The notes under the pieces: generated by a model
Databases searched by the model: none
What the model was told of the DNA's origin: nothing
Seen by the model: the letters and a program-made list of their open reading frames with translations, nothing else
Program-made: the position numbers and the translations under genes
In this document: piece after piece, positions 1 to 64,000 of the stretch
How positions within the stretch are numbered: the first letter of the stretch is position 1
Layout: every line of letters begins with the position of its first letter
From: Dipetalonema caudispina
Lineage: Eukaryota > Nematoda > Chromadorea > Rhabditida > Onchocercidae
Assembly (NCBI GenBank): GCA_013365325.1
Contig: JABVXV010000008.1
Span: 186,001-250,000 of the forward strand
Reading direction: 5' to 3'
DNA length: 64,000 nt

Positions 1-622
1 GAAAATATTTGTCATCCGAAATGAGCACAACAAGGATTCTATACATAGCAATGATGGACCCAAGCAAGAACTCAAATTATGCAGTCTTTGCTTTGTCATA
101 AAGTCTTCCAATCTTGCGAAAAATTATAAGTATATGAAACAGCAAAATGAGGAGACTTACGTGTAGATGCACGCTAAATGCTAAAGACAGGTCAAACAAA
201 AGTTTCGCTTTTTTCCCTGATTTTTCGCCTTTTGACGATTTGTAAATTTCTAAAACGCAATTTCTCAGAAGGGCATAATAAGTTTTCTTCGATTTCTGCA
301 AACATTTTGATTAAGCACAACATTCGCAACTTCAAAAACTAAAAATTTTTTCCTGGGAATTTCAAGACATAAAAAGCGCATTGATAAAATTCGAAGCTGT
401 TTATTACTGTACCTATCTCTTGAATATAGAAACAAATTTTAGAAATTGAAGCCATCTAGAGACGATGTAGCAAGTCCATTTGAAAATTTGATTCCATGAG
501 GAATTTCCTTTTTAAATTAAAAATTCATCTTTTAACAAACGTACCAAATATAATCCACCAGTAAATACACCAGATTTTATGATGGCATATTTCGTTTCTT
601 CTAATCCTTCCATCACATAAGT
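1..622 (-). CDS. PH-domain protein, IRS/DOK-like (partial, 5' end only)
   Basis: Two minus-strand exons join in phase: 622-545 (start ATG at 613, M-E-G-L-E-E-T-K) and 295-161. Together they read GVFTGGLYLKSKKTYYALL followed by a basic loop (KSSKGEKSGKK) and LLFDLSLAFSVHLH. This is the beta1-beta4 layout of a pleckstrin homology domain, most like the PH domain that opens insulin-receptor-substrate and DOK adaptors. A third exon, 38-1, reads ILVVLISDDKYF and would fit the next PH strand. Its phase does not follow directly from exon 2, so a small exon is probably missing between them. The ATG lies 9 bases after a 3' splice acceptor (tttgtag), so it may be trans-spliced. A minus-strand open stretch near 868-815 with acceptor ttcgcag could be an additional upstream exon but is weak. 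If the assignment holds, the product would bind phosphoinositides at the plasma membrane. Splice structure is fairly sure, the family call is tentative. Confidence 0.5.
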
Positions 623-2873
623 CTACAAATCAAACAGAAATAAAAAAACATAACAAATTTCAATATAGGCATATCTCGATCATAAGAATCAACGAATATA
701 AAATTCACAATAAACTAATATTTAAAATGTAATGAGGAATTAAAGAAATGGTGAAAGACGATATCCAATGAATATCTGATGCTACTGGGAAATTTAATGT
801 GACCTCTGTTCTACTGCCCTGCTTATCAATGACTTGCGTTTCTCTTGCCTTACGAACTGCGAACAGAATTAATAAAACTTATCTTCTTAGATTTATTCAA
901 ATAATAATTGATTACATAAAAGAAACTCATGAGATAATATTTCTTCAGTTAGGAAATTACCGCATTCGATTATATTAAAACACCAAAATTACTAGTACAT
1001 TCAATACATTACATATTTTATTGATGAAGTAATTACGTACCGCAATTTAATCAATCGCTAATTAAATTCAGTGAAATCAACAATTAATCGGTCACCAATC
1101 TCTACTTTATTCCACAGGATAGTTTCACTTTTAATTACTGCTAAATGCGAATTGTCCGTATTATTTTGAAAAAAAAAAGAAAATTATGAAATAACTGTAA
1201 GTTAGAATGGGAGATTTTTTTAATACTTTCAGCATACCTACTACGAGTCCTGAAAGTTTATCAAACAAGCAAATATCCAGCTTACTGAAACAAGAAGTTT
1301 CCAAATAAGCTTACTTATCAGTAGTAGCTACAAGGATCATATTTGCAGCCAATTAATAGACCGTAGTGGGCATAACTTCAAGGTCGTTTCACTCAAAATT
1401 TCGAGTTTGGGAAAGAAGAAACAAAACATAAATGACTGGAATTTAGACGACAAACTTGAAGAGAATTGATCCTATAAGTGTAAATGGCATGAAAAAGCAT
1501 GATACACCAAAATTCGTTCATTTCATTAATGAGAAGAAATCAAAGAAAGTAAATTAGATTTGTAAAGGATTTTTTTACACTTTGTCTTTTCTCCGTCCCA
1601 TTATCATTCTTTTTACTTTCATTATTAAAGAATATTTGTATTTATAAAGCTTTACAACCCCTTTTATGCTTCTGATAACGTTAAATATCAATATCAGTTA
1701 TTATTCTGAATGAGGTCAAATGTAAGTTCTTGTTCATTTGACTATACACTATCTGATTGCAAAATTACTATTTGCAGAGCACCGGCGACAATGTTTATCT
1801 TAAACCAACGATAGTTCAATAGTTCATCCTTTAAGTAATCAAATAACCCAATGGTGATTATGATGAAGAGATAGCTCTTCATTTAAATTCCTATCATTAA
1901 ACATTAATTCTTTCATTTCTTCAGTAATCCCACTACTACAGTGGATTACGAACAGTGAACAACGAATCGTAGAGATTAGGAAAAAGTTTAAAATGACAGG
2001 AGAGATCAATACATTGCACAGTTATACCATCACAGCAGACAAATGCGCCTCTTTCACTGCTCAGAATATTTTACCTCTACAATTACCGCCCTGTCCGTCT
2101 TTTATCTTCAGATATCAAATTTCGCGGTTGATCCATACCGCATTCTCATTTGGTTTCCAGTTTGAATTGTTGCATTTGGCGGGAGGGTATTTGCGCGTTG
2201 TTGAAGTTAAAGGTTGATTGTCGCGACATTGTAGTGGTTACTTGATGATCAACTCAAGACGGTCAGTTTGTCAGTTCAAGTCATTTTAGGTAGATGTTGA
2301 TTTTCTGTTTCTTTCTAAGAGGTAGTAAATTGATGATACAAGAAAATAAGGCTTTGTATATTTATTGCATAAATTAAAGTGATGAGATGACACACTGATC
2401 TATTTCTTTAAGGCTGCCTACACCGTTCTACAATTGGGATGATTGATTTTGTGACATATAGTTAGTGTTTGGTGCTAAGCGCGTTTGTAAAACCAAGCTG
2501 AAGTGGATATTCTATTTCGTAAAGATCAGGTCGAAGTACTATGGCCTCAAAAGGAAAGGTCGTTAAGCAAAAGTTTCCAAAAGATTCTTCAGTTTCAGTC
2601 AGATAGTTGGTTGTCATAATGTCAGAATGCCAATTATATGTACTAAAAATCTGTCCAGATATGAATTAATTAGTGAAAAAGAATTGTGGAGAATAAATAC
2701 TATAAAAAGTGATGAATTCGCGATTCGTTTACCGATTCATATTGCAAAAAAAAAAAAAAATTGGTACTCCAAAGATCGTTGAAGAAGTTTTTATCATATG
2801 TTGTCGTGGCTGTTTTATATTATTGTGATGTTTGAGCAACATATAATGATAAAGATATTTGCTTTTAGTTGTG
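623..2873. other. Divergent intergenic region, no gene supported
   Basis: This region separates the minus-strand PH gene from the plus-strand membrane-protein gene, so it should hold promoters for both. The only sizeable open frame (1993-2217, plus) has no splice context or recognisable motif. A 14-base A run sits at 2747-2760, and 1570-1660 is T-rich. I see no tRNA, repeat family or other coding signal. Confidence 0.4.
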
Positions 2874-5800
2874 ATGGAATATTTGCTGGATTCCTATATA
2901 TTTCAGTATCTTCCATTCACGATATGCCCAGATATGAAGAAGAATATCACATCAATGGTGGTGAAAATTGTTACAGTTAGCATTTACTCATTTCTTCTAT
3001 TTTATTGCTTCCGTGCTATATTTTAGATCTATAAGTAGATCGTTTAGTTTGAGAACCTGATTTAGCGCTTTTAATTAAAATTTGTATTCTTTAGTCTCAT
3101 AGCAGGTCGTGACTTTTATTGTAAAAGATTTTCATTCTCTTATACAGTTTTCGCGGATGATATAAACTGATTATGAAAAAATAATCAAAAATAGTTTCTA
3201 TGTTTTCAAATTTGCATAAATGTAGATACTGGTTCGACTCGTATTCATCATTGTTATTTCGTTTAAGAGTACTTATGGTTGATACTGATTCTATGTAACT
3301 TCGAATAAGTTTATTATGAACTTTATTATGCTCTAAATATTCTTAATCTTGGCTTTTTTTAAATGCATTTTTAAGATTCAGAAGAGAAGGTTCAAAAAAT
3401 GTAAGAGAAATTTTTAAACGTTTAATTCTGTTATTTTACAAGATATTCACAGGTGGCAGATTGGTTATGTAAGACTCGGGAACTGCAGTCGTCGGTGGAA
3501 AATCATCCAACATTGGTTGTATCAGAATTCATATACTCAGTGCTTTGGTTACTCTCACTCTTCAGTGGTAATATTTTAGTAAATAGTTCACCTAAATAAT
3601 TGCAGACTACGTTTCAAAAAAATTGAATAGAATTTTTTCGAAAAATAGTTTCATAAATATTAGTTTTCTTTTAGTTTGGTGGTTTAGTCGCTACCGAGAT
3701 TGACTACTACTTTTTACACTTCCTTTCTTTACTGTTCTGATGGATAATTATTTGGTCAGCTAAATTGAAAACCTCAGTAAAATTGCAAAAAACCGTTCTA
3801 TGATAGAAAAGTTCCAAAATTTCAAGCTCTCCGCTATGGTTCACGTTACATGTATACGTGGATTGGCATTTATTTATTGGCCTTCTTTACTGAAAGTATA
3901 AAATTTGTCGATGAAAGCATGAACGTTGTATTCTATAGCCAAACAATGCTAACATTCATGGGAATGCGTACTCCACTTTATTTATTATGTGGTGTCTATC
4001 ACACACTGTTCTACACTTCATATGTTATAGTGAAAAGGTAATTTTCATGTTTTACAAGTTCAGTTTGAGTTCGAGTCTTGAAATGATTTCTGTTGTATAA
4101 TTTGAAGGTACTTAAATATACTGTTTCCTATATTGAACTTGTGGTTTGATTACATTACAATATGAATTTGTTTTCTTTTTTACAGGATGCGTTTGAAGTG
4201 GTGGGGTGAAGCTGCAGCAAACGGTCTTCTAGTACTTTTGTTATCGCTGCCCTTACAAGTGGTGGGTACAAAGTTGCTTTGGTGGCAGTGGTATGATGGA
4301 GACCCACGTCTTATAAGCACGTACGCTTATGAATATTTGTGTTTTTGATAGAATCATTTCGAATTTTTCATTAAATTAGTCATGAAAAAGCATTTTGAAT
4401 GCTTATTGCTATTCACTTTTCAGATTTTATTCCGTGCCACTAGTTGTGTTGGCATGGTATGCAATACTAGGGACATCATTTAGTGCCAGTTTATACTTAT
4501 TTCGAAAAGGATTTCTTCGCGAGAAATATGACTGGAAAAGGTTCTGAATATTTTCTTATTTTTAATCCCTTGTTTATGAGAAGCGCTGTTCATGTTTTGA
4601 CCACTCAGAAATTTTAATTTTTTCCTTAGCTGTGTGATGTGTATGTGACGATGATGAAGGCTTGATGATTTTGCACTTATAAGATATATTACGGATTTTT
4701 GATTAACCGGTTAAATCAAGGCGTAATTGTTCGAAGTAGCCTTGCATAAATCAGATTGCGTGTGTTGCGTACGTTACAAATATGAAATAAGAATTGTTTT
4801 TCAAGCTTTCAGCGTGACCGTTATAGTTTCTAGAAAGTAGAATTTTCAGATTTGTTGCTGAATTTTTTTGTGTAGTTGGTGCAGCTTTGTTTGCTCTTTG
4901 CCTTGCTACATTGCAATACTCAATTTTCTTCCACATCCTACATGATATTTTCCGGGTAACAAAAATTATTTGTTTTTGTTCATTTGAGATATAATTTTTT
5001 AAAGGCATAATTACTCCTCTTTAGGTCCATCCCACCCTTTCATTGGCACTTCTTCTGATTGTATATGCAGCTACAGCATTGAAAGCACTGCTTAGTTCTA
5101 AAATGGAATACGGATTGCATTATGCAGGTTTGGAATTTGCATTACGTATTATATGGATTTCTTTTAACATTTTAAGCAGATGAAACTGTCATTCTATGCT
5201 GCAAAAATCGTGAAGACTAGAAACTGAGAAGTTAAAGTATTTTAAGGAGAATTCTCATAGAAATTTACATTAATGACCTGAAGTAGGAATATCATAAATT
5301 GAAATTTTATTGGCACTGGTTGCATTGTCTTATCATGTCGTATATTTCAGCAGGAAAAGATCATCTAATCGAAGTTCCATCGAATGGAAGATGCGTTAAT
5401 GTACTGGTTGAAATCTCAGTTGTGGCAATTCACTTCTTGCTTCATATGTTATTAGCAGTGTCTAGTTCTCCTGAGAACATCGTTTCAGAAGGTATGTATC
5501 AGGCGATCGGACCATGTGATGAAGTGGAAGAAATTTTTTCACCTTTTGGTTTGGTATGATTTCACTTTACATGTCTTTTATACATTTGCAATCTGTTGTA
5601 GTTAATCGACTACCAGAAAAACTGACTTTACTGACTTTGTCCTTAATGAATTTTAGTTAGGACGAAAATTGTTGAAGTTTTTGTACTCATATAGGTTGAG
5701 ATTTTATTAAGCTCAAATTTATTATTTTCAGGCGTTATACCGCAAGAAATATTTTTGTATGGAAGAACAACGACAGAAGTTATTCGATTTTCACTGTATT

Positions 5801-6533
5801 CCCGGTGGACAATTATCGGGAATAGTAGGCGATGAACCTTTGGAGTACTATGCAATCTGTGGCACGAATTTCGAGAATCGAACAGAATATATTACTTTCA
5901 TATGGTTTATCTTAATGGATTTATAAAGTTTGCAAAAGGGGGAGTCTGTGGGTAGGAAATTGAAGCGTTTTAGATTACTGAAATGGTTTAGCAAATAATT
6001 TAATTAATTAACGCAACAAGAGAAGATACCAGTTGAATTTTTCTTCCATTTCATTACCAACATATTTGATTTGTGGAGTTTTAATTCCATATAATTCTTT
6101 ATAGGTTATATTGTGTCACAGTCCTATTCATAATATGTTATGCCACGCTTTCTTTTGTAATTAAGGTATTTTTTCTTTTTTCAAATTTTTTCCAATTTGA
6201 AAGATGATTTTAAGATTTACTTGCATTGGTGGTTTTGCCTTATTCTAAAATTCCTTGTCACGAAAGCACTTATTGCTGCCTTTGCAGAACAATAAACCAG
6301 AAGGGTGTTTTTACACCAAAACTATACAACTTGACGACCTCAGACACGAGTTCACATCATCGAAAGACTTCAGCTCATGTGAAAAAAAATTCAATAATGA
6401 TGGAATTTCACAGCGAGCCTTGGGTGACATCGAACTTCGACATCGGTCAAGTATGCTAAATCGCGATGGTAAAAAATCACGTTTGCCTACACCTACTCGT
6501 CTTTCGGGCTATCTGTCAAAGTTATCAACATGA
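2874..6533 (+). CDS. Multi-pass membrane protein of unknown function (nematode-type)
   Basis: Exons: 2874-2957 (or to 2975), 3453-3567, 3827-4037, 4186-4320, 4424-4540, 4850-4955, 5025-5127, 5351-5553, 5732-5904, 6105-6165, 6288-6533. All phases close, giving about 517 residues. The ATG is 5 bases after an acceptor (gcttttag). The protein has a short N-terminus (M-E-Y-L-L-D-S-Y-I-F), about eight hydrophobic helices spread over exons 2-8 and 10 (for example LLVLLLSLPLQVV, LALLLIVYAATALKALL and TVLFIICYATLSFVI), an extramembrane loop CIPGGQLSGIVGDEPLEYY and a polar C-terminal tail of about 80 residues rich in S, R and D. I do not recognise the family. It resembles nematode-restricted integral membrane proteins without assigned function. 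No transporter, channel or receptor signature was seen. AATAAA at 7082 could end the mRNA. Confidence 0.8.
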
Positions 6534-7280
6534 GCTGCTCGGACAACTGCTCTAATTGCTTTGATAGGCCTGGTTTTGAATTGTTGATTTTTCCCGTTTT
6601 TCATTAAGAATTTGGAAAACTGATGAAACTAACTTTGCTGAAAAATTCGAAAAACTGGAGTTTAACTATGCATACGACTTTATATTGTAATGTCTCCTTT
6701 TGTGTTCTATATACAAATGCATTTCTTTGAAAAAAACTGCCTTCGAAATCTTATTTATTCTAGCCTGAGTTCGTCATGCGACTGCTTTGATATATTATAG
6801 CTTCTTTATGCTTGCATTTAGTTTCAGTAATCAAACCGTTCGTCCATTCATCGGTTGTGCACCGTTTTAGGGATGTGCGTTGCAACTCTGTAATTCCTAC
6901 ATATGAATATTGCTTTAGGATTTATCGACACCCGAAATTGTATGCAATTTATTTGAACAAGTTTTATCTTTCGAACCTGATTTCGATTGTTCTTTATTTG
7001 CGCCGTAAATTACATTTGTTTGGGTGTATTTATTTTTTCTATTTTTTGATTTAGAAGTTGATTTGATAATGTTATAATTTGAATAAAGTTTTGTTCAGCT
7101 TAAATTTTTAGGTTTGGTTGAGGGATTTTTGTTACCTTTTGTATTTGAAGTAAACAATTTTGACTAGTTTTCAGTGCCCGTTATTATGATTTTAATAATC
7201 GTTTTGCAAACTAGTTAATGATCGCAACTGTGATTTAAAATTTCTCTCGCGGCTCCTCCTTTTAGATTCTTTTGGATAAC
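6534..7280. other. 3' UTR / intergenic between membrane-protein gene and zwilch
   Basis: No exon with matching phase was found. AATAAA occurs at 7082-7087. A pyrimidine-rich acceptor ending at 7265 lies 15 bases before the zwilch ATG, a candidate spliced-leader addition site. Confidence 0.4.
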
Positions 7281-10200
7281 ATGTCGCCAGATATCACTCG
7301 AGCAGAATTATGTTCTAGACACGGTGTAACACTGGTAAGCACTAATTTTTATATACTCCATGCAATAATATGACGTAGATAATGTATGATTCGTATTCAG
7401 AGAAGTGAACAGTAAAAAAACGATGGTTGAAGAAAAGCAAAGATAAAAAGCTACGGAAAAAAAGACTCTGTTGAGTTATGGTGAATAGAAATTCTGCAGT
7501 GCAATACTTCACTCTTTCATGAAATATTTTATTTCACTACGTCGTCGAGTATCTGCATTTGTTTGATTAAAATTAACGACAGAGTCATTCATCATACATT
7601 TGTTAAGTTTGGTAAATATCGAGCTCGTCTCTTAAATATGTCTGAAGTGCCTTTGGTCAACAGTATATCTTGGATGATGGGGAAGGAAGTCGTGATAATC
7701 GATCGTTTTTTAGAATCTGATTATGAAGTTTCTTTGGTGAGTCTTCTGTAGTTTTACCGTGAATATGTCTTTTAAAGTCTAATTACGAAGTTCCATTAGT
7801 GAGTCTTATCAGAACGTACATTATGTATTTAATTGGTACAAGCATGGATATAAGTATCAGTATATGGGAGCTATGAAAACTGTGTAACAGAAAAATTCTG
7901 TCAAGCTATTGAATAGGAAGTCGTGATAATTACATCCATGCTATTTTATCGAATTTAATTCTTAAATTTTGCAGTGTTCCTTTAATTCTAGAAGAGAGCA
8001 AATTTGATATATAATTTTCTATTTGTATGGTTTTTAGTAAGGATAAATTCTTTAATATCCATTTGTTCAGCCTATAGATGAAGAAAGAAGAAACGTTCTG
8101 TCAGAATTCAAAGATCAAATACAGGATTATGAAGAGCAGAGTTCTCCAAACAATTCGGAACTTGGCACTTCACCTTTGAAATATGAATTTTTAACGTTGT
8201 CGAAATTGCAGGTTATCGTTTATTCGAGTAGTTGATAGAATTTAGTATTGCTTTGTGTGCTATTGGAATGTTCAAGACTATAAATAATATTTCGTGTCGA
8301 TACATTCAGTGAATTTCAGGCAAAGAATACACCAAAGATTTTGATCGACGAGTATTGTTATTCTTATGCAGCGAAACAGTTTGCTTTGTCTTCACTGAAA
8401 GCATCAGAAGCTCGATCTCTTGCTGGCACGTAAGTTATGTTTAATTGAAAATAATTTATACTGTGATAGGCTTGCTTACTTCTGTATTTTTAAGAATATT
8501 GAATGATTTTAATCAATAAGTACTGTTTAAATTTAGACTTATCACTAGTGGAACTCCATTTGATCCAGAAACAGTCCCAGATCCAGTTATTTGGATTTTC
8601 TGTGACACGAGTGATTACCTTCGTACATGTTTGTTAGGTATATGCAAAACAATCGATGGCACTGCTACATACCATGTTAGAACATTGCGTAAGTTATTTT
8701 GTGGTTGCTCCTTTGCAATAGATTATGGTGGAACGGATCATGATATACGCATAGAAATGGTGTACATTAGTCCTAGTGCACTTTATACTATTCCCTATCA
8801 ATTACTAGTCGATATCATTAGTTGCTCGAGGAAAATAGTGTAAGATAAACTTTTTTTAGCACGAAATTACACAGGTGCCGTAAAATTTCTGGAGAATTAC
8901 ATGGAACGCTTCCATGATTCCTACAAAGTGAGTCTGCTCTTTATTTCAGAAGCATAAAGATATGAATCAATGAGCAATATCTTAAGAATTGTGCAAAGTT
9001 CTACTGTTTTTCGCCTTGTGAACGATTTTTTGCTGCTATCGTTGACGTAATTTCTCTGTAATCAGTAATGTAACAATACTATTAACTATTGTTTAGAATG
9101 AATAGTAACATGTTTTTGTTTTGAAGCAATTTTATTTTGTATTGCTTAAATTTTACACAGGTTTAGGCCTCTCCGAACATAGCTTATTGTGTGTATGATG
9201 TTGTTCCGAAAACAGTTACAACCGATCGAGACAACCAAAACAGAGTGTCTGGATTTGTAGACCTCCATGTATCATGGACACTTTCAAATATGAATCGTTG
9301 CTCTGATAGAATACTTTCAAAACCTATCCCATCAGCTTCTGTCATTGCTGTATGTTTCCAGCCTCGATAACTAAAAAAACTCTGATATTAATATATAACT
9401 TGATTGTTTTATTGCCATAATAATGGTTCCGGAAACTTTTGATAGGGAGATTCATGAAACTTCTTAGAAAAACTGCAGCGCTATTAGGTGTTTTTCTGCA
9501 TTACTTTTCTTCGCAGAGAGTAATTCTCGATTCGTGATTCATTTACAGAAGATATCACCAGGTTGGCTTGATGAACGCTTACCGCATCTTGGTCTGGCTA
9601 GTGAGTTAGAACTGGTGCTAACCTTAGGACGTGCACTGCGAACCGGTAAAGCAACTTGGCCAAATGTAGATTTTGATCGAATCCATGAAGATGAAAAGCT
9701 TATGAAATCTGCATTACAATCGCTGCTTAATCAAACTTCAACTTTCCCTAGAAGTATGTTGAAATGTACGAAAATTTGATTTGTACAAAAAAAAATTTGT
9801 ACAAAACAAATTTCTTTTGGGCGAGAAATTTAGGAAGAAAACAGAATATCGATGAATTAAATTTTGTTGTCGAAATTAATTTTAAACTTTGCAAGCGAGT
9901 CAGCTTGAATCAGTTATGCTGCCCTGAGTTGCCTAAGGACAAAATGTTTTGATCTTAGATAAAAATTTGGAAGAAAGTGTTCCATTGAATGTACCTCACG
10001 ATTTCACGGAAGAATTGTGGCTTATATTACACTATTGCCATTCAAATCAAGACCTTACAAAAGCCTTAAGATATGTTTTTGATGCCTTGAAAGCAGGATA
10101 TAAAAATACATTGGTTAGTTTTTCTCGCTCTTTTTTACTTTTCTTGGCAGTTTAACTACATAAACGATACATTGGTTGTATCTGAAAATTGTTCTAAATA

Positions 10201-11452
10201 TATGAAGGAAATGAGGGATTCGTGCTAGTTTTAGATACTTACAAATAACAGGTGTACGATGGCACGTTTATTGCGTGATGCATGTACCAACGACTTGCTG
10301 TTACCACGTTTAGAAGGTCTTACACCGATACAAATTTATTTGGAAATGGGTTTGGAACGGTTGCGAAGAGCTTGCATGGATGAATTTTTAAATAGAGGTT
10401 ACTCTTTGTGCTTTCTTGATAAACCCTTACGACCAGTATAGAAATACGATCATTAATTTTAATTTTCTCATAGAGTACTTTGGATCGGTTGCTGAAATTG
10501 ATGCTGTTTTTGACTGCTGCGCGAGAAAAGAACCGCAGGATCAGGCCGATGCATTGTTCCTGTTCTACAATAGTCTTTTGGTAGTAAATACATGTAAGCA
10601 ATATCTTCGATTGGATCGTCATCATATAAATATCATTGCAAGGTGAGTTACATATTTCGGTGGAATGCCTGTATTTAATACTGTGAAACTTATCGCTTTA
10701 AGTAAATAGCACAGTTGAGATGTAATCACATAGAATGAACCTGCACTTTGATTATTATTCATCTATCTTATCTATTCTACCTATGTATAGGCAAGTCCTT
10801 GGTCAATACAGCAAACTGAACATATCTCCTACAGCTGACGACATAACCGAGAAAATGATAGAAGAAATGACTTTCACACTTAATTCCAGACTGTCATTTA
10901 CGGATATCTTCAAACCTGTCCATGAAAAGTAAGCTTTTATTTTGAAATTTCCACGGAACTTGTGCAACCTGTAAAACAAAAAAGTCTAGCAGTGTTTCTT
11001 TTCCTCATCAAAGTTGATTATTGTTTGACCTCTTGGAAAATGTTGTTCATACTCTGAAATCGGATTCGATGGATATGGACACATGAAATATTTCCGATGT
11101 TACAATCCTTTGCAGACAGGTTTTTGTTTGTACAGAAAGATGAACAAGATATACAAATCAAAAATTTCCTGTGTGGAATTATCGCTTAATTTTGCATCAT
11201 ATCACTAATTTAGGCTACGTAAAATCTTTTTTCAGCAGATTCCCCAAAGTTTGGAAATCAGAAATTACAGTGGAAAATACTAATAAACAAGGTTGGATAG
11301 CGCGCTGCATGATTTTATGTTCACGTACTTCTTGGTTACCGTTTCTTAAAAATCTTAAAACTAAAGATGTTATATCCGATAAGCAAAGTCCTGATGTGGA
11401 AAATAGTGTCGTAGAATTCGACAGTTCAAAGGTTTTCTTTTCAGTAATTTAA
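7281..11452 (+). CDS. zwl-1: Zwilch, RZZ kinetochore/spindle-checkpoint complex subunit
   Basis: Exons: 7281-7334, 7500-7736, 8071-8211, 8320-8429, 8537-8688, 8860-8927, 9167-9349, 9549-9753, 9959-10113, 10235-10397, 10474-10642, 10791-10928, 11236-11452. Every junction is in phase, giving 663 residues (human Zwilch is about 590). Blocks matching Zwilch in order: VPDPVIWIFCDTSDY (about residue 195-210), FVDLHVSWTLS, LRTGKATW, DFTEELWLILHYCHSNQD, LTPIQIYLEMGLERLRR, EYFGSV and a C-terminal PKVWKSEI...KVFFSVI. Zwilch joins Rod and Zw10 in the complex that recruits dynein/Spindly and Mad1-Mad2 to kinetochores. The 5' side of exon 2 is the least certain part: the acceptor at 7499 keeps phase, but its first 27 codons look unlike Zwilch. 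The intron after exon 2 holds degenerate copies of exon-2 sequence. mis-12 follows 1.4 kb downstream on the same strand. Confidence 0.9.
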
Positions 11453-12838
11453 TCGCAATGATAATAATGATTAACAAAGTTGTCTACCTAGTCAATTCAG
11501 CACATGTATAACACAGCTTTACAATTCATCAGCTTTTTGGAATCAATCTGGTATTAGTTCTAGTTGTCAATTCCTTTCATCCATTGCTAGTGAGACTAAA
11601 ATTGCCTTGTCTATCCTTGCTAACATGTAGCATTCTTTGCTCTCAGATACCGCATTTTGTTCCTTCCCTGAGATATCACTACCCGACCTTTCAACATTTT
11701 CATAAAGTTTCCTTCTCGTAAATATTAGTGGTATTAATAAATATTCTGATAATATGATTCTAATATTGAGATAAATTTCAAATAAATGATATAATATTTG
11801 GTATTTGCTAATTACGTAACATTTTCTAATTGAGCAAATAGTGGCCCGCAATGTCAACAAAACATTGTCGAACTATAATCCTTTTTTTTTTTTTGGGTAT
11901 TTTGTATCGGAGTAAAAATATATTCTGAGTTTTGTTGGCAAGTTTCACTTTTGTTTTTTTGAACAGTGAAATACTAATTTTTCCCTCTTTGTCAGGTAAT
12001 TTTCCGTTATTAATCTTTCAGACAAATAGGAACCAGGCAATACTTCAAAGTTCCATGCCAGATAAGGTAATTTTTTGCTCGGCCGACGAAGGAAAATTAA
12101 AATTGGATGCAGCTCTACGTCATTACGAGATCACTATTGTTACCGGCAGTTTCATCACGCCATTATCAAGATGTTAATATTATTTCAGCACATTATTATT
12201 ATTTTCAAGATAAAGGATTCTTTCTCTCTAATAAAATGGAAAGAAAAAATATATAATACTTTTAACGCTGCACAAACAAAAATCATGGAAAAAGTGGATT
12301 TCCAAGCTCAGCTAATTTCAACCGGAAATAACAAGGGAGATAATTCGATTACGGCGTGTCGAATTGTTTTATTTGTGCTGTTTTGTCAAAGTTATTTAAT
12401 GACTCTGATGGGTTAACAATGATGAAGTTATTGCTCTAACTGCTAATGAACAAACTGCTATAGCTTCTATATTCCCATATAAATGATTTTCACTCACTCA
12501 TTTCCTCCCTATTGTTATTATATCTCATATTTTGTGTTATTCTTAATTAACGGAATAAAAATTGAAGTCATTCAGTACTTGTTTATGATTGTTGATTCTT
12601 TACTGATATTTTTCTCCACTTTACTGTTTATCTTATATCTGGTTCTCTGTTTTACTTTTTATTATTTGTGCACAAAAATTTACGAGCTTATATGAAGGTA
12701 ATACTCTGTCGAACTCATTTATGCCCTTGCAAAGATAGCAGTGGTTGTGTGAAAAAAGCATTACCGCTTAGTACATGGAATACTATAGATGTTTAGGCCA
12801 CATGTAAGTTATAAATTGTTGTTTTGTCTTCAGGAGTT
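11453..12838. other. Intergenic between zwl-1 and mis-12
   Basis: No exon set could be closed here. Short open stretches exist, including a 40-codon frame from the ATG at 12055 and a T-rich hydrophobic frame at 12483-12695. None has a partner exon or a known motif. A tcttcag acceptor at 12827-12833 precedes the mis-12 ATG by 5 bases. Confidence 0.4.
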
Positions 12839-13899
12839 ATGAAAGGTTGCGACTGGGATGGGTTGCATGAGTACGAAGCACAGTTTTTTGGTTTTTTACC
12901 GAAAGGATTTACGGATGTTGGTTAGGATTTAACAAGTTTTTTTCAGTTTTGGTAATTTCATTTTGTTTGGGGTTTCAACTGTGAGAGTTTTGTATGTAAG
13001 AGCAGTGTTGCATTAAGTTTTTGACTTCGGGATGCAGTTGTTTTGACATTGGGAAACATATTCCATTAAAATGATGGGTAATTCTGTTACTCAACAGTTT
13101 AAAGATTCCAAAAATCAATCTGTTTTCAGAGCGTTATTCTCATTTTGTGGCTTGTTTTCAGTCTATAATTTAATCCTGGAGGAGTGGGCAGAAATTGTTG
13201 AGAAGAAAATAATGCCCGACTTGCCACTTAATGGTGTAAGCGGTGAAATGAAACTGCGTTTGAAAATGGAACTTGTCAATATGATTGGCAAAAACAATAT
13301 CCTGAATTCGCTAATGAATAAACTAGAGGTTATCGGGTCATTTTTCTGGAGATAACGTAGACTGTGTAGCTGAATGTTGCTTCTTATTCAAATCATTAGA
13401 AGTCCATTCAGCATCCTGTAAGATCATTGAATTGAAATCACTGAATCCCTATTTTGTACTTGTTCCCAAAATTTTTACCACAAACAATTCTATTTTTAGT
13501 CAACAAGCAGTGTTTGATCATGAAATTTCAGGCGTACACGCTAGAATATGTCTTCCGTATACCTGACGAAGTAACACTGCCTGAAGACAGGCCGAATTTA
13601 GAAGTGGATAAGGAATGGACCATAGAAGCCGCTAATAAACGTAGGCAAGAACTTGAACACAATATTATTGAAGTATGTTTTTATGAATGAAGACAGAAGA
13701 GTTGTGGAACTGTAATTTAAGTTCTAGCCATGATAATGAAACATGACATGTTGGCTTCATTTATTAACTCTCCTTAATTCTATCCTTTTTTTAGTTACGT
13801 TTAGCCAACAAATTATTCGACAAAGAGATCGCAAATAACCTTCAAGCGATACAGTTGTGGAAAGCTGTGCAAGAGATCAGCGGTGGTAGTATTTCTTGA
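12839..13899 (+). CDS. mis-12: MIS-12 kinetochore protein
   Basis: Four exons, 12839-12920, 13162-13328, 13532-13672 and 13795-13899, join in phase to 164 residues (human MIS12 is 205). The N-terminal signature EYEAQFFGF (residues 11-19) and the central FRIPDEVTLPED (about 91-102) match the EAQFFGF and LRIPSNILLPED blocks of MIS12. Between them is a helical stretch (LILEEWAEIVEKK) and after them a predicted coiled coil with many E, K, R and L. MIS12 is the scaffold of the four-subunit complex that links CENP-C chromatin to KNL1 and NDC80. The C-terminal part is shorter than in human. Start choice: first ATG after a tcttcag acceptor, with EYEAQFFGF directly following. AATAAA at 13915-13920 lies 16 bases after the stop. 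It lies 1.4 kb downstream of zwl-1 on the same strand. Confidence 0.9.
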
Positions 13900-16225
13900 G
13901 TAATGATTTTTCTAAATAAAGTGGGTAATAGCTCTGCAATTTCATAATTAACCGACAGTTCACTATCTTTATCTACTGCTATACGTCATGTGTGGTCTCC
14001 CGCAAGAGAAAAGTAAAACTACATTTCTTCGTTCAGTGGCAAACCAAACAAATTCATCTTCTATAATAAAATAAACCAAACTCAGAAATGTTTGGAGATC
14101 ACGCATTGTACAATATTAAAATTAGGATGCTTTTGTAGCTTTAGAATTCCCTTGTGACTGGTTGATTTTAACTATTTGTTAGCAGTAAATCCTATGCAAA
14201 TGAAGAGAAGGTAGGTTGGAATAATGATAATTCCTTTTGTTGAATAGAGTGTGGAAAAGAACAAGCGGAGAACTCTGTTTTTACCTTGATCTTTTATTTT
14301 TTTACCTCTATTACATCGACCGAATTTTCTATATCAACATGATTAAATTCATAAATGCCATTCTTTACAATTACTTTCTTATATTCATGTTGACTCCCAT
14401 GTTTGTTTGTCTGTATTTCTTGTAGATTAGCAGATTGGTTTAGTTCTGATTCAGTAATTGGAAAGTCTATAAATCACCTCTTTCATATACTGGCTTACTT
14501 AACATGTGAGAGTCCGTCGTTTATGACTTTAAAGCTCTTTTTATTGCAAAGTGAAATATGGAAATAAAATTATGAATCAGTTCAGTCCTCCATACTGTAT
14601 TGTATCTTAGTAACATTAAATTACATGACTAAATCTTGTGACCTTTCAGAATAAATTAGAAGAGATTGTCCGCTTTTATTCGAGAGAACGTACAAAGCGG
14701 TTCCTTCGTTTAAAATACTACAGGGAAGGAAAGTACCACACCATGTTTCCTCCATAATTTGTTGAATAGGATAAAATGATGACTGTAACGAATTACTGGT
14801 TTTGGGGTTCCGTCTCTGTGGCTTCCATAGGAACCTAGTCATCAAAAAAATATGAAATAAAATGCCATCATCGAATGCCCCCTAAAATTCAAGAAATGTA
14901 AAATCCACAACGACTAGCAGTCGGATGGATTGAGGAGGTACATAAGATGGCAGCAGTTATAAGACAAGCTATTAATATCGTTTCAGCTCATCAAGACATA
15001 ATCAAAAATGGCTTCTTTGGAATTAGTCAGATAGGCAGTATAATAACTAATTATAACAGTACTGGCAATTTTAATCACTGAAATGTTGAATATGAAAATA
15101 GATAACTGGCTTTTATTGATAACTTCTTCATTATTTACAGCTGCGACGTTATCTTGCATATACGAAGTGCAAGGTGTATTAATAGAAACAACAAATAGAG
15201 ACATAGCTTAATAAACAAAACATCCATATGCAATTTTTCATGACAGCAAAGAAACTGATGATCGAAATGAAGAGTTATTAGACTCTAGTTTTTTAGCAAA
15301 AGTACTACAAGGAACGATTTTATGCTCCTCTTGGCGAAAACTGCCATGATTAAATTAGTATGAACTGAAGAAAAAATATTGGGCGGTAAAGAATAACAAG
15401 TTGTAAAACAATGTAAAAGTTTAGTGGAAGTAAAGAAAAATTTCAAAGATAGTCCTGATTTCCACTCGGAAAAATCACTGAAGGAATAATACACGGAATT
15501 TCCACTCAATTCTAGAAATTAATACAGCGAAACCCACAAGTCCCTCTAATTAAAAGCAGTTTGCGGCTCTAATTAAAATTAATCATTTAACAACTGCAAA
15601 TTTGCTGATTTTTCCGAACGAATACTCTTTTTATGATTCTGTGCCAAATTCAAGCAATGAGAAATTTCTCTGACTACAGCTAATTTCACAGAATACTACT
15701 GCAGCATTGATTTTTGAGAATTACATTGTGGAAGATCGCTTCTCGAAGTACAGTTCTGTGCTTTCATCGACCTTCAATAAAACAGTAATAATTCCGAAAG
15801 CATTTCTTTCAAAATATATAAGAAAAGCAGAACTATTTCAAATTCTCATTCGAATGTCACACATGTCATTGGAAATTGAATTTATCGAACTAAAGGAAGG
15901 GAAGCGAATTATAGGTGGATCGGGAGTGCAATTCCCCATCGATTTAGTTCCAAACCAGGAAGAAAACAAAAATTCAATTTTTTAAGAGAAATATACCTTA
16001 CATAATGGTAACTTGGAAAATTACGAAAAAACAAATAAAGCAGAAAGTTCATCCCAGAAATCTCCGAACCTGGAAAGGCTCCATAGAAAACGCATTATTA
16101 GGAAAAAATTCCGGTGGAGAGCATGAATTTGTCGTAAGATCGATGTAATCCGGCATAGCTGCAATGCTTTGGGAAGTACATCCAACATACAAAAAACACT
16201 GTAAATGTACCAAAAATACTATCCC
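13900..16225. other. Convergent intergenic region, mis-12 3' side and Notch 3' side
   Basis: It holds the 3' ends of mis-12 (+) and the Notch gene (-). The best open frame is 15707-15985 (+), 92 codons with fairly protein-like composition, but it lacks partner exons and a known domain. Minus-strand frames at 14621-14845, 14983-15204 and 15285-15509 are similar in quality. I support none as a gene. Confidence 0.35.
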
Positions 16226-19200
16226 TCATTGTAAAAGAATGACACCTGGATTTACAACGTTCAAATCAAGCTCTTTTTCTGTTTCTGCTAGTATTTGTCC
16301 GGGTGGCGTAAGTACAAACGATTCGATGGAATTCAGAAGCGAGTTTGATATCGCCATATCTTCATCGACATCACCAACGTCTTCTATGTAATCTTCGTTC
16401 AATCTAATCGCAATGCTTGATGAATTCAATGAAATGCTCTCCTGAGAAGACAAAACTGGAACCTGGGATTCCTTCTTCGACTGATATTTCGCTGAAAGTT
16501 TTTTGATGTGTTCAAATAACTTAAGCAGATCATATAATTATATAAAGGAGAGGTCATTCCATCTGAACTGCACTCGTATTTCCATTTATTTATTATTTTA
16601 TTGCCCTTTATGGGGTACAACTGTCTACTCCTTCACCATCCTCTTTTTGTCAAAGTACTATGGACAAACTTAATCTACCTAGTTGAATAGTAGCATTTTA
16701 AGGAGCAAAATGTTCCAACAGTGTAAATTCAATGTATTTGCTATAGTGGAACAAAATTATTTCCCGGAAAGGGTTGTGCTAGAATTTAAAACATAAGTCA
16801 CAGGACGTGGAAGTTTATTAAGAAGCGCAAATATGAAGTACCTGCATTGGACGGCTTCCGACTTCGTTTTCTTTTCAATGTTTTTACAATATCAGCATTA
16901 TTAACCGTGGCATTTTCTAAAAACTCCATAATAAGAGAATGTCCTCTTTCCCTCGCCACATCCAACGGCGTACGTCCAAGCTGGAAAATTCTACAGTATT
17001 CCGAGTATGAAACTAGAAAAACTGTATACCCCAATATTCTCTTCTTCTAAACATACTTGATCACTGATTTCACTGTTTGCGCCAAACGACAGTAACAAAT
17101 TAACCACATCCGAATGGCCTTCGCGGGCAGCCAGATATAAGGGCGTTTCTCCCTAAATGTTCAAAATAACAAGAATATTATATTACAAATATATTCATAT
17201 CTATCTATCTATCTATCTATATATATAGAACAATTTGGGCCTCGATTATATAAATCAATAGACCAATGTAATCAAACAGCAATGACGAGAAGACTAAAAG
17301 AGTCACAATAAGACAATTAACCTTACTGTCTTCGGTGTCCAACTTAAGACCAAATGCGTACAACACTGGTAAAAGGTCAACACGTCTATTAAGTGCAGCA
17401 TAATGAAGAGCAGTACGTCCAAAAATATCAGTCACGGTTGGGTCATCCTTTTCAGACAATATATCCCGAGCAAAAACACAACCAACTGATCCTGCCGGCT
17501 TCTGAAACAGAATCATTACAAACGAATGATGCAGATCATTTTAATGCTATATAATTTTTAAGTACTTTCACGTACCAAAGAAGGATGGTATTGCCAGACA
17601 CTATCAGAAGACATAAACGTTGACTGTGATAAACCATTTTGCCTGGAAATGAAAAATCAATGATGTACTGTAAGGAAATACACAGAAATAGAGGAAGAAA
17701 GACTTAGAAAAACGGAGACCTAACACGAATTAGTTTGATTTAGTTCACAACGATCATTTGAATAAAAACATTAAGCAAAATTATGTAGGGTAACTTTGGT
17801 GAAACAACAAAACATAACATACGGGAGTGAAGTAACTAACTGTGGAGTGGAAGTATCATTTAATGATTTTGTTTGTCGATAATACTCGGTGTACATGAAA
17901 TCAAGGATGCAGCGTGCGCACAAATCAGAGACATGAGCAAATTTAACAGTTAAAGTAAGTGGTGTTTGTCCCAAGATATTTACAGCACGCAACTGCAAAA
18001 ATTTGTAGTGGTGATGGAAATAGTGAAAAACCAAACATGTTCAAATATCTCAATAAAACCGAATCGAAAGCAAAACTCATCATCAAAGGTAATAAAAATG
18101 ATGTTAAGAGGAGATGAGAAAATGACATCTGCTAGAAGCGATAATGCACTTCTCCAAATAATCGACCCTCTCGAACAATCAAGCCGCCAAACAGCACTCA
18201 GTTGGCATTTTCCACAAATACGGGGCATGCATGTTAGGAGTACCACAACTATTCATTATTTGACAAAAATTTGATAATCTTGATCAGAAGCTTGAAAATA
18301 TTTACATTGCATCGGTGAGTACTTAGCAACAGGCGAATAATCTGGTCACTGTTAACAATCACAGCATGATGTAAAGCTGTATTGTTATCCGAATCAGAAC
18401 AATTCACATCCGCTCCATGAAGCACCCAAAACGACACAGCTTTAACATCATTACATTTAACCGCTTTTAATAAGTCTGGCCCCAAATGACAATCTTGATC
18501 ACCATTATCTGCAGTACATAGCACGGTAATTAATTCATAACTTCTCAAGCTTTTGTGATATATTTTAAACTTCGACTCGAATTCTGTGTCTAAGATCAAA
18601 TTATGTGATAAAAGTCTGAATAATAATCACAAAGTAGTCTGGTGTAATAGAGTAAGTACTTTGAAAATAAAGGCAAGATGGAGAAAAAGTAAATAAAAAG
18701 TTTTCCAAATGACATAAAGCCATATGAAAAATCAAAGAAGCTCACCGTTGAAGCAAGCATCCAGATTGATTAGTATTTTCCGTTCATCGCTTTCTGCCAG
18801 CTGGTAATGATTTATGAATTATAAAAGACATATCTAACATAACAAAATTGAAATTAAGGAGAATCTAAATACCGGCATTACAAACTAACATTTCTCGGCT
18901 GCTCTCGCCTGCAAGAAGCTGAACTTGAGAAAAGCCTAGACAGTGGTGGTAATCCATCTTTCTGATAAGTATCCTTATTGGGAAGGTAATCTTCAGCGGA
19001 TGATATTGTTGACCAGTTGGTGACATTACTTTGTAAAGAAGCTAAAACAATCAGACCAAGTTTTCTGCCAAAACGAGTTTTTGAACAATAAATTTGTATG
19101 AAATGTAAAATACAATTTATCAATGAACTATTAATAAAACCTCAGATTATGGTGTTTGTATAAGAAGTATCGTAAAAGCTATTATGATGAGGAATGGTGA

Positions 19201-22200
19201 AATGAAATATAATGTAACCTGTAGTCTTAGCTCCAATCAATTTTTGCATTATTTACTACATTCTGCATTGAAAACAATGCTTTTTACAGTAGCTGAAAAG
19301 AAAAGCTTGCAACAGCCCTTAAATTTTAATGGACAAATTTTAAGCTTTCTCCTACCAATCATTTTGTATAAAATAATTAGTACAGAATGCTAAGCTTCCA
19401 TTTAATTTGCTGTTATAGACATCCAGTACAATTAGGGTTCTTTTGTACTGACGTTATTGAGATGGAACTCGAAAAATTTACAAAAGTAAAAAGTAAAACA
19501 AACAACATTAGAAGCTGTAAAAACTATTCTGAATCGTTTCACAGTAACTTTATCCACTGTGTTCCATTGTTAATGTGAAACTTATGCGCAATGTTACTCA
19601 AACAATGTGAAACAATGCTTCTTATTTAGTTATAAGTGTGCAAGATAACTAGTTCTTAGGTCAATCGCGATCTGAACTTGAAGAAACAAAAAGGAGTTTA
19701 CAAACGCTAATTTTTTAATATCGTATTCTCGTTACTAACTCCAGCCCTTTATTACATTCCTTAATTAATTACTTTCATTTCGACAATAATACAACATTTC
19801 TTTATAACTAAATTGAAATATTCGTGACTTTGCGAAGAGATAAACAAATACATAGTTCCCCACACTGTAAATTCATAGAATGAAAAACCTCAGAAAAAAT
19901 TTACACTGACTTTGAAAAGAAATTAAGAAAATCTATTAAGGTCGAAAATCATAATACTATTGAATTGTATATTGATCATTCATTTCATTTTCTTAATTTA
20001 TTAATAATGTCCCTGTTATGTGTACTAGATTAACACGATATCCAAATAGAGTCCAATTCCTTCTATGGAGCGACACCATTCTCATAGTGATCCACCATTA
20101 TTTTGGATTATGATACCACACTTGGTTACTGATTACTCCTTGCATATATCATTCCAGTTTAAGTTTTTATTTTTGTTGGCGACTGTTAACCAGTTTAGCC
20201 CAGTATAATAATAGGGTAGATAACTATGGGAATTGTGTATATAAACACTAGACAGGAATGATAGAGACTCCAGAGAACTAACGTAATGTTGATAACTTCC
20301 GTATTATTGATGCAATAGCTATTCATAATAATGTCTTCCAGCGTATTTCATTCGAAATATTTTTGTAGAATGTTGCATTAATCTCGCAGCGGAACTACTT
20401 CATCAAATCACAATTTGTAATTTGAGATAACTATAACTAGTCGAAGTTAAGTATGAGTTCAAAATAACAAATAAAACTAACGCGGTACTTTCCAAACAGG
20501 AGCATGACTTTTCCCGATATTCCGTTTTCTGAATACATCACAAAATCCATAAATTCCACAGAAACACGAGAGGGTTATTCCAATTAAAACAAAACACGTA
20601 ATAAAGATAGTAATAACCGGCAGAGAACGGCTTCTACCACTTTCTACGAATAGTCCTTCAACAGTAACGTCATCCAAACTTATTCGGTTCTTGGCCTAGA
20701 ATGATTATTTTAGCAACACTTCCTCAAATTGAAACTGGAAAGAATTCAGGAGGACAGAATCAGTGAGACATACATAGAGCTTGAAAACGAAATTTAAAAA
20801 TAACTTCATCATAGAGAGCGGTATGAAGATAAGCAACGGCACCAAAAATGTCTGTGAAACACGGCAAAACATTTGTCTTATTCAAATGGAGACGTTGTTC
20901 ACAAAATGTCGAATCAATGTCCACGTAAAGCAAAACACCTGTCGCGTTTCTGAAAGTTTTTCAAGTTAAAATGAATTTGGTCTTACGGCTTTTCGCATCA
21001 CTACTAAATTAAAAACATTAGCTGCTTGGACTCTCTAAAGATGAACGAGTAACGACGAGTGTTTCTACTAAAGGCTAAAAACTGAAAACCATCGATAACC
21101 TTAGACCTATTAAAAGTATCCCCATAACATGTTTTTAAAGCGGGATGAAAATGTGTTCCTTATAAATTGATAACGACCGAAACCTTTAAACAAATGAACA
21201 CGAAATGCACACATAACGCGGCTCTACATATCTATACAAATTTTTTTCAAATTAATTTATGCACTGGATCTAATTTGCTCAGCGTTCTATCGGATATGCA
21301 AGTCAACAAAGGTGAAACTCCAGCTGAAAGCAAAAATTTATTTAAATGTGAATAAATTAGGTAAATTTCTTGTTTTACCTTGATATTTCCCACTGTTTCT
21401 TTAAATTGATCTCCTCCCCAACTCCATTTTCAAATGACCACTCATAAATTCGAGTCTTATTGCTGTTGTCTAAGGCCAAATGTACTGGATTGTGTAGTTT
21501 CTGAAAATTCGAATTATAAATTACGCAACTTTTTGTTAAATCATTTAGAAAATTAAATAAGCAGTCCTTATTATTATCCGCACCAGGTATTTTGTATTGA
21601 ATGCACTCGTGATCTTATTCATATTATATGTCCAGTAATTTCTTATTGCATACAATTACTTCATTTTTAGCAACCAATTAACCTGTGCAAGTTTTGCAAG
21701 AAGTGGATATATTTTGTCAAGAATTTTAGCTGGTGGTCCGTCGAAAATGATGCCAATTGTATTGCTCTCTGTTAGATCACGGAAAAACATATGCCTATCA
21801 CAATCCATACCGTCATACCCGCATTCTGCCACTGCACATTTTTCATCGCATTTCCCATCCATATAATGCAAAGCGCAGTAATCAGAAAATCTAAATAAAA
21901 TGGTGAATTTTCTATTTTTTTCGACAAAAAAGTGTTGGTTTGTGAGATCGAGAGTGAATCAAGGTTTGACTGAACTTAGATTCTGCGAAGACAAACGAGA
22001 TTTGTTATGATCAAAAATAAACTATGATATAAGTCGTGCTTACCTACACTTTTGTGCACTTACAACACAATCGAAACCATCGAAAAAACACTTTCCATTA
22101 TTACATTCCTCATTACAGATTCCGTCAGCAAAACGTAGTGCACAAAATTCCGGATGTTCTTCACATCCAACTCGTAAATAGTCATCTCTTTCTGGTACAT

Positions 22201-23761
22201 GCCTTTCACAGAGCTCACCGCTAAATCCTAGAAAAGGAAAAAATACGGAGAAGCCAGTTGGAAGTTAAGCTTTCTGGAAGCAAGAGCTTTAGTGTGATAA
22301 TTAATAAGACAAACAGTAGACATACCATCAGTACAAAAGCAGATATCATCAATACAAGTACCGCCATTTCCGCATATGTTTCCAAGTTTACATCTACAAA
22401 CGGAAACTATAATTCATTCCGAAAGAAAATGATAAAAACAGAATATGACGAGGCAACCTCTGATTTGATTTCGAAACTACAAACTTCTCTCAAAGTACCA
22501 TAACGGAGACAGTAATGTATTTCAAAGTATACCACAAAAAAATACAAATTAAATATAAATTAGGAGTGAAACTATGGTGATTAGATCTTTGAAACGAACA
22601 AAAGCGTGATAGCAGAAGTGACACAGTTACATCACAAAATCATAATAAGTTAGAGAGATTTGACAGCATGGAAATTAAAATTTTTGGAAGATAAAAAATA
22701 ATAGCAAAAAGTAAACCAACTTATCGAAGGCGTATTCACAATTTTGACCGAAATATCCCATAGAACAGTGACATATAGCAGATCCATTTAAATTTACACA
22801 CGTACCTGCATTGCAATAATGAGGAAATGCCTCACAAACGTCGACAACTTTTTCGCATCTTTCACCACTATAACCTGCTGAGCATGAACACTGAAATATT
22901 CCATTTATGCTCTGAAACCTTCATGAAAATAAATCCTTTTAACAATTTCTTTTAAATGGCATCGAGTTAACTCTCTAAATCTCACTTCGTTGCCAATTAG
23001 CGGCAGGCATTCAATTCAATTTGAAATCCAAAATAATTTGTGTAAGGCTTTTAAGAGCGAGAGAGCGGGAAATTAAATATATTTCATGAATTTCATGCTA
23101 GGTATTTTAAACTGATTTTAGAAATATGGACCCCTGCCCTGTTCATCAGCTTTCAAATAATAAGTGTACACAAATATTCGAGAAAGGAACAGCAGGGAAA
23201 AGAGGAAAGATAGGTAAATTCTGATTATGTGTTATACAGTATTTCTAAGTTAATTTTGAACAACGTAAGATTTGTAAATAATGCTAACTGCACGCAAAAC
23301 ATAAGTCATGAATGCTTCAAAAATCAATTTGGTAAAGTAAACTCAATATGAACATGGAATAAATATCTTAGGTGGAGAGAATAGTAAAAAAGCGTAGCAT
23401 GAACAGATACAAAATCTTAACAGCAATGGATCATAGAAAAGTAGCACAGCTGATAACAGGACTCATAAAATAAAGTGAAGCAATTTGTCTAATTGGTGAA
23501 TGAGTTAATGTTTTATCAAGGTACGAGATTAACTTGATGTTACTGAAAATATCCAGGATAAACGTTAAGCAAGAAGCTAACCACAGCTGAATGAGCTCTA
23601 TTCGTGATTTGCTTCACACATACTCCACCATTCAAGCAATGTCCTGTTGGATCAAAACAGCTCGGCAATGCTAGCAAACAGTTTAGCAACGCCAATGCAA
23701 CATTTATAAGTACCATAACTACGACGTACTGAAATGACATTTTATAAAAGATATGATTCAT
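16226..23761 (-). CDS. lin-12/glp-1: Notch receptor of LIN-12/GLP-1 class, reduced ectodomain
   Basis: Seventeen exons in phase: 23761-23582, 22911-22721, 22393-22326, 22227-22044, 21890-21683, 21500-21379, 20949-20805, 20695-20482, 19041-18890, 18800-18746, 18589-18306 (or from 18508), 17992-17841, 17642-17576, 17501-17322, 17152-17057, 16980-16842, 16491-16226. This gives 900 (or 873) residues. Order: signal peptide (1-34); three six-cysteine EGF repeats (35-151); two Lin-12/Notch repeats (FADGICNEECNNGKC and YMDGKCDEKCAVAEC, about 160-237); heterodimerisation region with LLYVDIDSTFC; TM helix 391-417; a RAM-like HAPVWKVPP; about six ankyrin repeats (NNTALHHAV, LGQTPLTL, FGRTALHYAA, GETPLYLAAREGHSDVV, LGRTPLDVARERGHS); basic KRKRSRKP (nuclear signal); and an acidic PEST-like C-terminus with TPPGQ. 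Known role of the family: DSL-ligand receptor, cleaved by ADAM and gamma-secretase so that the intracellular part enters the nucleus with LAG-1/CSL. No furin-type RxRR site is seen. Far fewer EGF repeats and one LNR fewer than C. elegans LIN-12/GLP-1. Confidence 0.93.
17196..17227. repeat. (CTAT)n microsatellite in a Notch intron
   Basis: About six tandem CTAT units run into a short AT repeat, inside the 169-base intron between the two ankyrin exons 17501-17322 and 17152-17057. Confidence 0.9.
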
Positions 23762-26151
23762 TCTCGGTTGGCAGAAAGCCTTAATATACCGTTTCTTTCA
23801 GTAAATATGATCATCAAATCGACGTCATAGCATAGTTCCCATAACTTATATCTCTTTCAAAACAAAATATACTAATTATATTTGGTATTGTTCCACGATC
23901 AGCTTGACACCATAATTGACACTTGCTGCTCTAAATTAGTTATAAGACACTTGAGAATGTAACACCACCATCAAAGAGACTTAACTTTTTAGTTGTTGTA
24001 TTGCTTTTGATCCGTTGTATTCGATACAACTTTTCAACTTTGACTTCGCCTTAACTGTAAAATCTTTCTTCTCCAATCGTCTTAATGATTGCTATACGAC
24101 TTGTAATTACCCTATTTCCTCCATCTATCTCTATCATTACACTTCACTGAATGCGGTAAAACTTCAGTATTTCCAGCAATCAATTTAGTTTAACTTTAAT
24201 CACTTAAAGAGAGTAAGCTAGCGATGTCATACTATATATATGCGTTTTATCTCCTATCTCCTTGTTCTTAAGCAATTAGATACGAAAATACTGCCATAAA
24301 ATTTAACTGACCAAAACATTCACTTTGACCTCACCCACCTTCCAGCACATTCAGTTATCCTACTCACTTACTGACAGATCAAACGCAAAACACGGCTCCC
24401 GGAATGAAAAAAATTTACCCTTCACATTCCATAGATCACTTATTTAATGTTGAAATACCTTTCGTGATATTACCGCGGTACTTCTATCAATTCAGTCAAG
24501 CATGCTTAACGGTACTGTAAACAAAGAAGTGGGTAAAGTCAATCGGCGAAATTGTGAACTTCAAACTCATCTTTCTCTCTCTCTCTCTCCGTTTTATCCT
24601 ATTATTATTATTATTATTATTGCTATTATTATTTCATTGATCCACCTTACATGTCCACTAATTTAGCATTGCGACTTCTCGGTGCTGCACATTACTTTGT
24701 TTTAAAATAAATTATACATTCATAGGTTCCTTCACGATATTATATAAGAGATTTTGAATTTTTTATCGTTTCTTCCTTTTCGGGAACAAGGAACGATGTT
24801 TAAGAGAATTAGACCTAGCAGCTAACATAGGCCGGGATCATGTGTCCCATCGTCTCCTTCATTAATTTTGTTGACTTCTTGTTAATCAGTGACAGTTTAA
24901 TTTTTTGCAACAAATTAATCAAAGTACTAACTGTCCTTTTGTAAACTAAATAACTTATTAAAATAGTATTGAAGGGTTACCCATGTATCTCTCCTTTTCC
25001 TAAATATTTAATTATTATTGGAATTACAATAACCGAGTAAGCTGCATTTCTTTTTTAGCAAACTGCGCTGAACTTCATGGTCCATTGGCTGTAGTTGGAT
25101 GTTAATTAAATTGTATCCTATTACATATGTCCCTATTACCACGAAATCCAACTATTATAATTGCGCGCTACGCCAAGACGGCTAATCTTTCGATATGTTT
25201 ATGAAGGAAGCATTTACTTCTTTGCTCTTTGTTGTGGTATTTCCTTAGTCCCAAATGATAGTTTCTTGCGATCACAATGCACAAGGTTATCGCTAACATT
25301 TAGCCATTGTTTTCTGTTTGATATTTATGATTACTGTTGGACGGAGTGTATTATGTTGAAAAGATCGGAAATTCTAAGGTCTGTGATATTGATGAACTTT
25401 CATCATTTCATTTTGTATAGCGTAGAATAAGATCTTTCGAACAGTACCCAAAATTTACTCTCATAAAGTCGTCTTCCATTAATTCGAAAATAGACAAACA
25501 CAGTAACTAATAGAGAGATTCTTCTTTTGTACTTTCATCCATCTATTTTATATGTTCCATTGGATGGCTGCTATGTTTGTCTATGTTCGGATAAATGACC
25601 AATATGTTTGCTAACTTTCTCGTGACATATAGTAACACTATGACTTTTTCAGGACATACCGAATGTATATGGCCACGCCGCTATTCCCACGGACGTGAAC
25701 ATTAAAGATGGCTATCATCATCGTCTTCTTTTACATTATTGCAATATATTCATGTGAACGACAAGTTAAAACATTTGATTAGAAGGGTTATGCAGAGTGA
25801 TAAGGTTTGTTTTTACTATAAATGGAAAAGCTTGTGGTACGCAGCTTATCGATTCAGCTTAGCTATATAAGTGATGTTTATGAGTACAGATGATGAGATG
25901 AGCTTGCTGGGAACTCGAGTTGCAAGTAAAAGAAGATAATTTTGTTCATCGAGACATAATCTTAGAAAAGGAAGGATTTTACGTTGTTATCTTCCACTCA
26001 TTACTCTGAGAATATGACATGAAATTGTTAGTGGAGATTCAGAAGGGAAGGTATAAATGGATGGGTTTGTTACTTGATTCAGACTCCTTTCCTCGTTAAA
26101 TATCCTCATTAATGTGTCGATGTTTGAAGTAATAAAAGTTTATTGCAAGAC
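23762..26151. promoter_or_regulatory. Upstream region of the Notch gene, no gene supported
   Basis: This 2.4 kb lies 5' of the Notch start codon and is presumably its promoter. It contains a TC run (24574-24589), an ATT trinucleotide run (24600-24634) and one CSL/LAG-1 consensus site, CGTGGGAA on the minus strand at 25691-25684. A single 8-base match is not rare in 64 kb. The open frame 25161-25430 (+) has no supporting feature. Confidence 0.3.
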
Positions 26152-27170
26152 TCATTCCCCTACGATTTCCACCGTTTTTCTCACCATGCTCATTTTCCAG
26201 CCCATCTTTTTGATCTTTGCAAGTTCACTTTCTACTGGTTTAGATGTCTCATCAAGCGCACCGCTGAATATAAGGTCTCGATATACCGCACATCGTGCAC
26301 CTGTTGATTGCTCATTGTACTCTTCTCTGTAAAAATTACTCATATCCAGGTCTGTTTGATCGTATCTTTAAGAATTCATAAAATATTCTTAATCTCTTCA
26401 TAAGTAATTGCTTACACATTACTTAAATAATGAGTAAATGAACATAATCAACATGCTATGCGCTAATTTCAAGATTTTAATGAGAATAGAAGTGTAGTGA
26501 CTGGGAACTCGAGTGATCTCGATGTTCGTGGTTCATGATATGGATGAATTTCATTCTAAGACTTATATTGATGGCTAATGATATTAACCAGGTCAAATTG
26601 AACATAAGGCAAAATAAATTTTCGAGAACTATGCTTTTTTTGAGGCAAAGAATGCTAACTGAGCACAAAGGGAACGGAACCTTTCGGTAAGATGAGTAGC
26701 ATAGAGAATAACAGTCATGGAGAAAATTAAAGTTTTTTTGATAGAACATGTTGCTCCCTCGATGCAATTTTCTTTTCAATTCCTAGTAGTATGGGAAAAA
26801 AAGTTTCAACGATTTCGACACAACAGCATTTGTATACTATAAGGATTCTTACTGAAACTGTTTGCTGTGAAGGTCGATGATCACAGATCGTGTTGCAACT
26901 TTCAATTCCTCCAATTCCCAGTATTTTGGCAATATCAGTATTCGCACTAAGTCGTCTAAATCTATATACTTCCATTCCTACAACTTGTCTCTTCATATTT
27001 ATACAAGAATATTTTTGCGCTTTGCGTAATAAATAAATCGTGAATTCGAAAAGTGACGAGTTCGCTAAAGTTTTGAAAGCAAATGACTGTCGATATTCTG
27101 TTTGCAAATTAATTTCGTTCGAAAAACTGAAGAGATAGTGATCTAGATGCTTCGAGAAGAATTTCCTCAA
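26152..27170 (-). other. Possible additional 3' exons of the BTB-like gene (unresolved)
   Basis: Two open minus-strand blocks look coding but could not be joined in phase. Block 27170-26727 (hydrophobic/basic, including FEFTIYLLRKAQKY) contains possible donors after VVGME and after QQTVS. Block 26326-26152 begins after a good ttttacag acceptor and ends in a TGA, reading EEYNEQSTGARCAVYRDL and later AKIKKMGWKMSMV. They may be the last exons of the gene that starts at 29413 or a separate small gene. Alternatively the upstream gene may end by reading through its exon 5 to a TGA at 27167. Function unknown. Confidence 0.3.
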
Positions 27171-27250
27171 TAGTCAGAATTAGCAGTGCTGTTCTTGCCA
27201 ATAATCAGTAAAGAATTGTGGAAAAAGTAAGTATTAGTAGTGAAATTTAC

Positions 27251-29413
27251 ATCGAAAATGGCGGATTCAAGTTCCATAGCAACGGTTTCAATGGCTATAT
27301 CCACATTAATCGGTTCTAGCATACAAAGTAATTCGATTGTTTGGCGCATTTTTCTGATATCAAATTGCAGTTCTGAGTGGCGTTGATTTTGCAGTGCTAA
27401 GGAAAAAGCCTGAACGAAGTTATCCTCAAAATATTAAAACCAAGAAATAATGATTGTGCTAAATTTGTATAGCTTATTGACTACTAATTGCATATGTTTC
27501 TTTGGTAGTTAACTTGCCTTGCTAATTTATTTTCATAATCTGTTAGATGCAAATTTAAAAATGTCAACTTTTCCAAAACTTTCAAACCAGCAAATGCTTT
27601 TGGAGTAGGTTTGATCTGATACCGACTTACATAACTTATGACATCATGGGGATAATTTAATGTTGCTTGATTAACAGTAGGATTTTCATCGATTAAATTA
27701 TGAAAATATTTGGTACTCATATAGAGCATCCATTTTGAATACATTATGGAATATGCATTTGTACTGAACACTGCGAAATCTCTATAAATTATTATTAGAT
27801 TCAATTAGTTGCAAGAATATTTGCCTTCAGAATATTGCACTGGTCTGAAGGAACGCTTGAGTGTTAGATTAATCAATAGAAATACTTGTAAGTTTTGGAA
27901 TTTATCTGGCTATTCCGAAGTTCTTTAAATGTCAGTGATCGAAGTCTGCCTTTCTGTTCAACAAATTGCATGAATTCTGTTTCCTGATATATAATAAGAA
28001 TGCTGAAACCGATTAAACCATTTCCGTATTCAGTTGATGTAATGGTATTATGCAATGATTCCAAAAATGGATCCATGCCACGCATGATAAATGTATGTTC
28101 AAAATCCGTTTCTTGCGTTTCATTCAGTATTGCTGCAAAAGTTGGGTATTGCTAAGCTAATGAGATTTCAGTGATATGTTTTTCAAAGCTTCCCTGAAAT
28201 CCATCGATCATGGATGAATCTTGAAGACAAAATGGACACTATTGCTGATCATCTAGTTCTTGATTTATCTTACAGATTCCATAACTACACTTTACAAGTT
28301 TTACATTTGACTATTTATCAACAAAGCACTCTCATGTGGACTCTCACAAAGCACCTCTTCTAATTTCAAACAAATTTATCAAAATTTGAAATTGATATTG
28401 GTTTATTACTTTATGATAAGAAAACAAATAATGCTTGGGAAGACTGAGAAAATGGAAGATTTCATTTTGGCATTGATTTCTAAGATCATTAACAAAAACA
28501 TTTATGGGCGAAATAAACTTTATAGGTACAAATACCCAAGAAGTATTCTTCTCTCTACTTACCAAAGCATATCGCTATGGTAGGAGTGCTTTTTTTTATT
28601 TGTTTATACATTTATGCATAAATTAGAGTATTAAATTTAAGAGAATTAAAAGTTTCAAATCATACTCTCTGCAGCTACAGTATTATCAGTATCTTTTGAG
28701 GCACCGTAACGTATTGCAATTAATCCGAAAATTTGCATGCGCAGTTCACTTTGACAATTCACTAGCAATGTTGGATTTTCTTGATGAAAATCCGCTACAT
28801 TGATTTTAAGTTCACTGGAAAATAATTGGATTTCGTTAGATGTGGAAGACTGGTATAAATAATTAAAATAATCATAATTCAAGTCGGTTTAGCAATAAAA
28901 TAAAAATATCAGAATGGTAAGTTGGTAAGTTGTGTGAAATTTCATTTCACTATATGATTCGATTCATAATCACTCATATACTTTTCTACCCAAAAAATTT
29001 ACAGCCTTTTGGACAGCAATTTTCAGCCTTTTATCTATTTGTTTCTTTTGGAAGAAAAAGAAGTTTCCATTTTAGTGAGTATTAAAGTGAAATTTTCTCA
29101 AAATTGAGAATTATTTGACAACTGCAATAATATTTCTACAAGACCTTCAAGTTTAACACTGTCAGGAAACGCTGTTTAAAAATAGGTAATAAATGTGGAT
29201 AGCCATCATTCATAAATTAAGGGAAACTTGAAACTTTCAGGGGATTTTTTTTACTTACAATTCTATTGAGCGTGGTCCATGGGCAACAATAAATGGTACA
29301 CGGCATTCTTCTTGACGTAGCATCTGCGCTGGAATATTTATTCTAGCATCAAATATGAAACGAGATGGCAAAAATTTACTTGGCTCTTTTTCTGGAATTG
29401 GACAAAGAGCCAT
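27251..29413 (-). CDS. Unknown protein with BTB/POZ-like stretch
   Basis: Five exons join in phase: 29413-29259, 28814-28666, 28132-27886, 27781-27514 and 27409-27251 (326 codons, then open to further exons). The start MALCPIPEKEP is the first ATG of the frame. Exon 3 ends and exon 4 begins with a segment (SKTYKDFAVFSTNAYSIMYS then KWMLYMSTKYFHNLI) whose spacing recalls a BTB/POZ core, in which a buried strand is followed by a helix ending in S-x-Y-F-x-x-L, but key histidine and lysine residues are absent. Exon 5 is a helical, leucine-rich stretch (ALQNQRHSELQFDIRKM). BTB proteins often act as cullin-3 adaptors or dimerisation modules, but the assignment here is only a guess. I do not recognise an orthologue. 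Exon structure is well supported, function is not. Confidence 0.65.
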
Positions 29414-31374
29414 ATTTCATTTAAATGAAAGGTCCTATTTGTCCTTTAAAAATCAGTAAGAATGATTAGTAGGTAAGTCATGCCTTAATTTATATTAGCT
29501 ATTTAAATGCAGTATTTTGCATTATTACGGAACATTTGAATGTGGCTGAAAATTTGCATTAGCTGAATTAATTATAATTTTGTTATGGAATGGGAAAATG
29601 AGCATTTTGCCATTGGACAATGCCGTCAAAGTTATAACTGGAACAAGTAACATCCAGGTTTTCCCTCTACTTCATTTTGGCACTTCACGCCGGATCCTTT
29701 TGCAACAGCTGCGATTTTCACAATGGATTAATTTTGCTTAAACAAAAATTAGGGTTATTCTTTACTTGATTTGGAAAAAACATTACAATGGCTACATTAA
29801 TAGTTCATGATAAAAATTCGTGAGATGAATTTTTATGAAATTTTTAATGACGTAAGAAATACCAAGTTAAAAAATCGCTCTGAAGGACTTTCCTTTCCGA
29901 ATTTAAATTTCAAAACTCCTGTCTTCTTTGGCTTTTTCACCAATTTTATTTCTAAAGAAAAATACTGAGACATTATTTAATTATGAATTCTTTCAAGCTT
30001 ATAAGAATCCATCTATATTATTAGTAAAATTAAAATAATGCTTTTTGAAATGTAATGCAACCTTTATCCTTTTACCAACATTTTGTAGAGATCAGTTCAA
30101 AGACAATTAAGCGGTTATCGCTTACAAAAAAAAAAAAAAAAATGCTTCGTGTAACTCTGAACGAAATTGCAAATGTAAAGAAATGAAAGGTAAGGAAGAT
30201 AAACAGATCAGGCCACCACTGTTTTACAGCAAATTTAAAAAGTAAACAACTGATAAGAAGACCGAATTATAGCTGCATTACCAACGGCAAAAATATAATA
30301 TAAAATGTTGTTCTTTACTTTGTTAAACAGCTGTGAGTCCATTTACCTCTTCGGAGTATACTTTGTGATATCTTGCTGAAAAAAGGCAATCTTGAATCGA
30401 TTTTGATTTTTTTTAAAAATAAGTATGGAGAAAAAAGAAAAAATTTGTTTCAAATGTTAAATCATTTGGACTTTTGCGAATTTCTGATAAATATGAAAAG
30501 TTTAATTGTTTGGTGAATTTAGGAAGTTAAATGAAATACTCGTCAAGTTTACAATTTATTTAAACTACAAGAAGTGAAGTTTTTCTATATTTATTTCAGC
30601 AATTTGAAATGGACAAAAAAAATGTACCACTGACATGATTGGCTTAGAAGCATCAAGTTTCTACTAGTGGAATGCTCGAAATATGATTTCGGTTTGGTTG
30701 ATTTGTCGAACACAAATAGAGCCAAATACACAGCATTAAATGCAAACTGGCTGAAATTTAATACTACTCACATTTGCATATTATGAAATTTTATTACTTA
30801 CTAATTAATTTAGAAATTTATTCAGCAACTTTTAAACAATATATTTATTAGATTTCAGATATGAATTCGAAACAGAAGATATGTCCCATTATATGAAATC
30901 AATGGACAGAAATACAGAATTGGATACACAAGTATTGGAAATCCAAAATAGAACGATTGTTGCAGAATCTGTCAACATGCGAAAGTGAAATTTTTACTTC
31001 TTATCCACATTGAAACTCCAATTCTGCTCTTGTCTTCAAAAGCCCGGTTCGGTTATGATTACTTCATTCAAAAAGGCTAAGCGTCAGCAATCCGGTAATA
31101 GGGCTGGGAAGGAACCATTACGCAAATATTATTTTCTTATAATCACATGAACCGGAAGGATACACTGTAACAGGGCATACCAGAGGATTAACTTATGGCA
31201 GAAAGATGGCACGATTTACAAATTAGTAACATGGATCAATCAAATGGAACAATCCTTTGACCAATGGGTAAGAAATCTAAAACAAAAAAACTACGACAAT
31301 AAGAGGATAATTATATCATTTCACGTTAGATTTGTAACTCAAACCTTTTCAGGTAACCTAAGAACAATTGTCAA
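29414..31374. other. Intergenic, no gene firmly supported
   Basis: The region is AT-rich with an A run at 30124-30141. One short plus-strand stretch after a good acceptor (30859-30988, 42 codons, including YEFETEDMSHYMKSMD) has protein-like composition but no partner exon. A late exon of the GPCR gene on the minus strand may be hidden here. Confidence 0.3.
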
Positions 31375-34300
31375 TTAATTATTGGGTAATTCCTCAATTT
31401 TTAGAGTGCCTATATGGTCGTAAAGTGCCTTTATGGTAATTTCAATTATGAAGCACCTGAAATAAAGCGCTTGTGCAAGCATTCGTGCTGAGAAGTGAAG
31501 CGCCTCTTCATGAACATCCGGCATTCCGAACAATATTACCAATCGATACATATTTTCCGGTGTATTTAATATTATGCAAATCAATGCAATCGCTAACCAC
31601 CTCCATAATGTACGGCTATGCTTATGCTGTAAAGTTTGCAAAGTATCATAAACTTATGAAGTAGTCAGGTCTATAGCCATTTTTATTCACTTATTATGTA
31701 GTAACAAAACTACAGGAATTTTAATATTGTTAATTTATTAAATTTAACAAAATCTGATTGCTTGTAGTAAACTGTCTTTAGTTCGATTGGTTATTATGAA
31801 TGCTCATTACTTTTTTATGATCGCGTTGAGCTGAGTGATCAATTTTTCTATGGAAAGCACCTGATGATACATATTGTCTAACAAGCGGGTAGAAGCAAAA
31901 TGAGTATTTGACATTCCAACCCATGATTTTTGTTTTCTTGGTCCCAGTGGATTCCAGCGGTGTTCTTTCATAATTTTCAAGATGAACAAGCATAATTAAG
32001 CTTACTCGAGTAAATGTCTGGCTATTTCTGGAATATACACAAGCAATGGTTGGGGATTCAAAAGTTTGTTTAGATCTTTTTTGTAATGAGAACATTTGCA
32101 TTAATCCAACATCGCACGATCCCATCCTGTAATCATTAGTGTTAATGAAATTTATTAATTGAAGTTAACAATTTTACTTAATAATGTTAACAATCTTTTA
32201 TTTCCCTAAGAATTTCAATTTTTCTTCTTGGTATTAATTAAATTAAAAAAATTCAAGTCTAACATTAAGGTGCCTCATTATAGGAAAATGGTACTTACGA
32301 TAAAATATTTGTATCCAGACTAACCAAGACTTAAACTTGAATTTTATTTTTCAATTTATCAATTTTAAAACAAAAGAAAATTTGACTACTTTCAACTTTA
32401 GGTATTTCATTTGAAGTATATTAAGATCGTGTGATTACTTGTCATTGCGGATAATAATAAAAGCAACTAACGTGCTTTTGATGAGTACAGAAATATCCAT
32501 AATAAAAATAAGCAAGCATGGGACACAAAATGACCAAGCACATTCAACGATATGAAATAAACGATTCCAAGCAAGTGATCGGAATAGTGCCTGCTGGATA
32601 CAACCGAATTGAGTGGAATGAACGGCCAACAGAAGCCAAGCATTCAGCGCCAATGATACTATCTTCAACGCATTCATTTATTCTGAACTTATTAAGATCA
32701 AAAAGAAATGAATTAACCGTATTTTTAGTACAATCATGTATTTAGTATTTGGCATTTATTTTTTGATTAACTATACGTTTCAGTTTATTATGTTTGATCA
32801 TTAAATGTTGAAAATGATGAAAGATGCCTTTGATCATCATATCCATCTTTATACTATTCCATATGTTACGGTAATATTCTTTACGATGCAAAAATAAAAC
32901 TGACTATAATGAATGACAAAGCTCGACAAGGCATTTGCCATAGTCGAAGATGGAAGAGTGGATGCCTTATGGCGAGGTAACGAAGTGTTGAAAGTAAAAG
33001 CCATGACCAAACAGAAATACCCGTTACTGTATGCGTCAAAAATAATACCGCCTGCAATTCTTATTTATTTCCTAAATAAGCAAAGATAGAGCAGAATAGT
33101 TGGTTTTAACCTAATATATGGGATAATAATCAATAAAAGTTAAAGAACAAGTAAGGATTGCATGAATATTATTAACTTGACCTTATTAATATTTTGATGG
33201 TAATGTACATCAAGCAGAACTAATCCAAGTTAATTCAATCCATATAGCTATATTACATCCTTAACAATATCTGCATACTGAATTATGGAATAATCTACTG
33301 TTCATCGACTGTAAAAATCACCGCTCACAGGATACAGGTACAATTTTATGCAAAAATAAAGAGTTTAAAAGCAGGATGACCCGAAAAGAACAAGTTTAAT
33401 TAATTAATAGCAGAACTGAAAAATGAAATGTTTGATAAGGTTTTGGTTGATTTTGCAATTTCACTTCAAGCTTTAAGCTTTTCGTTAAGATTAAAAAGAC
33501 ATTCCATGCTAGTAAATTCTTTCCAGCTTCAACCTGTTGTTCAGACTGTAAAGCGTCTATCAGAAAATAACGAGGATCCTTCATGTTCTCTCGGATCTCT
33601 CCATATCATCAATGTCACATATTCGTCTTGTCGTTCTTTTTTATCTGTGACTTAAATTGTATAATGGAAAAGTAAATTCGTTTTGTTCGCTTTGCATCCT
33701 TCTCGAATTATCAGAACTAATTTTTCTTCTTGTAAGGTTTTTCCAATCTACAAAGCTTGCTGAAATTCGAAATGGTACTTCTGTTGTCAGAAACATTGGG
33801 CATAATTTGAATTACGGGCGATGTCATCACTCAGATTTTGCTTTACACTAACTTTCTCCATATAAACAAAACTGTCACTTGTTTTTTCTACAGTAATCAG
33901 GAAGCCAAAGCACTTCGGCTAACAAAATAGTCTTTGACTTTAAGTTAATTTCCTTCTTCATGTTCACTTCAGCAATTCATTCCGGTTAGTTTGTCTGAGT
34001 CTTTCGGAAACAGAATTATAGCTTGCTGTGATTGTAAATTCTTCCGTTATATACCAATCTTAATTCCTCATTTCCAATGTGGCTTTTCGGATGATATTTC
34101 CAGGATTGCACTTGTCTTGTTTGGCAAAACTACCAGAATTGAATCAGACCTCCGTCAAGCCTAACACTAGTCGATGTACATCCACGTTCGTATCATGATG
34201 ACACACGTGTATAGGATGCATTTTGTAGAAGGAATAATTCTTTAGAGAAAAACAATTGTGATACCTTACAAACATAATGCATAAATATTTCATCGCCATC

Positions 34301-36567
34301 AAGTTGTGGATATAATTGCATGAGATTCTGCGATAATATCAATAGTAAAGAGCAGAGGTCAGCGGCTGCCATTGAGCAGAGCGCTATACCGGTACCACTG
34401 CGATATCTTTCACTATCATTTCTAAAATTACATAGGCATGTTTGTCTGAAATTGACCGTTTCAAAGTCAGATTATTCCTTCGATTAGCTGTTGTGTTTGT
34501 TGTAAAAGTCAATTAATATAGTCTGGAAAAAAAACTTCGTGGATATAACAGCTGTAAAAGACTAGGCAAAATTCGAAAAGTAAATTAAATTTTTGGATTT
34601 TAATTGAATAGATGGACACCAGGTGCACACCAAATGCATATCATATAAGTACATTCTCTCATTAATGCATATATGCGTATATCGGGCTTATGCAAATGAT
34701 AGAAATGAAGCAAATAAGTGCTAGGAGATTACTTAGCAAGTTTTTTCATTCGAATCAGCACATAAATATTTGCTGGAATACCAACAATAGCAGCAATGAA
34801 GTAAATAAGTAATGTTACCGCGGCAACATTTCTCACGATCGGATCGTTCGCCAAGAAATCTTGCCCATCCATGTACTGCAATAAAATTACACTATTAAAT
34901 TCTTTGCATTTTGCGAGTTTTTATCGATTTTCTTTAAAGCATTATCTATTCTCGAAACATTTGCAGCTTTTCAATACAAAATTAGGATGAAATGCAAGAA
35001 AAACACCATTTTGCTTCTTTAATAAAACTAGGACAGGCCTTAAAAAGTTTTAGATTTGATCCTCATTTCATTATATACATTTCCCACACCTCGGAATTCT
35101 TCATGATGTTATGAATAACTTCTAGCCATTTATAATTTATGGAAATTGTTGAAAGAAAATTCATGTTGACGAAATTTTTAATCAATGAATTGCATTTTCT
35201 TTTTGCTACCCAATGAAATGTAAAAAATTTTTCTGAAGCAATTATACTGTCCTTCAAAAAATTGCATAGACGAAAAAAAATTAGTTGTTAAAAGCTTGCT
35301 TCTAGTTCATGGTTTTCACTTGAATAAATTATTTGATTATCTGGAATAATTTGAAGTGAAAATATCGTTAGGCTAAAATGAATATTTTAAGCCTAGGACC
35401 GATTGGTATTCGCTTTTTTTTTCACTTTGCATAATCAGAACAAATAGGAAGATTTAGAGATAAATTTCCATTTATTTCTACCATCCAAAAAGCATAAAAG
35501 AACATCACGACTACAAAAAATATATAAAATGCATAGGATCTGCTATTGCCTAAAATATTTACCTACAGAATTTCTAAAATCTGCAATTCCTAATAGTTGA
35601 TATTGATGAATAAAAAAGAGTTTAAAGTACTCATTATTTTTATTGTTTGTTTTTTTTTTTTTTTTGGAATAACCAGTTAAGGGAGAAGATTTGATAGTTT
35701 GCAAAATTTTCAGTTGATTTTAGGCTCTTTATTTAAATATTCCAATCATTTTTTTCATTGTTGGTGTTCATCCTTCCAACCCCTTTTATTTCAACTACCT
35801 TTCCATCGTGTTGCCAAACATAGCAATCAGCTTCATTAACACAAATTTTACACTTCTAACTTACAATAAGTCCTATTCTTGCCTATGAAATTAACTTCTT
35901 CTTTTAATCTCAAAACATTCATTAATGTTTCTGCTTTTTTCGAATTTATCTCGTTCTTATTCCATAACATAGCAATTTTTTTTTTTTTTTTTGTTTCGTC
36001 TTTCGTTTCAAGTTCTCTTAGCAAAATAAACATTGTATATAATCTCTAATACAACAATCATAGGTCAATAAGCTATCATTGCTTGCAGAGTTATGGCTCG
36101 TAATTCAATACTAATCTTACCACGAATCCTTGTTCATTTAAATATCTTCAACAGAAATCTTTTGCTTTCTTGTTCTCGCTATTCTAATCTTAAATATATT
36201 TAATATCTTTCCAAATCTCAACAACTTACTCTTTCGCAACTACAGTAATCCCTACACTTTTTACGAGTCATCGGATTTTTCGCTTACAACCTCTGAATAA
36301 CAATTCCTCTACAGCATTCAAGGAAAAAAGAACAATCCTGTGTCATCAAAAATAATGGCTAAGAAATATGACCTCTAACAAGCAATAGAGTACAATTATA
36401 CTTTGATACGATAGTTTAAAAAAAGATTATACTTCGAAACGATAGTTTAAAACCCTAAAGTTGACATGTAACAATTATGAATTTAAAAAAACACTAACTT
36501 CATAATAATCGTAGCTAAAATTCGCAAAACCGCTGTTGTTTATTACAAGATTGCCAGCATCTTTCAT
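31375..36567 (-). CDS. Class A (rhodopsin-like) peptide-type G-protein-coupled receptor
   Basis: Exons in phase: 36567-36499, 34875-34733, 34421-34265, 33051-32901, 32658-32472, 32126-32006, 31626-31457. The frame stays open to a stop at 31375, but a donor (CAG|GTGC) at 31456 suggests another exon that was not found. The N-terminal tail has two N-glycosylation sequons (NNS, NFS) and an acidic tyrosine cluster YDYYEYMDGQD. TM1 ends GIPANIYVLIRMKK, TM2 has ALCSMAAADLCSLLL, and the conserved cysteine (YVCK) opens TM3. Twenty-five residues later comes LRYLAIRHPL, the DRY-motif position. TM4 is FIIVISLALNAWLLLAV, ECL2 carries a cysteine, TM5 is CVPCLLIFIMDISVLI, TM6 is AIALICIILNTPENMYRL, and TM7 starts ALHFSARMLAQALYF. 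It looks like a nematode neuropeptide (FMRFamide-type) receptor. The ligand cannot be told from sequence. The TM7 end and C-tail are unresolved. Confidence 0.85.
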
Positions 36568-39500
36568 TCTGAAAATTGAGTGCAAACAGAAACATTGGTA
36601 CTATCAAACAGTTTCTAATTAAAATATGAACGAAGAAACGAAATCAACGAAATAAGTAATTAAATAGAGTATATGTATATTTATTATGTACGAGAAAATA
36701 TAATAAATAATTAAGACAAAGTTCAGCAATATAGCTTGGAATGCAAGCAATTTAATAAAACGTATATTCCCACCTCTTTTGCAATTATTGAATTACTGAA
36801 AAAATGGCTTTCGCAAATGATCCATTAAAAATTTTAAAATATCATATTGAGAATCTTTTGGCCAAAACGTCAGTTATTTTGCTTCAAAATGCAAAAATAA
36901 AAACAAAATTTTGGGAAAAATATGTCAAAAGAATCATCAATGATCTATAAAGAAAAATGTTTAATCTAGCAAAATTGTGATACTTCTGAAAATCTTGTTG
37001 TTATTATCCATATCATTTCAAAAAAATATGACATGCTGTTTATTGCGCTGTAATTTGTTTTCGTCATGATATTGAACTTCTGAATTGCAGAATTGGTGCA
37101 AATTTTGGTGGGTTTATCTTTGAGGGAAGTATCTTCAAGTTAATTGAACTTTTTTGTTTGCTGCTTCAATAACAAATACTTCCATGCAGCGTTAATATAA
37201 GCTATTTGCATTAATTACTATAAATATAACATTTATAATAGCTGTATTCTAATGATTTTCATTATTTGGTTGTGAGTTATGAGTTACTTGCAACTGCATC
37301 AATGCCTGCATTTCCAATGTTTATTTCATCAGCAATTAGCACATTTTTTCGTTTTTGCATTGCAATAAAATTTAAGCAAACCATTTCATCCACTTATGGT
37401 CACCTCAAACATCACAATGACTAGTTTCATGATCAGATTGTTTTTTAACATTGTTGCAAATTGCTTGCGTCTACCATTTCTAAGCAGATGCGACCGCACA
37501 AATTATATTCATATTGTTCAAAAACAAGCGAACAATAAATGAAAACTCTTCTCACATTGTTATCAAATTACATAAATCTTTAGGAATGAAGAAATGATTC
37601 TATAGCAAAATCTACCCAAAAAATATCAAGTTAAACGTATAAATTCATAGATTCCCTAGAAATAATCTTTATGGACCAGTTTTGATTTTTCTTTTATTTT
37701 CGAAATTTAACTTAATTTAAACGATATGAATGATCCATTGAACCGAAGATAATGACGATATAAGGATAATCTTATCCACAAGCTATAAAGCAGCAGATAT
37801 GTTATCAGTCTTGTTTCGGTTTCAAAAAGGACGACATGTCAAGTTGGATCTGTTAGAGAAGAAAATGTACTTCAAAGAATTTTTAGAAGTAAACGACAAG
37901 CAATATTTTGCATTAATGAATGTGAATGATATATGTTTGCTACTTGCTAAGTTCAATGATTGAATGGAAAAAGCAATTGGATTATATAAAATCTAAGGGA
38001 GGGAGAAAGTTCTTCATGAAAATTAACACTAAATTTTCTCTTCATAATTTCTTTCTTCAGTTTCTAATGAGAGAAATTTAAAGCAGAATATACTCCGTTT
38101 ATAAAAATAATTTTGAACTATGTATTCGAAATATTTGAAAAATTGACATACTTTTCGAAATTCATGTCATTGGGACTGTGAAATTCTCGTTGTTGCAAAA
38201 AAAGCTTTGCAAATTGAGTTTATTCATCAAGCCTGTTTGTTTTATGCTACCTGCCTGGAGAATTGTAACTCCCATTACTTGGCCTCATCTTTCACTTCTT
38301 GATTGAATTTGCTAAAGCCAAATTTCGCGTGTATTGCTATTGCACAGGCCATTCTCACGTGAAGATAAGTTTATGAGTCGAAATTTATGAAATTATTCTG
38401 AGACAGTTAAATTAAAACAGGGACTTATGCATCTAAAAGGGAAATCTTTTTGAATTTTCTAGATTATTTGATTAAAAAGATTTACTTTTGCAATGCATAA
38501 AATACAGAAGGCTTATTACAAAGGCCTCAACATGCGTTATAGTTTTTACAAAAGCTTTGCAGTAAAATTAAAAGTTTATCAGACTGACAGCTTATAGAAG
38601 TATCTGATAAATCTCATTCCAAATCATTTTCTGCAGTTTCAGAAATAAATGAAGCCATTCTAGCAAAAAGCGAGTTGATAAGCCGAATCTCCGATTATTT
38701 TGAAATAATCAAGCTCATTTATCTTTGAAATTTTTTATTTTCTAAATTTAATTTTCAAAAGTTTCATTTTTAGTACTGCTCCTCCTTATTTTTCTTAAGT
38801 CTTTCATTTAATTCTTTTGATAAAATCCAACAAAGCATTCATGCTATCAAATGCAGAGATGGAAAAGAGAAACACGGAAGTGTATTTTAAATGAAATGAT
38901 GGAAAGGAATAAAATCGTTTGCTGGTAAATGAATAACATTCGTTGGAAGATATCGAAAGACTTTGAAATTTAAACAAATGGATGGGAATTTTAGTAAATG
39001 AAAAAGATGTAATTATAACTCCAAGCTAACTCACAGTACTTGTTGCACTTATGAACAGAAACAAAGCGCAATAGTGCTAGGCAATGCACTCCTGGGAGGT
39101 GTGAAGAATGCTCCCTTCAATATTCTTTCCCAAGATTCTTCTCCTCTTTCTGAAAATTGCTTTTGCCGCTATGCATTAGCACAAGATGTGCATTTGTGCA
39201 GATGCACATGATTATCACTCCATTGGCTTACTTTCCCTTCCTGTCTCTGCATTTCATTAGAGTATTTTAACCGGTCCTATGCATCTCCCACAACGGATTC
39301 GGATCACTCAATAAGACTTCCCGCATTACACTCATTTCCATATTTTTTTTTTCCTCTCCAAAACGACGCATTTATAATGGTAGCTGTTGGATCGTTCCGT
39401 TTGCGCCCCTTCAATCAAATATTATTGATTTCTTGAAATAACGGAGACTTGAAAGAATACACCTTTCCTCATATGGATATGTGGTCATTAATAAAAATGG

Positions 39501-42500
39501 AGAAGCAAAAACTGATGATGACGGAAAGACCGATACGTGAACATTCTATGGAAAGAGTGATAATGAAACACATTGCAGTATACTTCGAATATTTCTCACT
39601 GACCTTTCCAGGCTTAGAATTAGCAAGAGGTGCAGTGCAGCCTAGTGCAAATTTTGCTGAAAGATAATAAACTGAAATCTTAATTGATGCATACTAAATT
39701 TGCCGTTTTTGGAATTTCACTTTAATTTAATTTCATATCTAATGAGGAAAGTGATAATTAAAGAGCTAATTATGAGGAAAATTCTGGATAAACAATCACC
39801 ATCGCTGCAAACGAAGAATGCTCTTGTGAGAACTGAAAAATTCATTTTAAAACTTCATTTTAGTTTTCAGTCTTACTGTTTTAGTAAAAAGCTCATCAAA
39901 GCACCCCTTTCAACATTAAACTCTGTAAATCCCTGCATTATCATTATTCCAACTTCACGGTATTGGTTACTCAATTCTTCCTACTGGTCACATTATTAGC
40001 AGAGAAGTAGTACTCTTGTGGATAACTACAACTGAGATGTAGTATACCTATCAGTAAACGGAAAATACGAAGAATAGAAAAGATCTATTTCAGAGAAGGA
40101 AAAGAATAGCTAACTTAAAGTTCTGGAATCCGACTTAGCCAATTAAATCCGTGGATTATTAATTTAGTCGTAGAGGAAGAAATCATAGATGTATCCAGTG
40201 GTTAAAAACAGCGAATGACCATTTCTTTTATTTAAAAAGATCGTCAATTTTGTTCAATTCCTATTGATGAGTAGATTGAACGATCGTACATTTTAAAACG
40301 ATCATTTATTAAAATTCTGTATCTCGCAACATGATTCAATAATTCTGTTGCTATTGAATAGAAAAGCAGAAGGTACAGCTCTGCAAATGGATATACTGGA
40401 AAGATAAGAGTATCTGTTATAGTTCGTCAGCGATGCAACTTGCAACGATCAAATTGATTAAGAGAAGATAAATGAGCCATATTTTCCTCAAAGCAGCGAA
40501 GTTGCACAGTTATTAAGTGATGAAAATGTACTTCAACAAATGCTTGCTACATATCAGTTAATCAGTTGTTGATTATCCCGTGGATTTGGACATGTATTCA
40601 CTGCAATTCACGAAAATAATTATCTGTGGAACAGAAACTTAAATCGTCGTAACATTTTTGAAGTCGCTTTATTACGTAAATTTAACACATATGAGACCGT
40701 AAAAGATTCAGCTATTCACTGTATTTACCCATAATCATCACTGCTGATCCATCTCCTTGAACATATACGTATATGATGATACATGGAAACAATTTCAACA
40801 TAACATGCACTCGACCCGTAGCTTACCGATTATAAGGTGAAGTAAAACAGAAACAATTGTACCACATAACTATAAAAATCTTGATACAGTAAGGGAGATG
40901 TTAACAGTCAATCCCGGTTGTGCGGTATGCACATACCAATGTTGATTGTGAGTTTTAAGGGAAGAATGTTCAGGAGGATGATTTGATCAAGATGAGGAAG
41001 AAAAGGAAGTTGATATTCACCTTCAAACTGTCTTTGCTATCGTCTTCGAAATTGAAGCAGAAATGCTTTAATAAAAAGAACTAGCACTCTGTTTCTTATT
41101 AAATCTCGAAATTGTTGTAACAATCAGTAATAATCATGCAAAAATTTGCAAATTCTGAAAATATGCACTAATTTGAAATGCTTCGTTGCGAAAAAATTAG
41201 CACTTGTTTACAAGGAGTGGTAAGTCGAGACAACGTAGTTATTGACTCACGCAGTTATGAAGTAAATTTGGAAATGGCAGATTCCCAATTTTTGCACTTG
41301 ACATGAGTTCACATGCATATTTTGATTGCATGAGGATGGAAATACTGAAAGAGTGAAACAAATGTTATCCATCTGAAAGAAAGAATTGCCTCGCTTACAC
41401 TTGACATTTTTGAGAAAAGTAGGAAATGAAAATAAGACAAATTTCATAGCGAAGTATCCCTTGCTGTCATTTCATGTTTTTTAGTCTGTTTATTTCAAAT
41501 AAAAGAGAAATTTTTCAAAGCTTAGGGAAGAAAATGAAGGTAACGGTAAAGTGCAGATGATTAGAGCAAATACATCTCCACTTATTATCACTTTTATAAC
41601 TGTCAGTTATTAGAAGAGCTTCATTGTTACAGTTTACCTCGGATCATTGCCTTTAAAGTAATAAGAGACAAATGATGTAAAATGACTACCAGAAACAACC
41701 TGTCCAAATTTTTTAAAGTTTCTAATAGGTGATGAGGTGATAACAGTAAGCTTTAACTTGGATGGAATTCTAGTTTGATTAGAAAGAGATAGAAAAAATA
41801 ATGTGCTTGAGAGAACAGTCCATAATAATTTGATCCTATCGAGTATCACATGCAAGAAGTATTGGTTTAGGACAAGGACTTTTTGTAAGAGTGAAAAAGA
41901 AAAAACGTCAAGTTGAACTAAAGAATTCGAATACCACTTCTATTTTAAATATTCAAAATTTTTCTCCAATACATTTCAAGTGGAGATCACATAAAGTTTG
42001 TATCCTGTAAGTTTCTCCAACCATCTGTCTTTTTTCATTCTTCAAATTACAGAAGGTAATAAAATATAATCGTCTATGCAGAGATATGAGATTTTTTTCA
42101 AAATATACAAGATTTTCCAAAACATTTTGGAGAATGTTTTAATGGAATTGAGAAACAGTGGAAAGAAGGAATAAACTCAAAAAAGTAAATAAAGGAAATA
42201 TCAACGAATAATTAGTTATTATAAGATGACTGAACTCTTCGGTTATCTTAGTAGAGACACTCATTAAAGTTATGGTTAAAATAGCTCGTGGTTTATCGTA
42301 ATTTCCCACTTGGATTAATTTCGATTTCTCTTATCGTTGGAGTAAGTATCCTGTCGTGTATTATGAACAAACTGAGATATTTTCCTGTTTACATAAACTT
42401 GATCAGTTAGCATAATTATCAACCATATTGAATTAAGAAGATTACAATGATACTTTTTTTCTCTCATTTGACCACATAAAATTCAAGAAATTCGAATAAA

Positions 42501-43948
42501 CTGAGAAAACGATTGTAGAAGATAAAAATTTCCTCCATGTAACGTTATTAGGATATTATTCATCATCTTCATTCATCAATACCTTTTTCATGTCAATATT
42601 AATTTTTAAATTCTGCTCCTAAATTTGTGTTCCACGATTCATGACTTAATGGGATTGCCAAAAAATTGCAGAAAATTAAACAGTATCTCACTTCTGGACA
42701 TTGTTAACATCTGCAAAGTAGTTGATTAATTATTACGTACGTCTAGGTTCAGATTTATCGATATGGAAAGATGAACAAATTGCTTTCCGGAATAAGAAAT
42801 AACACATTTTTAAAGATATTTTATAATTATATAAAATAATCAGCTTTCTGCTGTAATTGCGCCAATATGATTAAATAATCCTCAACACTCAACCTTTCTC
42901 TTCAAAGACATCTCCGTTCTAATTCTTTACAACACATATTACCTGAACCGGAAATCGTAGTAATGTAAGGAATTTTTCATCAGATCATCCAAATCAGTCG
43001 TTCATCTTTTTATATACGTATACAACCACTTGTTTCCCTTTAAAGGTATTTATGATGACATTTTTTTAAAATCCTTACCTTTTATGAAGTGATATAAAGT
43101 TTTAATGAAATGTTGCATTTTGTCAAATCATTTGATCTTCTGTTTCATTATCACAATTCAAAGCATATTTACACATCACATTGGGACGGCTGAGAGAGAC
43201 AAACATCACTTTACGACAATTTCCCTCATACATCGTATATTGCATGTAATCTATCCTCTAATAACAGTACCTACGACAAATATTTTTATTTGATGAGCGT
43301 AGTGGAAATCGTTAATTTATCACCTTTATTTCTTAAATTTGAACAGTTCGGCGAGTTTGTTACTTTTAATTTCATTATCTCAAAATCTTTTCCTATCTGC
43401 TATTTCTTAATTCTTTTTGTATGAGAGAATGCATTTCTCTAAGAGTTCACTCTTCAAAGGTTTTCATTATGTATGAGTCTGACGTATTTTTCTGTGAATC
43501 TTTACTTCCTCAATTTGTTTGGAATGGAATAAAAATTCAGCGATATTTAGGAATTTATGAATTATTCCTGATGTATAACTTAAAGTTCATGATCTCAGTT
43601 ATTTAAATTAAATTTGCTAAGCTGTTACATGTAGAAGAATTTAATAAAAGAAGTGTAATTGAGTAGATTTGCTATCTCATCAATGTACAGCTATTTTATA
43701 CTTTGATGAATGAAAAATGTCATCTATTTGACCCTTCGAATTTGTAACTTATTTGTCCTGACCCTGTCACTGCTCCCTTCTGCTTACGTTAAAGACGAAA
43801 AACAACATATATGGTGAAGTATAGAAGATGATCTAATTTCCCCGACCTGAGAATATCCCGAGATTTTTCTCCCACTTATATCACTGCATGCAAATGATAT
43901 CCCTCTCCATACTCCAATCGATGGATATTCCTGTTCGTGAAGCGTGTA
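36568..43948. other. Gene-poor AT-rich region
   Basis: Over 7 kb I could not build any multi-exon model on either strand. Open frames (39449-39667, 39700-39999, 43105-43293, 43421-43606 and others) lack splice partners and motifs. The left edge is presumably the GPCR promoter: an acceptor ttttcag stands 1 base before its ATG. A less AT-rich block at about 39100-39420 stands out from its surroundings. Non-coding RNAs or distant first exons cannot be excluded. Confidence 0.4.
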
Positions 43949-43949
43949 G

Positions 43950-43989
<40 letters not shown>

Positions 43990-44020
43990 GTGTGTATGCG
44001 TGTGTCTGTCTGTCTGTCTG
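43949..44020. repeat. GT/GTCT microsatellite
   Basis: A compound simple repeat: (TG)n with TATG interruptions, then about four GTCT/TCTG units. Confidence 0.95.
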
Positions 44021-44407
44021 AGTGTTTGTGCGGGATGATTGGATGTGATGAGAGCGTCACTGGTTAATCTTTTAGAGGGTACGGAGTGGTGGCGGTTGTA
44101 GCATCATACTGGTGGTGTATTTGTCAGCTTTGTTTGGCTACTTCTCCATTTTTAATTAGTTTTAGAGTTAATTGACAAGGTGTTGTTGTTCATGTGCTGA
44201 ATACCACCATACATACAACTAACTTTCTTACATACGTTAAATATGATTCCTGAATGATGTTAAATAGTAACCGATACGTATGATTACACGTGGATGGCTC
44301 ACGTAATCATATGTTATTTATATTTATGTGAATATTGATAAATGGCTTAAACGATGAGAGATGTATGGTTAAGAAAGACACATGTCATTTGCATAGTGGC
44401 ACTTCTC

Positions 44408-44503
44408 ATTGATTTTTATCTTTTGCGTGATACTACGTCCCTGATTATTGATTTTGATCATTTACGTGATGCCGTATCATTGTTCATCGATTTTTTCATT
44501 GGC
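44408..44503 (+). repeat. 39-bp tandem repeat, 2.5 copies
   Basis: Units 44408-44446, 44447-44485 and a partial third from 44486 share the ATTGATTTT...CGTGAT pattern. In one frame (44354-44548) they encode 13-residue repeats, IDFYLLRDTTSL-I, IDFDHLRDAVSL-F, IDFF. The block ends about 60 bases before the Elongin A first exon. Splicing it onto that gene does not keep phase, so I do not treat it as an exon. Confidence 0.75.
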
Positions 44504-44574
44504 AGGTATAAAGAAAAAAAGCTAGATATTGATAAAGCATCCATTTGATGTGTTTTGCAGCACTTAAGGAAGAA

Positions 44575-47500
44575 ATGAATGGTGATGAAGGCGAAGAGAT
44601 CCGGGAAAAAGTGGAGAAATACACACGGATGTTAAGCTGTGATAATAAAGTCGGTGATAACTTTATTGTTTCATTATTTATAGCTCTTTGCAAATCGATG
44701 TACACTTCATAGATATCTGGTTTAGTTGGTAGATCGGGTAAAACATTCTGAAGTTATTCTTCATCATAAAATGTGTTACATTATTCGATGTAAAAAAGAA
44801 ATGATGATAAACATGTTGCAGATTGGTCATGCTTTGAGACGCTTAGCTAACATTAATATGACATTAGAGCTGTTATCAGAGACAGGAGTGGGAAAAGCAG
44901 TGAATCAGTTGAGAAGTCACGAGCAGTACGGCACGAAAGCATTACGAATCGTCGAAAAATGGAAAGATATGGCAAGGAGTTGTGGTTTGAAACAGCGAAG
45001 GTTCTTGGATTTCAGAAACAATATTTAAATTTAGAAATAGATGGGATAGATTTGAGCAAACATAAGAACATTTGATGAGAGATATCTGAATGATCTGGCA
45101 GATATAAATTTTAGGAAACAGTTCCTCTCATCAAGTTCAGAACGAAAAAATTCCCAAAAAAAATCGAAAAAAGAAAGTCGGAGGACAGAAAAAGAAAGCA
45201 AGGATGAGCAAGAAGCAGATAATAGTGATGATGAAGTTCATTGTTATAAGGTTAAGGTAAGTTATATTTCTTTAGCATCACTGATTTTTTTTGCTCTCGT
45301 TCTCCAAATCACTTCAGTTACAATTTTTTTGGGGGAAGTTTTTTTTTTCGTTTGATTCGGTGTTCGTTCTGGATAAACTACAAGATTATATCAAGTCTTG
45401 GTATCCAACAGCATCGAGTGAATAACTTTTTACTAAGATAAATTTAATCTCAGTTTTTTTATCCCCTAAATCTTACACTACTTTCTTCCAGCCACCAAAT
45501 AATGGACAAGAAAATGCTTGCTCAGGTTTGAGCTTCGCAGACATGTTGGCTCGAGCCGATACTGCTAAACCATCTAAATTAAAAAAAATGAAAACTGATT
45601 GCAATGACTGGAAATCATCGAAAGTAGACGTAAATTATAGACCTTCCAAAGTATTGAATTTTGAACCCATACTGAAGGAACATCATGCTGGTATGATTTT
45701 CGGCGGCTTCATTAGATGATGACTGCACATTTAATATTATTGGAATTTATTGTGAATTATATTAGCGTGTCCCACCTCAATTATTTAGATAGGAAGAAAA
45801 TAAAAAGGTATGCAACATCAATATCAGCACTTTCGGGAACTGTTTGTTGAAGATCTACTAGTGCAAAGTGTAAATTTGACTGCTTTTTATTGCGAATTAT
45901 CTTTCCTGGTTGTTTTTGTATCTTCTGACAAAAATAAAATACGTTTGATTTTGATTTAAGCCGTCTCGATGTGATTTCTTTTTAGTTGCTCTGCGAAATA
46001 TTTAAACATGACTTATCCACTTCTTTCAGACGTATCCAAAACAGCTGTGATGGATGCGTTAATGTTTAAGCCACGCAAATCAGTGCGTAAAATCTATGCG
46101 GGGCGTCCAAGAAATGATGCTGCTAAGGAAGTGCCGACATTGCAGAATTTATGTATTAAAATATTAATTGCTAACATTAATTGTGAGTTTTCTTTTCTCG
46201 TAATTCAAAATCGTATAAAGGGTTTGAGGTGTTACTCGCTGACATGAGCTGAATTATCATATTTCGAACGTTCTCCAAAATCTCATCTTTATGCTTTGTG
46301 TTTGTTTCGAGAAGTTCTGTAGATTCAGGAGACGAAATATCAGTCATGCAAACACATAGTTGTATCTAAAACACTTTGAAATGCCTAAAATCAATGTATT
46401 TTTACGGAATTTTTCGTCTTACGCGTAATTCCAACAATCCTTTTTACACGCATTTGCTATAAGTAAATGCGTTATTGCTTTTTTTTTTCAATATTTTTGT
46501 TGTTCGTACCAAAGAGTTCTACAATTTTGCAAATTGTAGTTGTCATAAATTAAAAATCTTCTTTTTATTGACACTGGATAATCGCTTTTTTAGCAATTGA
46601 GGAAGTTGGCGACACGCCATACTTTTTGCTGAAACCAGTACTCGAAAAATGCTCTTTGAGTCAGTTATGTTTGATTGAAAGACGAAATCCGGTAAGCGTA
46701 ATAAAACAACTTGTAATAAAATGTAAATTTTAGTTGCGAAGCTTGTATGAGAAACAATTGCCATAACCAATTTTTATTTACTTTATGGAGTTCATTTTGA
46801 AATAAAATGATTGAATAATTTCTTTTACAGCAACTAATGGAAGATAGTGATGAGTTATGGGAGCGGATTGTAAATCGTACTTTTCCAAAATGTGAAACAA
46901 CAGATGATGAAACATGGCGAGAATGTTATTATGTTAGTTTTTATTTCATTTTATTGTTTAGAATAAGCGTTTAAAAAGATTAGTTTATTAGAAAATACAA
47001 CCTTGTAGTACGCCACGATTTTTCATTATAATGCAAAGATTAACTAAATGAGAGATTCATATGCTTTAATCTTTTAAAAATATGGAACGTCCATGCATCA
47101 GAGAAATCTTAAAACTATCTCTGTCGGCTGAATAAATGAGTTGTGTCTTGGTATGATGTGAGAAATTTGCAATCAGCAGCTGATGACGAAGGACGACTTA
47201 CTGCCTGCTACTGAAAAATGATTGCATTGCAGCGTTTATGTGAAGAAAATGAGCGTAAACTGAAGTTACTTTCAACAAAAATAACTCAGCATAATCGAGA
47301 AGCAACTGCACCGGTGAAAACAGCATTGCTTGCGGATGCAAAAGCTCCACGTGAAGTTCGTCGTCGACAAATACGTTACGGCACTCAACATGCTATTCAT
47401 CCGTTGCCATCTGCTAATGAAATTTCAAAAGCACGCAAAGAAATTTTTGATAAAGGTTACTCTTTGATCCGTTATGCCTTTTTATATTTGTGTCTTTTAC

Positions 47501-48077
47501 AGGTATAGGTTAGCTGTCGTTTGCTTTCTGCGTCAAGGATAGATTTCTGAAAAAATTTTTTTTGCAATTTGTTGGTTAAAAATTTCGTAGGAAGGGAAGA
47601 TATTTTTAATATGGTATTCCAGACTTGACAATTTATTATGATATGTTTATTTTGAAACTGAAAATTACATTTTATTATCATGAAAAAGTTGTTCACTTAT
47701 TGTTCGTTATCTTCCTGTCGATTCCAGTTTAAGCTGTTATTGTCGCAAGCATCGGTGTAAATACTTTTAGGATTTTTGATTACTTCTTTATCTTGTAAAT
47801 CATTTAAAAAATATGAATTTTCAATTAATTGAAAACATCATCTCAATCTTATAGTTGGTAACGGACTAATGACTTATTCATTGTTGGTTAGATTGATACA
47901 GCTGTAATATCCTTTCGTATTGCAGGAAACAAGGAAGCCTTGGCAAATCTACCCCAAGCAATCAGAAATACCAGTTCTTCGTTAGGTTCGCATTCAGAAA
48001 AGAAGAAAATGGTACCAAAAAAAGGAGCGTTGATGATAAAAACGCTGAGAATGCTCAATGTAAAACGTAGAAGATAA
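44575..48077 (+). CDS. ELOA: Elongin A (transcription elongation factor / ubiquitin-ligase subunit)
   Basis: Nine exons in phase: 44575-44649, 44822-45000, 45115-45256, 45492-45690, 46030-46182, 46594-46691, 46831-46932, 47233-47455, 47926-48077; 440 residues (human ELOA about 770, the difference mainly in the middle linker). Residues 10-90 are a TFIIS N-terminal (LW) domain: NMTLELLSETGVGKAVNQLR then KALRIVEKWKDMA. A K/S/E-rich linker follows, then SFADML (about 145). The Elongin A domain starts at VPTLQNLCIKILIANI (about 234) and includes FLLKPVLEKCSLSQLCLIE (BC-box/F-box-like, binds Elongin B/C), DELWERIVNRTFP, ETWRECYY and APREVRRRQIRYGT. The basic C-terminus MIKTLRMLNVKRRR matches the human end. 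Role: the A subunit of SIII, which stimulates Pol II elongation and, with CUL5, ubiquitinates stalled Pol II. The ATG lies 14 bases after a tgttttgcag acceptor. Confidence 0.92.
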
Positions 48078-50368
48078 TAGTTATTTTCAGCTTGAGAATT
48101 ATAAAAACCAAAAATTTGTTGCAAACTGAGAAGGGGGTATACACGTCGCAGCAAAGGTCAAGTAATTACCAAAGCAAAATGTCAGGTGTAATTAAGCTTA
48201 AAACTTTAAAGTCTTAAATTATTGGACTTCTGTGATTATAAAGAAACTTTCTGGAACCAATGGATTTCATTGGTGTTTTTTATCCGAAGGTTAGTGAATA
48301 ATTCACAGCTTGTGACTGCAGTAACGAGGAAGCTGAAATTAAAATTCATTACCGATTCTGATGTAAAACTATGTATCAAACAATGATTTAGCTTAGATAA
48401 TGTGTTGATCGTTTGAAGTAATTGTGATATAAAATCTGTGACAGCCATAACATTGGTGTCATTTAAAGAAAGAATCTCGGGTTTAGTATTTAGCTACACT
48501 ACAAATGGGATAAGTTGTTTTGATTTCTTTGGGTTTCTAGTGCAGTTTTCTCTTGACAGCATCGACCCTCAGTTTTTTATTTGGTATTCTTTAAATCGCT
48601 CACATAACAGCTTCAGTGTTGCTGTGGTGGTTTTTTTAGTTGCGGAAACTGTGGTTCTTTATTTTTATTATTTCTCTTGAGTATATACAACTTTATTATG
48701 TAGTCGCTGTATGAGGTTTCTTTTTTCCTTCAGCCATATTATCGATGTTACGTTCCTGTCTTTTTTTGATTATTACGTGTTCGGGTTTCTTATTCTTTCT
48801 GGGGTGGTTGTTGTTTCACGGTTTACTGCCAGATCAAATTTTGTTGACAAAAGGAAACTGAATATAGATCTCCTGTCAGTACATATTTTCCTTCCTTCCA
48901 TATCTGAAGTATTATTAATGATGGCAAGTATGATTAGGATTTTACTGACGCTAATGGGTTCTTTCTCATTTCAGTGTATGGTTAAAATTTTTGTTACTAT
49001 TGCGTGCTCTGGTAGGTCATTTTTCATTTTCCTGAACCGCTTTTTCATTCTTTTCGACATGAAAATTTTTTATTCTATACATTTGTACACATTATATAGC
49101 TCTTTATGAAGGGTAATTTTCCCAGATTTTTACACTTGATTTCAAAGAAATATTTGGTGATATTACTTGTTATTTATTGCAGTATGAATAAATATGTCCT
49201 GTCGCTTTTATTTGATGAATTATGAACTTGGGTTTCCATATTAAATATTTTAATTGGTTACCTACGAATCACTCAACTATCATTTGTATCGGTATCAAAT
49301 AGGCCTTGTCATCGCTAAAGAACGAAGCTGTAACCGGACATTAGTGGCGTTATCATTGTTTGGTTGTTGCTAACCGCTCGTTCTTTCAGGTAAAATTATG
49401 TGTCGCAAGTCTGTCTATGTGAGGAGATCGGAACGTAATTAAGTTTCAAGAAATTATTGTAAATTTAAGCGACATTAATTTATAGTAGCCTTGAGCGATT
49501 ATCTCATTTTTTCGTAGCAAATCGTCTTAGTCTATAGTATGAACTGATGACTGTCATGACACACGGCATTCGATGTTGATAATGAATATCGATGGCTAAT
49601 AGGAAGATAGTTATTGACTTCCAATATTGGACAACAACTCGTTCCAATGTGAATGTCATTTCTTCAGAAATTCGACTATTTATGTCGCTCTTGTAAAAGA
49701 TGTTGTGCGGTCGACGGATTAGATTTAGCCGTGCGTTGTGTTTCTCTCTCTCTCTTTCTCTACCTGTCCGACCCATTAACTCTATTAATTTTATTTTGCG
49801 AAATGTCGCTATCAAACTCTTTCCTATGGTTTGTATACATCTTCTTGTATAGACTTAAGCTGTGGTGACCTTGGACCCTAGGAATTATTGATAGGATTTT
49901 AGTGACAATAAGGTGTTATACTTTTTCCTAAACAGCTAAAAACAACATTTTAGAAATTTTCATCCATTCGCTAAAGGTAACAATCAGCTTCATCACTTGG
50001 TTATATATAAATGATGAATGATTGCTTCCACGTCATAGTTTCCTTTTTTATAGCAAAATTAGGGCTCAGTCAACGTCTGTAAGATTTTATAGATAACAGT
50101 ATAACGACTATGGTTTTCAAAAGTTTCAGGAATTTGATTTGTAAAAAGAGCCTATTATTTGCGTGCTCTATCGACGGCAGTTAACTGTATCAATTTCACG
50201 CATTTTATCACTAATCCTTCTCACCGTTCACGATTTCCAGGTCATTTTTTTTCTAGTTTTGAAATATTACCCAACTGACAATGGACATGTTTTTCCAAAA
50301 TTATTGGGATCTCTCTTAGTATTTTCTTCATTTTTGCCTTCCGTACCAATTCAGATTTTCCTTCAGGC
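48078..50368. other. Intergenic, Elongin A to RRM gene
   Basis: Very T-rich plus strand. It gives long hydrophobic open frames, the longest being 48711-49109 (132 codons), with no splice structure or motif; I judge them compositional. A less AT-rich stretch near 49310-49440 ends with a ctttcag-like acceptor and might hold a 5' UTR exon of the next gene. Confidence 0.35.
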
Positions 50369-53300
50369 ATGAACGGTTATTATCGGAATGGGCCACGTTT
50401 TGATCGTATCGATCAAGATGAAGTTCCCGAAAGCAAACACACCGTATTTATTAGAGGCCTTCCTGGACATATTAAGACAGATGAAGTGAAGTAAGTTACT
50501 TTGCATTTTTCATCTGTAGTTGGAAATTGAAAAATACTTAATTACTTATTAGAAATTTCATCAAAGTGACGTAAAGAAAAGTAGGGAACAAAAAGCGTGC
50601 TTTACTTCTCATAATTTAGCGAGAAAAGTATGATCACAAACAGTGGCTACTGCACGAAGCTTATTTTCCTTCTAGTGTCTGATTTTCCAAATTAACAGTA
50701 CATTTACCAGAATACCTTGTATAGAAAGACTGGTGAATTTCTTTATTCTTCATTTACTTCTGAGCCCTCTGCTGGTACTTTGTGCTGTTATCTCGAAGTG
50801 CAGTTTTACGGTAAAAAAGGTAATCAATGGATCAAAATATTGATGTTATTACAGGCGAAATTTAAATTTTGTGTTATCTTGAAATACTTGTATGTATTAC
50901 TTCCACTCTTCTTTTTGGAACGATAAGGCGGAAATCTTGTGGTTTATTTGAATGAATTATTGTCATACATACAGCAACATTTTCACCGAATCTTACTCTC
51001 TTGGCTGAATTTTGTTTGTGGAGAAATACACCTTGTGCTGGCGCAGTTACCATGTGCTTACCTTTGAGTAGGGAATTTGCAAAAATACCAGTTTATTCTC
51101 TTGGTTATTACTCTTGTTACATTGTCGATTTGGACTAAGGTAAGTAAAACGAATTGAAGCAAGGATTTTTTGTCTTGCCAAAGTTTTTTCAAAAATTTCG
51201 GTGTTTGCATTTTAATTGGCTTGGATACCAATCCTGCTGCAACAGTCTCCCTATCCCGAATATTTTCAGGGATTTTTTCGAAGACCATGTTGGGCCATGC
51301 TCATTTGACTTTATCAAGCTTTCACAGGATCAACTGAAACTATTTGTGGCAGTGCGTTTCGAAACGCGTGATGCTGCAAAAGAGTGTATGCACAAGTATG
51401 TTTTAACTTCTTTTTTTATTTTATCGGAATATTGACTGTCATATGCTTTCCAATAAATTTTAGGTTTTGGGAAGACTTTTATTTTAAGATTTTGGTTTGA
51501 ACTGGATTTCAGATACAAAGATGGGGATGTTCTTGGTTATCCAGTTGAAATGACGTGGTTTCGGGACATACGGCGCTATGTGTCATATCAACAGAGCCAA
51601 GGTAATAAACTTTTACTTTTCATAATAAAAATGTTAGGTGAATTGAGGTTTTCATTAAGATAAATGCTTTTTTCTTTACCTGAACCATACAGCAAATAGC
51701 AAGTACAGTAAATGTTTATGATTCCTTCGAAAAAAAAAAAGTTTTTTCAGGTCTTCGACCCGCTAAAGTTCCTCGTAATCGTGGTTATAGTGGTCGCAAT
51801 CGGACTAGCTACGACCGTTCGTCAAGAAATGATTACAGGTATAGAGATTCCACATAATAAACTGTGAATAAATACCATTATTTCCGTCATTTTTGTGTAT
51901 TAATTTTAAACTTTATGGATCAGAAATATTCATTAAATTATGCACGGAATTGAGTATAGAAGTAGATTAAGTTTTTCTATCATCAGCATGACTATTATTC
52001 GGTGGTTGTTTTTCATCAGTTGCACATATTGGTACTTTCTATTTGTTCTGGTACTCTCTTTTTATTTATTACAGATCGTATGGTTTGGTTGACAGTCAAT
52101 TTTGCCTAAGTGGTGAATTTCGTGCAGAATTTTAGAGATAGTATTAAAAAATATATGTTTTAGAGATGATGATGATTATGATAAGGGAAGTAAAAGAAAG
52201 TGCGCATCGTCAGATGATGAAGGCTCTAAAAAATCTCGCTCATCCAACAGGTGTTCATTACATTTTTTGGACGCGGTTCAACGGATTGCACTTTGTTGAA
52301 CTTGTTCATTAGTAAATTTAAACTGGAAAACTGTTTTTAATTGTATCTCTGTTGGCAAATACTGTTCACAGATGTCTTAGAAACTAGAATCAGGTTAAAT
52401 TGTTTTTAGTTCATCACGATCGCCAAGTCGTAGTCAGCGTCATTCGTCACGTGAACGTTCAGCGAGTCCCGGTAGTCTCAGAAGTCGACATAGTGAAAAA
52501 TCTCACCGCTCTCAATCACGCGCATCTTCATATTCAGCACCGGCTCGTGAACGTTCAACCTCACCAGCTCCACCAGTTCCATCTCCACAAATTAAGCGAG
52601 AGGTCATAGCTTAACTTAGTTCTCTTTAAATCCTATACTGCTGTTCCCGAATTTGCATTGCACCGTTGATTTTAAGTGTTATATCACTCGAATCAACATT
52701 TTTCTGCTGGAAACATTGAAGAAATATGGTACTAAGAAGTTAGCTTTTACATGCTATGGTCTTTCTGTCTGCTCAATGTTATAAAATTAAAAGTGTTAAT
52801 TTTAACTTGCTCTATTGTTTTAAGTTAATTGATTTCCGTATTGATTCAAGCTATGTCAGAAATTTTTAGGCTATTGAAAAAGGTGAAACTCCGCCACTTC
52901 CACCACTACCTCCTCCGCCAAATGCAAAATCTGATGATGTGGAACCAAAAAAATCTAGCCCGGTTGGTTTTTCTTTGTGGCTTATTTGTTATTCCACTAC
53001 ATCAGTTATATTGATAGGATGGTACAGATTAAATTATCGAATTTAACCTCAGATTTCAGTAAACCATGGTATCTTATACTGAAATAATCCTGGTGTCTCT
53101 TTCATTACTAATATTAAATCAAAACATGATGTTGTAAAATATAGCAGTACTTTTTAAAAATTTTTGTTGTTTAAAAATATTTCTTCAATAGAATGTTCTT
53201 TCGATATTTCAAATGTTAAATAGACGAAAAGCTCAAGAAAAGAACTAGATTTCTGGAAAATGGTTTTTGCAAAATTATTAAAATATTTTCAATTTAATAC

Positions 53301-56300
53301 AGTATCTATCTCTTAGTTGTACAACATGAAACACATATGAATGAGGCAGGTGAAAGATAAACTGTTAAATCTAACTGGGAATAGAAATTCTAGAGTTTTC
53401 TTGAGAACTGTAGAAAAACTGTAATTTGTACGGCGATTCAGAGTGGTTCGCAGTCTCCCGTTGAACGCAAGTCCCGAAAATCGAAAAAAGGCAAAAAAAA
53501 GCGTCGGCGTCGTAGTCCATCGTCAAGTTCACCCAATTCAGTTAATGAACATACTTCTGATGAACTTAGTGAGGGCGAACTTCGGAAAAAGATCCTGAAA
53601 AAACGAAAAGAAGTTTTGAAAGACATCGAAGAGGGTTAGTTTATTTATGGGTGGTTGTGTTCTTTAAAATACTGTCTTTTGATACTTTATATCAGTTAAA
53701 TTTTATTCAACAACGTGGAATTTCAGGCATACTTAAATAATGGCATAGGCAATCATTCATTTTTGTAACTCAACGCTTTACGGATTTCTTGCGCGTACTT
53801 TATTGTAAAATTGCGCTTTAAGGTTTGAAGCCCATAGTAAAACCAACTCTGGGAAAATGGGAAGAACAGGAAGCAGAAACAACACTACTACAGAATACCA
53901 CATTAAAGTTCGGTTTAGAAAGCACGGTAAATATTGCACCTTAATTCTCTTCAAAACTTCAATATAAGCATTCTGTATTTAGCACTTTCCAAACTGGTTG
54001 CAGTTTCTATTTTATGGTGCTGTATACTTGAAACATGTTAGTAGTTTCTGAAGTTCATTTTTTGGCATTTTTCCTGGTCGTTCTTTTTGTAATTATTTTA
54101 TTTCTATTTTATAGGAGGATGTGCCAAAACGAGTTTTGCGTGATACAGCCCATCAGTTTCAACCTTCAAAAAATATAATTTCGCAGACAAATACAAACAA
54201 ACTTGATGGGATTGGAATGGTATTTTTTTTTTCTGTTTTGTTTAATGTCTTCCTTGCTTTCAACTCATGTGTTTTTACAAACACATGTTGATGTATTTTG
54301 CTTATGTTATGCTGCTAGGTTCGAGGTATAATTTATGAAGTGCGTATTTTTCGTATTTTGGAGTTGCAGTTGTGTGGTTTTTACCATCGAAAATGGTTTT
54401 TGGATGATTGCATGTAATTTGCATTTCATTCCATATTTTGATTCCCCATGTGATATTTCAGCATGCTGCAATGCCACAAGCAACAGGAATTGAAAATTCA
54501 TTTTCGTGCAAAAAAGGAGCCAAAGAATTGGGTAAATTCTTGTACCTTATATATCTGTTATGCATTCAGTTTTAATATATTTTTCCGAAAACTTCTGTAT
54601 TGGTACTTATTAAAAAAAAGCTTTTATCAGGTTTATCGTGAGGATGTTGAAAAGAACATCTTTTTAAGGAAAACAGCTGGATTTGCCAAAAGGCGAAGCA
54701 CCATCATCGGGTGCACTATTCACCAGTGATATTGATACCTTTTTGGGAAAGCGTGAACAGACCGGTCCAATAAATGATCTCAAAAATACTCAGGTTTGTT
54801 TATGTCTCTATATTGTTGTTCTTCTGGTAAAGTTCGTTGAAAATTTTATGAACAAGTAATCGTTTTTGTAAGATCACATTTACTGAGAAAAAGAATAACA
54901 TGGGCGAGAAGTAAAATTGTAATTTTTAACGATTTACATCCCTACCTTGATAATCATTGTTGGATTAGGCTTACCGTTCTTTAAACTCAGCTGCACCAAG
55001 CTCTTTGTGTCATCAGTGCTATTATCGTTACAAACCATTAGAAGGCGTACAAAAAAAAACAACCAGATTATGCCTGGAAGCGCGTTACAGAACAGTATGT
55101 CAAATGAGCTGTCTTTGAAAAAAATGAACTTAGAACAACTTATGCGTTGGTGTTAAAGAGAATTTATTGCGCGATACAAAAAAAAGGATCAGTAAAATAC
55201 TGTAGAAGTTACATAATTGGTGCAAATTTTTCTATCTTTAATGAAACATTATTCAGCTGTTGGGATACGTAGTAGAACACAATTTCTTTTTATTCTCTCC
55301 AACGTAAGAAGGGAAAAGTGAGCAGTAATTGATTTTGTGAAAGAAATGAATTGTTTAACCGATTCTTCGAGGTGATCGTCTGATCGTCTTGCAATTGATA
55401 TCAGTAGGAAGGAGAATTACTCCCCCTTTTTTTTTTTACTATTTTGTTCAGAATATTGCTCTGCAATAGAAAATCTCTTAGCATGAACGGCGAACAGTTC
55501 AATCGTTAATGCTTCATGAGATAAGATGGCACTAATCATAGATAATCGCCAAAGGGGATTTTTTTCCTTTTTTTTTATTGTAAGAACCAAATATAGCAGG
55601 CAAAAAAGTTGAATTTTAAATGAAATTCACATGAGAAAGCGAAAATAACATAGTTGTTGAGTATGCCTTGGGTCATTATGCAGATGAACAGTCTCGATTT
55701 AAAAATCATAATTATGGAATTAGATTACTTGATCTCTCCAGAGAGATTTTGTTTATAGTACTGTCGGTATTCTGAAAGTATAAATCGATATCTTTTGCAA
55801 TATATCTGCAAAAAGAAACGGTGTATAAAATTCTGTTCCAGTGGAATTTTCTGGCCTATTTTATGTTCTTATGTTTTTCCAGACCAGTATATTCGGTACA
55901 GCTCGTGGGCAGCAATTGATTTCATTTTTTGACGATGCCAGTGATTCGTTGCAACCCTCGCAAGGAAGTAAGAATTACTTATTTTGGACAAGAACTTACG
56001 GGATTTTCAATGCATTTTGAAATGATTTTGCTTGGATTACTTAGAAATCAAGGGTTTTATGTTTTTATTTTGAAGTGTTTTGCTATTGTTGAAAGGGATA
56101 CTTTACCACTCGAAGTTTATGGCAGACTTCGTAGTTTGAAAATAGCAGTGTGCTGGCCTTCCAAGGTTACAGTGCCTTCCAATCATACGGTTCTGTTTGT
56201 ATTCAGTTAATGACTAAGTCTTATTGGTTTGGATGACGTATTTTCAGTCACGAAATGCTAAGTGGATTTACTGTATCGAAAGTTCATCTCATGTGCATAG

Positions 56301-57194
56301 TTATCGATATTTTAATTTCGCAATACTTCACCTTCATTAATGACTATCTATCGTCAGATTTGAATCACTGGAGGCAGATAGTAAATCGTAACAGTTTTTC
56401 GGTGCGATTTTAGAGACTAAGCTGTCTTCCTGTTTAGTCATTACCATCATGGAATTTATTATATTACAAAGTTGCAGTGCGCATAATTTTTTCAGCTATT
56501 ATTGACTACATATTTTAAAGTTTTCTAGCATTTTTATCTGGACTATTGCAACCTAACTGAGACTCTTCACCTTGACACCTTATGATATCAAAATGTACTG
56601 TGCGATGAACTGCTTATTTGATATATGCTTACATTTGCGAGGTGAAGCTATCAATGATAATTTGCAAAGCATTTTTCCTTTTAAGCGCTGCGCTTAAGCT
56701 CACTAACGCGTCAGTTGAATGCAGAAACAGAGCGTGAACGAAAGCTTGCTCGTTTACCACCGGAAGTACTTACGAAGTACACAACGAAGAAAAAACAACT
56801 TGAAGGGGTTATTTTTTCCAACACATTCCACTTTCTACTTTGTGAAGTTTTTTAAGTAAAGCTTGAATAAATACCTTTATATTAGTTTTAGTTCTTTGTT
56901 TTGAAATCTCAACTTTCCCCGTACTTTGTCGGGAAAAATTGAGTTTTGTACATCTGTTAAAGTGGTTTATTTGGAAATAATTCATTTAAAATTACGGAAG
57001 CTTGATACTTGCAGGCATTTAAAGCAGATCGTGAAACGTTTGGTTTTGTTACGAAGATGCTCATCGAAAAAGATCCAGGTCTGGAAGATCGGCTTTGGTT
57101 GGCGCTTGCTGAAGCAATTAAAGATATGGAAGAAGCATTCACTCGAAAAATGGACCAATATCTTGATCAATTAATTATGTTCATTTCTATGTGA
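50369..57194 (+). CDS. RRM and RS-rich protein with periphilin/Lge1-like C-terminal domain
   Basis: Fifteen exons in phase: 50369-50490, 51270-51395, 51513-51601, 51751-51838, 52164-52250, 52410-52602, 52870-52962, 53442-53634, 53823-53926, 54115-54219, 54462-54531, 54669-54793, 55883-55967, 56725-56807, 57015-57194; 580 residues. N-terminal RRM (about 27-103): HTVFIRGLPGHIKTDEV (RNP2-like) and LKLFVAVRFETRDAAKECM (degenerate RNP1). Then an RG/RS region (SSRSPSRSQRHSSRERSAS), a proline run (PPLPPLPPPP), a basic block (KSKKGKKKRRRRSPSSSS), an acidic coiled segment (SDELSEGELRKKILKKRK) and a linker. The last exon reads DRETFGFVTKMLIEKDPGLE, close to the C-terminal helical dimer domain of periphilin-1 (DCETFGMVVKMLIEKDPSLE), of the Lge1 type. 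Likely a nuclear RNA-binding or silencing/splicing factor; no exact orthologue recognised. Two acceptors are ttta|AG-like rather than CAG (53822, 54668). The ATG is 2 bases after a cttcag acceptor. Confidence 0.85.
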
Positions 57195-57505
57195 TGGCAA
57201 ATAGTTTGGAACATTGATTAATTATAAATAAGAGACAGGAGGAACTCTTGATTTATGTGTTTTGAATGGAATTTCAGGCGAGTTTTGCCAATACTTTATT
57301 TTTTCAGCGAGTTCTAATATAGTGGTATCCATTATAAACCTTTTCGTTCTTATAATTTTTATTTCAGTAATTTGAAACTTCTCTTTTTGTCATTATCTGG
57401 TATTCAACAATATTCCGCATTTTATTTGTAGTTTTGAATGTTGTTGGTTATTGTTTCTGTTTCAAATTTCTTCATTTACTCTGAGAAATATGATTTTCTA
57501 TTAAT

Positions 57506-57537
57506 AATAAATTATGAAAAAAAAAAAAAAAAAAAAA
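57506..57537 (+). terminator. AATAAA with a genomic A21 tract (candidate 3' end of the RRM-Lge1 mRNA)
   Basis: A polyadenylation signal AATAAA (57506-57511) is followed after 5 bases by 21 consecutive A (57517-57537), about 310 bases after the stop codon of the upstream gene. Confidence 0.5.
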
Positions 57538-57982
57538 CTAGTATAGTACTGTTCCACCTTCTTTGATTTTTCATCTTAAAATCATGGCGAAATTAAAGCC
57601 CAAAATTCCTATGTTTGGTGTTAATAGCGTCTGTATTGTTGCTTGCCTATATCGTATAAATTTTTTTTGGAAAAAGTTTCAGTAACACTTCCATTATAGT
57701 CATTTTAATTATTGTGAAGTACTTCTAATGACAATGAATACCATGGAGCTCCATTCGAATGAATATACTTATGATAACGTTGAAAATTTGGAGTTCTGTG
57801 CGTCGGGATGCACGATTTATATTAGCTTTGTCTACGCAATTATTATGATGAATTTTTCGCTGTAAAATTATGTTTTCGAAGTTAAGCAGGCTAGAATTTA
57901 GAAATTTAGAAAACTTTTGTGCAGTGGTTCATCGGACCGTAATAGTTTAATAGCCTGAAGATTTTGTGGAAAAAGAAAATAG

Positions 57983-58778
57983 ATGTGCAACGATTTCGAT
58001 GAAATTGTCCATGCTGAGGAACAAGACGAAGGTAGTTTGTTTTTCAAATCAAATCTATATGTTTCCCGCTTACAACTGATGTCCGCTATTATAAATCGGG
58101 GCAGAATTCGTGGGTGGTTTCGAAATGTAGAAGAAATTCCCAATAGTCCAAGAATGGATGATTTTATTATGGGAGTAAAGTATGGGAACTGCTGAATTAA
58201 AGAATTCGATGCATTTGTTGATATCATGACCTATTCTTTCCATCATCTTCGAACGAATACCACTGAATGACTAGGCGAGATTTTTGCTTTTTATAATTCA
58301 TTTTACATTAAATTTGCAGAAAAGAGGAGGTTGAAACAACTGTTTGATAATTACTGTTTATTGTTTATGAAACGAGTTGAACAACAAAAAATCAGTATCT
58401 TGGTTTGTTTCAAGATTTATTTTTTATTTTCTTTTTAGAAGTTTATCGTGGCGTACATAATTTTTATCCAGAAAGAAGTCAGTGCTAAGCTAAAAAAGAA
58501 ACAACTGATAAAGATCACTATCAAGCTAATAAAGATGCAGGTGGTAAAAACTTGTATTGAAATACTAATTACACATTTCAATTAATGCAACTCATTATCA
58601 GTTTTTTTAGACCGTTCGTGATTTATTTGCGATTGCAATCAAATATGGTTTCAAGGAAGTGGGTTTTCGACGTTTCAAAGAAATTGCTGTTCGTTGGATG
58701 TGTAGAAGGCTAGAAGTTGTAATGCGCAACAAAGGATTATATGGGCTACCCCGTAATTTCAACCCTGTAAATATGTGA
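57983..58778 (+). CDS. Small basic protein of unknown function
   Basis: Three exons keep phase: 57983-58174, 58439-58540, 58611-58778; 153 residues. Exon 1 reads M-C-N-D-F-D-E-I and then SNLYVSRLQLMSAIINRGRI and NSPRMDDFIMG. Exon 3 reads TVRDLFAIAIKYGFKEVGFR, RWMCRRLEVVMRNKG and ends LYGLPRNFNPVNM. Rich in R and K in its second half. I recognise no family. Exon 2 is doubtful: the frame that keeps phase is lysine/isoleucine-rich and unnatural, while another frame (VYRGVHNFYPERS, then after one TAA AKKETTDKDHYQ) looks more protein-like. A donor inside exon 3 (CCT|GTAAAT) could also extend the gene. The ATG directly follows a tag acceptor. It lies between the RRM gene and TAF1A on the same strand. 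Confidence 0.5.
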
Positions 58779-59450
58779 GGTTTTTGGTGGATTAATGTTA
58801 TAGCGCCTTATTTTGGAATCCCCAATTAAAGCAATGTATTTTTATCCAAGAAAAAAAATTTTTTATCCGAGAAAATGCGCTAAGTTTTCTGATTAAACGA
58901 GATTTTGGAATTAATAGCGCTGTTACATTTTTCAGTTGACATTGTTGTTTACTAAAAATTTAGCGCCTTATTCAAAAAAATTTACATGAAATCTGTTTCG
59001 AATATCTTTTAACAGTGAGAGAAAAACGGGGAAATGATGCATTAATAGTTGTATTGAAGTGTTGTTTAGCATGTTTTTGAAACTTTCGACAAAACTGAAA
59101 GGGACATTGTTATTTGTTAGTGGGCAAAACTAAATAGTTTAAGATAACGGTAGATTACTGATATAGTAGCGAATGGAAAGTTTGAAGATTGATGTCGTGA
59201 GTTGGAGATACAGCCTTTCCTGTCATGTAATCTTACCTGAATCACCAGACCATCCTAATAATTTCGGTAAAAAAGGAAACCCATTGAAACATTTAAAAAA
59301 TCAGCAACATGATGGTTAGGCAACTGATTTTTTCGCAAATTTATTTATAACTTTGCTGTCTGTACCTGCATTTTCTTTCCTTATCGTAAGCTTACGGAGC
59401 TGTTGCAATGAGTGTCTCAATAGACGTTGCAGAAATGTTTCCATTTTTAG
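58779..59450. other. Region upstream of the first recognised TAF1A exon
   Basis: The first exon(s) of TAF1A should lie here, ending with two bases of a codon, but no convincing ATG-bearing exon was found. A candidate ATG at 59409 (M-S-V-S-I-D-V-A-E-M-F-P-F-L) ends in GTT-type donor sequence at the acceptor of the next exon and does not fit. Confidence 0.35.
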
Positions 59451-62400
59451 GTTCGTTGAAATAGATGATTTGGAATGTTCTCTTGATTATTCGAAGTGGT
59501 TGGAAGAATTTATGACTCCTTTTTTTCGGTTCAGTACTTCATTTATTACATTATTGATTGCTGAAAACTAAATACATGGAATGTACTCTATCATTTTACC
59601 TTGACTTCTGTGCCCTGATGCAATTTTACATTAAGTAGTCCAACTACCGCAAAACTGCTGAATATCTTTTTTGCAAATGCAGCATCTTCTTTACCATTTA
59701 TAGCTATCGTTCTTTAGTATTTATAATTAACGAAGTCGATTACCTGGATGAAGAATGATAGTAGCTAACGTATCTAATGTTTCCATACTCTTTGGTTACA
59801 ATAATTCATTACTATTTGCAAACAGAAAAAGTGTCAACATTTAATTTCTCAAAAACGATGTTCCATGTTCCGGAGAAACTGAATGTTTGATAGATATAAA
59901 AGACGAATAGTTGGATGAACTGGTTCTGACTGGCTGAATTACAATAATAAGATAATGTATTTTACACTACATTCACTTTAGTTTGAAGTATTTGATCATT
60001 CTTACTACTGCAATAATTGTTTACAAGATCAAAAAGGAAGGGATGATGTCCGATTACCCCCATATTATTCATTTTTTTTTTTGTTGTTTTTTTCCCTTTT
60101 TTTTTGTTAAATGCATCTTTATAGAGAAAAAGATGGTATTTATCGCGAAGTACGTCAGCATGATTTCAAGCAACGAATTATACTAATTCGAGAAGCAGTA
60201 TTAAATCAAGATTGGTCGAAAGTTGGCGCCTTTTTAGGTGATCATATTAATCATCCAAATATCGGTTGCTGTTGAATCTTGAAATTAACTGCTTTTTTGA
60301 ATATCATTAGAAAAACGTCATTTAACTTTACGCTCAACTGCGAGTGAATTCTTTTTCAAATTAGGAGAGTGATATTTTCGAAACTTTATTAATGAGTGAA
60401 ATTTTTTAGTCATTATGATCACGAAGTTTTATTACTTACTGTTAGGAGTACTACGACACTGTTCAAAGTAAGCTTTGAAGCGATTAACTAGATCTTATGG
60501 AGTCTTACATTACGGTCTTCGGATCATAACTCTTAACCTCAGAACTATTTGTGTCTAACTTTTCAGGTCACTTGCCTTCTTTCCGACAAAACTTGAGAGA
60601 TGTTCCTGAAACGTTTCGTAAACAACTTGGTGGTAATTTGGATAAAACATGCCGAATGTTGTTTCCATATGCTTCAACAATATTTCGAGCCGGTGTTGAG
60701 CGTTTTATGCAGTACGACATTCCACGTGATATGATAACTAAATCGGCAGCAGAATTAATGCTTGTCTTGATTGCCGCTGAACGAAGATACTGTGTGAGCT
60801 CTTTTAATTTGCACTTCTACAGTATGCCACCGGTACTCAGAGAAAATGAAGGAAATAGACTGGAACGAAGAATTAAGCAGACAATCAATCCACTGCATTA
60901 TTTAATTTGAAACAAAATGAGTTGTGTTGATCAACGATTTCAGAATTTAACATTTGACGTTGAGAATAATTCACTGCTTTATATCACGGAGTTACTTATA
61001 TATGCAATCGCAAATGGCCAGAAACAGGAAATGCAAGATTTGATCATTGCAATTTCATCCTTACCACCCGTTGCTCAAAAACACAAGGTTTTATCTCAGT
61101 TTTTATGTACTCAATAAACTTTTCATCCGTAAGAGTTTCCTGAAATTGTGGACTGGCTTATCAGCATATTTTATATGATTTTATCCTGTAACCTTTAATT
61201 CAAATCCCAGCAATCTCATTTATAATAATCTGTCCAAATTTTAGTATATTACCATCCTTCGAGCTTATAAGGTATTGTCTCGTTATGAACACTGGCGCAT
61301 GGGAGGAGCAGATAATGTAATGCAAAGCAGTTCATTTGATCTAGGGGATGAAATTATTGCAGCTCTACTGGTAAAATTTTTGAATCGTATTTCCAACTGT
61401 TTTCATTCTAAATCAACAATTGAAGTGCTGTTAGCTGATTCAAAGATTATGGTACTATATTGCAATTTAATGTTATTTGACATTATAAAAACAAAAATGT
61501 TAAAGTAACTTTAGTTTCATTAAAAAAACAAATGTAGACAAAATCTAGGCGTAACTTATGGTAAGCTTTATTTTATATGCATACTAGCGCTTATTGCTAT
61601 TTTAACTCTCTGAATAAGTTTCCTGAAACCAATAAGCAAAATGAGTAGATTTTCGTTAAGGTATAACTGGTAGAAATCTTTTTTATTGTGTTTGTTGATT
61701 CGAGGAGAACTATAAAAAGCTTAAGGGAATAGTAGTATAGCAACGGGTACATGTAATCCTGCATAAGTTATGTTTAAACTTTGTCCACTGTTTTTGTCAG
61801 TGCTTAGTAACTTCGCTGTATCAGATGAAGAGTTGCACCAAATTTCTGTCTTTTTCTGAGGTAACATTTTTTTGCGTTTTATAGAGCTGATTATTATTTT
61901 AGGATGTCGAATCTGGTCAAGAGAGTGTTTTTATTTCTATAGCGGTGCATTATTTGCATTGCGTTGGAAAAGTTGATATATTAATGGGTGCTTTGGAAGA
62001 ATGCTGCCATAAAACGCCCTGCATGATTGTTGACTGTTATCGTGCTTTGCTGTTAAATAATATGGTTGATAAGGCTAATTTGTTACTTGATGCTGTAAGC
62101 TTTCTTTTCTCTCTTCTTTATTATAAGTGTACTAACTTTTGTCCCACATCAATTAAAAACGATACTTCATTCCAGATTGACTTCATAAGATTTTATATAA
62201 ATTCAAAATGTAGACTGCCCTTGTTTAAAAGAAGCAGAAAAACTTCATTGCGTTAAACTCCCACCTAATAAACATTGATAAAACAGCCTTCTTGTTGCTT
62301 CAGGTTTTGCCGCAGTGCAGTTTTATTTCACATCCAATTTTATTAGAGTGGTTAAAACCGCGACTTCTGAATCCTCTTGATTATGATCTTCCGGAAGAAA

Positions 62401-62867
62401 TGTTACGCCATATTTGTAAAATGTTGTTCGTTTTTTTGGATTATGGGACGAATAGGTTTGTTCAGTTTGCATAATTAGTTTAGCTTCATCAACCTATGAA
62501 CTTATCGGATTCAGCGACATTATCCTTTGATTAAACCAGGAAGATTTAAATCACTAACTTGCAAAATCGCATATTGACAAGTTTTTGTTGATAAACATTT
62601 TGTTAACATTGAATCTCAAATAAGGTCCCAAATTTTTTCTTAATTTTGTACAATGGAGAAATTTCATTGATATTCAGGAAGAATGATTATGCTTGGGTGT
62701 TTTTGTGGGCAGCAATGCAGCATGTGCAAGATGATAATTTACTAAGCTTGCAATGGGATTTACGAAAATCATGGTGGCCAAAATTCCATCGTGCTGAGCT
62801 ATCTGAAAAAGGAGCTGATTGCAGGCATCGAGTTTTTATGACACTCAACAGTTTGAGTGTGCAGTAA
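59451..62867 (+). CDS. TAF1A: TAF1A, RNA polymerase I SL1/TIF-IB subunit (5' end unresolved)
   Basis: Exons in phase: 59451-59528, 60125-60237, 60567-60793, 60944-61087, 61245-61370, 61903-62094, 62304-62455, 62678-62867; about 406 residues without the missing start (human 450). Matches to human TAF1A in order: IILIREAVLNQDW (human FIQEALLKHQW); YITILRAYKVLSRYEHW (LINLIQAYKGLLQYYTW); a helical-repeat middle with KANLLLDA; SFISHPILLEW; and the hallmark tail RKNDYAWVFLWAAM then LQWDLRKSWWPKFH (human EWNSRKNWWPGFH). The family binds TBP and the rDNA promoter as part of SL1 and recruits Pol I for rRNA transcription in the nucleolus. The first listed exon enters in the third base of a codon, so at least one upstream exon is missing. 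The assignment rests mainly on the C-terminal motif and collinear helices. Confidence 0.82.
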
Positions 62868-64000
62868 GATATGATATATATATCTAATCTGATGAAAAAT
62901 CTTTTTCAACTTAGTGATAATTTATATCTAAGTAAATAATTTATGTAGCAAGTCTCTTCTCATTCCCAAAAATTGCTTGTCTTTTGGAGGAATGTATCCT
63001 CTAAGAAAAGATTTTACAAGTACTGAAGAACTCTGAAGAACTACCAAGGATTACAGAGATTTGTTTTGCCAGAACTAAAGAGTTCTGTCAAAGGTTATGA
63101 GGACTTCTACCCTATTGCTTTATTTTTTGGATAGTTGTTTTTATAATACACAAAAAACTGAAAATTGAAGTTTGGTTCTTTAATTTGGACGATTACTGAA
63201 GCAAACGTTGGTTCCTTTCCCTGTAATAGTGATGAGAGATGAATTTTATGTATGGAAAAATTCTCAAGGGTCAAACAAGAAAATTTTTATTTCCAGAACG
63301 AATTATTGTGCAAACAGCAAAAAATTTCATTTATGTTTCATTCGATGTTCTCTTTTTCTATAATCCTCTATCTCCTCACTCCAAGTGTCTCTTTTGAAAC
63401 AAATTTGTTAATGGTTTGTGCCAACTACAGTATCTAGCAGGAACCACCGATATCATTGTAGTGAATAGTTGTATTTTTTGTTCTTCCAAGTTAACAGTTG
63501 TTGTGACTATGTACAGCATGCTTAGGGAAATTTGAGGGTAATTTTGTTGTGATATAGCCATTCTAGGACTTTTTTAATTGTTCCTCAGTTTTATCTTTTA
63601 ATAACGAACTTGTTCCTCAACAAATCTTGATCTTGATCTCAGTAAAACCAATGCAGTCTTTGAATAAATCAGTTATGTAATTTGACGCTCCGTATATTAT
63701 TACACGTTTGTTTTCTTTTATTTTATAAAATTTCGTCCTATCCCATATTTTCTTAATGCAGTGACTAATATAAACTAGACTTGATGATTTGGAAAAAAAA
63801 ATATGTTTCAACTATTTCCAGCTTTTTTTCTCCTTATTTTCCTTTGACTTAAAATCTGAAACATTCATGCTGAAAAACTATCTTGAATATGTTATCGCAG
63901 AAGCAGTTGTCAATTTGATAAGAATATTTTTGCTATTACTTTGAATTCCGTGACAGATTAAAAGCCTAATAAGATACTGTAGATAGTGTTAGTTAAACGA
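62868..64000. other. Intergenic, right edge of the window
   Basis: No exon or motif supported on either strand. Short open frames (63252-63437, 63617-63811) are AT-driven. 63000-63100 is mildly repetitive (three GAAGAACT/AAGAGTTCT-like words) but no clear repeat unit was defined. Confidence 0.4.

What the first reader, a model, noticed from the sequence alone, without database searches (positions are those of the whole stretch)
16226..23761. Minimal Notch receptor: three EGF repeats and no LNR-A
Seen: exons 1-3 encode exactly three six-cysteine EGF units, and exons 4-5 encode two LNRs that align with LNR-B and LNR-C. The EGF3-to-LNR junction is only a 98-base intron followed by continuous coding sequence, so no third LNR can hide there. 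Known: C. elegans LIN-12 and GLP-1 carry about 10-13 EGF repeats and three LNRs, and LNR-A with the A-B linker helps shield the S2 cleavage site. Inference: this receptor may have an altered ligand-binding face and a weaker autoinhibitory switch, or be a diverged second Notch paralogue.
Basis: partly seen in the sequence, partly recalled or inferred. Interest (0 to 1): 0.75.

Follow-up and report, generated by a model that had tools for sequence, protein, structure and literature searches.

The report
Third roundworm Notch receptor, pared down
Filarial and ascarid roundworms carry an extra, conserved Notch receptor with only three or four EGF repeats and a safety catch that has lost the first of its three LNR modules, which gives a natural test of how much of that catch a Notch receptor needs.

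Summary
The window gene (minus strand, 23761 to 16049, 18 exons, 896 aa, no stops) encodes three six-cysteine EGF units, two LNRs that align with LNR-B and LNR-C, a heterodimerisation domain (HD), a membrane span and Notch-type ankyrin repeats. Predicted proteins of eight filarial species (72-80% identical) also have three EGFs and two LNRs; Ascaris, Toxocara, Parascaris and one transcript-like contig have four EGFs and likewise no LNR-A. LNR-A was present in 40 of 40 other Notch proteins compared. It is the third Notch gene of this genome, beside a canonical one (its orthologue: 20 EGFs by pattern, three LNRs) and one with five EGFs and three LNRs. The class has W-x-x-P in place of the RAM motif W-x-P (13 of 13) and a bulky residue in the HD pocket that the LNR-A-B linker fills in human Notch1. 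'Weaker switch' is unproven: published work reports that deleting LNR-A plus linker did not permit S2 cleavage until LNR-B was removed too. Most likely it is a working, ligand-gated Notch with a shortened autoinhibitory module. The age of the duplication is unresolved.

The parts
16049..23761 (-). Minimal Notch gene, 18 exons, 896 aa from the first Met (the eight filarial orthologue models start at Met16, 23716)
   Evidence: orthologues
22855..23659 (-). EGF1 (aa 35-72), split by intron 1 (22891-23581)
22738..22836 (-). EGF2 (aa 79-111)
22208..22392 (-). EGF3 (aa 118-146), short type, split by the 98-base intron 22228-22325
22166..22207 (-). 14-residue linker ERHVPERDDYLRVG that stands where LNR-A and the A-B linker would be; E-R, V-P and D-Y present in 13 of 13 of the class
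22067..22165 (-). First LNR = LNR-B (aa 161-193)
   Evidence: aligned with LNR-B of human Notch1/2 in the PDB
21800..22048 (-). Second LNR = LNR-C (aa 200-231), split by an intron
20627..21799 (-). Heterodimerisation domain; no RX[KR]R furin motif; His at the plug-pocket position
   Evidence: orthologue model
20543..20626 (-). Membrane-spanning segment
   Evidence: hydrophobic sequence; helix 371-406 in the orthologue model
19040..20506 (-). RAM-like motif VWKVPP, split by an intron
16909..18485 (-). Ankyrin repeats
   Evidence: orthologue model
16283..16321 (-). Conserved tail motif around SFVLTPPGQ, degron-like (label by recall)
   Evidence: L813, T814, P815 invariant in 12 of 12 relatives
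16049..16158 (-).

Best explanation
This is a genuine third Notch-family receptor, a class of its own in spirurine roundworms (taxon name by recall), in which LNR-A and its linker are replaced by a direct EGF-linker-LNR-B junction. I propose that it still works as a ligand-gated, membrane-tethered transcription regulator: a DSL-type ligand pulls on the short EGF stalk, LNR-B and LNR-C are lifted off the HD, S2 and then gamma-secretase cut, and the ankyrin part goes to the CSL protein. Shown: architecture, intact frame, conservation, class membership, DSL-domain sequences in the genome. Inferred: that it is cleaved and signals; that autoinhibition rests on LNR-B and LNR-C with the plug pocket filled from inside the HD; that the missing S1 site and changed RAM motif alter strength or timing.
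Against: No expression or protein data for this species. LNR-B of the orthologue model is only at pLDDT 63-71 by block, against 79-94 for the three LNRs of the paralogue model, so tight packing of LNR-B is not shown. NOD (PF06816) is not recognised in the window gene, although the HD aligns. The second pocket position (A1708) is Leu in 13 of 13, but also in 5 of 40 others, among them two Caenorhabditis and both ctenophores; both ctenophores, which have LNR-A, carry Trp at the first position. The structure search was filled by ankyrin folds, so it did not test the NRR fold.
Confidence: 0.66

Rival explanations
1. A leaky or hair-trigger Notch: without the LNR-A plug the S2 site is cut with little or no ligand, so the gene acts by its expression level.
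For: In human Notch1 simulations the LNR-A-B linker plugs the pocket by the S2 strand and its unwrapping with LNR-A is one of the strongest force peaks (PMC3145759 passages). The linker here has another sequence. LNR-B of the orthologue is modelled with low confidence.
Against: Deleting LNR-A plus linker was reported as not sufficient for cleavage (PMC4537882 passages); PMC3145759 likewise speaks of removal of LNR-A, linker and LNR-B together. The first pocket residue is changed class-wide. LNR-B/C and the linker are the best conserved parts among filariae (85-94% and 92%).
Confidence: 0.2
2. A non-signalling decoy or ligand sink that is not cleaved productively.
For: Few EGFs, no furin-type site in 13 of 13, RAM motif W-x-x-P instead of W-x-P in 13 of 13.
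Against: The cytoplasmic ankyrin region is 73-87% identical among filariae, which a decoy would not need. A furin-type site is also missing in 17 of 40 other Notch rows, and two Steinernema Notch proteins with about 21 EGFs and three LNRs also have W-x-x-P.
Confidence: 0.12
3. Assembly or annotation artefact, or an isoform that skips LNR-A.
For: No RNA evidence for this species.
Against: Predicted proteins of eight filarial species and three ascarids agree. A 3331-base contig of unnamed source codes 1003 aa without introns, hence transcript-like, also without LNR-A. No LNR-A-like exon was found in 64 kb.
Confidence: 0.02

Closest known systems
Canonical Notch (human Notch1-3 NRR structures; in this genome the C183 gene, with A. 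viteae P0050 as orthologue)
   Same: EGFs, LNR-B and LNR-C, HD, membrane span, RAM region, ankyrin repeats
   Different: Canonical: 20 EGFs by pattern in P0050, three LNRs, RxKR site, W-x-P motif. Window gene: 3 EGFs, two LNRs, no RxKR, W-x-x-P.
C. elegans LIN-12 and GLP-1 (not fetched; four other Caenorhabditis Notch proteins P0014, P0017, P0064, P0076 stand in)
   Same: Nematode Notch with reduced EGF number
   Different: The four have 9-13 EGFs by pattern, three LNRs, furin-type sites and W-x-P.
Five-EGF filarial Notch (C122 gene; P0041-P0049)
   Same: Shortened extracellular part, no furin-type site
   Different: Keeps LNR-A (10 of 10 rows) and W-x-P (9 of 10 rows, P0047 gave no match).
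Toxocara canis 'lin-12', Ascaris suum 'notch', Parascaris relative
   Same: Same class: no LNR-A, same linker, W-x-x-P
   Different: Four EGFs instead of three.

Membership tests
Notch receptor family | Tandem EGF units in the ectodomain | tested here: met
   3 units; far fewer than the 20 by pattern of the canonical orthologue
Notch receptor family | Three LNRs | tested here: not met
   Two only, LNR-B and LNR-C. I therefore file it as a variant class of Notch, not as a canonical Notch
Notch receptor family | Heterodimerisation domain next to the LNRs | tested here: met
   phmmer to solved NRRs; orthologue model. Pfam NOD not reached
Notch receptor family | Furin-type S1 site (RX[KR]R) in the HD | tested here: not met
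   0 of 13 in the class; but also missing in 17 of 40 other Notch rows, so it is a weak criterion
Notch receptor family | RAM motif W-x-P | tested here: not met
   W-x-x-P in 13 of 13; W-x-P in 35 of 40 others
Notch receptor family | Ankyrin repeats of Notch type | tested here: met
Notch receptor family | S2 and S3 cleavage and CSL-dependent transcription | not testable with these tools
   needs experiment

The most novel reading that the evidence does not exclude
A naturally evolved two-LNR Notch, kept through the history of spirurine nematodes as a separate receptor lineage, that dispenses with the LNR-A plug by filling the HD pocket from within and binds its nuclear partner through a shifted RAM motif: a different solution of Notch autoinhibition.
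Probability: 0.35. Interest if true: 0.78.

Novelty: new variant of a known kind. Interest (0 to 1): 0.6.

Why it matters
The three-LNR module is treated as a fixed part of Notch: PMC7649014 (passages) says that the receptors, though differing in size, each invariably keep the same molecular architecture. A conserved natural loss of LNR-A lets one ask which parts are needed to keep Notch silent and to sense force. It also shows that this filarial-type genome has three Notch genes of very different size rather than the two of C. elegans (two per PMC10970066 passages), which matters when lin-12/glp-1 biology is carried over to such parasites.

Tried and rejected
Hidden exons: the scan of the window on both strands for EGF/LNR patterns found only the known exons. 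Time of duplication: the quick tree puts the class beside all other nematode Notches, but holding it together with the 5-EGF class, with all other spirurine Notches, or with the canonical spirurine ones alone gave AU p 0.093, 0.045 and 0.061. The stem is long (1.52) and the program warned of long branches meeting inside the class, so I do not claim a date. The tree used 45 of 53 rows; dropped beforehand were P0009, P0045, P0047, P0091, P0134, P0148, P0162 and P0163, which I judged duplicated, partial, distant or near-identical models. The fold search of the orthologue model was filled by ankyrin folds and says nothing on the NRR. No model coordinates were in the Python box, so contacts between linker and HD were not measured. 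My calcium-binding EGF pattern gave 0 in 13 of 13 of the class, but also 0 in 13 of 40 other rows, one of them only a partial sequence, so I draw nothing from it. Two alignments (A2, A3) show low overall identity (mean column identity 19%) and served only as input for the models.

Literature: open-access library only; I saw listings with titles and the start of abstracts (in one search only 20 of 56 papers), and none of them describes a two-LNR nematode Notch. I read passages of PMC7649014, PMC3145759, PMC10970066 and PMC4537882, no paper in full. The homologue lists are capped (one search listed 120 of 371). Among the names shown, Dirofilaria, Setaria, Litomosoides and Thelazia do not appear, although their 5-EGF paralogues do; whether the gene is absent there, unannotated or hidden inside a cluster is not known.

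Full report
The window is part of contig C753 of a 78.06 Mb, 764-contig assembly. The eight best protein matches of the gene are filarial nematodes, so the host is probably a filarial worm; the species was not identified.

Gene model. On the minus strand I could splice 17 exons from 23761 to 16226 with GT-AG introns and one open frame. The product is 896 aa.

Domains. Pfam finds three EGF stretches, two LNRs and ankyrin repeats, and lists no NOD (threshold E 1). phmmer aligns the two LNRs and the first part of the HD continuously with LNR-B, LNR-C and HD of human Notch structures (alignments printed for Notch2 2oo4 and Notch1 7abv), so the missing repeat is LNR-A. The 98-base intron lies inside EGF3; EGF3's last cysteine, a 14-residue linker and LNR-B are contiguous in exon 4.

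Conservation. Eight filarial proteins of 855-894 aa (72-80% identical over 96-98% of the query) have three EGFs and two LNRs; the Loa loa model has a shortened EGF1. Ascaris, Toxocara, Parascaris and a 1003-aa protein on a 3331-base contig of unnamed source have four EGFs and no LNR-A. Two of these models are imperfect: Toxocara repeats an LNR-HD block, Parascaris lacks part of LNR-C. The 3331-base contig holds the whole frame without introns, so I read it as a transcript. A profile search with the 12 relatives brought no new member of the class at E up to 1e-60. In an alignment of 53 Notch-type proteins (50 of the 165 fetched proteins, those matching an LNR pattern, plus three from this genome) the LNR-A columns hold 5 or more cysteines in 40 of 40 others and in 0 of 13 of this class.

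Paralogues. The genome has two further LNR loci. C183 carries a canonical Notch with NOD, three LNRs and many EGFs; its A. viteae orthologue P0050 has 20 EGFs by pattern. C122 carries a complete 15-exon gene for a 1004-aa Notch with five EGFs and three LNRs, orthologous to P0041-P0049 (63-83% identical). Two introns in the ankyrin region of the window gene (before LRAV and before GETP) lie at the same places as in C122 (before VDPI and GQTP), which I read by eye off; the intron inside LNR-B of C122 and C183 is absent from the window gene.

Marks of the class. (a) The linker between last EGF and LNR-B follows ER-x-VP-xxx-DY in 13 of 13. (b) The RAM tryptophan is followed by x-x-P in 13 of 13, whereas W-x-P was found in 35 of 40 others; of the remaining five, two Steinernema proteins have W-G-I-P and three (P0047, P0057, P0060) gave no match. 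(c) No RX[KR]R in the HD in 13 of 13; the canonical filarial pair C183 and P0050 have RxKR, but 17 of 40 other rows lack it too, 10 of them of the C122 class, so this mark is weak. (d) At the position of human G1705, which lines the void filled by L1482 and F1484 of the LNR-A-B linker (PMC3145759 passages; the paper prints G1795, the match to G1705 is mine), this class has H, Y or L in 13 of 13; the others have G/A/S/T in 36, W in 2, N in 1 and a gap in 1 of 40. At the A1708 position the class has L in 13 of 13, but so do 5 of 40 others; (d) is suggestive only.

Tree. The class (12 rows) is one clade at 100 SH-aLRT on a stem of 1.52 changes per column. It stands apart from all other nematode Notches, but the AU tests do not clearly reject a spirurine-only duplication (p 0.093, 0.045, 0.061). 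The age remains open between spirurine-specific and older.

Mechanism. The receptor keeps what published work names as the essential lock: PMC4537882 (passages) says that deleting LNR-A and the A-B linker was not sufficient for cleavage and that LNR-B had to be removed too. I therefore hold a working, ligand-gated receptor with a shortened lock more likely than a constitutive one; this is inference. Ligand candidates exist: three DSL-domain hits above the family cut-off. By position the EGF stalk is too short to contain a counterpart of vertebrate EGF11-12 (recall), so how it binds ligand is open.

Novelty. The listings showed nothing on a two-LNR nematode Notch; subscription papers are not covered and one search showed 20 of 56. 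Databases hold the proteins as unnamed, 'Ankyrin repeats (3 copies) family protein', 'Protein lin-12' or 'Neurogenic locus notch protein'. I rate it a new variant of a known kind.

Noticed in passing
C122 gene, L008:3832-9990: A second shortened Notch in the same genome: 5 EGFs, 3 LNRs, no furin-type site, 15 exons, 1004 aa; relatives in filariae, Setaria and Thelazia.
   Followed up: partly
window 16283-16321: Conserved LTP motif (SFVLTPPGQ here; LTPQEE in Ascaris) near the C-terminus, resembling a phosphodegron (recall); L-T-P invariant in 12 of 12 relatives.
   Followed up: no
orthologue models P0004, P0005: Brugia pahangi and Wuchereria models lack about 22 residues of the N-terminal HD that the others have: annotation slip or alternative donor inside exon 5.
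   Followed up: no
P0051, P0052: Two Steinernema Notch proteins with three LNRs have W-G-I-P instead of W-x-P in the RAM region, so the shifted motif occurs outside this class too.
   Followed up: no
L017, L018, L019: Three DSL-domain hits in the genome, candidate ligands.
   Followed up: no
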